A stretch of DNA of 57,802 bases from positions 1 through 57,802 of the forward strand of contig JAMONX010000003.1 of assembly GCA_027066435.1 (NCBI GenBank), given 5' to 3'. The position numbers and the translations under genes were made by a program. The stretch comes from Campylobacterales bacterium (GTDB lineage Bacteria; Campylobacterota; Campylobacteria; Campylobacterales; QNZT01). Below are positions 1 to 57,802 of the stretch, in pieces. Position 1 is the first letter of the stretch. The number at the start of each line of letters is the position of its first letter. Below the pieces are notes generated by a model. That model saw only the letters and a program-made list of their open reading frames with translations, did not search any database and had not been told where the DNA came from.

Positions 1-8
1 TCAACGAT

Positions 9-126
9 TTCTGGTGGCTCTAGAGAGGGGGAAACGCCTTGTTCCATTTCGAACCAAGAAGCTAAGACCCTCATCGCCGATAATACTGCAGCTTACTGTT
101 GTGGGAATGTAGGTCGCTGCCGGATT
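9..126 (+). rRNA. rrf: 5S ribosomal RNA
   Basis: The stretch has the conserved 5S core (AACGCCTTGTTCCATTTCG, then CGAACCAAGAAGCTAAG) and a terminal helix in which about 11-18 pairs with 116-123. Its length of about 117 nt is normal. It is the last gene of an rrn operon whose 16S and 23S genes lie to the left of the window. The ends are estimated from the terminal helix. A T-rich tract follows (about 124-160), without a clear GC-rich hairpin. Confidence 0.93.
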
Positions 127-216
127 TTCGTTTTCTTACTTCTTATTTATTACCTTCTTTAATTATAATCATTTAAATATTCTGAAAAATTATAAATATA
201 ATTAAAATACTCTCTA

Positions 217-251
217 TTGTTAATATTGATAAAGACTTTCAATATTAACAA
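217..251. promoter_or_regulatory. Perfect 13-bp inverted repeat upstream of feoB (probable operator)
   Basis: TTGTTAATATTGA (217-229) and its exact reverse complement TCAATATTAACAA (239-251) flank a 9-nt spacer. A plausible -10 box (TAAAAT, 272-277) and the feoB ribosome site (GGAG, 290-293) follow. The repeat contains AT-rich TTAATATTGATAA-like elements, but it is not a clean textbook Fur box (GATAATGATAATCATTATC). An iron-responsive repressor site is the natural guess because the operon imports ferrous iron. No run of Ts follows, so it is not a terminator. Confidence 0.6.
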
Positions 252-303
252 GTATTTAAGTTTACTACTGATAAAATCTCTCTTTAATTGGAGTTAGGTA
301 TGT

Positions 304-2421
304 ATGAATAATATAAATGTTGCACTTGTTGGTCAGCCAAATGTTGGCAAAAGTATGCTTATAAATACTATTAGTAATTCTAAGCTAAAGGTTGGAAATT
401 TTTCTGGTGTTACGGTGGATAAAGCTGAAGTTGATTTTAAATATTGCGACGAGAAAAGTTGCAAAGATTATAATATCCACATCATAGACCTTCCTGGTAC
501 TTACTCTTTGAGTGAATATACAATAGAAGAGAGAGTGACTAAAAATTTTTTACAAAATGGTGAATATGATGTTATTGTAAATGTTATAGATTCTACAAAC
601 TTAGAGAGAAATCTTCTCCTTACTATGCAACTTTTAGAGCTTGGAAAAAAAGTTGTTGTGGCACTAAATATGAGTGATGAAGCTGACCGTGAAGGTATTG
701 AAATTGATGAAAAACAGTTAAGTGCGATTTTGGGTGTGCCTTGTATTAAAACAAGTGCGGTCAAATCTTTGGGTGTGGATGAGTTGAAAAGTGCAATTGT
801 AACAGTTGTGGATAAACACAAAAGTGATTCAAAGGTAGTTTATAGTGATACGATTGAAGAAGAGATAGAAAAAATTGTTTCATTTTTAAGTGAAAAAAAT
901 TATAAATCTGATCTATGTTATGAAAAATTAGCTGTTAAGCTTCTTCAAGAAGATGTAATTATTTACAAAAAAATGCATGATGAACCTATTTGGATTGAGC
1001 TTTTGCCTATCATTCGTGGAGCTTTAACTCATATTTATCTTCATTATGAGACAAAAGACTTAGAAGATATTTTTGCGGAGGAGAGACACTCATTCGCAAG
1101 AGGAGCTACTCTTGAAGTGCAAAAAGTTAAAATCACTATAAAAGAGAATTTGACTCAAAAGATAGACTCTATTTTGATACATAAATTTTTTGGTATTCCT
1201 ATATTTTTATTTTTTATGTGGTCTCTTTTTCAGCTTACATTTGAAGTTGGTTCAATTCCTATGAATCTGATTGATAAATTCTTTGTGGCACTTGGTGATG
1301 GTGCTATAGCTATATTTGGAGATGGAGAGATTGGCTCTTTGATCTCAGATGGTATTATTGCTGGTGTTGGTGCGGTTGTGATGTTTTTGCCAAATATTAT
1401 GATTTTATTTTTAGGAATTGCACTTTTAGAGACTACTGGTTATATGAGTCGAGTTGCATTTTTGCTTGATGGATTTTTTCATAAGTTTGGACTTCATGGA
1501 AAGAGTTTTATACCGCTTGTGACTGGGTTTGGTTGTTCTGTTCCTGCATATATGGCTGCTAGAACTCTTAAAAATGAAAAAGATAGACTTTTGACACTAT
1601 TTATCATAGGTTTTATGAGTTGTGGTGCAAGACTTCCTATCTATGTTCTTTTTGCAGGTGCATTTTTTGCACAAGAGAGTGCTGGAAATATACTATTTTT
1701 GATTTATATCTCAGGTGCACTTTTAGGTCTTGTCGCTGCAAAAGTCTTAAATGTAGTGGTTTTTAAAAGTGAAGATGAACCATTTGTGATGGAGATGCCA
1801 AAATACCGTTTGCCATCTATGAAATTAGTTTGGCACACGGTTTGGAATAATGCTTGGATGTATCTAAAAAAAGCAGGTACTTATATACTTGCAGCTTCTA
1901 TGCTTATCTGGTTTGCTAGTAGTTATCCAAAATATCCTCTAATAGAAGAGAGTTATCAAACAAAAATAAAGCTTGCATCTAATCAAGAGTCTAAAAAAGT
2001 TTTAGAAAATGAGATGAATTTAGAGCTTTTGGAAAATAGTTATCTTGGGATTATTGGTAAGGCTAGTGAACCTCTTTTTGCTCCACTTGGTTTTGATTGG
2101 AAAATGACTGTGGCACTACAAACAGGATTGGCAGCAAAAGAGGTTGTTGTATCAACTTTGGGGGTTTTATATGCACTTGGTGATGAAGTGAGTGAAGAAG
2201 ATAACTTTCTTGTTGAGCAGATAAGAAAGAATATACCATTTGCATCTGGTGTAGCATTTATAGTTTTTGTTATGATATATCTTCCTTGCCTCGCTGCTTC
2301 TATGGTTTTTGTTAAAGAGGCTGGTGGATGGAAATATTTAGGATATCTGTTTGTATTTACGACGGTGACTGCTTGGATACTTAGTTTTATAGCTTATAAT
2401 ATCGTAAAAGGATTTTCTTGA
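304..2421 (+). CDS. feoB: Ferrous iron transport protein B
   Basis: FeoB is the inner-membrane GTP-dependent Fe(II) importer. The cytoplasmic N-terminal G domain shows G1 (GQPNVGKS, residues 10-17), G3 (DLPG) and G4 (NMSD). It is followed by a helical linker and two Gate-type membrane blocks; the Cys-containing stretch GFGCSVPAY and the paired MSCGARLP stretch are typical of the pore. The length of 705 aa is normal for the family. ATG 304 is preceded by GGAG at 290-293. The stop overlaps the TTG start of feoA by 4 nt, so the two are co-translated. The order feoB-feoA is the reverse of the common feoA-feoB arrangement. Regulation is probably through the inverted repeat at 217-251. Confidence 0.97.
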   Translation: MNNINVALVGQPNVGKSMLINTISNSKLKVGNFSGVTVDKAEVDFKYCDEKSCKDYNIHIIDLPGTYSLSEYTIEERVTKNFLQNGEYDVIVNVIDSTNLERNLLLTMQLLELGKKVVVALNMSDEADREGIEIDEKQLSAILGVPCIKTSAVKSLGVDELKSAIVTVVDKHKSDSKVVYSDTIEEEIEKIVSFLSEKNYKSDLCYEKLAVKLLQEDVIIYKKMHDEPIWIELLPIIRGALTHIYLHYETKDLEDIFAEERHSFARGATLEVQKVKITIKENLTQKIDSILIHKFFGIPIFLFFMWSLFQLTFEVGSIPMNLIDKFFVALGDGAIAIFGDGEIGSLISDGIIAGVGAVVMFLPNIMILFLGIALLETTGYMSRVAFLLDGFFHKFGLHGKSFIPLVTGFGCSVPAYMAARTLKNEKDRLLTLFIIGFMSCGARLPIYVLFAGAFFAQESAGNILFLIYISGALLGLVAAKVLNVVVFKSEDEPFVMEMPKYRLPSMKLVWHTVWNNAWMYLKKAGTYILAASMLIWFASSYPKYPLIEESYQTKIKLASNQESKKVLENEMNLELLENSYLGIIGKASEPLFAPLGFDWKMTVALQTGLAAKEVVVSTLGVLYALGDEVSEEDNFLVEQIRKNIPFASGVAFIVFVMIYLPCLAASMVFVKEAGGWKYLGYLFVFTTVTAWILSFIAYNIVKGFS

Positions 2422-2642
2422 ATTTAGCTGAACTTGAAAAAGGAACAATTGGCACAATATTAAAGATTAATGCTGGAAAAGATTTAAAACAGAGACTATC
2501 TTCTTTTGGCATCTATAAGGGGACAAAATTTGAGCTTAAAGCTATCTCTTTGGGTGGGAATACTTTAGAATTAAAAGTAGGAAATTCACTCATAGCCTTA
2601 AGAAAAGGGGAAGCACAAAAGATAGAGGTTGAGTATAACTAA
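2418..2642 (+). CDS. feoA: Ferrous iron transport protein A
   Basis: This is a 74-aa cytoplasmic SH3-like protein that assists FeoB. It has the typical FeoA opening (LAELEKGTIGTILKI) and the ending IALRKGEAQKIEVE. It starts at TTG 2418, inside the feoB stop region, with AAAGGA just upstream, so translation is coupled to feoB. It ends in the stem of a terminator hairpin. Confidence 0.92.
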   Translation: MNLAELEKGTIGTILKINAGKDLKQRLSSFGIYKGTKFELKAISLGGNTLELKVGNSLIALRKGEAQKIEVEYN

Positions 2643-2665
2643 ATAAGGAAAAAATCCTTATTTAG
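2639..2665. terminator. Bidirectional terminator between feoA and ppiB
   Basis: CTAAATAAGGA (2639-2649) pairs perfectly with TCCTTATTTAG (2655-2665) around an A5 loop. The hairpin includes the stop codons of both convergent genes, feoA on + and the cyclophilin on -, so it probably ends both transcripts. Confidence 0.75.
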
Positions 2666-3152
2666 TAGCTTGGATTTTGATAGATTCTATTTTATCATTT
2701 CCTTCTAAGCTATCTAGTACTGCTAAGCTTTGGCTATCATCAGATGCAATTCCTCCAAAAACTGTATGCACACCATCTAAATGAGGACATGGTACAAAGC
2801 AGATAAAAAACTGACTTCCTCCTGTATTTGGCCCAGCATGTGCCATTGAGATTGTTCCTTTTTCATGTTTATGTACATTTTTGTTACATTCACACTCAAT
2901 AGCCCAACCTGGACCTCCAGTTCCAGTTCCACTTGGACAACCGCCTTGAGCCATAAAGCCTGGAATTACTCTATGAAAACTTAGATTATCATAATATCCA
3001 TCGTTTGATAAACTTGCAAAATTTGCTACAGTATTTGGAGCTTCATCTTTATATAGTTCTAGTGTAATAACACCTTTATTTGTTGTTACAACAGCATAGT
3101 TAAAGTCTTTTAGTGCTTCGTCTGAGCAGTCGTATTGTTTCAAATCTTTCAT
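2658..3152 (-). CDS. ppiB: Peptidyl-prolyl cis-trans isomerase, cyclophilin type
   Basis: This is a 164-aa single-domain cyclophilin that catalyses proline isomerisation during folding. The active-site blocks are clear: FHRVIPGFMAQGG, then GGPGWAIECE, GTISMAHAGPNTGGSQFFI and HLDGVHTVFG. No signal peptide is visible, so it is probably cytoplasmic. ATG 3152 has AAGGAAA upstream. It is monocistronic and convergent with feoA, sharing the hairpin at 2639-2665. Confidence 0.93.
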   Translation of the reverse strand: MKDLKQYDCSDEALKDFNYAVVTTNKGVITLELYKDEAPNTVANFASLSNDGYYDNLSFHRVIPGFMAQGGCPSGTGTGGPGWAIECECNKNVHKHEKGTISMAHAGPNTGGSQFFICFVPCPHLDGVHTVFGGIASDDSQSLAVLDSLEGNDKIESIKIQATK

Positions 3153-3240
3153 TAAAATTTCCTTTTTATATTTGTAAAAAGGGATTATAGCACAAGAATT
3201 ATAAGCACTGCTATTGTAGAATCAAGTGGAAGGATGTCTA

Positions 3241-4491
3241 ATGTTGCTTATTAAAAATTGTATTGTAGTTTCAGAAGTTGGTGAGAGAAATGTTGATGTT
3301 AAAATCAAAGATGGAATGATTGAAAAAGTTGATAATGTTATTTCAGATGCAAATGGTTATAAGCTTTTAGATGCAAAAGGACTTTATCTGTTGCCTTCAA
3401 TTATTGATTTAAATATTCGCATCTTAGATGATACTTTTAACATGCCAAATTTGAAAAAACTTTATGAGAGTATGAAAAAGGGTGGAGTTGGTTCTTTTGT
3501 ACTATCTCCTCGTTTCTTTCCACTAGTTGAAAATCAAACCTTTATGCAACTTCTTGGTTTTGAATTAAATAAAAATTATCAACAGTTAGTACCTGCTATA
3601 AAAGCACTTAAAAATATAGAGTTAACAAAATTAAATGATATAGCAACACTTAGCAAATATGGTATAAATATAATTCAAGAAAACTCCAACATAAATGGAA
3701 ATTTAATTAGACGAATTATGCAGTATGCAAAAATGAATGATAGTATATTTTTTACATTTTGTCAAAATCAAGATCTTAATGATAGTGGGGTTATGAATGA
3801 GGGGGAGGTTTCATTTAAACTTGGTATTCCTGGAATTTCAAAAATTGGAGAGATAAGTGAAGTTGCTAAGATGGTGCAATTTAGTCAATATTATAGGGTA
3901 AAAACACATTTTCAGGCACTTTCAACTAAAGAGGCTTTAGATATTGTACATATTGCTAAAGAGAAATTTAAATCTATTTCTAGTGAGGTTTCAATTCATC
4001 ATCTTATCTTGGATGATACCTATTGTGATGATTATAATACCTATGCAAAGATAAATCCACCTCTTAGAGAAAACTCTCAAAAAGAGGCACTATTAACTGC
4101 TCTAAAAGAGGGTAAGATTGACACTATAACATCTTTACACTCTCCTAAATCTGTGCTTTTTAAAGATGTAGCGTTTGCAGAGGCAATGTTTGGTATAGAT
4201 GTAATAGAAGATTTTATGGCACTTTGTTATACATATTTGGTTAAAGATGGAGTCATTTCACTTTATGAACTTACAAAACTCATAAGCCTAAATCCAGCAA
4301 AAATTTTAGGATTTGAAAAAGTTGGTGTTGTAGAGGAAGGGTATGAAGCAAACTTTATGATTTTTAATCCAAATAGTTTAAAAACTATAGAAAACTTACA
4401 AACTCCATATAGTGGGAAAATTATACATGGAAGTGTGGAAACGATAATTAATAAAGGTGAAATTGAAATAAGTTATCAAAATGTGATATAA
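3241..4491 (+). CDS. pyrC: Dihydroorotase-like protein lacking metal ligands (pseudo-dihydroorotase)
   Basis: The fold is that of class I dihydroorotases and the amidohydrolase family (416 aa): an N-terminal beta-sandwich strip (LLIKNCIVV..., GLYLLPSIIDLNIRI), a barrel, and a C-terminal KILGFEKVGVVEEGYEANFMIF block. The catalytic D-x-H-x-H-x-R motif reads DLNIR here, and the usual TDHAPH loop reads TSLHSPK. The zinc and catalytic residues are therefore missing. Such inactive dihydroorotase chains are known as structural partners of aspartate carbamoyltransferase; that role is inferred. ATG 3241 is preferred because GGAAGG lies 7 nt upstream. An in-frame GTG at 3226 lacks a ribosome site. Confidence 0.85.
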   Translation: MLLIKNCIVVSEVGERNVDVKIKDGMIEKVDNVISDANGYKLLDAKGLYLLPSIIDLNIRILDDTFNMPNLKKLYESMKKGGVGSFVLSPRFFPLVENQTFMQLLGFELNKNYQQLVPAIKALKNIELTKLNDIATLSKYGINIIQENSNINGNLIRRIMQYAKMNDSIFFTFCQNQDLNDSGVMNEGEVSFKLGIPGISKIGEISEVAKMVQFSQYYRVKTHFQALSTKEALDIVHIAKEKFKSISSEVSIHHLILDDTYCDDYNTYAKINPPLRENSQKEALLTALKEGKIDTITSLHSPKSVLFKDVAFAEAMFGIDVIEDFMALCYTYLVKDGVISLYELTKLISLNPAKILGFEKVGVVEEGYEANFMIFNPNSLKTIENLQTPYSGKIIHGSVETIINKGEIEISYQNVI

Positions 4492-4492
4492 T
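4487..4492 (+). promoter_or_regulatory. -10 box of the acs promoter
   Basis: TATAAT overlaps the stop codon of the dihydroorotase-like gene and lies about 38 nt before the acs start. No clear -35 is seen, as is usual in Campylobacterota. The call rests on consensus alone. Confidence 0.45.
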
Positions 4493-4529
4493 TATGTTTT
4501 TAAAAAATTAAAATAGAGGGGATTAAAAT

Positions 4530-6473
4530 ATGCACGGGGAAGTATTTCAACCAAATAAAGATTTTGCAAAAAATGCAAGAGTTAAAAGTATGGACGAATA
4601 TAGAGCATTAGTAGCTGAAGCAGATGCAGATTATGAGGGATTTTGGGCAAAAAGAGCTGATGAGAAGATAGCTTGGATAGCACCTTATACAAAAGTATTA
4701 GATGAGAGTAGTGCACCTTTTTACAAGTGGTTTGTTGATGGAAAATTAAATGTTTCAAATCAATGTATAGATAGACATTTGGCAGATAAGGGTGATAAAA
4801 CTGCTATTTTATTTGAGGGTGATAGGGGTGATGTTGAGAAAATTACCTATAATGAACTAAGCCAAAGGGTTAATAAGTTTGCTAATTTATTAAAAAATAG
4901 GTTTGGTGTTACAAAAGGTGATAGAGTAGTTTTATACCTACCTATGATTCCAGAAGCTGCTTATGCAATGTTAGCATGTGCTAGGATTGGGGCAATTCAC
5001 TCTATTGTATTTGGTGGATTTAGTTCAGAAGCTCTGAGGGATAGGATTGAAGATGCTAGTGCAAAGTTAGTTATAACAGCAGATGGGGCATACAGAAAAG
5101 GAAAACCTTATCTGTTAAAACCTGCGGTTGATAAAGCACTTGAAAATGATATAGCTTGTGTTGAAGCTGTTTTAGTGATTCAAAGAAATAAAGAAGATGT
5201 CACTTGGAAAGAAGGAAGAGATTACAGCTACAACGAACTTATAAAAGATGAATCTGATGTTTGTGATTTTGAAGTGATGGATAGTGAAGATCCTCTATTT
5301 TTACTTTATACTTCTGGAAGCACAGGAAAACCAAAAGGTGTACAACACTCAACTGCTGGTTATATTCTTTGGGCTCAAATGACTATGGAGTGGGTTTTTG
5401 ATGTACAAGGAGATGATGTTTTTTGGTGTACAGCTGATATTGGATGGATTACAGGACATACATACATAGTTTATGGGCCATTGGCTGCTGGAACTACAAC
5501 TTTGATGTTTGAGGGTGTTCCTACTTATCCAGATGCAGGACGAGCTTGGAAAATGGTGCAAGACCATAAAGTAACTCAGTTTTATACAGCTCCTACTGCC
5601 ATAAGGGTGCTTCATAAAATGGGTGAAAATGAACCTGAAAAGTACGACCTTAGCTCTTTAAAAGTACTAGGAACTGTTGGTGAACCTATAGACCCTCCTG
5701 CTTGGATGTGGTATCACCAAGTAGTAGGAAATGGAAAATGTCCGATTGTTGATACTTGGTGGCAAACAGAAACTGGAGGACATATGATATCTCCACTTCC
5801 TGGAGCTACTCCTATAAAACCTGCTTGTGCGACATTTGCACTTCCTGGAATCATTGCTGAAGTTATTGAGTCTGATGGAACTCCTAAAAAGATAGGAGAA
5901 ACTGGTCTTTTGTGTATTACAAAACCTTGGCCTAGTATGATTAGGAATATTTGGGGCGACTCAGAGAGATTTAAAAAAGCCTATTTTGGGGATGCAAAAA
6001 AAGATGGTAAACCAGTCTATTTTTCAGGTGATGGTGCTGTGATTGATAAAGATGGATATATCACTATAACTGGTCGTGTAGATGATGTTATCAATGTATC
6101 TGGGCATAGAATGGGAACGGCTGAAATTGAAGCTGCGGTTAAAGAAGATGAGCATGTGGCAGAAGTTGCAGTTGTAGGTCGACCTCACGATATCAAAGGA
6201 GAATCAATTTTTATCTATATCGTTATGAAAGAGGGCAAAGTCAATGATGATATTAAGTCTCATATAAATCAGGTTTTATCAAGTGAGATAGGAAATATTG
6301 CAAAAGCTGATGATATCGTAGCAGTACCAGGACTTCCAAAAACAAGATCGGGAAAGATTATGCGTCGGATTTTAAGATCTATTGCAAAGGGTGAAGAGAT
6401 AACACAAGATATCTCAACACTTGAAGACCCTGATGTTGTTTCTAAAATCAAAGAAGCTGTTAAAAATAGTTAA
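4530..6473 (+). CDS. acs: Acetyl-CoA synthetase (AMP-forming)
   Basis: Acs activates acetate to acetyl-CoA through acetyl-AMP in the cytoplasm. The 647-aa length is typical. It has the adenylate-forming motif [15 protein letters not shown], the WWQTETGG block, the [23 protein letters not shown] hinge region and the C-terminal [11 protein letters not shown], whose lysine is the conserved acetylation site. ATG 4530 follows GAGGGG with good spacing. It is probably transcribed alone and ends at a weak hairpin (6489-6523). Confidence 0.97.
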
Positions 6474-6488
6474 TATGATACTTTTTGT

Positions 6489-6523
6489 AATTTTGGTGAA
6501 AAATTTTATTTTTTACCAAAATT
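6489..6523 (+). terminator. AT-rich hairpin after acs
   Basis: AATTTTGGT (6489-6497) pairs with ACCAAAATT (6515-6523), with further A/T pairing inside. T-rich sequence follows. The stem is weak in GC, so the call is tentative. Confidence 0.45.
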
Positions 6524-6665
6524 TATAATCTTTAATCTTTCTTACATCTTATAAAAGAGATTATCAAATTCCCCAATTATTTCACTTTTTTTTATAAATG
6601 AAATTTCTCTATCTTTTTCTATATTGTACGATATTCTTAAAATGTAAAGAATAAAAGGAATAGTA

Positions 6666-7097
6666 TTGGATATCAAAAAATTAAAAAGCATCACAAAAAA
6701 ATTAAATGTAATATATATAGAAGATAGTAGATGCGTAAGTAAAATTAGCATGGAGCTTTTTGAAGATATCTTTAACAGAGTTGATTTAGCTGAAGATGGT
6801 ATGAGTGCATTAAAAAAATATAAAAGTTCAAAATATGATCTTGTAATCTGTGATATAAATTTACCTAAAATAAATGGTTTAGAAGTAATTAAAAAGATTT
6901 TAAAGATTGATGAAAATCAAGCTATAGTCATAATTTCTGCTTATAGCGAACTTGAATATTTTTCAATAATGCAAGAGATGAATATCAAATATTTCCTAAA
7001 AAAACCAGTTAACTCAAAAAGTCTATTTAAGACAATTTATAAAAGTATTGAACATTTGGAGGATAGAGTAGATGACAGGTTAGTCTTAGCTAACTAA
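6666..7097 (+). CDS. Single-domain response regulator (CheY-like receiver)
   Basis: This is a 143-aa receiver domain without an output domain. The acidic pair ED is near residues 19-20, the phosphoacceptor Asp is in LVICDINLPK (about D63), the Ser switch is in VIISAYSE and the Lys is in FLKKPV. It starts at TTG 6666 with AAAGGA 6 nt upstream. No histidine kinase is adjacent, so its partner is unknown. It could serve chemotaxis or deliver phosphate to another regulator. A strong hairpin follows its stop. Confidence 0.88.
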   Translation: MDIKKLKSITKKLNVIYIEDSRCVSKISMELFEDIFNRVDLAEDGMSALKKYKSSKYDLVICDINLPKINGLEVIKKILKIDENQAIVIISAYSELEYFSIMQEMNIKYFLKKPVNSKSLFKTIYKSIEHLEDRVDDRLVLAN

Positions 7098-7105
7098 CCT
7101 GTTTA
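7075..7105 (+). terminator. Terminator after the receiver gene
   Basis: ACAGGTTAGT (7075-7084) is perfectly complementary to ACTAACCTGT (7093-7102) and is followed by TTT. The stem spans the end of the coding region and the stop. It may also serve the convergent gene ending at 7119. Confidence 0.65.
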
Positions 7106-7118
7106 AAGTAGAAGTTAT

Positions 7119-8495
7119 TTAGATTGAAACACCTAAAGCTTTTATAACAGCGTGTGTAATACCACCAGTTGCTAAGCCTTTTTTAATTTGATACTCTTTT
7201 ACAGCTGCACGAGTTTGGCTACCTACGATACCATCAATTGGTCCGTGATAATGCCCCTCATTTTTAAGTGCTGTTTGAAGAGCTCTGATTGTACTTGACG
7301 TGATACTTGATTGACAAACAACTCTTTTCCATTCAACTTTACTAGGAGTTATCATCTCTCTTTTTGTAATTGTTCTATAACTCTCAGGAATTGCTGTTCT
7401 TTTAACTTCTGCAGGTTTTACTATAGTTGTTACTTTTATAGTTTTGTATTCTGCTGGAATTTGAATCTCTTTTGTTGATGGAGGAGTATCAACTACAGTT
7501 TTTGTAATTGTTTTATATCTCTCTGGTGTAGAAGTTTTACAGATTTGATGACCTGTATATTTACCTGCACCTTTTTCACCAGATAGTCTCCAGTTAAATG
7601 TTGAATCAGCAACCTTTGCAGTTCTTGTATAAGTAGAAGTTTGCTCAGGAATTGCAACTCTCTCAACTCTTGCAGGCGTAGCTAGTTTTTTAACTTTTAC
7701 TGTTTTATACACTGCTGGAATTTCTACAACTTTTGTAGTAGGTGGGGTTTTTACAACTCTTTTTGTAATAGTACTATATCTTGCAGGTGTAGTAACTAAA
7801 CACATAACACCACAATCATCGTTAGTGCCGTTACATTGTGATTTTTTCCACATTGTTTTTTCAGGCTCAACAAGTACTTTCTCAGTTACTGTACCATAAG
7901 TCGCAGGGACTTTTACCAATCTTGTTGAAGCTTCTTTTACTAAGACTCTCTCTTCTGCATATTCATAAGTTGCAGGAACAATTTTAAGTCTTTCACTTGC
8001 TTCTTTTGAAACAAATGTTACTGTTTCAGTATTATATTTTTCTGGTGTAAAGTATTCTCTATAGCAACTACCATCTGCCATAGCATCTATATTGGCTCCA
8101 CCAGCTTTTGCTGCTGCTAAAATTTCAGCACTTACAGGAATAGAACCTTTTAAGCTTGTTTTCCAGTTTGTTCGTGCATCTCTAATAAGTACTTTCTCAG
8201 TAACTTTTTTAAAAGTTCCTGGAACTATTGTAAGTCTTGAAGAAGCCTCTTTTACAAGTATTTTTTGGTCAGTTGTTCCGTACTGTGCGGGAATTACGGT
8301 AAGTGTCTCTGAAGCTTCTTGTGATAAAACTTTTTCAGTTTTTGTCTCATATTTTGCTGGTGAATGTACCTTTGCATAACATTCCCCTGGTTGTGCATGT
8401 GGTAAAACCACGCTCTCTACTGCATCTGCAGTTAAACTTGATGTTGCTGCAATTAGTGAAGCTGCAACGACTGTTGAAATTTTGTAAACTTTCAT
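7119..8495 (-). CDS. Secreted four-repeat protein with C-terminal peptidoglycan-binding domain
   Basis: This 458-aa protein has a signal peptide (MKVYKISTVVAASLIAATS). Four blocks of about 90 residues follow. Each opens with a Cys and a TP.(K/R)Y stretch (CYAKVHSPAKY, CYREYFTPEKY, CLVTTPARY, CKTSTPERY) and closes near a Trp (NW, MW, NW, EW). Each block holds three short P..Y.T....V strands, rich in Thr, Lys and Val. The last 65 residues match a PG_binding_1 fold (IRALQTALKNEGHYHGPIDG). It probably sits in the periplasm or on the surface, anchored to peptidoglycan; function unknown. ATG 8495 is chosen over ATG 8501 because AGGAGA (8503-8508) is correctly spaced only for 8495. Confidence 0.8.
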   Translation of the reverse strand: MKVYKISTVVAASLIAATSSLTADAVESVVLPHAQPGECYAKVHSPAKYETKTEKVLSQEASETLTVIPAQYGTTDQKILVKEASSRLTIVPGTFKKVTEKVLIRDARTNWKTSLKGSIPVSAEILAAAKAGGANIDAMADGSCYREYFTPEKYNTETVTFVSKEASERLKIVPATYEYAEERVLVKEASTRLVKVPATYGTVTEKVLVEPEKTMWKKSQCNGTNDDCGVMCLVTTPARYSTITKRVVKTPPTTKVVEIPAVYKTVKVKKLATPARVERVAIPEQTSTYTRTAKVADSTFNWRLSGEKGAGKYTGHQICKTSTPERYKTITKTVVDTPPSTKEIQIPAEYKTIKVTTIVKPAEVKRTAIPESYRTITKREMITPSKVEWKRVVCQSSITSSTIRALQTALKNEGHYHGPIDGIVGSQTRAAVKEYQIKKGLATGGITHAVIKALGVSI

Positions 8496-8541
8496 AATCA
8501 TTTCTCCTTAGTAAGAATTTTAATTTTTCAATAACTTGCAA

Positions 8542-8547
8542 ATTATA
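8542..8547 (-). promoter_or_regulatory. -10 box for the four-repeat protein
   Basis: TATAAT on the minus strand lies 47 nt upstream of the ATG at 8495, in an otherwise gene-free AT-rich stretch (8502-8705). The same stretch also holds a 7-bp AT-only inverted repeat (8582-8588 with 8599-8605) of unknown meaning. Confidence 0.45.
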
Positions 8548-8679
8548 CAAATATATATTTCTAATATCAATTAAATTTTATAATACTTGAAATATTTAAA
8601 GTATTATTAATTTATTGATAATTTGTGAAATATACTTTAATTATAGCTTATCTAAAATTTATTGAAAATTAAGCCCTCG

Positions 8680-8685
8680 TATAAT
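8680..8685 (+). promoter_or_regulatory. -10 box for the SPOR-like gene
   Basis: TATAAT occurs within CGTATAATATAG, about 20-30 nt before the start of the next gene. No convincing -35 is seen. Confidence 0.45.
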
Positions 8686-8705
8686 ATAGTAAGAGAAAAA
8701 GGTGA

Positions 8706-9191
8706 GTGGTGATTTTAAAGAAAAAATTGATAATTATGTTGTTTATTATTTTTTCATCATTCTCTAAAATATTTGCCATAGAATTAGAAAAAGCAGATAT
8801 ATTATCTGAGAGTTATTTTATTCAAATTGGGGTATTTAAAAAAAATTATAGTGTTAACAAAGCAAGAAAAGACTTATCTAATGAAGATATTTACATTGAG
8901 CAATACAACGGTTTGCATCGTATTTATGTTGTAAATATTTTAAATAAAAATGATCTTAAAAAGAAATTACAAATAGTTAAAAAATATTATCCAGATGCAT
9001 TTGTAGCAAAACGACCAAAATTAACTTTTACTAAAATGAGCACAGAACCAATCATGGAAGAGTCTGTTGAAGATTTAAGGCAATTAGTTGAATTACCAAT
9101 AGAAAAAATCAAGAAGATTAATAATAATCCATTAAATGAACCTAAATTGGATTCAATATCTATTTTAAAAACAAGAAAATCATTCTTGTAA
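8706..9191 (+). CDS. Small secreted protein with SPOR-like domain
   Basis: The 161-aa product begins with a lysine-rich start and a hydrophobic signal segment (about residues 8-24). Residues 35-85 (YFIQIGVFKKNYSVNKARKDL through LHRIYVVNI) resemble a SPOR repeat, a fold that binds denuded septal glycan. The C-terminal third is charged and low in complexity. It may start at GTG 8706 or GTG 8709; AAGG at 8699-8702 fits 8709 slightly better. It lies upstream of ilvC and may be separately transcribed. SPOR is inferred from pattern only. Confidence 0.6.
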   Translation: MVILKKKLIIMLFIIFSSFSKIFAIELEKADILSESYFIQIGVFKKNYSVNKARKDLSNEDIYIEQYNGLHRIYVVNILNKNDLKKKLQIVKKYYPDAFVAKRPKLTFTKMSTEPIMEESVEDLRQLVELPIEKIKKINNNPLNEPKLDSISILKTRKSFL

Positions 9192-9249
9192 CTCTTATAA
9201 AACTTCAAAGTTACATCTATTATTAGAGCAATACCAAAGTTAAGTTTAA

Positions 9250-10308
<1,059 letters not shown>

Positions 10309-10324
10309 AAAAAGGTTTTAATAG

Positions 10325-11125
10325 ATGGGTGAAGTCATAACAGTAACTTCTGGGAAAGGTGGAGTTGGAAAATCAACACTTTCAGCAAACTTAGCAGTAG
10401 GTCTTTCTGAACTTGGAAAAAAAGTAGTAGCTATTGATTTTGATATAGGGCTTAGAAATCTTGATATGATTTTAGGCTTGGAAAATAGAATAGTTTATGA
10501 TGTTGTTGATGTTATGGAAGGAAGATGTAACCTTTCTCAAGCACTTATTAATGATAAAAGGTCTAAAAATCTCTATTTTTTGCCAGCTTCACAGACAAAT
10601 GATAAAGATATCCTTGATAGAGAGAAAGTTAGAGAACTACTTGAAAAACTAAAAAAAGATTTTGATATTATTATTCTTGATTCCCCAGCTGGAATTGAGA
10701 GTGGTTTTGAACACTCTATATTTTTAGCTGATCGAGCTTTGGTTGTTTCTACCCCTGATGTTAGTGCTGTTAGAGATGCAGATAGAGTTATAGGCATTAT
10801 AGATGCAAAAAGCCAAAAAGCCAAAGATGGTGAAGAGGTTAAAAAGTATGTTATTATCAATAGATTAAAGCCTGAAATGGTTGAAACAGGTAGTATGTTA
10901 AGTGTTGATGATGTTTTAAATATACTTGCACTTCCCCTAATAGGTGTTGTTCCAGATGATGAAAAGATTATAACTTCTACTAATGAGGGAGAGCCAATTT
11001 ATTATGATAAAGATTCACAAGCTGCTGAAGCATATCGACGAATTGCTAGACGAATACTTGGAGAAGAGGTAGAGTTTTTAGATCTTAGTGTTAAAAAAGG
11101 TTTCTTTAAAAGGTTATTTGGATGA
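10325..11125 (+). CDS. minD: Septum site-determining ATPase MinD
   Basis: MinD is a membrane-associated deviant Walker ATPase that positions the division septum with MinC and MinE. The deviant P-loop GKGGVGKST is at residues 11-19, and [10 protein letters not shown] and LDSPAGIE are present. The C-terminal amphipathic membrane helix is [10 protein letters not shown]. The length of 266 aa is normal. AAAAGG lies just upstream of the start. The stop overlaps minE by 4 nt. No minC lies in this window. Confidence 0.96.
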
Positions 11126-11361
11126 CCCTATTTGAGAAATTTTTTGGGAAAAAAAAGGCTTCAGCAAATGTCGCTAAAGATAGATTAACTGTTATGTTGG
11201 CACATGAAAGAGCTGAATGTGCTGTACCATACATTGATGATCTTAAAAGGGATATTTTAGAAGTTTTAAGAAAATACACAAAAGCTGGTGATGTAAATAT
11301 AAAAACAGAAAAAAACCAAAATATTGATATGTTGGAAATAGAGATACAGTTAGGCAATTGA
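11122..11361 (+). CDS. minE: Cell division topological specificity factor MinE
   Basis: This 79-aa protein drives MinD off the membrane. It has an N-terminal amphipathic start (MTLFEKFFG), the anti-MinCD helix region containing [16 protein letters not shown], and a C-terminal dimerisation strand part. It overlaps minD by 4 nt and its stop shares bases with the next start (TGATG), so the three are translationally coupled. Confidence 0.93.
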
Positions 11362-12368
11362 TGGGTATACACCCTCCATATTTTAAGATTGTAGTTGCTT
11401 TTTTAATTGTATCTGCAATCTTTATAGGATTATATTTTAATAATTTTGTGGCACATATTTCTCAAAAAGAGATTAATAAGTCAATAGAACATAAAAACAA
11501 ACAAGAAGTAAAAAAAGCATCTATTGTTTCATATGAAGAAAACAAATCTTTAGATGCAAAATACAAAAGTGTAACTTTACAAATTGAAGAGTTTATAAGA
11601 AAGCAAAAAGCAAAAGATTTAAATAAGACTATAGCTATAATTGAAGAGCTAAATCTTTCTAAGATAGAACATCAAAGTAAGATAACCCCTACAAAAAAGA
11701 TCGAAATAAATGAACTCAAAAAGAGACTTCCAAAACTTGCAATAATTATGGATGATATAGGTTATCTTGAGCAGATTGAAAGTATAAAAAAGATTCCTTT
11801 TCCTATAACACCGTCCATTTTTCCTCCAAATGGTCATTATCCAGATACCAAAGAGATTGCTAAAAACTTTAAATATTATATGGTCCATTTGCCAATGGAA
11901 GCTTATGATTATTTAAATGTTAGAGAAAAAGCTATAAAAGTTATAGATACAAAAGAGATAATTGAGCAAAAAATCAAATTAGTAAAGCAAGATTTTCCAA
12001 ATGTGATTGCTATAAATAACCATACTGGTAGTAAATTTACTTGTGATTTAGATGCAATGAATCGTTTTTTTATTGTTTTGAATAGATATAATATAGCGTT
12101 TATAGATAGTCGTACAGATGCTAAATCTAAGTGTTTAGAAGCGGCTAAAATGAATAATAGAGAAGTTATGCAAAGAGATATATTTTTAGATAATATTCCA
12201 GATGAAGAATATATCAAAGAGCAGTTGAAAAAAGCTGTTAGGATTGCCAAAAGAGATGGTCAAGCCATAGCCATTTGTCATCCAAAAGAACTAACTTTTC
12301 AAGTTCTTATGAATGCCAAAAATATTCTTAATGAAGTAGAATTAGTTTTTATAAATGAGCTTATGTGA
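11361..12368 (+). CDS. Divergent polysaccharide deacetylase family protein (YibQ-like)
   Basis: The 335-aa protein has one N-terminal membrane segment (about residues 9-28), a charged linker to about residue 120, and a divergent polysaccharide deacetylase domain (PF04748 type). That domain opens with KLAIIMDDIGY and contains MVHLPMEAYDY, AINNHTGSKFT and AICHPKE. It is probably anchored in the inner membrane facing the periplasm. Its substrate is not known, although an envelope polysaccharide is a reasonable guess. ATG 11361 at the TGATG junction is preferred to TTG 11358. Confidence 0.8.
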   Translation: MGIHPPYFKIVVAFLIVSAIFIGLYFNNFVAHISQKEINKSIEHKNKQEVKKASIVSYEENKSLDAKYKSVTLQIEEFIRKQKAKDLNKTIAIIEELNLSKIEHQSKITPTKKIEINELKKRLPKLAIIMDDIGYLEQIESIKKIPFPITPSIFPPNGHYPDTKEIAKNFKYYMVHLPMEAYDYLNVREKAIKVIDTKEIIEQKIKLVKQDFPNVIAINNHTGSKFTCDLDAMNRFFIVLNRYNIAFIDSRTDAKSKCLEAAKMNNREVMQRDIFLDNIPDEEYIKEQLKKAVRIAKRDGQAIAICHPKELTFQVLMNAKNILNEVELVFINELM

Positions 12369-13117
12369 TAGAAAAAATTGAGCAATTTAGCTCCCTTAAA
12401 AAACCACCTAAAATACTTTATTCTATCGGTGATAAATCATTACTTGATACTAAAATGGTCTCTATTGTAGGTACTAGAAAGCCTATCTCTTATACCAAAG
12501 AGTCAACATTAAAACTTTCAAAAGCATTCTCTAGTATTGGATATACAGTTGTAAGTGGTGCTGCTATGGGTGTAGACGCTTTAGCACACATTGGTTCACT
12601 TCCTCGTACAATTGCTGTTATGGCAAATTCACTTGATATTTATTATCCTAAAGTAAATCAGAAGCTTATAGAAAAGATTTATAAAGAGGGTTTGGCTATA
12701 AGTGAATATCCAGAATGTACTAAGGCAACTAGATATAGTTTTGTGATTAGAAATCGTATAGTTGTTGCACTTGGAGAAGTACTTATAATTGCTGAAGCAG
12801 ATGAAAATAGTGGAACTATGAGAAGTGCAGAAATTGCGAAAGAGATGGGTAAGAAGATTTTTGTTTTACCTCACCGTTTAGGACAGAGTAAAGGAACTCA
12901 AAAGTTATTGGAAGATGGAGATGCCAAGCTTATAACTGATATCGATAAATTTGTTTCAAGATTTGGAAAAATTGAAGATACTTTGGATGATGAATTTTTA
13001 TTTTTTAAGAATATTCCAACATTAGAAGAGGCACTTGTAAAATTTGGAGATAAATTGTATGAGTATGAGCTTGAAGGAAAAATTGAAATTAGAGATTTGA
13101 AAGTTTATCTTTGTTAA
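12365..13117 (+). CDS. dprA: DNA processing protein DprA/Smf
   Basis: DprA loads RecA onto incoming single-stranded DNA in natural transformation. The 250-aa protein is essentially the Rossmann core (VSIVGTRKPISYTKES, VSGAAMGVDALAH, ISEYPECTKATRYSFVIRNRI). It is shorter than the E. coli protein, as in other Campylobacterota. It starts at GTG 12365 overlapping the upstream stop, and overlaps ruvX by 7 nt. Confidence 0.92.
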   Translation: MIEKIEQFSSLKKPPKILYSIGDKSLLDTKMVSIVGTRKPISYTKESTLKLSKAFSSIGYTVVSGAAMGVDALAHIGSLPRTIAVMANSLDIYYPKVNQKLIEKIYKEGLAISEYPECTKATRYSFVIRNRIVVALGEVLIIAEADENSGTMRSAEIAKEMGKKIFVLPHRLGQSKGTQKLLEDGDAKLITDIDKFVSRFGKIEDTLDDEFLFFKNIPTLEEALVKFGDKLYEYELEGKIEIRDLKVYLC

Positions 13118-13506
13118 AAATTGCATCTATTGATATTGGACTTAAAAGAGTAGGGTGTGCTATTTGTATTGATGAAAATATAGTTTTTCCCAAAGATGCG
13201 ATAATTCGTAAAAATAGAAATCAAGCTGCAAGAGAAGTTGATAATTTTTTAAAAGATAGAGAGATTGATACTTTGATAGTTGGCATCCCAAAAGGTGGAC
13301 AAAGTAGTGATGAGATGCAAAGAAGAATTGAGCATTTTGTTTCACTTTTGAAGTATGATAAAGATATCTTTTTTCAAGATGAATATGGAAGTTCGCAAGA
13401 GGCTAAAGAGCAGATGAAAGGTATCACTAAACAGAAAAAAGATGGTAAAATTGACTCTATGGCCGCTAAAATTATTTTAGAACGATGGCTAGATTCTCTT
13501 CGTTAA
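13111..13506 (+). CDS. ruvX: RuvX/YqgF-type putative Holliday junction resolvase
   Basis: This 131-aa RNase H-fold protein has the opening strand IASIDIGLKRVG with the first catalytic Asp, the IVGIPKGG loop, and the closing DGKIDSMAAKIILERWL with a catalytic Asp. YqgF proteins act in 16S rRNA 5' end maturation and possibly in recombination. It starts at TTG 13111 inside dprA. Its 3' end overlaps the convergent ArsC-like gene by 35 nt. Confidence 0.9.
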   Translation: MLKIASIDIGLKRVGCAICIDENIVFPKDAIIRKNRNQAAREVDNFLKDREIDTLIVGIPKGGQSSDEMQRRIEHFVSLLKYDKDIFFQDEYGSSQEAKEQMKGITKQKKDGKIDSMAAKIILERWLDSLR

Positions 13507-13810
13507 ACCCTACAATAACTTCATTGTTATGCTCTATTATTGGTCTTTTTATTAACATGTTTTCTTTTGCAAGCCATTTTGCTTTTTGTTCGTCATCTAA
13601 ATTAAGCTCTTTTAATTTTAATGTTCTATAAGTTGTTCCTCTTGTGTTAAAAAGTTTGTCGATACCGTTTTTTTTTAGCCAAAAGTTTATCTTTTTTTCA
13701 TCAACTGGTGTCTGTTTAAAATCAACAAAATTGTAATCTAAATCTTTGCTTTTTATATATTTTATAGTTTTTCTTACACTATCACAATTTTTTATTCCGT
13801 ATATTGTCAC
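13472..13810 (-). CDS. ArsC/Spx family thioredoxin-fold protein
   Basis: This 112-aa protein of the ArsC/YffB/Spx group opens with TIYGIKNCDSVRK, in which a single Cys takes the redox position. LIKRPIIEHNN is the cis-Pro region typical of the family. A role in arsenate reduction is not implied, because most such stand-alone proteins are of unknown substrate. It starts at GTG 13810, with AAAGGAATAAC upstream. It overlaps the 3' end of ruvX on the other strand and lies 10 nt after queA. Confidence 0.85.
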   Translation of the reverse strand: MTIYGIKNCDSVRKTIKYIKSKDLDYNFVDFKQTPVDEKKINFWLKKNGIDKLFNTRGTTYRTLKLKELNLDDEQKAKWLAKENMLIKRPIIEHNNEVIVGFNEENLAIVLK

Positions 13811-13820
13811 TGTTATTCCT

Positions 13821-14852
13821 TTATAGTATTAACATCGCATCACCGTATGAGTAGAAGCGATATTTTTTCTTTATAGCTTCACGATAGAGAAAAAGTGCTT
13901 CTTCAACTCCTACAAAACTAGCAACTAACATCAAAAGTGTAGATTTTGGGAGATGAAAATTTGTCAATAGATGATTTACTCTTTGGGGTAGATTTTTTGG
14001 ATGTAAAAAGAGATTTGATTTGCCAGATATTTTTTTTATTCTTTGATAATATTCAATAGTTCTAGTTACTGTTGTTCCAACTGCTAATATACTCTTATTA
14101 GAATCCAAAATCTTTTGCGTATCTTTGGGAATATTGTAAAACTCTTTGTGCATGATGTGGTTATTGATATTTTGATGCTCTACTGGCTTAAAAGTTCCAG
14201 CTCCCACATGAAGGGTTATAAAAGCACTATCATATTGTTCTTGCATCTTAGTTAAAAGTTCTGGTGTAAAGTGAAGAGATGCAGTTGGTGCTGCAACTGC
14301 ACCGATATTTTTTGCAAAAAGTGTTTGGTAGTTTTTTATATCCTCTTTGTTATCTTCTCTTTTTATATATGGTGGGAGAGGGATATGTCCTATGAGTTCT
14401 AAAATATCATTTAACTGTTCAAAATCTATTTCGCTATCTTTTTGATAAAACTTTACTACTCTTGTTCCATCTTCATTTATTTTTAAAATGCTAGCTGTGA
14501 GTTCTTGAGTAAATATAAGTTTAGTATCTTTCTTTACCTTACCTTTTATATAAACTAAAAAATTGTTATCTTTAAGTGGACTGTTTATAAGTAATTCTAT
14601 CTTTGCTCCACTCTCTTTATGTCCAAAGAGTCTTGCTTTTATCACTTTTGTGTCATTCAAAATTATAGAGCTATTCTTTGGAATGTGAGTTAAAATATCT
14701 CTAAATATAGTATGAGTTAGTGATTTGTCTTCACGATTATAGACTAAAAGTTTTGCACTATCTTTTGGGTTTGCAGGAGATGAAGCTATAAGCTCCTGTG
14801 GCAATTCATAATCATATGAATCTACCAAAAGAGGGTTTAAATTACTTCTCAT
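13821..14852 (-). CDS. queA: S-adenosylmethionine:tRNA ribosyltransferase-isomerase
   Basis: QueA transfers and isomerises the ribosyl part of SAM onto preQ1-modified tRNA to give epoxyqueuosine. Family blocks include YDYELPQELIAS, LNDTKVIKARL, IGHIPLPPYIKRED, ASLHFTPELL and TLHVGAGTFKPV, and the end is FYSYGDAMLIL. ATG 14852 (343 aa) matches the usual N-terminus. A longer frame to 14891 would extend well into tatC. Overlap with tatC is 11 nt, so the genes are coupled. Confidence 0.94.
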   Translation of the reverse strand: MRSNLNPLLVDSYDYELPQELIASSPANPKDSAKLLVYNREDKSLTHTIFRDILTHIPKNSSIILNDTKVIKARLFGHKESGAKIELLINSPLKDNNFLVYIKGKVKKDTKLIFTQELTASILKINEDGTRVVKFYQKDSEIDFEQLNDILELIGHIPLPPYIKREDNKEDIKNYQTLFAKNIGAVAAPTASLHFTPELLTKMQEQYDSAFITLHVGAGTFKPVEHQNINNHIMHKEFYNIPKDTQKILDSNKSILAVGTTVTRTIEYYQRIKKISGKSNLFLHPKNLPQRVNHLLTNFHLPKSTLLMLVASFVGVEEALFLYREAIKKKYRFYSYGDAMLIL

Positions 14853-15573
14853 TTGTAGTTTCGACAACCTCTGGATTAACCTTTTTTGCAATCAGTATAG
14901 AAGCACCATAGAGTAGTATCATAGGACCTGCCATCAAAAACTGTGTTATTAAGTCAGGAGGTGTTAAAAGAGCTGAAAGTAAAAAGATAACAACAATCGC
15001 ATATCTAAAAAAATCAATCATTGTTCTATCTGTTACCAGCCCCATAGAAGCTAGAAAAAATGTAATTACAGGAAGCTCAAATGCTAACCCAAAACCAAGT
15101 AAAAGTTTTGTAAAAAAACCAACATAATCCCCAATACTTGGAAGTGCGGTAAAGAGTTGTGCTCCAAAATTTATAAGAAATTCATATCCAAAAGGAATTA
15201 CAACATAATAACAAAATGCAGAACCCATTAAAAACATAGTAGTTGCACCCACAACAAAAGGTACTACCATCTTTTTCTCATTTTCGTAAAGTCCAGGTGC
15301 TACAAAAAGCCATAATTGCCAAAAAATGATAGGAAGAGCGGCTATAAAACCTGAGAAGAATGCTACCTTTATCGCAGTAAAAAATGGTTCTTGAACTTTT
15401 GTAAATATAACACTGCTTCCTTCTGGCAGTACTTCAATTAGCGGAGCTATCATCCAGTTAAGTATAGGATTCCAAAAGGCAAACATTATAAAGAAAAGAA
15501 CTATGATAGAGCCTACAGATATTGCCAATCTTTTTCTAAGCTCCGCAAGGTGCGGTTTTAACTCCTCAAACAT
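14842..15573 (-). CDS. tatC: Sec-independent protein translocase TatC
   Basis: TatC is the receptor core of the twin-arginine export system. The protein is 243 aa with six membrane segments. It begins FEELKPHLAELRKRL, carries VQEPFFTAIKVAF, and has the conserved FE.P region (FGLAFELPVITFFL). It overlaps tatB by 8 nt. The Tat system is needed here for NapA and NapG, both of which carry twin-arginine signals. Confidence 0.96.
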   Translation of the reverse strand: MFEELKPHLAELRKRLAISVGSIIVLFFIMFAFWNPILNWMIAPLIEVLPEGSSVIFTKVQEPFFTAIKVAFFSGFIAALPIIFWQLWLFVAPGLYENEKKMVVPFVVGATTMFLMGSAFCYYVVIPFGYEFLINFGAQLFTALPSIGDYVGFFTKLLLGFGLAFELPVITFFLASMGLVTDRTMIDFFRYAIVVIFLLSALLTPPDLITQFLMAGPMILLYGASILIAKKVNPEVVETTNEK

Positions 15574-15895
15574 CTTTTTTGTCCTTCTTATCTAGTTTTG
15601 TGACGGACTCTTTTATGTCGCTTATGCCCTCATTTAGGTCATCTATTATATTGACATCTTTTTTTACATCATTGACTGATTTTTCTAGTTCTTCTTTGTA
15701 CTTTATCGCACCATCTTTAAGTTCAGCTAGATGCATCTGGTGTTCGATTGTATCTTTTGCTTCATTGATACTGCTTTTAAAGCTTTTGAAAAATTTGGCA
15801 ATTTTCATCATAGCTTCAGGTAATTTTTCAGGTCCTAAAAATAGTACAGCGATAATTGCTATAACCAATATTTCTGCGAAACTCATTCCAAACAT
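15566..15895 (-). CDS. tatB: Sec-independent protein translocase TatB
   Basis: The 109-aa protein has the TatA/B opening (MFGMSFAEILVIAIIAVLF), the LGPEKLPE turn, an amphipathic helix and a long charged, coiled-coil-like tail. The tail and the position beside tatC favour TatB over TatA. It is first in the tatB-tatC-queA-arsC-like run. The region 15896-16113 upstream is gene-free and holds the start signals of two divergent operons. Confidence 0.9.
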   Translation of the reverse strand: MFGMSFAEILVIAIIAVLFLGPEKLPEAMMKIAKFFKSFKSSINEAKDTIEHQMHLAELKDGAIKYKEELEKSVNDVKKDVNIIDDLNEGISDIKESVTKLDKKDKKDV

Positions 15896-16047
15896 ATAGG
15901 TATGTCCTTACAATATTTTGAATAATTGTATCGAAATTTGTTTATTAAAACAGGAGAATTTAGTGAAACTAGTAAAAGAATTTTTAAAAACTGTCGATAT
16001 ACTTTATAATTTGATATGAAAATAAGTAGAATTTTTAATGATTTTGA

Positions 16048-16053
16048 TATAAT
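16048..16053 (+). promoter_or_regulatory. -10 box for the cytochrome cluster
   Basis: TATAAT within TTTTGATATAATG lies 60 nt before the NHL gene start and just upstream of the inverted repeat at 16066-16086. Confidence 0.5.
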
Positions 16054-16065
16054 GTTTTCTAATAA

Positions 16066-16086
16066 TTTGAGTTATAGTCACTCAAA
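16066..16086. promoter_or_regulatory. Inverted repeat in the leader of the cytochrome cluster
   Basis: TTTGAGT (16066-16072) and ACTCAAA (16080-16086) are exact reverse complements around 7 nt. The repeat sits just downstream of the -10 box, where a repressor would block transcription. It does not match the FNR-type boxes of the nap region. The factor is unknown. Confidence 0.5.
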
Positions 16087-16113
16087 AAATCAATTAATTA
16101 CAAGGGTAGGAAT

Positions 16114-17118
16114 ATGAAATTTGTTGGACTATTATTGACACTAGTTTTAACAGTATCAATAAGTGCAAAAGAGAGTACAAAATTAGTATGGCCTTCTCCT
16201 CCAGACCCCGCTAGAATAGAACTCCAAGGGGTTGTTACAAAGCCTGAAGATTTACAGATAGAGAAAGGACTCTTTACAAAGGTATGGGAATTTTTTGTAG
16301 GGTCTTCAAAAGAGAGTTTGGTTAAGCCATTTGGTCTTCATGTTGATGAGAATAGAAGAGTTTATATCACCGATGTAGGTTTAAGAGCAGTTATTATTTT
16401 AGATCCAACCAGAAATAAAAAATTGATTATAGATGGTTCAAAAGAGTATAAGCTTTTATCTCCTATGGATGTAGATACGGATGCTAGTGGAAATATATTT
16501 ATAGCAGATTCAGAGCAGGGGTTTATACATGTCTATGATAAAAATGGAAAATTTTTAAAAATTATAGGGAAAAAACGACTTCATAGACCAGTTGGTATTG
16601 CAGTTGATTCGAAATCAAATCTAATTTATGTGGTAGATACTTTAAAGAGTAAAATTCAAGTTTATTCAGTAGATGGAAAATATGTAAAAACACTTGGAAA
16701 AGTGGGAGCAGGTGATGGAGAGTTTAATAAGCCTACATATATCGCATTAGATGCGAATGATGGCTATCTTTATGTTAGTGATTCTATGAATCATAGAGTT
16801 CAGGTAATTGATAAAAATGGAAAATTTATTAATAAATTTGGACAATTAGGTAATACAATGGGCTCTTTTGCAAATCCTAGAGGTATAACCATAGATAAAG
16901 AAGGTCATATTTTTGTAACAGATACTACTTTTCATGCTGTACAAATATTTAATAAAAAGGGTCAGCTTCTTTTGGCATTTGGAAGTTATGGAGATCATAA
17001 AGGAGAATTTGCAATTCCTGAAGATATAGTTATTTCAAATGATGGAACTATATATGTTGCAGATTCATATAATATGAGGGTACAAGTTTTTAAATTATTA
17101 GAAGTTAAAACAAAATAG
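16114..17118 (+). CDS. Secreted NHL-repeat beta-propeller protein
   Basis: The 334-aa protein has a signal peptide (MKFVGLLLTLVLTVSISA). About six NHL-type blades follow, each with a pattern like PVGIAVDSKSNLIYVVDTLKSKIQVY or PRGITIDKEGHIFVTDTTFHAVQIF, from about residue 65 to the end. No haem motif is present. NHL propellers are commonly encoded beside multihaem cytochromes in metal-reducing bacteria, where they may scaffold the complex; that role is inferred. A 10-nt gap to the large cytochrome gene implies one transcript. Confidence 0.88.
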   Translation: MKFVGLLLTLVLTVSISAKESTKLVWPSPPDPARIELQGVVTKPEDLQIEKGLFTKVWEFFVGSSKESLVKPFGLHVDENRRVYITDVGLRAVIILDPTRNKKLIIDGSKEYKLLSPMDVDTDASGNIFIADSEQGFIHVYDKNGKFLKIIGKKRLHRPVGIAVDSKSNLIYVVDTLKSKIQVYSVDGKYVKTLGKVGAGDGEFNKPTYIALDANDGYLYVSDSMNHRVQVIDKNGKFINKFGQLGNTMGSFANPRGITIDKEGHIFVTDTTFHAVQIFNKKGQLLLAFGSYGDHKGEFAIPEDIVISNDGTIYVADSYNMRVQVFKLLEVKTK

Positions 17119-17128
17119 GGGATAGTAG

Positions 17129-19216
17129 ATGAGAGAATTAAATAAAATTATTATATTGCTTTTATTGATACAAAGTGCAATTTTTGCGATAGTTGATAAT
17201 ACAAAGCATAATTTATCTGTAACGGGACCGGGCAGTGTTAAGTCACTTACTGAGACAGAGATTTGTGTGTTTTGTCATATTCCTCACTCTGCTCAATCTG
17301 GACGGCCTTTATGGAATAGAGCAATGCCAAGTGGTTCATATACTATGTATGAAAGTGATTATCTTGACAGATTAAATTATCCAAAACCAGCAGGACTAGG
17401 AGTTGCAAAAGGGACTCCTGGTTCTCTCTCTAGGCAGTGCTTAAGTTGTCATGATGGAACTATTGCAATAGGTTCTGTTTATATGGTTAGAGGAAATATT
17501 TTAGGAAATACACTTATAAATATGAGTGGTGTAAATGCAGGAGGAATGATGCCTGCTGGTAGTGCAGGTGACATAGGTACAGATTTATCAGTTCATCATC
17601 CTGTAGGATATGAATATAATCCAAATGTTACTGTAAATTTTGGTGAAGGAAATAGACCTAGTGAACTTAAACTTTCCCCAGATGCACCAATAAGACTTTA
17701 TCAATTAGGCTCTAAAAAATATGTAGAGTGTTCTACTTGCCATGACCCGCACAGTGAAAATAAAAAGTTTTTAAGAGTGAAATCTGGAGCAAATCATGGT
17801 CAAAATGTTCGTGATACCTGTTTAGCTTGTCATGATAAAAGTGGAGGTGTCCCATGGCCTACTACTCATGAAGTTATAGGTATGCCTTATAGAGATTCTG
17901 AAGTTTTTAGCAAATATGGCACATATAGTCCAAGTGATCTTTTTTGTGTTAATTGTCATACTCCTCACAATGGAGAAGGTAAACCATATCTTTTAAGAAA
18001 AATTGAACAGCAGACTTGTTTTCAAGGGGCCGCTTCGTCAGTTAGTTTATCATCTTGTCATGGATCAGGAGCTCCTACCTCTGCTCCAGATATTGAGTCA
18101 GTACTTTCAAGACCTTATGGACACCCAGTAATGGAGATAGATGGAGTACATACAAATCTTGATGTTTTATATGGAACAGGCGTAGCTAGAAATCCATCTG
18201 GAAGTAAAGGTTTAAGCTGGAGTGATTCAAAACATGCAGAGTGTATGGATTGCCATAATCCACATAAACTAGGGAGTAAAAATCATGTAGCTGATGGTCA
18301 ATGGTACCCTTCAATCCCTACAAATAATGTTTCCCAAGTTTTAAGAGGTGTTTCTGGGGTTGAACCAGATTGGACACCTAGAGGAATTCAGCCAACATCA
18401 TTTACTACACTTGAAACTGCAACTAAAGAGTACCAAATATGTTTAAAGTGCCACTCTTATTGGGCATTAGGTAGTGCTCCAGATGGCGTTTCCTCTCATT
18501 TTCTATCCGAATATGGTATAAATGCAACTGATCAAGCTTGGGAGTTTAATCCAAATAATCGTTCAGCTCATCCTGTTGTAATGCCGTTAAATCAAATGAC
18601 TGGAAATTATGCACCAAAAGCACTCCACTCTTCTCAGATGAAGCCACCGTGGAATACAAATGTAGGAAATCAGACAATGTACTGTTCTGATTGTCATGGT
18701 TCTGATAATGAGATAGGAGGGGATGCAAGAGGCCCTCATGGTTCAAACTATAAGTTTATGTTAAAGGGTGAAAATAATCATTGGCCATTAAAGCCTGATG
18801 GGTCGTATTATACAGTATGGGGTGATGTAGATTGGAGTACAAACAATGTAAATGATGGACTTTTTTGTAGAAATTGTCATAATATATATGTAAATGAACC
18901 AGGTGGTGCTGGCTCTCATAAAATGTTTTTTGGTGGTATGGGTGGACCTTGTGTAAATTGTCATATAGCAGTTCCTCACGGGTCTCCTGTTTCAAATTTA
19001 TTGGGTTATAGAAGTTTTCCTGAACCTTACAATTATAAAGATGAACAAACTGGTGAATTGATGTTAAAAATTGATGGATATAAAAAGATTGGGGCAAATT
19101 ACTCTACGGTAGATGTTAAAAAAGTTTATTCTACTCATCCTAGTTGTAGTGGTGGTAGTACTCACGCAGCTCATTGTCATGTGACGAATACAGGTGGCTA
19201 TGATAGTTATCCATAA
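17129..19216 (+). CDS. Large multihaem cytochrome c (ten CxxCH plus two long-spaced motifs)
   Basis: A 695-aa exported protein (hydrophobic signal, residues 6-20). CxxCH motifs are at 46, 104, 201, 231, 273, 372, 438, 519, 580 and 608. Two further motifs have longer gaps: CX12CH at 297-311 and CX9CH at 673-684. Several are followed by PH (CHIPH, CHDPH, CHTPH, CHNPH), the doubled-CXXCH pattern. The N-terminal 110 residues resemble those of the pentahaem protein at 19714. It probably conducts electrons across or outside the periplasm. Electron donor and acceptor are unknown. The frame is intact. Confidence 0.9.
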   Translation: MRELNKIIILLLLIQSAIFAIVDNTKHNLSVTGPGSVKSLTETEICVFCHIPHSAQSGRPLWNRAMPSGSYTMYESDYLDRLNYPKPAGLGVAKGTPGSLSRQCLSCHDGTIAIGSVYMVRGNILGNTLINMSGVNAGGMMPAGSAGDIGTDLSVHHPVGYEYNPNVTVNFGEGNRPSELKLSPDAPIRLYQLGSKKYVECSTCHDPHSENKKFLRVKSGANHGQNVRDTCLACHDKSGGVPWPTTHEVIGMPYRDSEVFSKYGTYSPSDLFCVNCHTPHNGEGKPYLLRKIEQQTCFQGAASSVSLSSCHGSGAPTSAPDIESVLSRPYGHPVMEIDGVHTNLDVLYGTGVARNPSGSKGLSWSDSKHAECMDCHNPHKLGSKNHVADGQWYPSIPTNNVSQVLRGVSGVEPDWTPRGIQPTSFTTLETATKEYQICLKCHSYWALGSAPDGVSSHFLSEYGINATDQAWEFNPNNRSAHPVVMPLNQMTGNYAPKALHSSQMKPPWNTNVGNQTMYCSDCHGSDNEIGGDARGPHGSNYKFMLKGENNHWPLKPDGSYYTVWGDVDWSTNNVNDGLFCRNCHNIYVNEPGGAGSHKMFFGGMGGPCVNCHIAVPHGSPVSNLLGYRSFPEPYNYKDEQTGELMLKIDGYKKIGANYSTVDVKKVYSTHPSCSGGSTHAAHCHVTNTGGYDSYP

Positions 19217-19217
19217 A

Positions 19218-19667
19218 ATGAAATTTTTATTTGTAATTTTACTTGTGCCTTTTTTCTTAAATGCACAAGTTGATAATAGAGATATAAAAAAAGTCATCAT
19301 AAGTTATAATCAAGGTATTATAAAAGCAGCAAAGACAAGCAAAACAGAGCATATGAAAAGCTATGCAAAAGAAGATATAGTAAAAAAATTTCATCTTTGG
19401 ATAAAGTCTTGGCATGATAATAATCTCTTTATGGATGCAAAAATTAAAGATATAAATTTTCAAAAAGTTGAGATAAAAGATGGCAAAGCAAAAGTTACAA
19501 CAAATGAAGTTTGGATATATAGATATATTGATATCAAAACAAGAAAACAAGTTTTAGATGCGACTTTAATGACTTATAATATGAATTATATATTATCAAA
19601 AGAGAATGATAAGTGGATTATTGAAAAAATAGATGTAATATTTGAAAAGAAAGAGAAACTTAAGTGA
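19218..19667 (+). CDS. Small exported protein, probable NTF2-like fold
   Basis: A 149-aa product with a signal peptide (MKFLFVILLVPFFLNA) and a mixed alpha/beta body. The pattern of an N-terminal helix pair followed by strands ending NYILSKENDKWIIEKIDVIF resembles NTF2/SnoaL-like domains. The fold call is by pattern only. ATG 19218, one base after the cytochrome stop, gives a clean signal peptide; an in-frame GTG at 19194 would add eight residues. It lies between two cytochrome genes and may help assemble or bind them. Confidence 0.6.
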   Translation: MKFLFVILLVPFFLNAQVDNRDIKKVIISYNQGIIKAAKTSKTEHMKSYAKEDIVKKFHLWIKSWHDNNLFMDAKIKDINFQKVEIKDGKAKVTTNEVWIYRYIDIKTRKQVLDATLMTYNMNYILSKENDKWIIEKIDVIFEKKEKLK

Positions 19668-19713
19668 AGAATTTTTTTTTTAGTACGATATACAAATAAA
19701 CAGGGAAAATATA

Positions 19714-20439
19714 ATGAGGAATATTTTAAATAGAAAATATATTCTTACTATTTTATTAATGTTACCAATGGTTGCAAATAGCGGTTCTGTAGTTGGTTCA
19801 AAACATGATTTAAGTAATAGTAACTTTTATGGGGCTTTTGCTGGTTCAAGTACTCAAGTGTGTGTTTTTTGTCATACACCTCACTCCTCAAATAGTGGAC
19901 TAGCAGATGCGGGAGGTGCAAATGCTCCAATATGGAATAGAAGACTTACTAATTTAAGTGCATTTACACTATATGATTCAAGTGTAGGAACACCTAGTTC
20001 AATTTCTCTAGCTTGTCTTAGTTGTCATGATGGTGCAAGTGGTATGGGTAGAGTAAGTGCAGTAGGACCAGTAGATGCACATAATGTAATTAATGCATCT
20101 GGTACTGGTTTAGCAGGTGATAGTGGTAATGGTGGTGAGACTCCAAATTGTGCTGCTTGTCATCCATTTGCTCGACCAAGTGGTGGTACTACATATCCTA
20201 GTACTACCTGGCAAATAGGAGCTGATTTAACAGATGATCATCCAATCTCTATAAATTATGCTGCTTCCTTTGCCCATAATCCTGATGAATTTCTTTCTCA
20301 ACCAGCTAATGGGCTTAAGCTTTTTAATGGATTAATAGAGTGTGCAACTTGTCATAATGTACATGATAATGACAATGGACTCTTTTTAAGAACATCAAAT
20401 ATGGGAAGTGGGGTATGTAAATCTTGTCATATTAAGTGA
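19714..20439 (+). CDS. Pentahaem cytochrome c
   Basis: This 241-aa exported protein has five CxxCH motifs at residues 50, 101, 146, 210 and 235. It shares with the upstream large cytochrome the order KH(D/N)LS, CVFCH.PHS, WNR, TLYDS/TMYES and CLSCHDG, so the two arose from a common ancestor. It is probably a smaller periplasmic or surface electron carrier working with the larger one. The 3' end overlaps convergent hemW by 8 nt with no terminator visible. Confidence 0.9.
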   Translation: MRNILNRKYILTILLMLPMVANSGSVVGSKHDLSNSNFYGAFAGSSTQVCVFCHTPHSSNSGLADAGGANAPIWNRRLTNLSAFTLYDSSVGTPSSISLACLSCHDGASGMGRVSAVGPVDAHNVINASGTGLAGDSGNGGETPNCAACHPFARPSGGTTYPSTTWQIGADLTDDHPISINYAASFAHNPDEFLSQPANGLKLFNGLIECATCHNVHDNDNGLFLRTSNMGSGVCKSCHIK

Positions 20440-21484
20440 TAAATAGAGCTATTTCATCAGATAGAAAATAGTTAGTATTAAAAAAGCGGTCATTTAATTG
20501 AGTTAATTTTTTTTCTTTCAATAGAGTTTCGACATTTTTGTATTCACAAGATGTGAGAATATCTTTTGAAAACCCAACTATACTTCTAAGTCCTAAAAGG
20601 ATTTGTTCACTTTTTATAGCTTCATTATTTAGCATCTCTTCATCAATTAAAAGAGGGTTCTTTATATATGATTCAATATTGTTATCTGTATAAAATCTTC
20701 TATTTTCTAAAAATCCAACTGCACCACTTCCTATGCCTATATAATTTTTATATTGCCAATAGCCAAGATTATGTTTTGATTTTTTTTTGCCAAAATTTGA
20801 AATTTCATATTGTGGGAATCCTTTTTTTTCTATTTCATTTATAAACCAGTAGGCTAAATCTTCATCATCATTTTGAACTTTTGGGGTATTTATAAAGGGA
20901 GTATTATCTTCAAGTGTTAGCGAATATGCACTTATATGATCAATCCTTAGTGAAATAGCTATTGTTAAATCTTTAAATAAAAGTTTTTTAGTATCTTGTG
21001 AAGTTCCATATATTAGATCAAGTGAAATATTTTTAAATCCTATCTTTTTTGCATTATTTATAGCTTCAATTGCCATCTTTTTTCCATGGTTTCTTCCAAG
21101 CATTTTAAGTTTATCTTCATCAAAGCTTTGTACTCCAAAACTGATACGATTGACTCCTAACTTTTGCATCCCTTGAAGCCAAATAGCAGTTGCACTATTT
21201 GGATTGGCTTCGGTTGTGATTTCTGCATTTTTTTTTAGATAAGGTTTAATGAGTGAAAAAAATGGTTCATAAAGTTTTGGTGTAATGGTAGAAGGAGTGC
21301 CACCTCCAATAAAAAAGCTTTCTATGCTATTTTCTAAGAGATTAAATCTTTTAATCTCATTTGAGAGTTGAGTTAAAATAGTTTTCATATATTGCTCTTT
21401 TAATTCAAATTTATCAACATATGAGTTAAAAGCACAATAGTGACACTTACTATCACAAAAAGGGATGTGTAGGTATAAAAGCAT
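20432..21484 (-). CDS. hemW: HemW-type radical SAM protein
   Basis: The 350-aa protein has the radical SAM cluster motif CDSKCHYCAF near the N-terminus, the FFIGGGTPS SAM-binding stretch and NRISFGVQSF. It matches the HemN-like/HemW group, which binds haem and is proposed to insert it into respiratory enzymes. It is not the true coproporphyrinogen dehydrogenase HemN, which is longer and has another N-terminal extension. It is divergent from rppH with 63 nt between the starts. Confidence 0.88.
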   Translation of the reverse strand: MLLYLHIPFCDSKCHYCAFNSYVDKFELKEQYMKTILTQLSNEIKRFNLLENSIESFFIGGGTPSTITPKLYEPFFSLIKPYLKKNAEITTEANPNSATAIWLQGMQKLGVNRISFGVQSFDEDKLKMLGRNHGKKMAIEAINNAKKIGFKNISLDLIYGTSQDTKKLLFKDLTIAISLRIDHISAYSLTLEDNTPFINTPKVQNDDEDLAYWFINEIEKKGFPQYEISNFGKKKSKHNLGYWQYKNYIGIGSGAVGFLENRRFYTDNNIESYIKNPLLIDEEMLNNEAIKSEQILLGLRSIVGFSKDILTSCEYKNVETLLKEKKLTQLNDRFFNTNYFLSDEIALFIT

Positions 21485-21547
21485 ATTTAGAGGTCACCTT
21501 AATCTTTTTTAGATATTATAGCAGGTTATAATAATTAAAGGAAAGAG

Positions 21548-22024
21548 TTGGCAAAGCAAAAGATTTATAGACCAAATGTTGCTGCTGTTGTTTTGTCTGC
21601 AAAATATCCTCATTTCTGTGAAATTTTTATTGCAAATAGAAGTGATATCAAAAGTGCAGTATGGCAATTTCCTCAAGGTGGAATTGATGATGGAGAGACA
21701 CCAGAACAAGCACTATTTCGAGAATTAGAAGAGGAGATAGGAACAAGGTCTGTTGAGATAATTAGTGAGTATCCTGAGTGGCTTAGTTATGATTTCCCAA
21801 ATAAGATATCAAAAAAGATGTATCCATTTGATGGACAGAAACAGAAATATTTTCTAGTAAAATTAAAATCAGATGCAATTATAAATTTAGAAACTAAAGA
21901 GCCTGAATTTGTAGATTATAAGTATGTATCATATAAAAATATATTTGACCATATTGCTCATATGAAAAAGCCGATATATAAAAAAGTATTAGAGTATTTT
22001 AAAAAAAATGGATATATTTCTTAA
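21548..22024 (+). CDS. rppH: RNA pyrophosphohydrolase (Nudix)
   Basis: RppH removes pyrophosphate from mRNA 5' ends and starts decay. The 158-aa protein has the Nudix box GGIDDGETPEQALFRELEEE with the REXXEE core, and the opening YRPNVAAVVLS. It starts at TTG 21548, preceded by AAAGGAAAG. It heads a tightly packed run with lysC, hobA, the delta' gene, folP and an amidohydrolase; this gene order is common in Campylobacterota. Confidence 0.93.
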   Translation: MAKQKIYRPNVAAVVLSAKYPHFCEIFIANRSDIKSAVWQFPQGGIDDGETPEQALFRELEEEIGTRSVEIISEYPEWLSYDFPNKISKKMYPFDGQKQKYFLVKLKSDAIINLETKEPEFVDYKYVSYKNIFDHIAHMKKPIYKKVLEYFKKNGYIS

Positions 22025-22040
22025 GGGGATGAGTATATAA

Positions 22041-23249
22041 ATGTTAATTGTACAAAAATTTGGCGGTACTAGTGTTGGCGACTTAGAGCGTATATCAAAT
22101 GTAGCAAAGCGAGTGGCAAAAACAAAAGAGCAGGGCAATGATATAATAGTAGTAGTCTCTGCAATGAGTGGAGAGACAAATAAGCTTATTGAGTATGCTA
22201 AACATTTTAGTAAAACTCCAGCTTTAAAAGAGATGGATATGCTTCTAAGCTCAGGAGAGAGAGTAACAAGTGCATTGCTTGCTATTGCTCTTTGTGATAT
22301 GGGTTATGATGCCATTTCTTTGAGTGGTCGAAAAGCTGGCATCCATACAGACGAGATGCATACAAATGCTAGAATTTCTCATATCAATACAAAAAATATG
22401 AAAAAGTCTCTTAATGAGGGAAAAATTATTATTGTTGCTGGATTTCAAGGAATTAATGAAAATGACGATGTATCAACACTAGGTCGAGGCGGCAGCGACT
22501 TAAGTGCAGTTGCAATTGCTGGGGCTATGGGTGCTGATGTTTGTGAGATATATACAGATGTTGATGGAGTTTATACAACCGATCCTAGAATTGAGAGAAG
22601 GGCTAAAAAGATAGATAAAATTTCTTATGATGAAATGTTAGAATTTGCAAGTCTTGGTGCAAAGGTTCTTCAAAATAGATCAGTTGAGATGGCAAAAAAG
22701 TTAAATGTAAATTTGGTAACAAGAAGTAGTTTTAATGAAAATGAAGGTACATTAATCACAAAGGAAGAGAATATTATGGAAGAGCCGATTGTAAGCGGTA
22801 TAGCATTAGATAAAAATCAAGCTAGAGTAACCTTGAGAAATGTTAAAGATGAACCAGGAATTGCTGCACATATCTTTTCAACGCTTGCAGATAATAATAT
22901 AATAGTTGATATGATTATCCAAAATGTAGGGCATGATGGCTCAGCAAATCTTGGTTTCACTGTAGGTGAAAATGATCTTGAGAGTGCAAAAAATATAATG
23001 CAAAGGCTTAATGCTGCTGAAAATTTAGAGTTTGATAATAATATTTCTAAAGTCTCTATTGTTGGAGTTGGTATGAAAAATCATACAGGAGTTGCAAGTC
23101 TTGCTTTTACAACTATGGCGGATAATAATATAAATATTGAGATGATAAGCACAAGTGAAATTAAAATTTCTATGATTGTTGATGAAAAATATAGTGAGTT
23201 AGCTGTTAGGTCTCTGCATGAGGCTTATAATCTTGGAGATAGAGAGTAG
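22041..23249 (+). CDS. lysC: Aspartate kinase
   Basis: LysC phosphorylates aspartate, the entry to lysine, threonine and methionine synthesis. The 402-aa protein has the kinase opening VQKFGGTSVGDLERI, the STLGRGGSDLSAVAIA and YTDVDGVYTTDPR blocks, and two C-terminal ACT domains (from about residue 255). These domains usually give feedback inhibition by lysine and/or threonine. It lacks a fused homoserine dehydrogenase. Confidence 0.96.
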   Translation: MLIVQKFGGTSVGDLERISNVAKRVAKTKEQGNDIIVVVSAMSGETNKLIEYAKHFSKTPALKEMDMLLSSGERVTSALLAIALCDMGYDAISLSGRKAGIHTDEMHTNARISHINTKNMKKSLNEGKIIIVAGFQGINENDDVSTLGRGGSDLSAVAIAGAMGADVCEIYTDVDGVYTTDPRIERRAKKIDKISYDEMLEFASLGAKVLQNRSVEMAKKLNVNLVTRSSFNENEGTLITKEENIMEEPIVSGIALDKNQARVTLRNVKDEPGIAAHIFSTLADNNIIVDMIIQNVGHDGSANLGFTVGENDLESAKNIMQRLNAAENLEFDNNISKVSIVGVGMKNHTGVASLAFTTMADNNINIEMISTSEIKISMIVDEKYSELAVRSLHEAYNLGDRE

Positions 23250-23254
23250 ATAAT

Positions 23255-23812
23255 ATGAGTAAAGATTTTTCCTCATGGACACTTGAAAGAATCCGAGACG
23301 AGGGAAATTCCATGAACTGGATGGAAGAGCGAAGATATGATTGGGTTCCTTTGGCTGCAACTGCAATTGACAGACTCGTTAATGCTCAAACATTTTTAAT
23401 CATAACAGATAGAAGCAGAGAGTGGTTTTCTCGTTATATATTAAGTCGTTTAAATAAGCACGATGGAGATAGACCACTTTTGCCTATTGTATCATTAGGT
23501 ACTGTGTTCCCACATATGGATAAGCTCAAAGATGAAGAGCAGATGAGTATTTTAGAAGATATGCTTAGTTTATCTTTCCCTGCTGGATATACTTTTTTTT
23601 ATATTGGCAAAGGAAGTGATCCAAGAGCTCAAATAGTAAAACGAAAAGAGAATAGTTTTATCTGGCTTCTTGATGAGCAGATGCAAAATAGCTTTTATCT
23701 TAACTCAAAAGATGAAAATCTTGATATCAAACTTATACAGCTTATTACACTTTTTGATAAGAGTATAGATGCTATTTTATTTTCAGAAGTAGATTTACAA
23801 AATGCTTTATGA
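23255..23812 (+). CDS. hobA: DnaA initiator-associating factor HobA
   Basis: HobA binds domain I of DnaA and promotes its assembly at the origin; it is the structural counterpart of DiaA and is known only in Campylobacterota. The 185-aa protein opens KDFSSWTLERIRDEGNSMNW and contains EERRYDWVPLAATAIDRL. It lies 5 nt after lysC and overlaps the next gene by 4 nt. It is a useful marker of the organism's phylum. Confidence 0.9.
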   Translation: MSKDFSSWTLERIRDEGNSMNWMEERRYDWVPLAATAIDRLVNAQTFLIITDRSREWFSRYILSRLNKHDGDRPLLPIVSLGTVFPHMDKLKDEEQMSILEDMLSLSFPAGYTFFYIGKGSDPRAQIVKRKENSFIWLLDEQMQNSFYLNSKDENLDIKLIQLITLFDKSIDAILFSEVDLQNAL

Positions 23813-24426
23813 GACCAATGATTGAATCAACTATTATCGCCTCGCTTGATTTTGAGTTAGCTAAAAGAAAGGTGCTAGGAGAGATTGACTCAAAACTTGT
23901 CAAAACTTTTTATGTTGATGAGTTCAAAGTTGAGGATGCTAGAGAGGTTATAAGAGAGGCTTATATAGCAGAAGAGAAACCGAAATATCTCATATTAGCA
24001 GCGCTTACTTACAATATATATGCACAAAATTCACTTTTAAAATTGCTTGAAGAACCTCCTAGAAATATTGTTTTTATCTTAATTGTAAAATCAAAAACTT
24101 CTCTTTTGCCAACAATCCGTTCAAGAATGAAAATAAGATATGAAAAGAGCCAAAAAGAGTCGTTAGATTTGGGATTGAACTTGTCAAATTTTGGTCTGAA
24201 TGAACTTTTTTTATTTTTAAAAAATCGTAGAAATATCTCAAAAGATGAGTTAAAAGAGATAGTACAAACACTTTTAACAGAGATTGTTAAAAATGATATT
24301 AGACTCTCTGCAACTGAACTTGATATGTTCGATAAAGCGATGGAACTTTCACAATTAAATTCAAGACCACAAAATATACTCTCATATCTTTTACTTACAA
24401 TTCATCAAGCACAAAATCGAAAATGA
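23809..24426 (+). CDS. holB: DNA polymerase III subunit delta'-like
   Basis: A 205-aa protein resembling the short delta' clamp-loader subunits of Campylobacterota. It has the LLKLLEEPPRNIVFILIV stretch that corresponds to sensor 1 of delta', followed by LLPTIRSRMKIR. The P-loop region is lost, as expected, since delta' does not hydrolyse ATP. It is shorter than the E. coli protein (334 aa). It overlaps hobA and folP by 4 nt each. Confidence 0.82.
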   Translation: MRPMIESTIIASLDFELAKRKVLGEIDSKLVKTFYVDEFKVEDAREVIREAYIAEEKPKYLILAALTYNIYAQNSLLKLLEEPPRNIVFILIVKSKTSLLPTIRSRMKIRYEKSQKESLDLGLNLSNFGLNELFLFLKNRRNISKDELKEIVQTLLTEIVKNDIRLSATELDMFDKAMELSQLNSRPQNILSYLLLTIHQAQNRK

Positions 24427-25568
24427 AAGTTATTAAGCTAAATTCACAGATAGAAAGAGATTTGATTTTGCAACAGATTGGCTCAACAACTGCTGGTAAT
24501 AAAATTTTAAAAGATAAGATGCAGACAAAACTTTTCTTTTTAAAAGGTATAAAAACACCAGCAGCAAATATCTTAAAACAAGACGCCCTATCAATTGGTG
24601 CTGACTTGGCAGTTCCTAAAAATACGATACTTTGTGCTGATGAGAAGATAGATGCACTTTTGATAGCAAATGATAAACAGATAAAAATATTAAGCAAGAA
24701 AGAGTTAGCACAACCTTTTGGATTAAAAGAGTTTGCATCTGAATTAAATAAATATAAAAAAGTTAATGAATTTTCACGAGAGATTATGGGCGTGTTAAAT
24801 ATCAATGAAGATAGTTTTTATGAAGGGAGTAGATTTATAGCTAAAAACACTCTAGCAAAAATTGAGAATATGATAGAAGAGGGTGCAGATATTATTGATA
24901 TCGGTGCCTTATCATCAAGACCTGGAAGTAAAAAAATTAGTGCCAAAGAGGAATTAGGTCGTATAAAGAGAGTTATTGATGAAATATATAAAAATTCACT
25001 CTATAAAAAAATAGTTTTTAGTATAGATAGTTATGAACCTATAGTTGTTGAGTATGCACTCAATTGTGGCTTTAGCATAATAAATGATATCACAGGGTTA
25101 GATAATGATGAGGTTTGCAAAATTGCATCTAGATACAAAGCTAAAGTTGTCATAATGCATATGAAAGGTACTCCAGAGGATATGCAAAAAAATCCTCACT
25201 ATGAAAATGTTATTTTGGAAGTTGAGGGTTTTTTTAAAGAGAGAATTCAAAAAGCGAAAAAATTTGGCATTGAAGATATTATTTTAGATGTTGGGATTGG
25301 TTTTGGAAAAACATTAGACCATAATTTGATGTTAATTTCCCACCTATCTCACTTTAAAAAGTTTAATCTCCCATTGCTTGTAGGAGCGAGTCGAAAATCT
25401 ATGATTGATAAGATAATACCGTGTGATGTAAAAGATAGGCTTAGCGGTACTTTGGCTTTGCATCTGAAGGCAGAGTCTGAAGGTGCAAGTATGATTCGTT
25501 GTCATGATGTAAAAGAGCATATTCAAGCTTTTAAAGTTGCAGATGCATTAAAAGCGACTACTGTATGA
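24423..25568 (+). CDS. folP: Dihydropteroate synthase
   Basis: FolP joins p-aminobenzoate to dihydropterin pyrophosphate in folate synthesis and is the target of sulfonamides. The DHPS core starts near residue 118 (EIMGVLNINEDSFYEGSRF), then ADIIDIGALSSRPGS, NDITGLDN, VVIMHMKGTPEDMQKNP and LVGASRKSMI. An extra N-terminal region of about 115 residues precedes it, making 381 aa against about 280 in E. coli. This long form is usual in Campylobacterota. Overlaps of 4 nt link it to both neighbours. Confidence 0.93.
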   Translation: MKVIKLNSQIERDLILQQIGSTTAGNKILKDKMQTKLFFLKGIKTPAANILKQDALSIGADLAVPKNTILCADEKIDALLIANDKQIKILSKKELAQPFGLKEFASELNKYKKVNEFSREIMGVLNINEDSFYEGSRFIAKNTLAKIENMIEEGADIIDIGALSSRPGSKKISAKEELGRIKRVIDEIYKNSLYKKIVFSIDSYEPIVVEYALNCGFSIINDITGLDNDEVCKIASRYKAKVVIMHMKGTPEDMQKNPHYENVILEVEGFFKERIQKAKKFGIEDIILDVGIGFGKTLDHNLMLISHLSHFKKFNLPLLVGASRKSMIDKIIPCDVKDRLSGTLALHLKAESEGASMIRCHDVKEHIQAFKVADALKATTV

Positions 25569-26440
25569 GAGTAGGATTAGTTCAACAAAAGTTTTATGGT
25601 TCTAAGGATTTGACAATAAAAGAGAGTTTGAAGTCTATTAAAAAATTAAAAGAGCATGGTGCTGAGCTTATTGTGTTACAGGAGCTTCATCAAGATAGAT
25701 ATTTTTGCATAAATCAAAATATAGATAATTTTGATTTAGCAAATAGTTGGGAAGATGATTTACTTTTTTGGTCAAACATTGCAAAAGAGAACTCCATTGT
25801 TTTAGTGACATCTCTTTTTGAAAAAAGAGCTAAAGGGATTTATCACAATTGTGTGGTTGTTTTTGAGAAAGATGGACTCATCGCTGGAAAATATAGAAAG
25901 ATGCATATACCAGATGACCCTGGTTTTTATGAAAAGTTTTATTTTACACCTGGTGATTTAGGATTTGAGCCTATTGAAACAAGTGTGGGAAAATTAGGAG
26001 TTCTTATCTGTTGGGATCAGTGGTTTCCAGAAGCTGCACGACTTATGTGTTTAAAGGGTGCTGATATTTTAATTTATCCTACAGCAATTGGTTGGTTTGA
26101 TGAGGATAGTGATGATGAGAAACAAAAGCAATTAGATGCATGGATTACGGTTCAAAGGGCTCACTCAATCTCAAATGGAATTCCTCTCATATCTGTTAAT
26201 CGTGTTGGAAAAGAGTTAGATAACTCTTGTGTAATTGATGGAATACGGTTTTGGGGTAATTCATTTGTTGTGGATGCACAAGGATCTTTTATCTACAGAG
26301 CAGGAGATAAAGAGGAGAGTGTGGTCATAGATATAGATTTAGCTCAAAATGAAAATATCCGAAGAGTTTGGCCATTTTTACGAGATAGACGAATTGAAGA
26401 TTACAGTGAGATAACAAAAAGATTTATTGATAGTGTGTAA
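25565..26440 (+). CDS. aguB: Carbon-nitrogen hydrolase, probable N-carbamoylputrescine amidase
   Basis: A 291-aa nitrilase-superfamily enzyme. The Glu-Lys-Cys triad is visible in VLQELHQDRYF, GKYRKMHIPDD and GVLICWDQWFPEAARLM. The context around the Cys is that of AguB, which converts N-carbamoylputrescine to putrescine. Polyamine synthesis is therefore the likely role. It is last in the rppH-lysC-hobA-holB-folP run. Gene-free AT-rich sequence of 106 nt follows, with weak A/T hairpins. Confidence 0.88.
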   Translation: MRVGLVQQKFYGSKDLTIKESLKSIKKLKEHGAELIVLQELHQDRYFCINQNIDNFDLANSWEDDLLFWSNIAKENSIVLVTSLFEKRAKGIYHNCVVVFEKDGLIAGKYRKMHIPDDPGFYEKFYFTPGDLGFEPIETSVGKLGVLICWDQWFPEAARLMCLKGADILIYPTAIGWFDEDSDDEKQKQLDAWITVQRAHSISNGIPLISVNRVGKELDNSCVIDGIRFWGNSFVVDAQGSFIYRAGDKEESVVIDIDLAQNENIRRVWPFLRDRRIEDYSEITKRFIDSV

Positions 26441-26486
26441 AAAACTGACTTTTTAATACTTTTTTATCAAAAAACACTAAAAAGTA

Positions 26487-26492
26487 TATAAT
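26487..26492 (+). promoter_or_regulatory. -10 box for the Sel1 gene
   Basis: TATAAT lies 55 nt upstream of the ATG at 26547, after an A/T-only hairpin that may weakly end the upstream operon. Confidence 0.4.
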
Positions 26493-26546
26493 TTCTAACC
26501 TTTGTGTCGATTATATGAGTATCTAAAATAATAAAAGGGTACTAAT

Positions 26547-27041
26547 ATGAAAAAGATAATTCCAACAATTTTACTTTGTGGAACAATTTTGGTTGCTTCA
26601 AGTTTTGAAAAAGGAATGAGTGCATTAAATAAAGGAGAAGAACAAAAAGCATATGATGCGTTCTTCTTATCTGCTAAAAGTGGTGATATTGATTCTCAAA
26701 TGATATTGGGAGAGATGTATTTAGATGGTATAGGAGTTGAAGCTGATCACCAAAAAGCTTTTTTTTGGCTCTCAAAATCTGCAGCTGCTGGAGATATGGA
26801 AGCACAATATCTTTTAGGTTTTATGTATGAAAATGGTTTAAATGTTGAAACAGACATCAAAAGAGCAGTTAAGTGGTACACCGAATCTGCTATACAAGGT
26901 GATATATTGTCTCAGTATAATTTAGCAGTTATATATAAAGAGGGTAAAGGTGGGATTGATAAAGATATGAAACAAGCATTTAAATGGTTAAATATGGTTC
27001 AAAAAGCAAGAGAAAATATGGAATTTGTTGCGATAAAATAA
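26547..27041 (+). CDS. Secreted Sel1-repeat protein
   Basis: The 164-aa protein has a signal peptide (KKIIPTILLCGTILVASS) and at least three Sel1-like repeats of about 36 residues. Examples are QMILGEMYLDGIGVEADHQKAFFWLSKSAAAGD and its next copy starting AQYLLGFMYENG. Sel1 repeats form alpha-solenoids for protein binding. No Cys-rich Hcp pattern is seen. The partner is unknown. It has its own promoter and ends at the strong hairpin shared with ftsZ. Confidence 0.85.
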   Translation: MKKIIPTILLCGTILVASSFEKGMSALNKGEEQKAYDAFFLSAKSGDIDSQMILGEMYLDGIGVEADHQKAFFWLSKSAAAGDMEAQYLLGFMYENGLNVETDIKRAVKWYTESAIQGDILSQYNLAVIYKEGKGGIDKDMKQAFKWLNMVQKARENMEFVAIK

Positions 27042-27042
27042 G

Positions 27043-27071
27043 TGATTAGACGAGTCAATATCGTCTAATCA
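27043..27071. terminator. Bidirectional terminator between the Sel1 gene and ftsZ
   Basis: TGATTAGACGA (27043-27053) pairs perfectly with TCGTCTAATCA (27061-27071) around a 7-nt loop. It lies in the 42-nt gap between two convergent genes. Confidence 0.8.
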
Positions 27072-27083
27072 GGAGAGGTTAGG

Positions 27084-28220
27084 TTAGTCCATTTGCCGTC
27101 TTAAAAATGTAGGATAATCTAAATCTTCATCTTCTAAAATATATCCTCCACCACTTACTGCTCTTCCAATATTGGGATTTTCTATGTTTGGTCTAAATAT
27201 TGGTTCGGCTGGTTTTGTACTAGGATTGTTTGCTGCGGTATCTTTTGGTATATTTTTGTTGTTTTCTTTAGCAAAACCTGTTGCAACAATTGTAATTTTA
27301 AGCTGATTTATACTCATTTTCTCGTCAGTTGTTGTTCCAAAGATAACATCAGCATCTTCATCGGCACTATCATAAATAATATCCATTGCATTTTGTATTT
27401 GCACAAGAGGAAAGTCAGGATGCAAATTAAAATGTACAAGTACACCCATTGCCCCATTTATTGATAGATTATCAAGAAGTGGTGACTCAATTGCATTTTT
27501 AACAGCTTCTACAGCAGAATCTTCACCTTCAGCTTCTCCTACTCCTAAAATTGCCATACCCCTATGACTCATAATAGTTTGAACATCTGCAAAATCAACA
27601 TTGATATCATTGTCACCGCTTGAAAGTACAACAGCACTCATACCACCAACAGCACGACTTAAAATATCATCTACAAGTTTGAAACTCTCCTTTACTCCTA
27701 AGTCTTTATCCACAATGGAGAGTAATTTGTCGTTTGGAATGATAACAATAGAGTCACTCTCTTTGCTAAGTTCTCCAATACCTACTTCTGCAAGTCTTGA
27801 TCTCTTTCTCCCTTCAAAGCCAAAAGGTTTTGTTACAACTGAAATAGTTAAAGCACCTACCTCTTTAGCAGCTTGAGCGACAATTGGAGCAGCACCAGTA
27901 CCAGTACCTCCTCCAAAGCCAGATGCGATAAATACCATATCAGCCCCCTCTAGGGCCTCTTTGATATTATCAAAACTCTCAAGTGCTGAATCTTTACCAA
28001 TTTCTGGTTTCATTCCTGCACCTAAGCCCTTTGTTTTTCTTTCACCAAGTTGAATTTTTGTAGGTGCTTTTGATGTTGACAATGCTTGTGCATCTGTATT
28101 TGCAACAAGTAGGTCTATCCCGCTGATTCCTTCTGTAATCATATGATTGACCATGTTTCCACCGCCACCACCAACGCCGATAACTTTTATCTTCGCACCT
28201 ATTGTAGTATTATTTGACAT
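27084..28220 (-). CDS. ftsZ: Cell division protein FtsZ
   Basis: FtsZ is the tubulin-like GTPase that forms the division ring. The 378-aa protein has [13 protein letters not shown], the GTP-binding [13 protein letters not shown] and the NVDFADV T7-loop region. The extreme C-terminus ([16 protein letters not shown]) carries the short peptide that binds FtsA. It follows ftsA by 19 nt on the same strand. Confidence 0.97.
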
Positions 28221-28239
28221 TCTCTCTCCTTTTTACTTA

Positions 28240-29616
28240 TTAAAATAGTGTTGTAATTCTGTTCCAAAATTTTTTGAAACCACTCTTGATGTTTTGGTCC
28301 TTTTCAACAAAAATATCGTAATTCTTATCATTTCCAAGATTATTTAGATTTAAATCATCTTTAAGTATAGTTGCATCTTCATCCTCTTCTTGATCAATTA
28401 TATTGTGAATATCTGGGCTTGGGTCAATTCTTTCATCTTTGTATCTTAGTTTTTTATTTGAATCCATTTCATATGGGGTAAAACTCCCAACTCCATATGA
28501 AATAAGACCGATTGCAGTAGAGTACTCTGGACCTTTTAATGTATCAAACATTCCTTCTATCCCAGATTCAATGGGTTTGGCTATGCGTACTGGCATATTG
28601 TTAAAAACAGCAGAAGCTAGTTCCCTTAAACCTTCAAGCCTTGTCATACCTCCAGTTAGTACGACTCCTCCTCCAAGTTGATCTTTGAAGCCACTATTTT
28701 TAATTGATTGAGCAATTATAAGAAGAGTCTCTTCAACTCTTGCATAAATTACATTTGTAACAATCTCTAATGAAACTTCATGTGAGTTCCCTTCATCTCC
28801 AATTGCTGGGAGGTTTATTATTTCATTGCTATTTAACTTTAGAGAACCATGGTCTATTTTTACTCTCTCTGCTGCATTGATTGGGGTATGTAGTGCCATA
28901 GAGAGGTCATTTGTGATATTGTTGCTTCCAATACCTAGAAAATCATTGTATCTGATAGAATTGCCTAGATGAATTGCAATATTTGAAGTTGCACCTCCAA
29001 GGTCTATAACAGCCACACCAAGCTCTTTCTCATCATCTCCAAGAACTGCTATACTAGATGCATAGCTATTTAAAACTATATTATCAATTTCTAAAGAGGC
29101 TGATTTGACAGCTTTTTTGAGGTTATTTAAGCTTGATTTTAAAACGGTAATTATGTGTACTTGCACTTCAAGTCTAGCCCCATTCATTCCAAGTGGATCA
29201 TCTATATGTTCGTGGTCATCAACTTTGAAATTATAAGGAAGGATATGAAGTTTTTCATACTCATTAGGAATATTTGAATTGTGATCTGCCATTTGCATAA
29301 CTCTGTTTATTTCTGTTATGCCTATTTCATTATTTGGAGCGTTTACTACTCCATAACTATCTACACTCTTAGTATATGCTCCTGAAATGGAAACTATAAC
29401 TCGATCAAAATGTGTACCTGCAACTCTTTTTGCATCATTTATGGCATGTTTTATTGAACGAGATGCGAGTTCGATATTTGTAATAATACCTTTTTTGACA
29501 CCTTGTGATTTTGAGATACCAGCTCCGAGTATTTTCGTACCAGAGGAGTCTTTTTGAGCGATAATTGCACAAATCTTTGTCGACCCGATATCCACACCAA
29601 GTATAATAGTACTCAA
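28240..29616 (-). CDS. ftsA: Cell division protein FtsA
   Basis: FtsA is the actin-like protein that tethers FtsZ to the membrane. The 458-aa protein has the phosphate-1 loop GVDIGSTKICAII, the LGVAVIDLGGATSNIAI phosphate-2 loop and GGGVVLTGGMTRLEGL. The last residues (FKKFWNRITTLF) form an amphipathic membrane-targeting helix. A charged linker of about 60 residues precedes that helix. It lies between ppiD and ftsZ, with 3 nt to ppiD. Confidence 0.96.
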   Translation of the reverse strand: MSTIILGVDIGSTKICAIIAQKDSSGTKILGAGISKSQGVKKGIITNIELASRSIKHAINDAKRVAGTHFDRVIVSISGAYTKSVDSYGVVNAPNNEIGITEINRVMQMADHNSNIPNEYEKLHILPYNFKVDDHEHIDDPLGMNGARLEVQVHIITVLKSSLNNLKKAVKSASLEIDNIVLNSYASSIAVLGDDEKELGVAVIDLGGATSNIAIHLGNSIRYNDFLGIGSNNITNDLSMALHTPINAAERVKIDHGSLKLNSNEIINLPAIGDEGNSHEVSLEIVTNVIYARVEETLLIIAQSIKNSGFKDQLGGGVVLTGGMTRLEGLRELASAVFNNMPVRIAKPIESGIEGMFDTLKGPEYSTAIGLISYGVGSFTPYEMDSNKKLRYKDERIDPSPDIHNIIDQEEDEDATILKDDLNLNNLGNDKNYDIFVEKDQNIKSGFKKFWNRITTLF

Positions 29617-29619
29617 GTT

Positions 29620-31080
29620 CTATCCTTTATTATATTTTACAATTTTATATTTTTTTTCAAGCTTTTCTATTAACATACTTTGTGCGGTATTGCTTTTTAA
29701 TGCCTCTATGCTTTTTATTAAGTCCTCTTTGTTGGTTTCTAACTCTTTTGTTGATGAGAGTTTTTGGTCTATTATCTCATACACTATCGCTTTATCAGCA
29801 AAAATATAATAACCCTTTTTTTGTGAGCTTAAGAAGAGCTGCTCTAAAAAAACTTTAGCTTCATTTTCGCTAAGCACTGTTACTTTATCTGCATCTTCTC
29901 TTGAGATAAAGTCCAATACTTTTCCATCTTTTAACTCTTTAGCTTCTAGTTTTGCTTTAGCCTCTAAAAGTTCTAGTTTTTTCTCTTTGAAAAGATTGTC
30001 TCTTACATTATCCTTTGCTTCCTCAAACTCAAGAGGCTCTGGTTCATTAATCGCTACAAGTTTTACAGTCATATATCCATCTTCTAATTCAAGTGCTTTG
30101 ATGTATGAGCCAATTTTCAGACCAGCAATTTGCTCTAGTGGAATATCGCTATTTTCTACACCAAGTGTTCTTTTTTCGCTAGGAGCAATTTTACCTTGTT
30201 TGAAAGAGAGATATTTTTTAAGAATCTCTTTTTTTGCTTTTTTAAGTTGTACTTTTGCTTTTACCCGCTCTTTTGCATCTTCAAACTCTAAAATTTTATC
30301 ATCGTCATCTTTGAAAAGATATTTTTTATCTCTATAAAACTCTTCTAGTTCGGCATCTGTAACTTCGATATTTGATGAATTAACTTTAATAAGTTCTATT
30401 TCATAACTTTTATCACTTAAAAAATCTGTTCGATTTTCACTCCAATAAGTTTTCATCGCCTCATCACTGACATTAATATCGCTATTTTGTATATCAATTA
30501 GTTTTACACTTATTTTATCTTGTAAAAATAGTGAAGCGCCGATTGTTTTCAATTCAAGCTCAGTGTATGGTAAGGCAAGGGCATCGTTTAGTTTGTTTAT
30601 AATAATTTCTCGCCTAATATCCCTTTCAAAATCTTTTACTTTTTTATTAACAGCCTTTAGAACTTTGAAATAAGTCTCTTTATTAAATGTGCCATTTTCT
30701 TTAAAGTTGTCGATAGAGTGTATCTTCATAGCAACTTCTTTCTCCGATGCACTAAGACCAAGGTCATCAGCATAATTTAAAAGAAGTGTCTCTTTGATAA
30801 GTTGGTTTAGAGCGACATCTTGAAGTTTCATCTCATCTGCTTTTTCTTGAGTTAGTTTTCCCTCAAGAAGTTGATTGTAGTAGTTATAGATATTATTATA
30901 TGATGATTGCAACTCACCTTGACTTATCTCTCTTTCACCAACTTTGGCAATATTACCTTTTTGACCTCCTCCAAAGCTATATGCTCCCCAGCCTACAAAA
31001 CCAGCTCCTACGAAAGCTATAGTACTAATCCAAATAGTAACGATAAGATATTTTCTGTGTGTTTGCATCCATGAAATCAT
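29620..31080 (-). CDS. ppiD: Membrane-anchored periplasmic folding factor, PpiD/SurA-like
   Basis: The 486-aa protein opens ISWMQTHRKYLIVTIWISTIAFVGAGFVG, an N-in membrane anchor, followed by a SurA-N-type chaperone region with VGEREISQGELQSSYNNIY. The middle is helical and highly charged. A clear parvulin active site is not obvious, so isomerase activity is uncertain and a chaperone-only role is possible. It is first in the run with ftsA and ftsZ, an arrangement seen in relatives. Confidence 0.85.
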   Translation of the reverse strand: MISWMQTHRKYLIVTIWISTIAFVGAGFVGWGAYSFGGGQKGNIAKVGEREISQGELQSSYNNIYNYYNQLLEGKLTQEKADEMKLQDVALNQLIKETLLLNYADDLGLSASEKEVAMKIHSIDNFKENGTFNKETYFKVLKAVNKKVKDFERDIRREIIINKLNDALALPYTELELKTIGASLFLQDKISVKLIDIQNSDINVSDEAMKTYWSENRTDFLSDKSYEIELIKVNSSNIEVTDAELEEFYRDKKYLFKDDDDKILEFEDAKERVKAKVQLKKAKKEILKKYLSFKQGKIAPSEKRTLGVENSDIPLEQIAGLKIGSYIKALELEDGYMTVKLVAINEPEPLEFEEAKDNVRDNLFKEKKLELLEAKAKLEAKELKDGKVLDFISREDADKVTVLSENEAKVFLEQLFLSSQKKGYYIFADKAIVYEIIDQKLSSTKELETNKEDLIKSIEALKSNTAQSMLIEKLEKKYKIVKYNKG

Positions 31081-31195
31081 TATAAACCTTTTTAATATAC
31101 AATATTAAGACAATTATATTCTAAAAAGGTTAAAAATAATTAAAGTTTCACTGATTGCAACTTGAATTTTATAAATTAAAAAATAAACCCAAAAA

Positions 31196-31798
31196 TTAAT
31201 CAAGGTGAATTGGGAAATTTCTATGTTGATTAATAGTCGAATTATGTAAAAGTTTAGCACTATTTTCTAAAATTGCGATTTTTTTTACCAAAGTAGTAAG
31301 GTCTCTACTATAAGCATAAACTCCATAACCTTTAATAATCATTATATCTGTATCTTGTTCTTTTAAATAACTAAAAATTTCTATATGTGCTCGTTTATAC
31401 CAAGTTTTAAAACTGCCAGGATTGTAAATATTTTTTTCACCAAGAATTATATTGCCAAAATAGTCTTTGGGAGTAATCTTATTATGCTTAAGTGTGTAAG
31501 CTGTTATAAATGGTGGCATTGTATAGCAGACATATTTTGCTTCACTAATATTGTTGTAAATATTTATATGTATATTACAATCTTTGCTTGCACTATTCCA
31601 TCTGTAATCTTTTTTTGTATAAAGTTCTATAAAATCGCTATCTTTTAGTTCATCGAAAATAGAGTCAGCTTTGTTGATTACAAATAGATTGTTTTCTATT
31701 TTTGCAGAGAGTGAACCGTGAAAAATACCCAAAAAGTTTTTTCTAAACATAGACAAGGAGACCGCTTTTAACTCATTTACAAGGTGTTTTTCTAACAC
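31196..31798 (-). CDS. Class II aldolase/adducin family protein
   Basis: A 200-aa protein with the class II aldolase outline: GIFHGSLSAKIENNLFVI, then the CNIHINIYNN and KGYGVYAYSRDLTTLVKKIAILENSAKLL blocks. Several of the usual zinc histidines are not obvious, so enzyme activity is unsure. GTG 31798 is chosen because AAAGGAGATA (31801-31810) is well placed for it. The longer frame to ATG 31843 lacks a ribosome site and would reach into the start signals of rsmH. Confidence 0.75.
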   Translation of the reverse strand: MLEKHLVNELKAVSLSMFRKNFLGIFHGSLSAKIENNLFVINKADSIFDELKDSDFIELYTKKDYRWNSASKDCNIHINIYNNISEAKYVCYTMPPFITAYTLKHNKITPKDYFGNIILGEKNIYNPGSFKTWYKRAHIEIFSYLKEQDTDIMIIKGYGVYAYSRDLTTLVKKIAILENSAKLLHNSTINQHRNFPIHLD

Positions 31799-31854
31799 AT
31801 TATCTCCTTTAATCTTTTTCTTAGTATTATATCTTTTATTCATAAAGGATTGAT

Positions 31855-32769
31855 TTGAATATACCTCATATACCAGTTTTACTTGATGAAATTAAAGAGA
31901 TATTTTCGCATGTTAAAGATGGCGTCATAGTTGATTGTACAGTTGGATATGGTGGGCATAGTGAAGTAATTTTGGAGTTAAATCCAGATATAAAAATGAT
32001 TTGTGTTGACCAAGATAAAGAGGCCTTAGCGTTTTCAAAAAAAAGATTACAGAGGTTTAAAAATAGAGTAAAATTTCATCATGGTAGATTTTCTGATGTG
32101 ATTTGTCAAATCGAAGATTTGGGGCAAATTAGAGGAGTTTTAGCCGATATTGGTGTCTCTTCACTCCAGCTCGATAAAAATGATAGAGGATTTGGTTTTG
32201 ACTCACAAACACTCGATATGAGAATGGATCAAAACCGAACTCTTAGTGCAGATGAAGTTGTAAATAGTTATAAAAAAGAGGATTTAGAATATATTTTTAA
32301 AGAGTATGGGGAAGTTAGAGAGTATAAAAAAGCTGCCTCATTGATTTGTCAGCAAAGAGAAATTAAGCCATTTGAAAGTTCTTGTGAGTTAGCAGAGTTT
32401 TTGGCAAAACGACTCTTTTCTAAAAAACTTCATCCTGCAACTTTAATTTTTCAAGCAATCCGAATAGAGGTCAATGACGAGCTTGGTGAATTAAAAAGAT
32501 TATTAAATTCTATAAGAAAATTAAATATAAATAAGTGTTTAGTCGCTATAATCTCTTTTCACTCACTAGAAGATAGGTTAGTTAAGAGCTATTTTAGAGA
32601 TTGGAGCAAGAGTTGCATCTGTCCAAAAGAGATTATGAGATGTATGTGTGGCAACAATAACTCTTTTGGAAAAGCTGTTGTTAAAAAAGTGATAACACCA
32701 ACAAAAAAAGAGATTAATGAAAACCCAAGAAGCCGAAGTTCAAAACTCAGAGTTTTTAGAGTCGATTAA
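31855..32769 (+). CDS. rsmH: 16S rRNA (cytosine(1402)-N(4))-methyltransferase
   Basis: RsmH (MraW) methylates C1402 of 16S rRNA at the decoding centre. The 304-aa protein opens HIPVLLDEI, has the SAM site IVDCTVGYGGHSEVIL, the LADIGVSSLQLD motif and the IISFHSLEDRLVK block, and ends NPRSRSSKLRVFRVD. It starts at TTG 31855, 6 nt after AAAGGA. It overlaps the following ftsL-like gene by 53 nt. Confidence 0.95.
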   Translation: MNIPHIPVLLDEIKEIFSHVKDGVIVDCTVGYGGHSEVILELNPDIKMICVDQDKEALAFSKKRLQRFKNRVKFHHGRFSDVICQIEDLGQIRGVLADIGVSSLQLDKNDRGFGFDSQTLDMRMDQNRTLSADEVVNSYKKEDLEYIFKEYGEVREYKKAASLICQQREIKPFESSCELAEFLAKRLFSKKLHPATLIFQAIRIEVNDELGELKRLLNSIRKLNINKCLVAIISFHSLEDRLVKSYFRDWSKSCICPKEIMRCMCGNNNSFGKAVVKKVITPTKKEINENPRSRSSKLRVFRVD

Positions 32770-33055
32770 AGGCAGACTAAATGCCAGAGATGAACTTTTA
32801 AATGATTATGATGATGAGCAAAATAGACAAAAAGATTTATCTCTAAAAACGCTATTTATAACTTATATCTTTGTTTTTTTAGCACTTTTGGTACTTTTGC
32901 CAAAAGTTTATATAAGCAATCAAATCTACTATAACTCAAAAGAAATAAATAAAATGTATCATAAGTATACAACACTCAAAGAGGAGCAGGCACACCTAAA
33001 AAGAGAGCTTGAGAAGCTAAGGTATCAAACTCTTATTATTGATGATATAGATTAG
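32717..33055 (+). CDS. ftsL: FtsL-like division protein
   Basis: A 112-aa bitopic protein: about 45 charged cytoplasmic residues, one membrane segment (FITYIFVFLALLVLLPKVYI) and a periplasmic coiled coil (NKMYHKYTTLKEEQAHLKRELEKL). This outline and the place directly after rsmH are those of FtsL, which bridges FtsB and FtsQ in the divisome. Sequence similarity in this family is always low, so context carries the call. The start ATG 32717 lies 53 nt inside rsmH in another frame, an unusually long overlap. A shorter start downstream would lose the cytoplasmic part. Confidence 0.7.
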   Translation: MKTQEAEVQNSEFLESIKGRLNARDELLNDYDDEQNRQKDLSLKTLFITYIFVFLALLVLLPKVYISNQIYYNSKEINKMYHKYTTLKEEQAHLKRELEKLRYQTLIIDDID

Positions 33056-33058
33056 GGA

Positions 33059-33412
33059 TTAAAGATTCTTTTTTCTCAAATCTCCATTATAGACTATGTC
33101 TGAAGCTTTGATTGTATCGTCATTAAGCATTGGTGGTACAACGGCACCATTTTCTAGTTTTTTTATTTCTGCGTCTAATTCATCTTCACTGTAGCTCATC
33201 ATCATATCAGCGGCAATTACATGTTGTACACTTTGAATAACTTTTAAATTTCTTATCTCATCATCAACGCTTTCGCCCTCAACTGTAACGATGATTTTAC
33301 CTATATTCTTATCATGAAAGTGATAGTCGCAAAACTCTGCATTTTGTAAAACCTCCAAAACATCATCTATATACTTTGGTAATACTTGTACTACAATACT
33401 TGATATATTCAT
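33059..33412 (-). CDS. napD: NapD, chaperone for nitrate reductase signal peptide
   Basis: NapD binds the twin-arginine signal of NapA until the molybdenum cofactor is in place. The 117-aa protein opens NISSIVVQVLPKYIDDVLEVL and carries GKIIVTVEGESVDDEIRNLKVIQSVQHVIAADMMMSY, the ferredoxin-like fold of the family. An extra tail of about 35 residues follows. It is last in the operon, 1 nt after napL. Confidence 0.9.
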   Translation of the reverse strand: MNISSIVVQVLPKYIDDVLEVLQNAEFCDYHFHDKNIGKIIVTVEGESVDDEIRNLKVIQSVQHVIAADMMMSYSEDELDAEIKKLENGAVVPPMLNDDTIKASDIVYNGDLRKKNL

Positions 33413-33413
33413 C

Positions 33414-34364
33414 TTATTTTAATCTCCATTTCATTATATAATTGTCATCACTCCCTGAATAGAGAGTATCATCATCATAAAAGATGATGCTATTTAGGGT
33501 GCTTTTTTGTCCTTTTAAATTGAAGATTTTGCTATTTGTCTTCAAGTTAAAAACCGCTATTTCATTATCTGTTCCAAAAGAGAAAGCTACTAATTTTGCA
33601 TCTTTACTAAGTGCAGTTGCATAGACCAAAAATGGTGCATCAAAAGTTTGCACATTGGCATTATTTATATCATAAACCGCACCTTTTCTATCTTGCCCTG
33701 CTGTTGCAACTTTGCCATTTTTAAAATCTACTTTAAAAACATTGTCTTTGTTTGCTCCTTTTAGCTCTTTTATTACTTTACCATTTTTGACATCTACTAG
33801 GTAATTAATACCTGACTCACAAGAGATGACAGCTTGTGTTTTATCCTCATTGAGTGCAAAATCTGAAAATTTTGATTGGCTTAGTTGAAAAAGATAGAGA
33901 GGTTTTTTTGCTTTTAAGTCATATAAAACTATTTCATTTGATAAAAGTCCTAAAAAAACTCTATTTTTATCAATAAATCTTGCTTTTTGCATTACTAATT
34001 TTGCTTCATTTGTAATAATTTTTGTAGTAGTGTTATTTTCGTTGATATAAAGTTCTCTTGCACCTTTTTCTCCTTGTGCGAGAAGAAGCTTTTTATCTCC
34101 TATTACATCGACAGAGTAGACTTTTGGATTCATAAAATCACCCATAAAATCATGAATTTTTTTGAGTTGTATTTTTTCTATGAAAGTATCGTCTTTGATA
34201 TTATAAGTCTCTAATGTGCCTTCATCTGTGCCTATATAGAGTATATCATTGACAATTTTTAAGTCCATGACATTACCTTTAGTTTGTATCTCTTTAATAG
34301 GTGAGATATCACGAGCTATTAAGATGTTAATGAATATCAATGATAATAAAATAAGCCTTTTCAT
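33414..34364 (-). CDS. napL: NapL, periplasmic WD40-like propeller protein
   Basis: The 316-aa protein has a short signal peptide (MKRLILLSLIFINILIA) and about six weak WD40/PQQ-like strands, with the last ending NSIIFYDDDTLYSGSDDNYIMKW. It matches NapL by position between napF and napD, an arrangement specific to Campylobacterota. Its biochemical role is unknown. It overlaps napF by 4 nt. Confidence 0.85.
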   Translation of the reverse strand: MKRLILLSLIFINILIARDISPIKEIQTKGNVMDLKIVNDILYIGTDEGTLETYNIKDDTFIEKIQLKKIHDFMGDFMNPKVYSVDVIGDKKLLLAQGEKGARELYINENNTTTKIITNEAKLVMQKARFIDKNRVFLGLLSNEIVLYDLKAKKPLYLFQLSQSKFSDFALNEDKTQAVISCESGINYLVDVKNGKVIKELKGANKDNVFKVDFKNGKVATAGQDRKGAVYDINNANVQTFDAPFLVYATALSKDAKLVAFSFGTDNEIAVFNLKTNSKIFNLKGQKSTLNSIIFYDDDTLYSGSDDNYIMKWRLK

Positions 34365-34873
34365 TGCCCCTTACCTCCTATTGTAGTTGCAGAGATTGCA
34401 AATGAGGGGCAAACTCCTATGCAAAATCCGCAATTTGTACAGTTCTCATAATTTATTTCAGGTCTAAACATCCCTAGAAACTTAATTGCCTTATCATAAC
34501 ATACATCTGAACATGAAGAACAAACTACATCTTGCCATGCCACGCATTTTGTTATATCTAACTCTATATGCGCGTCAATTAGCTCTAATTTTTCATCAAA
34601 AATAAGTACACCCATTTTACAAGCCTTCACACACTCATCACAGTAGGTGCAACCTCTCTTTGTAAAGTCTAAATAGACTGTATTATCATCTGAAATTTTT
34701 ATAATTTCTTCGTCACAAACACTAACACAAGGCTTCTCTTCACACCTTATACACTCTTTTTGGAAAAGAGACGCATCTTTGTTATATGGTAATCTTATTG
34801 GCTTATACTCTTCTATCTCATCTACAAATGGAGTGGAAAAAGATTTAAAAAATCCTCTTCTACTTTCATCCAT
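34361..34873 (-). CDS. napF: NapF, ferredoxin-type maturation protein
   Basis: The 170-aa cytoplasmic protein has four cysteine clusters of the 4Fe-4S type: CIRCEEKPCVSVC, CTYCDECVKAC, CVAWQDVVCSSCSDVC and CTNCGFCIGVC. NapF is thought to help load iron-sulfur clusters into NapA before export. The N-terminus (DESRRGFFKSFS) resembles a twin-arginine start, but no hydrophobic stretch follows, as in other NapF. It is preceded by the second napB copy with a 1-nt gap. Confidence 0.92.
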   Translation of the reverse strand: MDESRRGFFKSFSTPFVDEIEEYKPIRLPYNKDASLFQKECIRCEEKPCVSVCDEEIIKISDDNTVYLDFTKRGCTYCDECVKACKMGVLIFDEKLELIDAHIELDITKCVAWQDVVCSSCSDVCYDKAIKFLGMFRPEINYENCTNCGFCIGVCPSFAISATTIGGKGQ

Positions 34874-34874
34874 A

Positions 34875-35633
34875 TTACTCTACACCATCATTGATAACAT
34901 CAATAAGATTTGACTTTTTAGCACCGTTTTTACTAAAGTCAGGTGTAAATGTATTTCCCACTAATGGAGCTTGAGTTGATTGAGGTGCATGGCATTGTGT
35001 ACAGTTAAACCTTGCAGAGCTTAGTTTAGTAAGTTTGTGTATAACGGTTTTAAAGTCACTTGTATTATTTACTCCTGCTCCCTCTTTTGTTATTCTTCCA
35101 TCAGCCCCAATAGCAGTATTTGGTCTAAATGAAGCAAAATGTGATGCAGGGATAGGTGTTGCTTTCATATCAGCTGCAACTTCAGGTAAGTGGCATCCCG
35201 TACAAGCATTGTTTCCTATTTTGATAGGTAGCATTCCATCTGTATTGTGAGGAATCATTGGAGGTGCATTTTCAAATGCTCTTTCAAATTTTTCTGATTT
35301 TCCAGCTTCTACTTTACTATAGTCTGTTATTTCGCCTGCTGTATCATCTTGTTCGACATAGAGATTAGTTTTTCTAAGTCCTAATGACTCTTCAGTAACT
35401 GTACCAGCTATAGTTGTAACTTCTTCAGGAATACTCTCAGCTACAGGTTTGGTTGCCACTTCTGTTGGAGTTTTAGTAGCTGTAGCCTTGATATCTGGCA
35501 GAGGTAGTGCGATATTTTGACCAGATTTTATCTGTTGTGCTAAAGCATTAACTCTATCCATATCCATAGCATTTAGTGATATATGAGTTAAGAATCCAAC
35601 AAGTATAAGAGTGTATATGTCTTTTTTAACCAT
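34875..35633 (-). CDS. napB: Dihaem cytochrome NapB, second copy with N-terminal linker
   Basis: NapB passes electrons to NapA. This 252-aa form has a signal peptide (about residues 1-22), a Thr/Pro/Ala-rich linker of about 55 residues, then a NapB core with CTGCH and CTQCH. From TEESLGLRKTNLY on it is almost the same as the neighbouring copy at 35741, with scattered changes, so the duplication is fairly recent. It lacks the lipobox of that copy. It has its own ribosome site (AAGGA), but a terminator hairpin lies between the copies. Which copy partners NapA is not evident. Confidence 0.9.
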   Translation of the reverse strand: MVKKDIYTLILVGFLTHISLNAMDMDRVNALAQQIKSGQNIALPLPDIKATATKTPTEVATKPVAESIPEEVTTIAGTVTEESLGLRKTNLYVEQDDTAGEITDYSKVEAGKSEKFERAFENAPPMIPHNTDGMLPIKIGNNACTGCHLPEVAADMKATPIPASHFASFRPNTAIGADGRITKEGAGVNNTSDFKTVIHKLTKLSSARFNCTQCHAPQSTQAPLVGNTFTPDFSKNGAKKSNLIDVINDGVE

Positions 35634-35703
35634 TTTTCAATCCTTAAAGAAAATTTTTTGTAGAGATGCCCTTAGATGTGCCACTCTAAAAAAAATTTAA
35701 AAA

Positions 35704-35727
35704 GAAGAGAGTTTAAAAGCTCTCTTC
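35704..35727 (-). terminator. Intrinsic terminator between the two napB copies
   Basis: GAAGAGAG (35704-35711) pairs with CTCTCTTC (35720-35727). Read on the minus strand, the stem is followed by a long T-rich tract (35690-35703). It lies 14 nt after the first napB stop, within the nap operon, and so should reduce expression of the second napB, napF, napL and napD. Confidence 0.75.
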
Positions 35728-35740
35728 AATGTTTATTTAT

Positions 35741-36343
35741 CTATTGAACTCCCTCATTGATAACATCTATGAGGTTCGATCTTTTAGCACCATTTTTGCT
35801 AAAATCCGGTGTAAATGTATTACCTACAACAGGTTCCTGTGTAGATTGTGGTGCATGACATTGAGAACAGTTAAACCTTGCAGAGCTTAGTGTATCAAGC
35901 TTGTGTGTAACAGTCTTAAAGTCACTTGTATTGTCAACCTCTTTACCTTCTTTTGTAATCCTTCCATCTGCAGCAATAGCTGTCTTTGGTCTAAATGAAG
36001 CAAAATGCGATGCAGGGATAGGTGTTGCTTTCATATCAGCTGCAACTTCAGGCATATGACATCCTGTGCAAGCATTGTTTCCTATTTTTATAGGTAACAT
36101 TCCATCTGTATTGTGAGGAATCATTGGAGGTGCATTTTCAAATGCTCTCTCAAATTTTGTTGATTTCCCAGCTTCTGCTTTATTATAATTTGTTGCATCA
36201 CCAGTAGTACTTGTTTCAGTGTATAGATTGGTTTTTCTTAATCCCAGCGACTCTTCACTTACTGTGCCAGCACCTGTGGCACAACCCGCAACGATAATCG
36301 CTGCTAAAGAGATTAAGCCAACCCATGATTTTTTAATTCTCAT
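35741..36343 (-). CDS. napB: Dihaem cytochrome NapB, lipoprotein form
   Basis: The 200-aa protein has a lipoprotein signal ending LAAIIVAGC (Cys21), so this NapB is probably membrane-anchored. The body has two haem sites, CTGCH and CSQCH, with the conserved AFENAPPMIPHNTDGMLPI and ATPIPASHFASFRP regions. It directly follows napH by a 4-nt overlap, the standard position of napB, and is likely the ancestral copy. An intrinsic terminator comes after its stop. Confidence 0.94.
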   Translation of the reverse strand: MRIKKSWVGLISLAAIIVAGCATGAGTVSEESLGLRKTNLYTETSTTGDATNYNKAEAGKSTKFERAFENAPPMIPHNTDGMLPIKIGNNACTGCHMPEVAADMKATPIPASHFASFRPKTAIAADGRITKEGKEVDNTSDFKTVTHKLDTLSSARFNCSQCHAPQSTQEPVVGNTFTPDFSKNGAKRSNLIDVINEGVQ

Positions 36344-37152
36344 TGTTGCTCTCCTTTAACTTTTAAATTTTTTATACTAAATCCAAGTGCATTGTCATCA
36401 CATACTTCAATGCACCGCCCACAGTTGGTGCATTCTGCATCCAACACTTTTATACTTTTTTTGCCAATCATATGAAGTACCTGACTCTCTGGACAGATAT
36501 CTTTACATTTCATACAAAGGGTACAGTTTGGCTCATTGTGCAATACACTCAATGGTGCATATTTACCAAGCAAACTATGAAATCCGCCAAGAGGACAGAC
36601 ATGTCCACACCAGCCATTTTTTAGTACAAACAGATCAAAAAAGAGTATAGCAACTACAAGTGCCATACTCATTCCCATTCCAAACACGACTCCTCGGTTT
36701 AAAATGGTTATAGGTGAGATAAATTCAAATGCCGCAACACCTGTAATGATTGAAACAACAAAGGTTAATCCCAATACCCAGTAGCGAACATTTCTACTCA
36801 TCCACACTTTTCTTTCTATATCATTTAGATACAGCTTTCTTCTCAACCAATTTGCAAAATCTGTTACCATATTTATAGGACAAACCCAAGAACAAAATGC
36901 TCTTCCTCCAACAATGCCGTAAAATAGCATTATTAAAACTGCACCTATCAAAACATCAATACCCAAAATTGCACCTGCTGCAAACATTTGAAGCACAGCA
37001 AAAGGGTCAGCTAATGGTACAATACCAAATAGTGTTGATGAACTTAGAGTTCCTGTTAAAATAGTCCAGCCATAAGCATTTGCACCAAAGTAGAGAAGAA
37101 GCAATGAAATCTGCGTAAATCGTCTAGCAATCAGAAATCTATATTTACTCAT
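36340..37152 (-). CDS. napH: NapH, quinol dehydrogenase membrane subunit
   Basis: NapH is an inner-membrane ferredoxin-type protein (270 aa) that with NapG oxidises menaquinol for nitrate reduction when napC is absent. Four membrane segments are seen, with the CSWVCPINMV and CGHVCPLGG motifs on the inner face. Two C-terminal 4Fe-4S clusters follow: CTLCMKCKDICPE and CTNCGRCIEVC. ATG 37152 is preferred over 37167 because AAGGA is well placed for it. It overlaps napG by 8 nt. Confidence 0.94.
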   Translation of the reverse strand: MSKYRFLIARRFTQISLLLLYFGANAYGWTILTGTLSSSTLFGIVPLADPFAVLQMFAAGAILGIDVLIGAVLIMLFYGIVGGRAFCSWVCPINMVTDFANWLRRKLYLNDIERKVWMSRNVRYWVLGLTFVVSIITGVAAFEFISPITILNRGVVFGMGMSMALVVAILFFDLFVLKNGWCGHVCPLGGFHSLLGKYAPLSVLHNEPNCTLCMKCKDICPESQVLHMIGKKSIKVLDAECTNCGRCIEVCDDNALGFSIKNLKVKGEQQ

Positions 37153-37972
37153 ACGAGATTCCTTCATTTAAATAATCAGCAGGTTTTTGCTTGCTTCTTT
37201 CTGTCCTAGTTCTTGTATCGGTTGAAACTCCTTCTAATCTACTCTCATCTTTTTCATCCCAGCCTCTAATATAGTGGCTACCAACATCACCTTGTGCTAC
37301 CTCATTTGGCAATACATAGATTGCTGGTTTTTTTGTAATGCAAGCAAGTTCGCACAAGCCACAACCTGTACAAAAATCACTATGTACCACTGGTATCAAA
37401 AAGGCATGTTTACCAGTCCTTTGATTCCTTCGATACTCTAAAGTAATTGCTTCATCCAAAAGTGGACAAGCTCTATGACAAGCATCGCATTGGATACCCC
37501 AAAACGCAACACAAGACTCTTCATCAACGACGGCAAGTCCCATCTTTGCTCTGTTTATATCTAGCTCTTCTTTCTCATTTTGTACCAGTTTTTTATCCAA
37601 AGCACCAGTAGGGCAAACAGGTACACAAGGTATATCTTCACACATATAGCAAGGTACATCCCGTGGTATAAAATAGGGTGTACCAATAGGCATATTATCT
37701 CCAGCTTTTGCCATAAGTAGTGTAGATTTGCTAGGATTAGGATTTATATCCCTATTCTTGCAAGCCTCTGCACACTGTCCACACTTAATGCACATCTTTA
37801 AAAAGTCATCTTCATTTACAGCACCTGGAGGACGAAGGATAAGAGGAGCTGCTTTTGCTTCTTGTACATATCCTGTCCACACAAGTCCGCCTAGTGCAGT
37901 TATACCTACACTTTGTGCCATCAGAGAAATAAACTTCCTTCTCTCACTGATGACTACTTTTGACTTTTTCAT
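37145..37972 (-). CDS. napG: NapG, periplasmic ferredoxin of the quinol dehydrogenase
   Basis: The 275-aa protein has a twin-arginine signal (SERRKFISLMAQSVGITALGG) and four 4Fe-4S clusters: CIKCGQCAEACKN, CYMCEDIPCVPVCPTG, CVAFWGIQCDACHRACP and CTGCGLCELACITKKP. It passes electrons from NapH to NapB. It follows napA by 12 nt. Tat export ties it to the tatBC genes at 14.8-15.9 kb. Confidence 0.95.
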   Translation of the reverse strand: MKKSKVVISERRKFISLMAQSVGITALGGLVWTGYVQEAKAAPLILRPPGAVNEDDFLKMCIKCGQCAEACKNRDINPNPSKSTLLMAKAGDNMPIGTPYFIPRDVPCYMCEDIPCVPVCPTGALDKKLVQNEKEELDINRAKMGLAVVDEESCVAFWGIQCDACHRACPLLDEAITLEYRRNQRTGKHAFLIPVVHSDFCTGCGLCELACITKKPAIYVLPNEVAQGDVGSHYIRGWDEKDESRLEGVSTDTRTRTERSKQKPADYLNEGISYE

Positions 37973-37984
37973 CTATATCTCTAT

Positions 37985-40798
37985 CTATGCTTTATAAATT
38001 TTTACAGCACATTTTTTAAAGTCTGTTTGTTTTGACATAGGACATGTCGCATCTAAACATACTTTATTGATAAATACTTTTTCATCAAACCATGGTACAA
38101 AAACAAGACCTTCTGGAGTTCTATTTCTTCCTCTAGTTTCAACTCTAGCTTTTACTTTACCACGACGACTCTCAACCCAAGCCAATTGTCCCTGTTTTAG
38201 TCCTAGTTTTTTAGCATTGTTTGGATGCATATAACATAGAGCTTCAGGAACCGCACGATAGAGTTCTGGAACTCTCATAGTCATTGTACCACTATGCCAG
38301 TGTTCTAACACACGACCAGTACATAACCATATAGGATATTTGCTATCTGGCATCTCTGGTGGATCCATATATGGTCTAGCAAATATTTTAGCTTTATTTT
38401 TAAGAGCTTTTTTACCAAGAGATTTATCAGGACCACTTAAATCACCTTGAAGAAGATTTTTAGCTAGTTTACCATAAAACGCAAAGTCACCAGTATTTGC
38501 TTTTTTTGCATATGGGTCATATTTAGCGTTGAATCTCCACTGTGTCTCTTTACCATCGACTACAGGCCATTTAAGTCCTCTAACTTTATGATAAACATCA
38601 AACGGTGCCAAATCATGTCCGTGTCCTCTTCCAAAGTCTGCATACTCTTCAAATAGGTATTTATGAATAAAAAAGCCATAACCTTTCCATTCTTTACCAT
38701 CTGAACCGATAACTTTTCTGCTATCTCCATTTGTATCACTATCATCAAAACCTGCACCAATTGGATCATTTGCTTTGTATGATTTTGCTCTATCATTTGC
38801 AAATAGGATGTCATACATAGTTGTGTTTTCAGTATATCCCATCTCTTTTGCTTTTGCTACAACATCAGGAAGTCCTTTAGGAGTACCATCTTTGTTTTTA
38901 CCTCTTAATGGTTGTGCACCCCAGACATCTTTAACTGTAAATCTTTTTGATAGTTCAACCCATTGCCAAGTATCACTCATAGAATCACCTACAGGTAGTA
39001 CTTGTTGTCTCCAGTGTTGAGTTCTTCTTTCAGCATTTCCATATGCTCCCCATTTCTCATAAATCATCGCTGAAGGGAGAATAAGATCAGCAACTTTTGC
39101 TGAAATTCCAGGATATCCATCAGAGCAGACGATGAAGTTATCCATCTCTCTTGCCGCTTTTATCCAGTGATTTGCAGATGCAGAATCTTGATATGGATTA
39201 CATACATTTACCCAAGCAAATTTAACAACACCATCTTCAATATCTCTATGAATTTTCATGATATGTTGATTTCCTACTGGGTTTAGAGTACCACTAGGTA
39301 CTTTCCATACATTTTCAACGATTTTTCTATGTTTTCCACTTTTGACCATCATATCAGCTGGAAGTCTATGACAAAATGTTCCAACTTCTCTTGCAGTTCC
39401 ACAAGCACTTGGTTGTCCAGTTAGTGAAAATGCTCCACTACCAGGTCTTGCTTGTTTATTTAGCATAAAGTGAACATTATATGCAAGTGTATTTACCCAA
39501 GTACCACGAGTATGTTGGTTCATACCCATTGTCCAAAAGCTTACAACTTTTCTATTTTTTTCTATATAGAGATTAGCTAATGCTTGTAGTTTTTTCTTAA
39601 AACTATCAATGCTTTCATTTGGATCACCTTTAGAAATCTTTGCTACATAATCAAGTGTATATGGAGCTAAAGATTTTTTATACTCCTCAAATGATATATG
39701 CCAGTGTTTTAATCCAGCAGGTTTTTGAACCATTTTGTCGCCAGCTTTGTATCCATAAGGAGCAAGTGCTGGACCCTCTTTTTCAGAGACAGTTATCTCC
39801 ATCTCTTTGTTTATAATCTCCATCTCAGCAGCACTATATTTGCCATCTTTGAGTGATTTCTCACCTTTTCTTCTCATACCATAACCCATATTCACAGGAC
39901 TTGCACAAAAAACGATATGTTTTTTTATAAAATCCCAATCAATAGCTTCAGGATGATTATAAACTATCTCTCTAGCGATGTAGTTCCAAAGAGCTAAATC
40001 AGTATTTGGTGAGAATATAATCTCAATATCAGCAATATCAGAAGTCCTATGAGTATAAGTTGAGATATTTACAACTTTAACACGATCTGGGTTTGATAAT
40101 TTTCTATCTGTAACTCTTGACCACAAAATAGGATGCATCTCTGCCATATTTGAACCCCAAGATACAACGGTGTCTGTAAGCTCTATATCATCATAACAAC
40201 CAGATGGTTCATCAATACCAAATGTTTGGTAAAAACCAACAACAGCAGATGCCATACAGTGTCTAGCATTTGGATCAATTGCATTTGATCTAAATCCACC
40301 TTTCATCATCTTTTGTGCAGCATAGCCCTCCATAACAGTATATTGACCAGATGCAAATACAGCTACACCTTCAGGTCCACTAGCTTTTAGTGCTTTTTTG
40401 ATATTGACTTCCATCTCATCAAAAGCTCTCTCCCAGCTAACAGGTGCAAATTTACCTTTTTTATCAAATTTGCCATCAGCACCAACTCTTAAAAGTGGCT
40501 GAGTTAGTCTATCTTCACCGTACATAATCTTGGCATTAAAATAACCTTTAATACAGTTAAGACCTCTATTTACTGGAGCAGCAGGGTCACCTTTAACAGC
40601 AACAATCTTACCACCTTTAGTAGCTAACATGATACCACAGCCAGTACCACAAAATCTACACGCAGCTTTATCCCATCTCCACTCTTTCTGACCAGCAACC
40701 GCTGCTGCTTCAGCCTCTTTAGGAATGGATATACCAACAGCCGCTGCCGCAGTTGCCGCCGCCGTCGTCTTCAAAAAATTTCGTCTTGAAATTGACAT
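37985..40798 (-). CDS. napA: Periplasmic nitrate reductase catalytic subunit
   Basis: NapA reduces nitrate to nitrite in the periplasm with a bis-MGD molybdenum centre. The 937-aa protein has a twin-arginine signal ([19 protein letters not shown]), a 4Fe-4S site ([12 protein letters not shown] through GLNCIKGYF), and the Mo-ligand Cys in [14 protein letters not shown]. Campylobacterota NapA has inserts that make it longer than the E. coli form (828 aa). ATG 40798 has AGGAGG directly upstream; the longer frame to 40834 does not. A CRP/FNR-type box lies about 75 nt upstream (40870-40883). Confidence 0.98.
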
Positions 40799-40869
40799 TT
40801 TTCCTCCTTGTCCAATTTTATCGCTATTATGCAATACTAAAATTGTAACATTTTATAAGCAAAAACAAG

Positions 40870-40883
40870 TTGATATAAGTCAA
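40870..40883. promoter_or_regulatory. CRP/FNR-type box upstream of napA
   Basis: TTGATATAAGTCAA is a near-palindrome with 5-nt arms TTGAT and GTCAA about 4 nt. On the minus (nap) strand it reads TTGACTTATATCAA. This fits the general TTGAY-N4-RTCAA form bound by CRP/FNR regulators of nitrate and NO metabolism. The same box occurs at 45027-45040. Confidence 0.6.
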
Positions 40884-40901
40884 TTTAATAAGAAATATTA
40901 G

Positions 40902-41510
40902 TTAAATCACTTCTATTCTTATAAGTTCGGGATAGTTTTGATAGTTAATTAGTATCTCTTCTACTCTTGATTGCCACAAAGTTCCAAAGAGTTTTTTCTC
41001 CTCTTTATCAGCACTATTTTGCATCATCTTTTGCATTAATGGCATCATTGATGGATCCCCAGATACTACGGAAGGGTTATAAAAAACATCTACGCTTTTG
41101 TTTGAATCAGTTCTTGTAAATCTTGCATTTGCTGATATATCAGCTTCAAAATCCATCAAAGAGTGTCTGGCAAATTTACCACCAAGCCCTTTAAAACCAC
41201 TCTTATCAGTTGCTCCAGTAATATTTGATATAACATTTGAAATCACTCCAGCAACTCCATCTTCTAACTGTTCTTTAAACTCTACCTTTATCTCTCCTCG
41301 AACAGGTAATGAGTCTCGATAGAGAGCTTGAAGTGCTTTTAAAGTCATAAGATATGCACCACCTACAGTAGGACAGCTATGTCCAGAAAATTGTACAATT
41401 TGCATATAAGAAAAGGTAATTTCACCATTTTGGAAACTTCCTAAAAACTCAGCTAACGGGTCATAAAGTGTGATATTCTCAACTTTGTCATAAAAAAGTG
41501 GATATTTCAT
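40902..41510 (-). CDS. FmdE-like protein
   Basis: The 202-aa protein has the FmdE-type core: FSYMQIVQFSGHSCPTVGGAYLMTLKAL, in which a His-Ser-Cys stands at the metal-binding place, followed by EVKVEFKEQLEDGVAGVISNVI-like strands. FmdE domains bind zinc or molybdate and are named from formylmethanofuran dehydrogenase operons, but this organism is not a methanogen. The role here is not known. It is last in a run of six minus-strand genes that begins with a cytochrome c554-like gene, and lies just before the napA control region. Confidence 0.7.
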   Translation of the reverse strand: MKYPLFYDKVENITLYDPLAEFLGSFQNGEITFSYMQIVQFSGHSCPTVGGAYLMTLKALQALYRDSLPVRGEIKVEFKEQLEDGVAGVISNVISNITGATDKSGFKGLGGKFARHSLMDFEADISANARFTRTDSNKSVDVFYNPSVVSGDPSMMPLMQKMMQNSADKEEKKLFGTLWQSRVEEILINYQNYPELIRIEVI

Positions 41511-41512
41511 AA

Positions 41513-41818
41513 TTATACTCCTCCTAATTTCTTTTTTACATCATCATTTGCCATATTTGGAGTCCAAGGTGGGTCAAATGTAAGATTAACTTCAACAGTT
41601 TTTACACCATCTACTTTGAGTACTGCTTCTTTCGTCCAATTTAGCATCATCTCATGTAGTGGACATGATGGGGTAGAGAGAGTCATCGTGACTTGAACAT
41701 TATCATCCTCTTTTAGTTCTACTCCATATATGAGTCCCATTTCCACGAGGTTAAATCCAACCTCAGGGTCTATCACTGTGCTAATTGCGTCATAAATATC
41801 TTGCTCGGTATAAGCCAT
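41513..41818 (-). CDS. MIP18/DUF59 family iron-sulfur assembly protein
   Basis: A 101-aa protein of the MIP18 (SufT/PaaD-like) family. It opens YTEQDIYDAISTVIDPEVGFNLVEMGLIYGVEL, the DPEVG..LVEMGLIY block being diagnostic, and has TLSTPSCPLHEMM with the family Cys. Members help mature iron-sulfur proteins. It is between the FmdE-like and the NnrS-like genes, 2-3 nt from each. Confidence 0.88.
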   Translation of the reverse strand: MAYTEQDIYDAISTVIDPEVGFNLVEMGLIYGVELKEDDNVQVTMTLSTPSCPLHEMMLNWTKEAVLKVDGVKTVEVNLTFDPPWTPNMANDDVKKKLGGV

Positions 41819-41820
41819 TT

Positions 41821-43035
41821 TTATCCTTTGTACTTAAATATATATATTACATTTCCTGCTACTAAAAGTGAGTTTATTATAAATAATATTTTTCCTAATA
41901 TAATTAGAATATCACTATGAAAAAGTATACCAATCGTTAAAAAAACAATAGTTGCTAACTTGGTGTAAAACTCTATCAAGCTTCCTTTTTTGTGAACCAT
42001 ATCGGAGAGCATTGGTACTTGTTGCTCTCCTACAAGTGGTGCAAACTTTTTGTTCCAGACTAAGAAGGGGACAATTTTATAGATATGACCTACGATAAAA
42101 GAGCTTATAAATCCTAAAATCAAAAAGACCATAAATAGTTTTAATACTTTTTCATCATGCAAAAAAGGTATCAATAGTGCTAATAGTATTAAAAATATAC
42201 CACTTGTTATCATATCTAGTGCATAAACATCGAGATATTTTCTCATCCGTTTTGTAAAGATGTCATATAGTTGAAAACTAAATGCCAAAATTGTAGCAAT
42301 CATAAGCATCTGTGCTAATGAAAACCATCCAAATACTGTACTTATGGTTGTTGCAATTATGCCAAAAAGTAGATAATTGCTTATTTTTTTATTGAAATTG
42401 TGAGAAAGCATAAACATAGGAAGAAGTACTGTTGCCATAATGGCAATCAAACCTCCTGTAAATCCAAAAAGAACTAAAATAATATGTTTATGAGCTAGAT
42501 TTATGCTATTAAATCCCAAACTATTATGTACTAATCCTAAAGATGTCAGAAGTCCATAAGTGACGCCAATAAATAAAATTATATGAGATGTGATGACAAA
42601 ATATGCTTTTATATCTTTTTTCTCTACTTTTTTAACTGAAAAAAAGATATTTGTTAGGTAGAGCATAAATGATAGATATAGTAAGATTGAGCCATATCCT
42701 AAAAATTCAAAACTATTACCATTTAAAAATGAACCTAAAAATGGTATCAAACTTACAACAAAAAGCCCTAGATGCATATAAGCTATTTGATTTGAGTAGA
42801 GTGGAATTTCTAAAACTACTGAGATGAGTTGATACATTGCACCAAAAATCACACTCATCATAAAACCTAGTAAAAATATATGGATAAATCCTACAATCTT
42901 TGGATCTAAATAGTGCATGTTTAAAAAATCAATATTAAAAAAAGCAATGGATGCGATAAGGTAAAAAAATGCACCTACAATAAAAAAAGATGTTACAAGT
43001 TTTGAAGGAGGTGCAAAAGTAAAGTTTAATGCCAA
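41821..43035 (-). CDS. Polytopic membrane protein, NnrS / haem-copper oxidase subunit I-like
   Basis: The 404-aa protein has about 11-12 membrane segments. Histidines stand in several helices (VGFIHIFLLGFMM, AYMHLGLF, LAHKHIILVLFGFTGG and IVGHIYKIVPFLVW). This resembles the NnrS and oxidase subunit I superfamily, whose members bind haem and/or copper. The full set of oxidase ligands is not evident, so it is unlikely to be a terminal oxidase. A role linked to NO or nitrogen oxide stress is suggested by the context only. Confidence 0.65.
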   Translation of the reverse strand: MALNFTFAPPSKLVTSFFIVGAFFYLIASIAFFNIDFLNMHYLDPKIVGFIHIFLLGFMMSVIFGAMYQLISVVLEIPLYSNQIAYMHLGLFVVSLIPFLGSFLNGNSFEFLGYGSILLYLSFMLYLTNIFFSVKKVEKKDIKAYFVITSHIILFIGVTYGLLTSLGLVHNSLGFNSINLAHKHIILVLFGFTGGLIAIMATVLLPMFMLSHNFNKKISNYLLFGIIATTISTVFGWFSLAQMLMIATILAFSFQLYDIFTKRMRKYLDVYALDMITSGIFLILLALLIPFLHDEKVLKLFMVFLILGFISSFIVGHIYKIVPFLVWNKKFAPLVGEQQVPMLSDMVHKKGSLIEFYTKLATIVFLTIGILFHSDILIILGKILFIINSLLVAGNVIYIFKYKG

Positions 43036-43044
43036 ATTTATACC

Positions 43045-43377
43045 TTATCCGCTACATTTGTTATCGTCAAAGTTTGTTGAAGTTTCACCTTCATCTTTGC
43101 GAGAAAAAATTAGCTTTATTTTTCCATCTTCCATCTGCTCTTCTTCCCATTCAAAGTCATCTCTTATTTTTGGAAAAAGTCCCATAGGCATTTTCATATT
43201 TATCATGACAAGTTTTTTATTTGGTGAGTCAATTAGTTTAAGCCCACACATTGCATTTACCATAGGTCCTGGAGGTGTGCAGAGACTAGAGTCAAATTCA
43301 TAATATGTTATTTCATCTTTTTTATAAGTGAAAAATGGCTCAGTAGCACCCATCACTTCTATTTGTTCTTTATTCAT
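43045..43377 (-). CDS. Small conserved-looking protein of unknown function
   Basis: A 110-aa soluble protein without a signal peptide. It has cysteines in SSLCTPPGPMVNAMCGLKLI and near the C-terminus (DNKCSG), which could bind metal, and a strongly acidic middle. I do not recognise a family. Its place between two membrane-protein genes of the cluster, 9 nt apart, says it belongs to that unit. Confidence 0.6.
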   Translation of the reverse strand: MNKEQIEVMGATEPFFTYKKDEITYYEFDSSLCTPPGPMVNAMCGLKLIDSPNKKLVMINMKMPMGLFPKIRDDFEWEEEQMEDGKIKLIFSRKDEGETSTNFDDNKCSG

Positions 43378-43386
43378 TTTTTATCC

Positions 43387-43761
43387 TTAATTTTGAAAAT
43401 CTACTAAACATCTTGATGTATGAAAACCTCTTTCATAATCATCAGAGACAAAGATGTCATTTTCAATCCGCCAATTTTTACTTTTTTCAATTAAAATGGT
43501 TCGTGACATTTTTCTCATTGCTCTACTTTCACAAATGATAACTTTGTTATTTTCAAAAGCTTCTTGTACAGTTTGCATTCGTTTAGTAGTCACATAATAA
43601 TGCAAGGCAATACCAAGTGCTAAAAATACAAATACTACTGGAAAGATTTTTTTGAAAGTTCCTTTACTCATAAATGATCGAGTTGTCACAAAAGCAGTGA
43701 TAATAAGAAAAAAAGCAGCAATGGCAAGAAAACCGCCTTCTAGTGTTAAAAAATTATCCAT
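43387..43761 (-). CDS. Small membrane protein of unknown function
   Basis: The 124-aa protein has two hydrophobic segments (residues about 8-27 and 40-55) and then a soluble tail, with SRAMRKMSRTILIEKSKNW and two Cys residues. It is not recognised. It is second in the cluster after the c554-like gene; a 69-nt gap (43762-43830) separates the two. Confidence 0.55.
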   Translation of the reverse strand: MDNFLTLEGGFLAIAAFFLIITAFVTTRSFMSKGTFKKIFPVVFVFLALGIALHYYVTTKRMQTVQEAFENNKVIICESRAMRKMSRTILIEKSKNWRIENDIFVSDDYERGFHTSRCLVDFQN

Positions 43762-43830
43762 ATAGTATCCTCTAAACTTTTTGATAACTAAATTATACCA
43801 AATATTACTATTTAATAGTATTGACTCTTA

Positions 43831-44973
43831 TCAATCTTGTATCTTAAATATCTTTCTTGTAAGTGTAATAAATTTTGATAATCTTTTTTCTTTGAGTTGT
43901 AGTTTCTTGGCGATTTGTGGGTTTACGATATGGTATCCAAATCTTACAGTGACTATATCTCCACTTTTAAGCTCCTTATTAAATTTTAACTCTCTTTTTT
44001 CAAAAGCTTTGATAGTTTTGTCTGTGATAATTTCATCAGCTATCCAAGGCATAGTTGGCTTACCATCTTTTCCTATAACTTTTATAAAGATTACATCTTT
44101 TAGTTCTATGATTTTATCTTCTCTTTGTAAAGAGACTTTGAGTTTTGATAATCTTAAAGGGTGAGGTGTTAGAGTATGGTTTGAACCATTTTTTACAGTT
44201 ATTACAAAATTCTTGTTTCCCTTTTCTAAAGAAAGCTTGACATGTTTTGATAGTAAAAATGGTTTATCTATGAGTGCCGTTGCCCCGTGAAATGCATGTG
44301 TTTTAGTATCTTTATGATTTACAAAAGATCCTGAAACTTGAGGCATATGACAGGTGATACAGTTCTCTTTAAAATCACTTTTACCTTTTTTGATTTCAAA
44401 ATCACACACTTTGAAGCCATGATCATTTTGTTTATGAGAATGGCAACCTAGACACATATTGCCGTTGTAGTAGTTTTCATTTGAATAATTTATATCATGA
44501 TAGGGAGAGCCAACCATCTTTGTTAAGCTACTTTGCGGTTTAAACTCTAGCATTTGCCCTTTTTTATCAATATTTCTTGCAAAAATTGTCTTCTTTTGGG
44601 TAATTTGAATATTTGTATTGCTTTTTGCATGTTCTTCTATGCTTTTTATTTGATGGCAGTATTGACAAGAGATAGGTTCGTGTAGTTGGATGCTATTTTT
44701 TGACAATTTTGTTTCACCGCTTATGAGTTTTTTATCTGATGGTGTGTGACACTTTGCACATTTGAAGTTATTGGTTTTAGAGAGTGGGTGTTTTTCCCAA
44801 ACTGCACGAAAGATTTCATTTTTGTAAATAGACGCTTTTGCATGCATCGAACTTTGGTACTCTTTGTAAATTTTGGGATGACAAGCCTGACATATGTGAG
44901 TCTTTAACTCCTTACTTGCATAAGTGTTAAGTGTCGTAAATAATAGTATGCCTAAAGTGATAAATATCTTCAT
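43831..44973 (-). CDS. Pentahaem cytochrome c554-like protein
   Basis: The 380-aa exported protein (signal residues 1-19) has five CxxCH motifs at 28, 72, 103, 174 and 205. The spacing, the opening HICQACHPKIYKEYQSSMHAKAS and the CHMPQVSGSF stretch resemble cytochrome c554/hydroxylamine-oxidoreductase-like families. A haem-free beta-rich C-terminal half of about 160 residues follows. It is first in its cluster and behind a CRP/FNR-type box shared with napA, so it may work in nitrogen oxide metabolism; substrate unknown. Confidence 0.85.
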   Translation of the reverse strand: MKIFITLGILLFTTLNTYASKELKTHICQACHPKIYKEYQSSMHAKASIYKNEIFRAVWEKHPLSKTNNFKCAKCHTPSDKKLISGETKLSKNSIQLHEPISCQYCHQIKSIEEHAKSNTNIQITQKKTIFARNIDKKGQMLEFKPQSSLTKMVGSPYHDINYSNENYYNGNMCLGCHSHKQNDHGFKVCDFEIKKGKSDFKENCITCHMPQVSGSFVNHKDTKTHAFHGATALIDKPFLLSKHVKLSLEKGNKNFVITVKNGSNHTLTPHPLRLSKLKVSLQREDKIIELKDVIFIKVIGKDGKPTMPWIADEIITDKTIKAFEKRELKFNKELKSGDIVTVRFGYHIVNPQIAKKLQLKEKRLSKFITLTRKIFKIQD

Positions 44974-45026
44974 GATGCTTCCTCCTAGCTAGTTTAAAAT
45001 TGTAACTAAATAGGAGTAAAGCTATC

Positions 45027-45040
45027 TTGACTTATGTCAA
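45027..45040. promoter_or_regulatory. Perfect CRP/FNR-type palindrome upstream of the c554-like operon
   Basis: TTGAC-TTAT-GTCAA has exactly complementary arms. It lies 54 nt upstream of the c554-like start and nearly matches the napA box at 40870-40883. The 73-nt gap between this gene and ygiQ has no other clear signals. Confidence 0.65.
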
Positions 45041-45046
45041 TAATCT

Positions 45047-46735
45047 TTAGCTCTTTGTTGTAACAATATCCTTCTGTTTCTGTTTTCTCATCTGATCTTT
45101 TTCTACAAATAGAGGCTTTCTACTCCACGGATCCATCTCTGTATAGTACATAAGTGTTGAGTATGTTGAAGGTGTGGGGATAAAAACTTGAACTTGTTCA
45201 GGGTTTAGTCTTAGCTCTTTATTGGCAAAATCTTTTAAGCTACTCATATCTTCCATCTGGCTTCCTGGGTGTGCTGCTATGAGGTAGTAAGTTAGGAACT
45301 GTTTTTTTCCTGCTTTTTTGTTAAGAGTGTCAAAGTTTGATTTGAAGTTTAGAAGAGTTTGTTTGTCTGGTTTTCCCATCAGTTTTAGTATCTTGTCCTC
45401 GGTATGTTCGGGGGCTATTTTCATCTGCCCTGATATGTGGTGATTTACTAATGTTTTTAGATACTCTTGTCCATGTTTTTTATCTTCGTTTATTAAATCA
45501 TATCGGATGCCACTGTTTACAAAGGCTTTTTTAACATGAGGCATATCTCTTATCTCTTTTAGCATCTCTATTTGAGGTTTGTGGTCGGGTTTCAAAGCTG
45601 GACAGACAGTTGAACTTGTACATACAATGTCTGTGCAAACTCCACTTTTTAGTTTTTTGTTACACTCATATCCGTACATGTTTGCAGTCGCTCCTCCTAC
45701 ATCGTTTATGATTCCTTTGAAGTCTTTATGATTTTTAAACTTATCTATCTCATCAACGATAGACTTTTGACTGCGACTTCTGATAGTTCGTCCTTGGTGT
45801 ACAGATATTGCACAAAAGTTACACTCTCCATAACATCCGTGATGGGTAGTGACTGAAAATTGGATAGTTTGCAGTGCTTTTACTTCTCCTTGTGATTTAT
45901 AGTATGGATGCACATCTCTCTCATATTTGAGATCATAAACTTTGTCTATCTCTTCCTCTTTCATATAATCTTGAGGAGGATTTTGGATAAGCCATCTAGT
46001 ATCGTGAAGTTGGCAAAGCCCCTTTGAAATCATAGGCTCATTGTTGTTATAAAACTGATGAAACATATTGATAAATTGTTTTTTATCATCTTTGCACTCT
46101 TGAAATGTCGGTAGTTGTATAAAACCCTCTTTTGGTTCTTTTGCGATGTAACAGAGTCCTTGTATATCTTCTATAGGTTTTTTATCTCGATATGCATCTG
46201 CTAACTCTATGATAGTAATTTCTGCCATCCCATAAACCAAAACATCAGCTTTTGCATCAAAAAGAAGTGATTTCCTAATCTTATTTGACCAATAATCATA
46301 ATGAACAACTCGCCTCAAACTTGCCTCTATGCCACCAAGCACGATTGGAACAGTGTTTTTAAAGTTTTTTCGTATGATATTTGCATACTTTATACTCGCT
46401 CGGTCTGGTCGGCGATTGTTTATCACTCCTGGTGTAAAATCATCACTTTTTCTAAATTTTTTGGTTGCTGTATAGTTTGCCACCATGCTATCAACTAACC
46501 CAGCACTAACTCCCCAAAAAAGTTTTGGTTCTCCAAGTCTTTTTATGTCATCATCATTGTCCAAATTTGGTTGAGCTATAACTCCAACTTTATAACCTGC
46601 ATCTATGAGTATCTTACCGACAATTGCGATTCCGTTGTAGGGAGTGTCTATGTATGTATCGCCACTTATGAGTATGACATCAAGTTGTTGCCAGCCAAGA
46701 TTTTTTAACTCTTTTTTGGTTGTTGGTATGAACAC
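45047..46735 (-). CDS. ygiQ: YgiQ-family radical SAM protein (UPF0313)
   Basis: The 562-aa protein has an N-terminal B12-binding-like region (DVILISGDTYIDTPYNGIAIVG), the radical SAM motif CYGECNFC after VTTHHG, and the C-terminal MKIAPEHTEDKILKLMGKP and YYLIAAHPGS blocks. YgiQ proteins are widespread and their reaction is not known. It is the last conserved gene before the accessory island. Confidence 0.92.
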   Translation of the reverse strand: MFIPTTKKELKNLGWQQLDVILISGDTYIDTPYNGIAIVGKILIDAGYKVGVIAQPNLDNDDDIKRLGEPKLFWGVSAGLVDSMVANYTATKKFRKSDDFTPGVINNRRPDRASIKYANIIRKNFKNTVPIVLGGIEASLRRVVHYDYWSNKIRKSLLFDAKADVLVYGMAEITIIELADAYRDKKPIEDIQGLCYIAKEPKEGFIQLPTFQECKDDKKQFINMFHQFYNNNEPMISKGLCQLHDTRWLIQNPPQDYMKEEEIDKVYDLKYERDVHPYYKSQGEVKALQTIQFSVTTHHGCYGECNFCAISVHQGRTIRSRSQKSIVDEIDKFKNHKDFKGIINDVGGATANMYGYECNKKLKSGVCTDIVCTSSTVCPALKPDHKPQIEMLKEIRDMPHVKKAFVNSGIRYDLINEDKKHGQEYLKTLVNHHISGQMKIAPEHTEDKILKLMGKPDKQTLLNFKSNFDTLNKKAGKKQFLTYYLIAAHPGSQMEDMSSLKDFANKELRLNPEQVQVFIPTPSTYSTLMYYTEMDPWSRKPLFVEKDQMRKQKQKDIVTTKS

Positions 46736-46883
46736 TAAAATCCTTTGGGTTTAATTTTGTTATAGTATCTAAAAATTATTCAAGGTATAATGCACCCCAA
46801 AATTCAAACCAATAAAACCAGTATTTATATTCCAAAATGTTAAAATAAAAATAGAGAAGAAGGGATAGAAGGGAGAGTACAAC

Positions 46884-47126
46884 ATGTTTACCTACAATTT
46901 CAAAAGATTACTAAACCTTATAGGGATAGTTCTGTTTAAAAAACTAATAATAGCCATAAAAAATAACAATTTAAGCCAAATAAGAGAAGAAATAGAAGCA
47001 TATATCTTGCTATCTAAGCTTTATATGACTTATTTTTTAGAGAGAAAATTGAGTGTGAAATTACCTTATTTGGGATTAAGTTCACAGTCTCCCTGTTTTG
47101 TTATATCTAAGGTTTTTTTCGGTTAA
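46884..47126 (+). pseudogene. Possible C-terminal remnant of a DDE transposase
   Basis: The 80-aa frame opens MFTYNFKRLLNLIGIVLFKKLIIAIK, which looks like the last helix region of IS4/IS1182/IS5-type transposases (AYNFKRxLNILG). No catalytic part is present, so if correct this is a fragment. The final 20 residues overlap the toxin remnant on the other strand and are probably not genuine. The region 46736-46883 upstream holds nothing recognised. Confidence 0.4.
47081..47102. repeat. 22-nt repeat, left copy
   Basis: This 22-nt sequence recurs at 50381-50402 in the same orientation with 20 of 22 bases the same. A shorter related piece (about 49238-49249) lies after the intact toxin. It appears to be the 3' flank of the toxin-antitoxin modules. 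The two full copies frame a 3.3-kb mobile-element-rich segment. Confidence 0.6.
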
Positions 47127-47386
47127 AGATATCCAAGATTTCGATAACTTTTTCATCAGGTTTTATCTCATAAATAATTGTATATTTTTTAAAAGTCATA
47201 TCTCTGACATCGCTATCTTTAAAATAATATGAAGGAGGACACATGTAAGGATTATCAGGTAGTTTTTTTTATCTTCTCTTTAAGTTTTTCTTTGAAATTT
47301 AAACTCGCTATTGGTTTATCATTTGCAATATATTTTAGAGTTTGCTTCAATGCTTTATAAAAAGTAGGATTATGGATTATTTTCAT
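47107..47386 (-). pseudogene. RelE/ParE-type toxin, frameshifted in a homopolymer
   Basis: From ATG 47386 the reading is KIIHNPTFYKALKQTLKYI with KPIAS, then a stop. Beyond an A8 run (T8 on +, 47263-47270), the next frame continues LPDNPYMCPPSYYFKDSDVRDM, then YTIIYEIKPDEKVIEILDIF. Removing one A gives a 92-aa protein, the same length as the intact paralogue at 49254. The start overlaps the antitoxin stop (ATGA). The lesion could be a mutation, phase variation or a sequencing error. Confidence 0.8.
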
Positions 47387-47628
47387 TTTTGTAAAGTGTC
47401 AACATAAGCATCTATATCTTCCCAAAACTCTACATCTTCAATCATTTTAGTTTTACCATTTTTACTGTCAGTTCTAATTTTTTGTAATCTATCTCTTCTC
47501 TCATAAAAATATGGATCATACTCTAAATTTTTATCTTTTTGAATTGTTATATTGTCTTTAGCTGTTTCAATAAACTTTATAACTTCATTCATGAAATCAT
47601 CTTTGACATTGATGGTTAATGTTTGCAT
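47383..47628 (-). CDS. RelB/ParD-type antitoxin (copy 1)
   Basis: An 81-aa protein opening MQTLTINVKDDFMNEVIKFIETAKDN, an N-terminal ribbon-helix-helix-like DNA-binding part, with a charged toxin-binding tail. It is closely similar to the antitoxin at 49532 over the first 45 residues. It overlaps the toxin remnant by 4 nt. With its toxin frameshifted, it may be an orphan that could still neutralise the intact toxin at 49254. Confidence 0.8.
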   Translation of the reverse strand: MQTLTINVKDDFMNEVIKFIETAKDNITIQKDKNLEYDPYFYERRDRLQKIRTDSKNGKTKMIEDVEFWEDIDAYVDTLQK

Positions 47629-47657
47629 AGTTATCTCCCAAGTTTTTATCTTTAGTG

Positions 47658-47663
47658 ATTATA
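47658..47663 (-). promoter_or_regulatory. -10 box of toxin-antitoxin copy 1
   Basis: TATAAT on the minus strand within GCTATAATCACTAAAGAT. The same stretch with TATAAT recurs before copies 2 (49125-49130) and 3 (49798-49803). Confidence 0.6.
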
Positions 47664-47704
47664 GCAAAAAATTTGATGCTTTTGTTTTTCTTAGAGATTT
47701 TTGT

Positions 47705-47727
47705 GCAACTTTTTTTAAAAAAGTTGC
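47705..47727. repeat. 11-bp palindrome GCAACTTTTTT / AAAAAAGTTGC
   Basis: Two 11-nt arms are separated by one T, upstream of antitoxin copy 1. Copy 3 has a degraded version (about 49847-49869). The T/A core would allow a hairpin with an opened loop. It may end leftward transcription from outside or bind the antitoxin. Confidence 0.45.
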
Positions 47728-47824
47728 GGAGAGTGGTAGTAAAAGTTGCGGATTTTAAGTGATAATGTATTATCAAAATTGACTCTCACTTTTTTCTTTA
47801 AAGTGGCTTTGCAGTCTAACACGC

Positions 47825-48861
47825 AGGCTATGTACCCATTAAGTGTGGGTGAATTAATTTCGCCCCACACTATGACCTAATAAATCCTTGGAAGTAATAT
47901 CAGATTCACGATCAAGCATACGCATCCAGCCTAAATAATTTTCCAAATATTTTGTAGAAACACCATGAAAACGAACCATCCATCTTTTTAATCTGCTATC
48001 GTAGGCATTTACATTTTGGATATGATAAGCTCCTTCTACGACATGCTCTCCATCACTTGCGTTTATATATTTATGTGTAAAATCAAACATATTGGCAAAA
48101 CTTTTATAACTGCTTTTACTATCGCTACACAAGAGTACATCATAGTCTAAAATTGGAAGCATTACTTGTGCAATAGAACCATCATCACTATGTTCTAATA
48201 TAAAATCTGCTGTATTGCCGTTTCTATCTCTTGCAATAAGAACAGGAGTATACTCTTTTAGAGATAAACCTTGTTTTGCCCAACCACCACGCTTATGGGG
48301 TTTACGATCAAGATGATGATTTCCTTTTTCTGATTTTAAAAAATAAGTTTCATCGAATTCTACAATTCCTTGTAAATGTTTTGCTTTTATATCTGCTGGT
48401 ATTTTTAAAAACCTATGTCGCCATCTAAAGCTGGTATTCTTTGATATATGACAATGTGTTGCACTATCTCTAACACTTTTACTGTCAATTAAATCTTTGG
48501 AAAAATCATTCCATTTTTCTTTATATCTTAGGTGTGCCATTGGTGTTTTAGTTAGTACATTAAAAGTCTTTTTACAATCCTTACATTTATATCGTTGGAT
48601 ATTTGAATTTAATCCCCATTTAATAAAATTACTGCTACCGCAATAATGACAATGGTCAGTTGTATTTAAAACATCTTCAACTATCTCGGTATTATCCATC
48701 TTTTTAATATTATCTAGTGCTTGTTTTCTCTGTGTTGGTGTAAGTTTGGTAATTTGAGCTAAAAACTGTTGAAATGCTTTGGTTCGCATCTTTCTGCCCT
48801 CCAATTCTGACCGTATTATACTCTAAATTATTTTTACCCACACTTAATGGGTACATAGCCT
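47825..48861. mobile_element. IS1595-family insertion sequence, complete
   Basis: The element is 1,037 bp. Its ends at 47825-47850 and 48836-48861 are perfect 26-bp inverted repeats starting AGGCTATGTACCC. It contains one intact transposase gene. The 8-nt flanks (TAACACGC on the left, GATTCCAA on the right) do not match, so the usual 8-bp target duplication is missing; this points to a rearrangement after insertion. Related fragments of toxin-antitoxin modules lie on both sides. Confidence 0.9.
47854..48789 (-). CDS. IS1595-family transposase (ISXO2-like DDE)
   Basis: The 311-aa protein has an N-terminal zinc ribbon (CHYCGSSNFIKWG then YKCKDCKKTFNVLTKTP), a helix-turn-helix and an ISXO2-type DDE domain. 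The first Asp is in GIVEFDETYFLKSEKG and the second in LCSDSKSSYKSF; NAYDSRLKRWMVRFHGVSTKYLENYLGW closes the domain. It is intact, so the element may still move. ATG 48789 fits the ribosome site GGAGG; the frame extends to a TTG at 48804. Confidence 0.93.
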   Translation of the reverse strand: MRTKAFQQFLAQITKLTPTQRKQALDNIKKMDNTEIVEDVLNTTDHCHYCGSSNFIKWGLNSNIQRYKCKDCKKTFNVLTKTPMAHLRYKEKWNDFSKDLIDSKSVRDSATHCHISKNTSFRWRHRFLKIPADIKAKHLQGIVEFDETYFLKSEKGNHHLDRKPHKRGGWAKQGLSLKEYTPVLIARDRNGNTADFILEHSDDGSIAQVMLPILDYDVLLCSDSKSSYKSFANMFDFTHKYINASDGEHVVEGAYHIQNVNAYDSRLKRWMVRFHGVSTKYLENYLGWMRMLDRESDITSKDLLGHSVGRN

Positions 48862-48966
48862 GATTCCAAATTATAGCAATAGAGTCTTCTCTTTTGAACA
48901 AAGATATAAATGCACGATTTGTAAAAAAAACCTTTTTTTGATTGATAAATTATGTCCTTTTAGGAG

Positions 48967-49095
48967 TTAACGATTGACTATATCGATTTCTAGATTTTTA
49001 TTTTTTGTGATTTTTACATTATCTTTAAATTTTTCAAGAGCATTCATTACTTCTGCTACTAAATCATCTTTAACTTGTATTGTTATGGTTCGCAT
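48967..49095 (-). pseudogene. Truncated RelB/ParD-type antitoxin (copy 2)
   Basis: A 42-codon frame reads MRTITIQVKDDLVAEVMNALEK and stops after the N-terminal DNA-binding part, where the other copies continue for about 36 more residues. No toxin follows. Its promoter region (49096-49170) matches the other two copies. It retains a ribosome site (GGAGAT) and could still produce a small DNA-binding peptide. Confidence 0.65.
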
Positions 49096-49253
49096 GATTA
49101 TCTCCAATGCTTTTATCTTTAGTGATTATAGCAAAAAATGTGACACTTTTGTTTTTTTTTAAAGTTGCAGGAATCGGTAGTAAAATATGCGAATTTTTAA
49201 TGATATTTTGTCATCAAAATTAACCTAAATATTTTTTCTCCGTTTTGTTGTAT

Positions 49254-49532
49254 CTAACGCTTGTTTTGGTTAAAGATATCTAATATTTCAATAAGGTTTT
49301 TTTGAATGTTGATTTTATAAACAATAGTATATCCCTTAAAAACCATATCTCTAATATTTTCATCATTAAAATAAATTGATTGTCTATTTTTATATGGGAA
49401 ATTTGGAAGATTGAATATTAGTTTTTCAAGTTCATTAGCAAAGTTTACACTTGCAATAGGCTTGTCTGTCGCGATAAAATCAATAGTGTGAAGTAAGTTA
49501 AACTCAAAAGTTTCTCTATAAATAATTTGCAT
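49254..49532 (-). CDS. RelE/ParE-type toxin, intact
   Basis: A 92-aa toxin of the ParE/RelE fold: QIIYRETFEFNLLHTIDFIATDKPIAS, then NLPNFPYKNRQSIYF, RDMVFKGYTIVYKIN and ILDIFNQNKR. RelE members cut mRNA at the ribosome and ParE members poison gyrase; which applies here cannot be told. It starts 1 nt inside the antitoxin stop. It is the only intact toxin of three related modules. Confidence 0.82.
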   Translation of the reverse strand: MQIIYRETFEFNLLHTIDFIATDKPIASVNFANELEKLIFNLPNFPYKNRQSIYFNDENIRDMVFKGYTIVYKINIQKNLIEILDIFNQNKR

Positions 49533-49768
49533 TAATTAGATTGAATTTTTTCAAGATGCTTATGAACATTGTTCCATAATTCATCATGAGTTATCATCTG
49601 CTTATCGTCATCTAGTATTTTTTGTAAACTTTTTTGTCTTTCATAAAAATATGGGTCAAGTTCTAAATTTTTATCTTTTTGAACTACAATGTTGTCTTTT
49701 GCAGTTTCAATAAACTTAATCACTTCACTCATGAAGTCATCTTTGACTTGTATTGTTAATGTTTGCAT
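49532..49768 (-). CDS. RelB/ParD-type antitoxin (copy 3)
   Basis: A 78-aa antitoxin opening MQTLTIQVKDDFMSEVIKFIETAKDN, with a variable C-terminal tail (HDELWNNVHKHLEKIQ) that should contact the toxin. The N-terminus is almost the same as that of copy 1, while the tails differ, as expected if each is matched to its own toxin. TATAAT at 49798-49803 and GGAGAT precede it. Confidence 0.82.
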   Translation of the reverse strand: MQTLTIQVKDDFMSEVIKFIETAKDNIVVQKDKNLELDPYFYERQKSLQKILDDDKQMITHDELWNNVHKHLEKIQSN

Positions 49769-49889
49769 GATTATCTCCAGTGCTTTTATCTTTAGTGATT
49801 ATAGCAAAAAATATGACACTTTTGTTTTTCTCTAAGATTTTTGTGCAACTTTTTTTAAAAAAATTGCAAAAAAATTGCAAAAAAAAGTG

Positions 49890-50381
49890 TCAGACTGCAA
49901 CTCTTAACTTTTTTAATATCTTGCTAACCCCTGCACCAGTCAATCCTAAAAACTTTGCAATCTCACTTTGCCTAAAACCATCATGATAAGCTTTTAAGAT
50001 AGCTTCATTTCTATTTTTTTTGCTCATATTTTCATCAAAATAATCTTCAAGTTTCAGTTCTTTTTCTACTCTTTTTGGATTTGACTTATAGGTTATGGTA
50101 TCTTTTTGAAACTGTTCTATTTTATCAAACTCTGCTTCACTCATCTTTATACCGACTGCTTTTAAAAGCTCTGTTGTACTGTCATACCACTGTAAAATAA
50201 AACTATTTCTCATGCAAGGTCTGAGAGTATCGTTCACTATATCATGGAGTAAACTGTAGCCATACTCAGCAATTTTTTTAGTCATCTTTGCATCGATAGG
50301 GTTAAATTCAAGATACTTGAAAAGTACAAAAAGATAGTTTTCATCAAAGATATACCATGATTTGAACCGACCTTGCCAAAT
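49890..50381 (-). pseudogene. REP-associated tyrosine (Y1) transposase, N-terminally truncated
   Basis: The open frame begins just after a TGA at 50382-50384 and reads IWQGRFKSWYIFDENYLFVLFKYLEFNPIDAK, the middle of a Y1/TnpA-REP single-stranded DNA transposase. It continues through a helical part to a helix-turn-helix end (GFRQSEIAKFLGLTGAGVSKILKKL). The N-terminal HUH part is missing, so the copy is inactive. A shorter frame starts at 50285. It abuts the 22-nt repeat at 50381-50402. Confidence 0.8.
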
Positions 50382-50402
50382 TCACAGTCTCTATGTTTTG
50401 TT
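50381..50402. repeat. 22-nt repeat, right copy
   Basis: This is the direct repeat partner of 47081-47102 (20 of 22 bases). It falls exactly where the truncated Y1 transposase frame ends and just before the stop of the ABC ATPase, so it marks a recombination junction. Confidence 0.6.
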
Positions 50403-50406
50403 GTGT

Positions 50407-52323
50407 TCAAACTTTCAAACTTTTAGAACTTGATGTTAGTTTATTACCAACTTGATATTTAGAATTTTCTAATTCAGGATATATACTTCTAGTGGCTATT
50501 ATAATTTGAAATTTACATTTAATTGAATCTGTTTCTTCTTTGATTATTTTTTGAAAATTTCTTGATCTTGCATCAGACATACCGCCATTTTCTATACCAT
50601 CAAGTATAAGTAGTCTTGGAAATCTAATATATTCTTTTTCCGTAGATGCTATTAATATAGCAACATGAAATAAGTTATTAAGCAAGTACATAGAACTTTC
50701 AGAAAATGTAGATTGACCATCAACAATGATTGCATTTGATGCAAAATCATATTCAACTTTTCTTGCAGTTTTAAATTTTTCTTCTAATTCTTCATTTGAT
50801 TCAGCTGTTGTATCTTTTTTCAATAGCCTACACATGATTTCTGAAATTAATAATTTTAATTCATGTTCTCGTGTTTTTGCAATAGCTTCATTTGAAGTTA
50901 CAAGTTTTTTATATTTTTCAACACTTTCTTCTTTTTCTTTTGTTTCTTTTGTTAATCTTTTAACTTCATTATAAAGAGAGTGCAGTTTGCCATATGTTTC
51001 AATTCTTTCTTTATTTTCACCTACTTTTTGATATAAGTCAAAAAGTTCTTTTTCTCTCGAAGTATTAATTGAAGAGTAAGAAGGAGCTAATGATAAAATA
51101 TTTTTTTTCAATTCAGCCTTATACTTTTTTAATATCCTTTTATCTTTTTCTAGATTATCTTCTTTTTTCTCTAATAATATTAGAGACTCTTTTAACTGTA
51201 ATTGTAACTCGTTTTTCATACGAAGTAAATTTATATTTATTTTCTTTTCAGGACTTTTTTTACCACATAAATTACATTCATCTGTAGATATATTTTTTAT
51301 TTTACTAAAACAGCTTGGACATATTTCAAAAGGGATATTTGAAACTATTTGTTTTGTTTCTATTGAATCAATTATATCTCTTAATTTATTTTCTAATTCA
51401 TTTATAAATAGTTTTGAGTCTTCAATTTCATATGTTAAATTATTTATTTCACTTTCTTTTTCAAACAATTGGTGTTTAAGTTCTATATTTTGTTTTGTAA
51501 GAGTATTAATTGTTTCATTTTCTTTGCTATATTCAAGTAATTGATTTTTCTTTATATCATCAATTTGTTTATAAACTTTTTTGTTTTCGTCACTAAGGTC
51601 ATCAAGACAAGCTTGAACATCATCAGAATCATCTATAATATCTGATTTCTTTAATATATTGTGCATTGCACGTAATTCACTATTTAATTTATCAAATTCC
51701 TTTTCAAACTTATTTAATTTAATTTTTGCATCAAATAATTCATCATCATGGATACCAAGTAAATAGTTTCCAATTATTTCTCTTTTTAATGCAGAATCCC
51801 ATGATTCATTATTTAAAATATACTTTGCTGGGTTTGATTGATCACTATAAATAAGTCTAAAAATTTGATGCAATGTTACATTACTACCACTATCATCAAA
51901 TTTTATTTCTGGCATTCCTAATAAATCAAATATTTTTTGTGAAAAGCTTTCTTTTGCTGAACTAATTTTATATGGATACTCTTTCCAATTATCATTACTT
52001 GTATCAATGGCTTGTACAAGTTTCATAAAACAAATTTGTAAGCTTTGTTGTCCTGTGTCTTTAATTTTTCTTCTAAAAGTAATTATAGAGCCATTCAAGT
52101 CTACTTCACAATATACATAGTCACAAGAGACAGCTTCAACTTTCCAATCTTTAACATCATAACCTAAAGCATAAACTAAAAGTTGCATTATTGAAGTTTT
52201 CCCACCTCCATTTGAACCATATAATACATTTAACCCATGATGAAATTCTTCATTATATACAATACTATCTGACTTCATTACTATTAAGTGTTTTACTATA
52301 ATTGTAGGGTTAAACTGAATCAT
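50407..52323 (-). CDS. Rad50/RecN-like ABC ATPase of a putative ABC three-component system
   Basis: The 638-aa protein has a Walker A (YGSNGGGKTSIMQLL, about residue 35), long coiled coils (about 200-500), and a zinc-hook-like CPSC...CNLC insert near 340. The C-terminal part has FSESSMYLLNNLFHVAIL and the Walker B LLILDGIENGGM. The DGIE.GGM form is what I recall from ABC-3C ATPases (Krishnan, Burroughs, Iyer and Aravind). The start overlaps the middle gene by 14 nt. ABC-3C systems are predicted anti-phage or anti-plasmid modules; the function here is inferred. Confidence 0.82.
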   Translation of the reverse strand: MIQFNPTIIVKHLIVMKSDSIVYNEEFHHGLNVLYGSNGGGKTSIMQLLVYALGYDVKDWKVEAVSCDYVYCEVDLNGSIITFRRKIKDTGQQSLQICFMKLVQAIDTSNDNWKEYPYKISSAKESFSQKIFDLLGMPEIKFDDSGSNVTLHQIFRLIYSDQSNPAKYILNNESWDSALKREIIGNYLLGIHDDELFDAKIKLNKFEKEFDKLNSELRAMHNILKKSDIIDDSDDVQACLDDLSDENKKVYKQIDDIKKNQLLEYSKENETINTLTKQNIELKHQLFEKESEINNLTYEIEDSKLFINELENKLRDIIDSIETKQIVSNIPFEICPSCFSKIKNISTDECNLCGKKSPEKKININLLRMKNELQLQLKESLILLEKKEDNLEKDKRILKKYKAELKKNILSLAPSYSSINTSREKELFDLYQKVGENKERIETYGKLHSLYNEVKRLTKETKEKEESVEKYKKLVTSNEAIAKTREHELKLLISEIMCRLLKKDTTAESNEELEEKFKTARKVEYDFASNAIIVDGQSTFSESSMYLLNNLFHVAILIASTEKEYIRFPRLLILDGIENGGMSDARSRNFQKIIKEETDSIKCKFQIIIATRSIYPELENSKYQVGNKLTSSSKSLKV

Positions 52324-52813
52324 ATTTAGACTCCATTAAATTTGTTCTATTTTTTAATCCATCTTTACCATATAAACTTATATGATTTAATTCATTAGTT
52401 AATAATTGCAAAAGATTTTTATCTAAACTTTTTGCATTTTCAATCAATTTTAAAAAATCACTTGAAATATATATTTTTTGTATTATAAACTCATTCTTAT
52501 TCTCTATTTTTTTTAGAATTGATATTTTTTCTAAATATAAAATGATATTTTCCTGTATTGACTTCATTGTATTAAAAGAGTTTTTAGCATCATATTTATT
52601 ATATTCATTTATATACTTTTTAAAAGTATTTTTTTGTTTTGTTAATGATTTAGGAAGTCTTGAATAACTAATATGTAAAGGAAAAGCTAGGAGAAAATCA
52701 TAAATTCTTAATCTATCATATTCTATTTTTGTATCTTTAGAAAAAAAACAAATAGCTACCATTCTAAATAACATATGGTATGGATCTAAAACTTTATTAT
52801 ACAACAGCATCAT
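52310..52813 (-). CDS. Putative middle component of the ABC three-component system
   Basis: The 167-aa protein opens LLYNKVLDPYHMLFRMVAICFFSK, then IEYDRLRIYDFLLAFPLHIS. The pattern with DPYH at the start, then YDRLRIYDF(L/Y)L.FP resembles the ABC-3C middle-component families. It is mostly helical, and no catalytic motif is seen. It is predicted to link the ATPase to the effector subunit. It overlaps the upstream gene by 17 nt and the ATPase gene by 14 nt, so all three are strictly co-translated. Confidence 0.7.
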   Translation of the reverse strand: MMLLYNKVLDPYHMLFRMVAICFFSKDTKIEYDRLRIYDFLLAFPLHISYSRLPKSLTKQKNTFKKYINEYNKYDAKNSFNTMKSIQENIILYLEKISILKKIENKNEFIIQKIYISSDFLKLIENAKSLDKNLLQLLTNELNHISLYGKDGLKNRTNLMESKYDSV

Positions 52814-53354
52814 TTTTCCATTGAATATGGCAATTACCAGTTAAAAAATACATCATACCATTTATTTGTCTATTATATATTTCTAAAACATTTTCACCTA
52901 GTTGATCTTTAATCTCATTTTCAAGATATATTCTTAATATTTTTTTTAACCTTATTTCATCTTTTATTGTTGGTAGTTTTGGTTTGATTTTACTTATAAA
53001 AATTGATTCAACTTCAGATAAAATATAAGTAATAATTTTTTGAGCTGATCGATAATTTTGATGTTTAATTATCATTTTAGAAATTAGTTCTTTTAACTCT
53101 ATGGCTTCATCAATAATATATTCAAAACCTGCTTCACAAAGTATAGTTGATAAATCTTTTTTACATTTAGTGTTACTATTATAATGATGAAGTTCATCTA
53201 TAACAGTAGTAATCTTGTTGTCATCTATGATTTCTTGTTTATAAAGTTCATTTAATTTATCTATTTGTGTTGGTTTAGGTAAAATATGATTATCTATTTT
53301 ATCATTACCAACAAAATCACGACCAGCAGTTATATTTTCAAATGAAGGAGACAT
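52797..53354 (-). CDS. Putative effector or C-terminal-domain component of the ABC three-component system
   Basis: A 185-aa protein. Residues 5-20 carry ENITAGRDFVGNDKID, a Gly/Asp motif typical of proteins in such systems. The rest is helical and ends MMYFLTGNCHIQWK, which I recall as the hallmark of ABC-3C C-terminal domains. No nuclease, protease or other effector domain is attached, unlike most family members. The separate membrane microprotein upstream shares the ITAGRD motif and may supply that function. The start lacks a clear ribosome site and follows that gene by 11 nt. Confidence 0.68.
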   Translation of the reverse strand: MSPSFENITAGRDFVGNDKIDNHILPKPTQIDKLNELYKQEIIDDNKITTVIDELHHYNSNTKCKKDLSTILCEAGFEYIIDEAIELKELISKMIIKHQNYRSAQKIITYILSEVESIFISKIKPKLPTIKDEIRLKKILRIYLENEIKDQLGENVLEIYNRQINGMMYFLTGNCHIQWKNDAVV

Positions 53355-53365
53355 AAATAAAAACT

Positions 53366-53539
53366 TTATTTTTTATCTCTGCCAACAACATCACGACCAG
53401 CAGTTATATCTTTAAATGATGAGTTTTGTATATTGGATTTATTAAAAGATTTACAACTAAAAAAACCTCCAACAAGACCTATTATAAGACTGATTATACT
53501 TGCAAGACTTCCGAAATCAGAAAAACTAAAATTATCCAT
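53366..53539 (-). CDS. 57-aa membrane microprotein with ITAGRDVVGRDK tail
   Basis: The frame MDNFSFSDFGSLASIISL... has one hydrophobic segment (about residues 10-30, SLASIISLIIGLVGGFFSC) and a soluble tail ending SFKDITAGRDVVGRDKK. The tail motif matches the N-terminus of the next protein (ITAGRDFVGNDK). AGAGGAG lies 7 nt before the ATG, the best ribosome site in the operon. It heads the ABC-3C-like operon, with 11 nt to the next gene. It could be a membrane-acting effector or a membrane tether. No family is recognised. Confidence 0.7.
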   Translation of the reverse strand: MDNFSFSDFGSLASIISLIIGLVGGFFSCKSFNKSNIQNSSFKDITAGRDVVGRDKK

Positions 53540-53700
53540 TTATACTCCTCTTAATTAAATAAATTTTTATATTATACATAAAAATTAAATAATTGTTGTA
53601 TTTTTATATAAATTATATTATTTAATCATAATTTTATATTTTGTTTTTGGGCACTTTCTTTAAAAAGGTGTAAGGGCTTTAGGTAAATTTATGAATTTTG

Positions 53701-53740
53701 AAAAAATCTAAGACTATTGGTCTCCTCGTAGTTGTTAGAC
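53701..53740 (-). terminator. Hairpin with T-run after the OLD-like gene
   Basis: On the minus strand, TCTAA and ACTA in the stop region (53729-53739) pair with TAGT and TTAGA (53707-53716), and TTTTTT follows. The first arm contains GTCTAAC (minus strand; GTTAGAC on +, 53734-53740), which is also the form of an attC inverse core site. Both readings are possible. Confidence 0.5.
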
Positions 53741-55051
53741 AACAAGTGTTTCTATTCGTTGAATCAACTTGTTATTAAACTCTTTATTATATTCAGTTTT
53801 ATCATTAATATGATTTATTACCATATCAACCAAGTCATTTTTATTGTATTTCAAGTTATTTAATTCAATAATATCCCCATTGATTTCAATATTGCTATTG
53901 TTTGAACTAAATATAGTTTCTATAATTTTTGTTGGGTAAAAATACTCAATGCCATTTTTTGACCATACAATTATATTTTCTTTTTCAATTCCCATTTTTT
54001 CAAGTGATTGAGGCAAACTTTTTCCATGTATAGAATCAATAACTGCAAATATTCTATCTCTGTATGGTGACTTTTGTATATCACCAAAAAGATCTTTTGT
54101 TATACTAAATACTTCTCTAATTCTACTATCACTATTAGCCTGAATTATACTAAAACGAGTATTTTTAAATTTTGTATTTAATACTCTTTCTATGTATTTG
54201 TAGTCACACTTACCTTCAACAATTATAATTGCAGATGGCATATATAATGTTTCAAGTCTATTTCCTAATAAAAAAAAGTGTATTTTATTGATATCTGCAA
54301 CTGAAGACGCTTGTTTAATATCAATTATATCACCTTGTTTTTCTGTGAAATAATTATTATTTATATTAATTCTATCCAAAAACACTGTTGAATGTGTTGC
54401 TAAAACTAAAGTTTTTATATGTCCAAAATACTTTTTACGTTTGCTTAAGTCAAAAAGAAAATCAGCAAAGAAGCCTTGTGCTTCAGGGCTAATTCCTAGT
54501 TCTGGTTCATCAATTAAAAATGTATTATAATCTTCATTTAATAACGAAGTTATCAATGTAATAATTAATCTAAAACCTGAACTAGTAAATGAAATATTAT
54601 GCCCATTAACCGAAATGTATTTTTGAGACATTGAGTTATTTGGTACTGTATGTAGTATTTCCATATCTGAATTTAGTAAGTCTTTTACAATAAGCATTAA
54701 ATTTATTCTTTTTTCATCGCTTAACTCAGCAATTGCTTGTTGTAAATTTAATGGAGAATTATCAATGTTCTGTATGCTAGTATCCCATTGCTGCACAAAT
54801 TGACTGAATTTTTGGGAGCGTTGATTCTTTTGAGGAGAATAAGGACTCAGCATATTGAAATTTTGATATCTAGCTGGTCCAAGATATGATGCTGTTTCTC
54901 CAAGTTGTCTTGCTACTAGTTTTAAAAAATATGATTTTCCACAATTATTTCTACCACATATCACTGCATAATTAGACTGAGTTATTGTTGATAATAGTGT
55001 TTGGGATGATTTACTTAATTGTGTAGATGGTTTTTGGTCATATTGATACAA
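53735..55051 (-). CDS. OLD-like ATPase with TOPRIM domain
   Basis: The 438-aa protein has an ABC-type ATPase: Walker A CGRNNCGKSYFLKL, Walker B NTFLIDEPELGISPEAQ and the H-loop LVLATHSTVFLD. A TOPRIM-like region follows: SAIIIVEGKCDYKYIERVL with the catalytic Glu, and FAVIDSIHGKSL with an Asp, though the usual DxD is incomplete. It resembles class 1 OLD nucleases, seen in phage defence. It starts at TTG 55051 with AAAAGG upstream. Short boundaries (28 nt before, none after) to GTTAGAC-type heptamers recall a gene cassette. Confidence 0.8.
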   Translation of the reverse strand: MYQYDQKPSTQLSKSSQTLLSTITQSNYAVICGRNNCGKSYFLKLVARQLGETASYLGPARYQNFNMLSPYSPQKNQRSQKFSQFVQQWDTSIQNIDNSPLNLQQAIAELSDEKRINLMLIVKDLLNSDMEILHTVPNNSMSQKYISVNGHNISFTSSGFRLIITLITSLLNEDYNTFLIDEPELGISPEAQGFFADFLFDLSKRKKYFGHIKTLVLATHSTVFLDRININNNYFTEKQGDIIDIKQASSVADINKIHFFLLGNRLETLYMPSAIIIVEGKCDYKYIERVLNTKFKNTRFSIIQANSDSRIREVFSITKDLFGDIQKSPYRDRIFAVIDSIHGKSLPQSLEKMGIEKENIIVWSKNGIEYFYPTKIIETIFSSNNSNIEINGDIIELNNLKYNKNDLVDMVINHINDKTEYNKEFNNKLIQRIETLVV

Positions 55052-55079
55052 TATATTTACCTTTTAATGTGTTACTGGT

Positions 55080-55086
55080 GTCTAAC
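55080..55086 (-). promoter_or_regulatory. GTTAGAC heptamer, candidate attI/attC core site
   Basis: On the minus strand, the reading direction of the island genes, the sequence is GTTAGAC, a match to the GTTRRRY integron core. It lies 28 nt upstream of the OLD-like start and on the integrase side. A heptamer of this kind is expected several times by chance in 9 kb, so this is a pointer only. Confidence 0.3.
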
Positions 55087-55251
55087 TATTTATTAAACTA
55101 ACATCATACCACAAACTACTCCGAAATCCAAAGTTAACTAACAGCTAAAATATACATTTAATCATGTCAAAAATAAAATAATATTTCAATTTGAAATATT
55201 ATTGGTATAAAAGTAAAGAATATATTATAATACTCTAAGAATACCTGTTGT

Positions 55252-55319
55252 CATTTAATACGGAAATTGCCGTTAATTTTGCATGGTGTTAAGTTAATTG
55301 GCATATACGACATTAAATG
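55252..55319. repeat. Imperfect 68-nt palindrome upstream of the integrase remnant
   Basis: Outer arms CATTTAAT (55252-55259) and ATTAAATG (55312-55319) are exact complements, and inner TGCC (55268-55271) pairs with GGCA. Two direct copies of GTTAATT (55272-55278 and 55293-55299) sit inside. It lies 32 nt before the integrase frame, where attI and the integrase promoter would be. The stretch from 55087 to 55351 holds no gene. Confidence 0.45.
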
Positions 55320-55351
55320 TACATAGTGTTTGTTTAATTATGGAGATTATT

Positions 55352-55845
55352 ATGAGTGTGAAAAGAAAGCTTTTGGGTGTGGTTTGCCAGAAGATAAGGT
55401 TGAAACATTATAGTATTTCGACAGAAAAAAATACATTATATATCATAATAAAAAACATCCTATAGAGATGGGAAAAGCTGAATTCGAAGATTTTTTAACT
55501 TATCTTGCGGTAGAGAAAAAAGTCTCACCGACAAAGCAAAATCAAGCATTTAGTGCTATTTTGTTTCTTTATACGCAGATTTTAGGTATTCTTCTAAAAG
55601 ATGAAAATATTTAAGCTTTGTGGGCACTAGAGAGAAAACATATACTGGTAATGATGACGCGTCAAGAAGTAAAAAGTGTTGTAGAAAACCTTACGGGGGT
55701 TTATCAGCTTATTGTTTATCTCATGTATGGTTGTGGTTTGCGGATGAGTGAAGCTTTAAAGTTGCGTGTTAAAGATATCGACTTTGGATTTGATAAAGTT
55801 TATATTTGGGATAGCAAAAGTTTAAAAGATAGAGAATTTAGCTAA
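55352..55845 (+). pseudogene. intI: Integron-type integrase (IntI family tyrosine recombinase), decayed
   Basis: Pieces in order: VCQKIRLKHYSISTEK; after a small deletion and frame change YHNKKHPIEMGKAEFEDF with LTYLAVEKKVSPTKQNQAFS; an in-frame TAA (about 55613); then MTRQEVKSVVENL and GCGLRMSEALKLRVKDIDFG. The HPxEMG and RVKDIDF motifs are those of integron integrases. The catalytic Arg in GCGLRMSE is kept, but the frame ends after SLKDREFS, so the HxxR and Tyr parts are lost. It points away from the genes on its left, the layout of intI and its cassettes. Confidence 0.85.
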
Positions 55846-55917
55846 AATTTTCTTTTAAGAAAACTAACTGATTTAGATTCTGTCCAATATGTTATTTTTT
55901 TTTGCTACTTTGAAAAC

Positions 55918-56199
55918 TTAACTAGTTTTTTGAATTAACCTACCTGTAACATACTGGTGCAGAACACTTGAAACCAAAGTTTGATATGGTAATCCAAGTT
56001 CAATAGCGGTAGCCTTTAACATCTCTAAATCTTTTGAAGAGAGTTTTATATTTATTCTCTTATCCTTTTTCATTGTGTTTTTTGCTATTTTTTTATGCTC
56101 TTTTAACTCTTGGTCTAAATTTTCTACAGATTGCCACTCATCGTTTTCTAATGACTTAAGAAGTTCTAACTCTTCATTGTCAAGTTTATCATCAACCAT
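55918..56199 (-). CDS. Ribbon-helix-helix (CopG-type) antitoxin, orphan
   Basis: A 93-aa protein with an acidic N-terminal half and a C-terminal RHH-like part, KRINIKLSSKDLEMLKATAIELGLPYQTLVSSVLHQYVTGRL. This is the outline of antitoxins such as the BrnA/CopG type. GGAGGT stands before ATG 56199; the longer frame from 56211 would place the start on that site. No toxin gene lies next to it on either side, so it may be a leftover. The 223 nt upstream (56212-56434) hold no gene. Confidence 0.75.
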   Translation of the reverse strand: MVDDKLDNEELELLKSLENDEWQSVENLDQELKEHKKIAKNTMKKDKRINIKLSSKDLEMLKATAIELGLPYQTLVSSVLHQYVTGRLIQKTS

Positions 56200-56434
56200 T
56201 GTTACCTCCAAGATATTTTTTAGTATATTTTTTGCTTGGTATGATAGTTTTTAAAAATCTTTCGTTTTTATTTTCAATAAATGGTAGCACATTATGTGCT
56301 TTATGTCAATAAAATAGAATTGGACTCATTGGTTACCTTCTTTTTTAACTCACTATATAAAATAGCTTAGGACAACCAGTCGATTTTGATTTGATTGGTT
56401 ATAATAGTCAAAATTTATCCAAGGGAAATAGATA

Positions 56435-57154
56435 TTGGCAAAGGTATATTTGACAGGGGCTGGTCCGGGAGATCTTGAGCTGTTGACGATAAAAGCTCTT
56501 CGTGTGGTGAGAGAGGCGGATGTTATCATCTATGATAGGTTGGCAAATCCTGAGATTTTGAAAGAGGCTAGGGATGATTGTCAATTTATCTATGTGGGTA
56601 AAGAGGATTCAAAACATACACTTCCACAAGAGGAGATAAATGAGCTCATCTATCAATCTGCTTTGAAGTATGAAAATGTCGTTAGGCTCAAAGGTGGGGA
56701 TCCTGTGGTTTTTGGTCGTGGTGGGGAAGAGGGGATTTATCTGAAAAAAAGAGGTATAGAGTTTGAGTTTATACCTGGGGTTACTTCTGCTATCGCTGTG
56801 CCTGAGTGTGCTGGTATTCCTGTGACACATCGTGGTGTTGCTGTCTCATTTCGTGTGGTGACTGGACACGAGAGTAGGGGTAAAAAAGATTCTCAGATAT
56901 CTTGGGAGGATTATACTACGGATGAGACTATCATCTTTTTGATGGGGTTTCATCGTTTGGAGTATATCTGTGAGATGCTTATGAAGGTTGGTAAGAGTAG
57001 AGATACTCCTGTGGCGGTTATCAGTAAGGGGACTACAATTGACGAAAAGGTAGTTGTTAGTACACTGGAAGATATTTTTGAGAGGGCAAAAACTCTCTCT
57101 TCTCCTGCGATTATAGTTGTTGGGGAAGTTGTTAGGTTGAGAGAGGAGTTGTAG
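56435..57154 (+). CDS. cobA: Uroporphyrinogen-III C-methyltransferase (SUMT)
   Basis: The 239-aa enzyme adds two methyl groups from SAM to uroporphyrinogen III, giving precorrin-2 for sirohaem (or B12). It has VYLTGAGPGDLELLTIKA, the RLKGGDPVVFGRGGEE loop and the VTSAIAVPECAGIPVTHR block. It is the short single-domain type, not fused as in CysG. It starts at TTG 56435 after AAGGGAAA. Two nt separate it from the next gene, which does the following steps. Confidence 0.95.
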   Translation: MAKVYLTGAGPGDLELLTIKALRVVREADVIIYDRLANPEILKEARDDCQFIYVGKEDSKHTLPQEEINELIYQSALKYENVVRLKGGDPVVFGRGGEEGIYLKKRGIEFEFIPGVTSAIAVPECAGIPVTHRGVAVSFRVVTGHESRGKKDSQISWEDYTTDETIIFLMGFHRLEYICEMLMKVGKSRDTPVAVISKGTTIDEKVVVSTLEDIFERAKTLSSPAIIVVGEVVRLREEL

Positions 57155-57156
57155 AG

Positions 57157-57714
57157 GTGTATTTTCCTGCATTTATAAAGCTTGATGATTTGAAGGTTTT
57201 GATAGTTGGTGGAGGTGCTGTTGCCTCTGATAAGCTTTTGCATATGCTTGATTTTACTAGAGATATTTGTGTGATTGCACCGTGGGTTTCAACTCAGATG
57301 CAAGATATGATAGAGAAAAATGGGCTTTCATATGAGGATAGAGTTTATAGGAATGGTGATATTGACGGTTTTGGGATAGTTATCGTGGCGGTTGATGATA
57401 TGAGAGTGCAAAGAAGTATCTATGATGAAGCGAAGATAAAAAAGGTACTTTGTAACTGTGTTGATTTAGTTGAGTATTGTGATTTTATCTTTCCTTCATA
57501 TATTAAAAACGGAGATTTGACAATCGCTGTTTCTACCTCTGGGGCTTCTCCTGCGGTTGCTAAATATTTGAGAAGATTTTTGGAGAAAGTTATACCAAAT
57601 TCTATAGCAGAATTTCTTGAAGAAATGAAAATTTTAAGAACTACTATACCAAAAGGTAAAAATAGAATGAAATTTTTAGATGAGAAAGCTAAGAACTATT
57701 TTGATGACAAATAA
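57157..57714 (+). CDS. Precorrin-2 dehydrogenase / sirohydrochlorin ferrochelatase (CysG-N/Met8 type)
   Basis: The 185-aa protein opens YFPAFIKLDDLKVLIVGGGAVASDKLLHML, an NAD-binding fold of the Met8/CysG N-terminal family. CVDLVEYCDFIFPSYIKNGDLTIAVSTSGASPAVAKYLR is the diagnostic block. It completes sirohaem from precorrin-2. It starts at GTG 57157, 2 nt after the cobA stop, with GAGAGGAG upstream. Sirohaem serves nitrite or sulfite reductases, none of which lie in this window. Confidence 0.92.
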   Translation: MYFPAFIKLDDLKVLIVGGGAVASDKLLHMLDFTRDICVIAPWVSTQMQDMIEKNGLSYEDRVYRNGDIDGFGIVIVAVDDMRVQRSIYDEAKIKKVLCNCVDLVEYCDFIFPSYIKNGDLTIAVSTSGASPAVAKYLRRFLEKVIPNSIAEFLEEMKILRTTIPKGKNRMKFLDEKAKNYFDDK

Positions 57715-57772
57715 TTAATTTATTAAAATATTATGTTAATATAGTAAATAGATTAATTATTAAGGGCATATA

Positions 57773-57802
57773 TTGAAAAATAGAAAAACTATAATTACAT
57801 AT
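57773..57802 (+). CDS. Start of a further gene, cut by the window end
   Basis: Ten open codons (MKNRKTIITY) from TTG 57773 run to the last base, with AAGGG about 6 nt upstream. Nothing can be said about its product. Confidence 0.35.
   Translation, partial: MKNRKTIITY

Follow-up and report, generated by a model that had tools for sequence, protein, structure and literature searches.

Four adjacent open reading frames occupy the forward strand between a divergent tatB and a convergent hemW in the window, the 57,802-nucleotide stretch of DNA that was analysed. The frames are separated by gaps of 10, 1 and 46 bp, and hemW overlaps the 3′ end of the unit by 8 bp. The genes and the sites discussed below are as follows:

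15983..16010, + strand: best upstream sigma-70-like promoter candidate (TTTAAA, 16 nt, TATAAT), of a kind as abundant in shuffled sequence
16066..16086, no strand: perfect inverted repeat with 7 bp arms and a 7-bp spacer, at chance level by shuffling
16114-17118, + strand: NHL protein, 334 aa (ORF call)
17129-19216, + strand: BIG, the large, UetJ-like cytochrome, 695 aa, ten CXXCH and one CX12CH motif (ORF call)
17129..17839, + strand: OmcE-like head of BIG, residues 1-237 (match to 7tfs, profile-profile comparison)
18017..18061, + strand: atypical haem site C297-X12-C310-H311 of BIG (alignment of 22 rows)
19218-19667, + strand: NTF2-like, exported-looking protein, 149 aa from ATG (mechanical ORF start at 19194)
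19714-20439, + strand: PENTA, an OmcE-like pentahaem cytochrome, 241 aa, five CXXCH motifs (ORF call)
20149..20163, + strand: fifth haem site of PENTA, C146-AA-C149-H150, between OmcE haems 2 and 3 (alignment)

The earlier note had described a single transcription unit of four exported proteins with its own promoter and an inverted repeat. The gene arrangement bears this out in part, and by-eye reading revealed a hydrophobic, Sec-signal-like segment at the start of all four proteins; the two regulatory elements, however, did not exceed chance. Promoter-like sites numbered 27, compared with 27.6 expected from shuffled sequence, and the 7-bp repeat, observed once, occurred at least once in 63% of 500 shuffles (mean 1.39), so that we rejected it as an operator. 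Among the loci examined, the repeat motif was confined to the window region (the window, L009 and L018).

The protein labels given at that stage were appropriate for the large cytochrome, the pentahaem cytochrome and the NHL protein, whose repeats matched PF01436 (E 1.5e-35), but weak for the NTF2-like protein, which matched no family above cut-off. In its protein family, three out of 16 members matched an NTF2-like Pfam family (best E 4.7e-4) and nine out of 16 matched ARC6-like IMS (best E 9e-5). The NHL protein aligned with the NHL gene product of a Uet-like cluster (32%, E 9e-56), marking it as UetH/I-like, and did not reach the NCBIfam equivalog ScyF (175 bits, cut-off 350).

OmcE-like parts of the two cytochromes

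Both cytochromes are related in sequence to the OmcE filament of Geobacter sulfurreducens (PDB 7TFS) and to PDB 9yuq, the similarity spanning the whole length of PENTA and of the BIG head. BIG matched the OmcE structure over residues 9-237 (phmmer, E 2.6e-25), and profile-profile comparison of the head gave an E value of 4.8e-50; PENTA matched the same structure with an E value of 6.7e-26 (phmmer). Four CXXCH motifs and four invariant non-proximal histidines are held in common with OmcE, the number that a bis-His tetrahaem protein needs. These additional histidines were present in all 22 aligned rows for BIG (H27, H53, H157, H208) and in all 18 for PENTA (H31, H57, H176 and H217 in PENTA numbering). 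In contrast to OmcE, PENTA has a fifth haem, and the OmcE-like part of BIG forms the head on a seven-haem tail, giving 11 haem sites in total; polymerisation of either protein is putative. The physiological role of cytochrome filaments in G. sulfurreducens is itself described as disputed (PMC11077965). Predicted structures were of low confidence, with a mean pLDDT of 43.7 for BIG (22 rows) and 35.0 for PENTA (18 rows).

The haem site at C297 of BIG, absent from the earlier note, reads CX12CH in 20 of the 22 rows and CX13CH in one; the remaining, Uet-like row carries a plain CXXCH for this 11th haem. Atypical CX15CH or CX12NKGCH haems of MccA/SirA have been described as possibly catalytic (PMC6976685). 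By analogy, BIG could be a catalytic multihaem enzyme, for example of the sulfite or nitrite type, with the CX12CH haem as its active site and the OmcE-like parts as wiring. The near-invariance of the motif points in this direction, and so do profile matches, weak at E 5e-5 to 2e-3, between BIG and NrfA or octahaem nitrite reductases. However, these matches span only about 60-80 residues, none among the profile matches listed is named MccA or sulfite reductase, the Uet-like homologue does without the atypical motif, and 14 non-proximal histidines are conserved in the family for 11 haems. We consider such an enzyme quite unlikely. In the first listing of alignments, two additional rows (E 1.6-1.7), to an unrelated toxin light chain, were chance matches and were ignored.

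In a tree of the BIG family (31 rows, including two of eight further loci offered, L087 and L096, that the motif filter retained), Campylobacterota required three changes and Aquificota two, with several forks open. The single rows from Bacteroidota and Nitrospirota may be binning errors. Transfer of BIG between phyla is likely, not proven. For PENTA, a separate tree led us to reject the idea that it was recently copied from the tandem OmcE-like genes on C59: the protein groups apart from these, on a branch shared with other proteins of the five-haem and Uet types (98/95). Its fifth haem site is shared with proteins of L029, L099 and L100, and support for the five-haem group as one branch was weak (65/90).

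The module in relatives and its division in this genome

In relatives, homologues of the unit belong to a module of fixed order: OmcE-like protein, NHL lipoprotein, peptidyl-prolyl isomerase (PPIase), porin-like protein, NHL protein, BIG, NTF2-like protein and CcsBA. Its carriers are Campylobacterota, Aquificota and single bins from other phyla, and most of them are draft bins; the whole module was also found in Campylobacterota genomes assembled into a single contig or a few contigs (L087-L089, L092), as well as in L096. We collected 28 loci with a BIG match of at least 400 bits, 24 of which have at least 1 kb of upstream and 23 at least 500 bp of downstream sequence. An NHL gene lay immediately 5′ of BIG in 21 out of the 24, and a porin-like gene within 1.5 kb in 17. 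The NTF2-like gene directly follows BIG in many relatives, namely in 13 of the 23 loci, plus L051 (overlapping start) and L042 (fused frame); it was absent from this position in L029, L030, L031, L035, L043, L044, L048 and L063. The BIG-NTF2 fusion in L042 is likely a frame error and was set aside, because adjacent genes on that contig are broken.

In G249, of the same genus, the module runs contiguously from the OmcE-like gene through the lipoprotein, PPIase, porin-like and NHL genes to BIG, and tatB directly adjoins hemW, as it does in G405, G047 and G410. In the present genome, by contrast, NHL, BIG and NTF2-like genes together with PENTA are inserted between tatB and hemW, and the remaining module lies on contigs C59, with three tandem OmcE-like genes, and C60, with adjacent porin-like and CcsBA genes. 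The four-gene unit thus looks like a displaced half of the module. Given its position apart from the rest, in a place where relatives have no intervening genes, the unit might alternatively be a selfish or decaying piece of DNA that serves no function in this strain. We regard this as very unlikely: all four frames are open, family-conserved haem sites are intact, and a split module occurs in two genomes, with BIG and PENTA as neighbours in both (the second being G411, locus L029, where the remaining module is likewise elsewhere).

The earlier note had suggested looking for outer-membrane porin genes elsewhere in the genome, and a porin-like gene does lie on C60. Its 583-aa product has a strand-alternation score above the window mean and the same gene position as the Uet porin, although searches brought no match among Pfam and NCBIfam families or solved structures, nor with the Uet-like porin. 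The neighbouring CcsBA, the sole PF01578 protein found in this genome, is for this reason probably a housekeeping protein. In Wolinella, CcsA1 has been linked with the CX15CH haem (PMC6976685); an analogous role of CcsBA as dedicated synthase for the CX12CH haem is unsupported, given that no second PF01578 protein was found.

Comparison with Uet and other electron-transfer systems

Judged by gene content and sequence, the closest named system is Uet, the undecahaem electron transfer cluster described in 'Ca. Tenderia electrophaga' and Gallionellaceae (PMC10734462, PMC12575090). Sequences were compared with Uet-like loci such as L066, and the Tenderia cluster by description only. Shared elements are a UetJ-type large cytochrome preceded by an NHL gene, PPIase, NHL and porin-like genes, and an extracellular tetrahaem cytochrome, which is OmcE-like in a gammaproteobacterial Uet-like locus, too. 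BIG has 11 haem sites, like UetJ, and aligns over its full length with the L066 protein (31% in the best segment, 38% in alignment A1). Homologues of UetA (tetrahaem), UetB (PPIase) and UetHI (NHL) are all present in this genome, the NHL protein in the window and the others on C59/C60, away from the unit. The four trihaem-type cytochromes of Uet, in contrast, were found in seven out of seven proteobacterial loci, whereas these trihaem-type proteins, UetDEG included, had no match at E<=1e-5 in the eight stretches searched of this genome or the 36 module loci. The Campylobacterota form further differs in its NTF2-like and CcsBA genes, in a porin-like gene that takes the place of UetC without detectable similarity to the Uet-like porin and, in this genome, in being split.

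Other conduits, MtrCAB/MtoAB and OetABI, likewise have a porin-like gene beside multihaem cytochromes. No protein searched reached the curated cut-offs for MtrA/DmsE, MtrB or MtrC/OmcA, and the porin-like protein was not MtrB-like in any search made. DmsE is the nearest family to the 11-haem protein which, paired with an 8-haem cytochrome, is encoded on contig C125 (138 bits, cut-off 192). The pairing of a filament cytochrome with a porin conduit has also been described for syntrophic sulfate reducers (PMC10553843). Desulfovibrio ferrophilus DFE_0448-0451 and DFE_0461-0465, compared by description only, also place multihaem cytochromes beside NHL propellers; an outer-surface location was proposed for them, and their deletion is reported to have left Fe(III) oxide reduction unimpaired (PMC9769857).

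The likeness to cell-surface electron transfer clusters proposed earlier is supported by the OmcE matches of both cytochromes and by the porin-like, PPIase and further multihaem cytochrome genes alongside them in relatives. The comparison with metal reducers holds in part, as the nearest counterpart is the Uet gene set, for which electron uptake has been proposed. That such a set is not standard in the phylum also agrees with our data: BIG matches at E<=1e-30 occurred in 11 of 397 genomes, in one of which (G199) only through an OmcE-like tetrahaem protein.

Proposed mechanism and wider meaning

Taken together, the unit probably represents one half, now displaced, of a Uet-like system of the OmcE type, which moves electrons between the cell and its exterior. 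Alternatively, both cytochromes might be soluble periplasmic electron carriers or stores, involving neither a filament nor passage of the outer membrane. Many Paired_CXXCH multihaem proteins are periplasmic, and by eye the window proteins have no lipobox or anchor; yet the specific OmcE matches across the entire BIG head and the linkage to porin-like and PPIase genes make this unlikely.

In the Uet-like system we favour, a haem wire would be built from stacked OmcE-like subunits, namely the products of the three tandem C59 genes and perhaps PENTA as well, after their exit through the porin-like barrel with the PPIase and both NHL propellers assisting. BIG would be positioned at the barrel with its OmcE-like head capping the wire, and its seven-haem tail would pass electrons to periplasmic multihaem cytochromes, for instance the pair encoded on C125. 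The NTF2-like protein probably aids folding or docking of BIG, and PENTA may be a special subunit beside it. As to direction, we lean slightly to uptake, because the genome encodes Nap, haem-copper oxidases and hydrogenases and because the precedent for Uet comes from an organism that oxidises cathodes.

More tentatively, BIG/UetJ might supply the anchor that is missing at the cell end of OmcE-type wires: a single chain in which a wire subunit is fused to a haem conduit of the outer membrane. The free end of BIG would then accept the last OmcE-like subunit exactly like another subunit, the step from haem 4 to haem 5 (CVNCHTPH, compare the first haem site of OmcE) would mimic an inter-subunit contact, and the five-haem PENTA would serve as a first or branching subunit beside BIG.

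The way in which cytochrome wires attach to the cell and connect with its membranes has been called unresolved (PMC12307469), and BIG, joining an OmcE-like subunit to a conduit-like cytochrome, is a named, testable candidate for this question. Our literature search returned no account of such a module in Campylobacterota or Aquificota; Baquero et al. 2023 and Eddie et al. 2022 lay outside its coverage, and prior mention is possible. The findings would extend Uet-like surface electron exchange to both phyla, vent hydrogen and sulfur lithotrophs. If BIG does act as an anchor, vent lithotrophs would have a general, horizontally shared means of wiring themselves to minerals or neighbours.

The four-gene unit and its OmcE-related cytochromes

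The unit at 16114-20439 comprises four genes, separated in order by gaps of 10, 1 and 46 bp:

Genes of the unit
Gene 1, + strand: NHL propeller protein
Gene 2, 17129-19216, + strand: large cytochrome of 695 aa (BIG)
Gene 3, + strand: NTF2-like protein of 149 aa
Gene 4, 19714-20439, + strand: cytochrome of 241 aa with five CXXCH motifs (PENTA)

An earlier note had credited the unit with its own promoter and a 7-bp inverted repeat; the four packed genes hold up, while promoter-like sites and repeat both occur at chance level. The unit is flanked by a divergent tatB and a convergent hemW, names assigned from gene order together with hits to TatA_B_E and Radical_SAM. The window also encodes HobA (PF12163, E 6.5e-71), which is typical of Campylobacterota and fits such an origin, and the periplasmic nitrate reductase NapA (37988-40792, - strand; 1372 bits versus a cut-off of 930).

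Searched against solved structures, BIG matched OmcE (7tfs; E 2.6e-25, residues 9-237) and 9yuq (E 4.5e-17), whose 16 chains are all one 'putative multiheme cytochrome c', and nothing else at E up to 1. PENTA matched the same two entries (E 6.7e-26 and 6.1e-18, respectively). Passages of PMC12954529 and PMC11936953 identify 7TFS as OmcE. Profile searches reinforced the kinship of both cytochromes, and aligning the BIG family with the OmcE-like family gave E 4.8e-50 across BIG residues 1-242. Four haem sites and exactly four other histidines are invariant in an 18-row OmcE-like alignment, and all are retained in the BIG head (22/22 rows). The extra CXXCH of PENTA lies between haems 2 and 3, as in L029, L099 and L100; a fifth CXXCH of L044 likewise falls between these haems. 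In the tree, PENTA groups with these four and Uet-type proteins, apart from the OmcE-like genes of contig C59. L099 and L100 are stand-alone five-haem OmcE-like genes from Persephonella and Aquificaceae genomes, with about 50% identity to PENTA. Structure prediction yielded a usable model for neither BIG nor PENTA.

Across 22 aligned BIG rows, ten CXXCH motifs are invariant and another 14 histidines are conserved in at least 21, while Cys or CysHis at the extreme C-terminus vary. An extra site, C297-X12-C310-H311, reads CX12CH in 20 rows, CX13CH in L040 and CXXCH in the Uet-like L066. CX12CH recurs in six more BIG sequences (L029, L043, L047, L051, L053, L063) and is missing from the Nitrospirota homologues, which are shorter and have no OmcE head. 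Counting it as a candidate 11th site, BIG is predicted to be an 11-haem protein. The stretch 717-5398 of contig C154 in this genome holds a second BIG paralogue (667 aa, 59% identical), which keeps CX12CH, preceded by a lipoprotein of 889 aa with FG-GAP repeats; neither NHL nor porin accompanies them. L035 holds the same type of pair. Nine-haem homologues of the BIG tail, without the head, occur in Nitrospirota and Deferribacterota bins (L055-L061), with L055, L056, L058 and L061 adjoining 26- and 15/16-haem cytochromes.

A conserved module and its split in this genome

Named genomes held 46 BIG loci, 28 scoring at least 400 bits, 24 of these with at least 1 kb upstream. NHL lies immediately upstream of BIG in 21 of the 24 (exceptions L035, L048, L063), and a porin-like gene within 1.5 kb in 17 (L038 and L041 are too short to show one). 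An NTF2-like gene comes next in 13 of 23 loci with at least 500 bp downstream, and in two more is fused (L042) or overlapping (L051). The full order (L087-L096) runs OmcE-like, NHL lipoprotein, sometimes a second OmcE-like, PPIase, porin-like, NHL, BIG, NTF2-like and CcsBA, often with 11-haem and 8-haem cytochromes nearby. The porin-like proteins are candidates, judged from position, size, C-terminal residues and a crude alternation score; ten homologues score 4.3-5.5 per 100 residues, against a mean of 3.2 and a maximum of 4.4 for 30 window ORFs. Many relatives carrying the module are draft bins. In a phylum survey, BIG reached E<=1e-30 in 11/397 genomes and 6/68 genera, one genome (G199) matching through its OmcE-like protein only; within the family, matches numbered 4/22.

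In the present genome, contig C59 ends in three OmcE-like genes that hardly differ (99.6% and 99.8% identity at the nucleotide level), and C60 begins with the tail of such a gene, followed by NHL lipoprotein, PPIase, porin-like and CcsBA:

OmcE-like genes at the contig ends
C59, 15328-17835: tandem OmcE-like genes, reaching the contig end
C60, 1-191: tail of another OmcE-like copy

These genes probably belong to an array of filament genes that has been collapsed or extends further. The C60 part lacks NHL, BIG and NTF2-like, which stand beside PENTA in the window. G249, of the same genus, runs uninterrupted from OmcE-like through BIG, to its contig end. Because tatB abuts hemW in G249, G405, G047 and G410 (four of seven hemW stretches examined; in the remainder, L139-L141, genes other than tatB adjoin hemW), the window unit was most likely inserted between the two genes. 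G411 shows a different split, its module lacking BIG between NHL and NTF2-like, with BIG and PENTA elsewhere.

The module's cytochrome c synthase (C60, 4559-7741) is the only PF01578 protein detected in this genome, which is rich in multihaem cytochromes; four more of these (7, 11, 3 and 4 haems; 7880-11802, - strand) directly follow CcsBA. Contig C125 (887-4076) carries a degenerate OmcE-like gene, CHTPH changed to CHPPI, adjoining 11-haem (nearest family DmsE) and 8-haem cytochromes, which flank the module elsewhere.

Relation to Uet and proposed electron transfer

The Uet gene list published in PMC10734462 (UetA tetrahaem, UetB PPIase, UetC porin, UetDEG trihaem, UetHI NHL, UetJ 11-haem) matches the module. 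A gammaproteobacterial locus, L066/L160, has Uet gene content and an OmcE-like tetrahaem gene; L066 is termed Uet-like on gene content. The locus encodes NHL, PPIase, OmcE-like and 11-haem proteins that resemble those of this genome; its trihaem-type cytochromes and porin have no match in 36 module loci or eight own-genome stretches. The system is thus predicted, from sequence comparison, to work like Uet, yet one feature of Uet membership is lacking.

From the observed homology, gene order and split, we infer a mechanism in which OmcE-like subunits would build a wire that BIG would link to the outer membrane, NHL and PPIase may help export or assembly, and C125-type cytochromes could be periplasmic electron carriers. 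What speaks most strongly for BIG as anchor is its make-up, an OmcE-like subunit that carries additional haems on one side only. The first haem site after its head, CVNCHTPH, resembles the first of OmcE, and OmcE and OmcS use a histidine from the neighbouring subunit, according to a passage of PMC9473688. Alongside NapA, the genome encodes NiFe hydrogenases and three members of the haem-copper oxidase family, so electrons could flow in either direction; discharge would be favoured by the manganese-oxide-reducing Sulfurimonas mentioned in a passage of PMC11748539.

Follow-up and report, generated by a model that had tools for sequence, protein, structure and literature searches.

In the textbook case haem c is attached through a CxxCH motif, and the few exceptions are each linked to special enzymes. 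The closest described systems with a longer gap are the octahaem cytochrome OmcZ, in which a 14-residue loop separates the haem-binding cysteines of haem 1 (CX14CH; PMC9473688), and the octahaem sulfite reductase MccA/SirA, whose single CX15CH motif depends in Wolinella on a dedicated CcsBA-type synthase, CcsA1 (PMC6976685, PMC10663686). The long loop of such a precedent site has been reported to matter for the reduction of soluble acceptors (PMC11208441). A further point of reference is OmcE of Geobacter sulfurreducens (7tfs), a 232-aa tetrahaem protein whose filaments, like those of OmcS, have one haem ligated by a histidine of the next subunit (PMC9473688, PMC12307469). The open-access literature yielded nothing relevant on CX12CH, CX7CH, CX8CH, CX9CH, CX11CH, CX13CH or CX17CH; most subscription papers lay outside this scope, and novelty of these spacings is unproven.

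Here we describe a 695-aa multihaem cytochrome encoded in a 57,802-nucleotide stretch of a Campylobacterales genome, referred to as the window (Table 1). An earlier note on this DNA had likened its long-gap motifs to those of OmcZ and MccA, a comparison that is apt for the motif and does not extend to membership in either family. The likeness to OmcZ lies in a long loop between two haem cysteines of an extracellular cytochrome, whereas the spacing here is 12 and occurs at the sixth site, and OmcZ has no entry among the solved-structure matches of the window cytochrome. MccA/SirA likewise offers one long-gap motif together with its own synthase, but the window cytochrome has twelve sites and no MccA match, and belongs to an electron-conduit cluster. 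Both assignments were rejected on spacing, haem number and the absent sequence match.

The cytochrome and its OmcE-like domain

All 24 cysteines of the window cytochrome fall within 12 Cys...Cys-His units, namely ten CxxCH, one CX12CH and one CX9CH, so that no cysteine is left over; the motif count of the earlier note was confirmed. The description of the standard sites as evenly spaced is a loose one, as site-to-site distances range from 28 to 99 residues, and of the two long-gap units said to fill gaps in the series, the first does lie in the widest gap, between residues 273 and 372, whereas the second comes after the last standard site. Pfam recognizes doubled-CXXCH cytochrome repeats in the protein, and none of the curated equivalog families fits it. 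AlphaFold modelling of the cytochrome with 38 homologues was poor (pLDDT 57), and the Foldseek matches to that model were all meaningless.

Residues 9-237 match residues 13-232 of the OmcE filament 7tfs by phmmer (E 2.6e-25) and also match a second solved multihaem cytochrome, 9yuq_N, and the N-terminal domain reaches E 1.8e-36 in a profile search of solved structures. The domain covers almost the full length of OmcE and shares with it four CxxCH motifs and matching histidines. The window protein differs from OmcE in having about 460 further residues that carry eight more sites, of which two are non-standard. An OmcE-like domain is thus one part of the protein, and identity with OmcE proper, a protein of four haem sites without additional domains, was rejected on the count of twelve sites. 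The protein is of a multihaem electron-transfer type already known, and what is new is the combination of an OmcE-like domain with two non-canonical sites. The N-terminal His27 is conserved among relatives, and if it acts like the inter-subunit ligand of OmcE and OmcS, the cytochrome could dock on one end of an OmcE-like filament. The OmcE-like protein encoded downstream has a fifth CxxCH (CAACH) within an insertion, where OmcE has four, and three tandem genes for OmcE-like tetrahaem proteins lie away from the window on another contig of the same genome (G000 contig C59; L004, L115).

Table 1. Coordinates of the cytochrome, its sites and the neighboring cluster genes in the window.
Feature	Coordinates	Strand	Basis
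NHL-repeat beta-propeller, directly upstream of cytochrome in full cluster	16114..17118	+	Pfam NHL; synteny
12-site multihaem cytochrome	17129..19216	+	695-aa ORF, stop in coordinates; Pfam Paired_CXXCH
Signal peptide, about residues 1-20	17129..17188	+	inferred from sequence MRELNKIIILLLLIQSAIFA; no lipobox Cys
OmcE-like N-terminal domain, residues 1-238, four CxxCH	17129..17842	+	phmmer vs 7tfs; alignment to downstream OmcE-like protein
CxxCH haem site 1 (46-50)	17264..17278	+	motif
CxxCH haem site 2 (104-108)	17438..17452	+	motif
CxxCH haem site 3 (201-205)	17729..17743	+	motif
CxxCH haem site 4 (231-235)	17819..17833	+	motif
CxxCH haem site 5 (273-277)	17945..17959	+	motif
CX12CH site 6 (297-311), C-[FY]-x-G-A-loop-CH	18017..18061	+	motif; conservation; CxxCH in outgroups
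CxxCH haem site 7 (372-376)	18242..18256	+	motif
CxxCH haem site 8 (438-442)	18440..18454	+	motif
CxxCH haem site 9 (519-523)	18683..18697	+	motif
CxxCH haem site 10 (580-584)	18866..18880	+	motif
CxxCH haem site 11 (608-612)	18950..18964	+	motif
CX9CH site 12 (673-684), C-terminal, spacing-variable	19145..19180	+	motif; spacing 1-11 among relatives
Small secreted protein, about 149 aa, ORF opens 19194	19218..19667	+	synteny; no Pfam family
OmcE-like cytochrome, five CxxCH, candidate filament subunit	19714..20439	+	Pfam, alignment, synteny

The conserved cluster and its predicted barrel

The cytochrome belongs to a gene cluster that is conserved in three phyla, Campylobacterota, Aquificota and Nitrospirota. 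The usual order is an OmcE-like protein, an NHL propeller, a prolyl isomerase, a protein of about 550-600 aa, a second NHL propeller, the 12-site cytochrome and the small secreted protein, followed by a haem synthase that is either a fused CcsBA or, in Nitrospirota, split into ResB and CcsA. The window genome has the cluster in two pieces, one NHL propeller, the cytochrome, the small protein and an OmcE-like gene lying in the window and the other propeller, the isomerase, the barrel described below and CcsBA on a separate contig (G000:C60). The cluster protein of about 580 aa has no match in Pfam and is confidently modelled by AlphaFold as a 28-strand barrel (pLDDT 88), with MtrB of the Mtr complex (6r2q_B) giving the highest query TM-score, 0.49, among the matches listed. 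A predicted outer-membrane barrel, as in porin-cytochrome systems, is thus part of the cluster, located on G000:C60 in this genome. The likeness to an MtrCAB-type conduit is one of predicted structure.

Propellers, isomerases and multihaem cytochromes also occur together in an operon of SEEP-SRB1 and Desulfuromonadales (PMC5539420), and the loci of Nitrospirota relatives with CX2CH at site 6 (L042-L048, L193) are similar, adjoining cytochromes of 21-26 and 15-16 CxxCH as well as a PPIase. The Campylobacterota cluster differs from that operon in its 12-site cytochrome, its predicted barrel of the outer membrane, its OmcE-like subunits and a CcsBA of its own, and with it the range of OmcE-type electron-conduit clusters comes to include Campylobacterota and Aquificota. 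At one locus (L124, G009 contig C84) the NHL propeller, small protein and CcsBA stand together without a cytochrome between them, and the cytochrome of that genome is on another contig. On the minus strand of the window, just upstream of the cytochrome group, are tatC- and tatA-like genes (14842-15895).

Cysteine spacing at sites 6 and 12

A scan of genome contigs gave 46 loci with relatives of the cytochrome, and searches of Campylobacterales, Aquificota and Nitrospirota genomes added more; several records bear the names Persephonella, Hydrogenimonas or Sulfurimonas, and no homologue was found in plasmid records. Site 6 was analyzed in a core set of 42 non-redundant sequences with mutual identity down to 43%, site 12 in 66 non-redundant relatives whose C-terminus is complete, and changes of spacing on a 62-sequence tree. 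The window genome holds a second 12-site copy outside the cluster (contig C154; L002, L114), which is 59% identical, retains CX12CH and has CX1CH (CNCH) as its C-terminal site. Two copies in a Persephonella bin (L050:7980-10047 and L029:7998-10877) are frameshifted, possibly by assembly error or decay.

At site 6, C297, C310 and H311 are invariant in all 42 core relatives, as is G300, with A301 present in 41, and almost every one has a gap of 12 residues, the exception being L027 with 13. The same alignment column is a plain CxxCH in outgroups (EEQTCYRCH in L138, IEQTCYACH in L055, EEACYTCH in L135, EESLCEACH in L165 and ...MGCEACH in a Nitrospirota group) and in proteobacterial relatives. As the first cysteine follows the same E-E-x-x anchor in these outgroups and in the core, where the sequence reads EEQTCFQGA...CHGTG, the extra residues must sit between the cysteines. 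Further relatives have X = 7 (CYNGTSTSCH), 13, 14, 16 or 17, and only about six changes of spacing class are needed on the tree. Site 6 thus combines two cysteines and a histidine with homology to a CxxCH site, and because that column is a canonical haem site in the outgroups, CX12CH very probably binds haem. A switch between canonical and long-loop forms in which both cysteines and the histidine are retained would make little sense if haem were no longer bound, and the spacings X = 2, 7, 12, 13, 14, 16 and 17 provide a natural range of loop lengths at a single haem site.

Site 12 follows a different pattern. Two tail cysteines are present in 64 of 66 relatives; the second directly precedes the histidine in 52 of these, and the histidine lies 2-4 residues later in 12, a displacement seen in some Nitrospirota relatives, while L032 and L050 have a single tail cysteine. 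The relatives that retain the CH pair have spacings of 1 (10 sequences), 2 (4), 3 (6), 4 (11), 5 (9), 6 (4), 7 (3), 9 (2), 10 (1) and 11 (2). At least 25 changes of spacing class are required on the tree, and CX1CH alone accounts for 7, all forced by well-supported branches. Even close relatives have unlike tails, as in L017 (CSCH) and L035 (CNQCH), L147 (CX1CH) and L143 (CX5CH), or the window cytochrome (CX9CH) and L009 (CKCH). Because canonical CX2CH recurs along with CX3CH and CX4CH, haem is the simplest reading of the site, and CX9CH probably binds it. To our knowledge CX1CH has no precedent, and two thioethers may be impossible there. With the site 6 triad invariant and the tail pair nearly so, the long-gap motifs are not chance occurrences, and the loss of these residues in homologues that the earlier note had named as decisive against them was not observed.

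Haem synthase, probable haem number and proposed electron path

The cytochrome occurs in 12 of 349 Campylobacterales genomes, and a cluster-type CcsBA is found in 12/12 of these and in 1/337 of those lacking the cytochrome, a co-occurrence that does not amount to twelve independent events because the genomes are related. CcsBA scores against the cluster type were 1261-2399 bits in the 12 cytochrome genomes, and the next best CcsBA scored 1110; in the one exception (G072) the end of the contig cuts off what would lie immediately upstream of the small cluster gene and CcsBA. In the CcsBA tree the cluster-associated proteins fall on one side of a branch with SH-aLRT 98, and housekeeping CcsBA group by family.

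We consider it likely that the window protein is a twelve-haem c-type cytochrome of an outer-membrane and extracellular electron-transfer module, a reading that includes the two odd sites and the cluster's own CcsBA. Its N-terminal third would be an OmcE-like filament domain and the remainder an eight-site domain, in which site 6 would be an ordinary haem c site with a 10-residue loop inserted between the thioether cysteines and site 12 a haem c site under loose control of spacing. Electrons would cross the outer membrane via the cluster beta-barrel and would then, in the direction that we infer, run along the cytochrome to OmcE-like filaments, and the cluster CcsBA would attach haem to the cytochrome at standard and odd sites. 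The twelve haems envisaged in the earlier note are thus well supported as far as CX12CH is concerned, given its CxxCH counterparts, and plausible for CX9CH, where cysteines and histidine are kept and the spacing is hypervariable.

The tail also allows another reading, in which CX12CH binds haem, the C-terminal cysteines form a disulfide or hold another metal, and the histidine serves as a distal ligand, perhaps to the haem of a neighboring subunit. Such an eleven-haem protein seems unlikely, even though it would account for the almost free spacing of 1-11, the displaced histidine in 12 of 66 relatives, the single-cysteine tails and the CX1CH form, and although histidine-mediated ligation between subunits is known from OmcE and OmcS (PMC9473688). 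Against it, the cysteine and histidine are adjacent in 52 of 64 relatives despite the free distance between cysteines, several lineages have CX2CH, CX3CH or CX4CH, a CX1C disulfide would itself be unusual, and the family's 14-15 conserved non-motif histidines already suffice for twelve bis-His haems. A count of ten, with both extra cysteine pairs forming disulfides or serving a structural role, has non-standard spacing as its only argument and is very improbable, given that site 6 is homologous to the outgroup CxxCH and keeps its CH in all core members and that a disulfide needs no histidine fixed beside the second cysteine. Within the twelve-haem reading, we propose only tentatively, and with some doubt, that site 12 is a haem c site whose cysteine spacing has been free to drift, repeatedly to CX1CH, and that a CcsBA lineage tolerant of such drift serves it.

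What the cluster CcsBA contributes is a separate matter, and a distinct synthase co-inherited with an unusual cytochrome does recall the CcsA1-type pair of Wolinella. That precedent for CX15CH (PMC6976685), the near-perfect co-occurrence and the fact that the cluster enzymes form a clade apart, even where a genome has a housekeeping CcsBA as well (G093 and G059 encode both types), argue against the alternative that the enzyme is extra haem-loading capacity carried with the cluster and has no preference for long gaps. This alternative nevertheless comes close to an even chance, falling slightly short of it. Some relatives in which site 6 is CX2CH (L044, L052) also have split CcsB/CcsA genes as neighbors, and members with X = 7, 16 or 17 and one member with X = 13 have no synthase gene next to them. 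The coupling of lyase and long gap is thus not strict; a synthase confined to the long-gap motif, as in Wolinella, is not what the cluster shows, and the idea that long gaps and adjacent synthases go together was rejected in its strict form. The WWD active-site segment is identical in both clades, and a search for pocket changes returned only two weak clade-specific positions (K378 and E389 in L027 numbering). Moreover, the cluster type is the only CcsBA found in the window genome (G000) and in G003, G006 and G009, and it therefore probably serves ordinary CxxCH sites there too.

The surprise lies at the level of the family, where one haem site comes with a natural range of loop lengths and another has a drifting spacing. 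If site 12 is indeed a haem site with freely drifting spacing, it would mean, together with the site 6 series (X = 2, 7, 12-17), that CxxCH spacing is no hard constraint in natural System II maturation. With the site 6 series and tails as different as those of L017 and L035 occurring in genomes that have one or two CcsBA types, synthase recognition becomes directly testable, and haem counts taken from CxxCH searches would undercount electron-transfer proteins of this cytochrome family. At one locus (L032:10471-16805), three System II synthase genes follow one another, a split CcsA-like, a split ResB-like and a fused CcsBA, and adjoin a cytochrome with a single cysteine at its C-terminal site.
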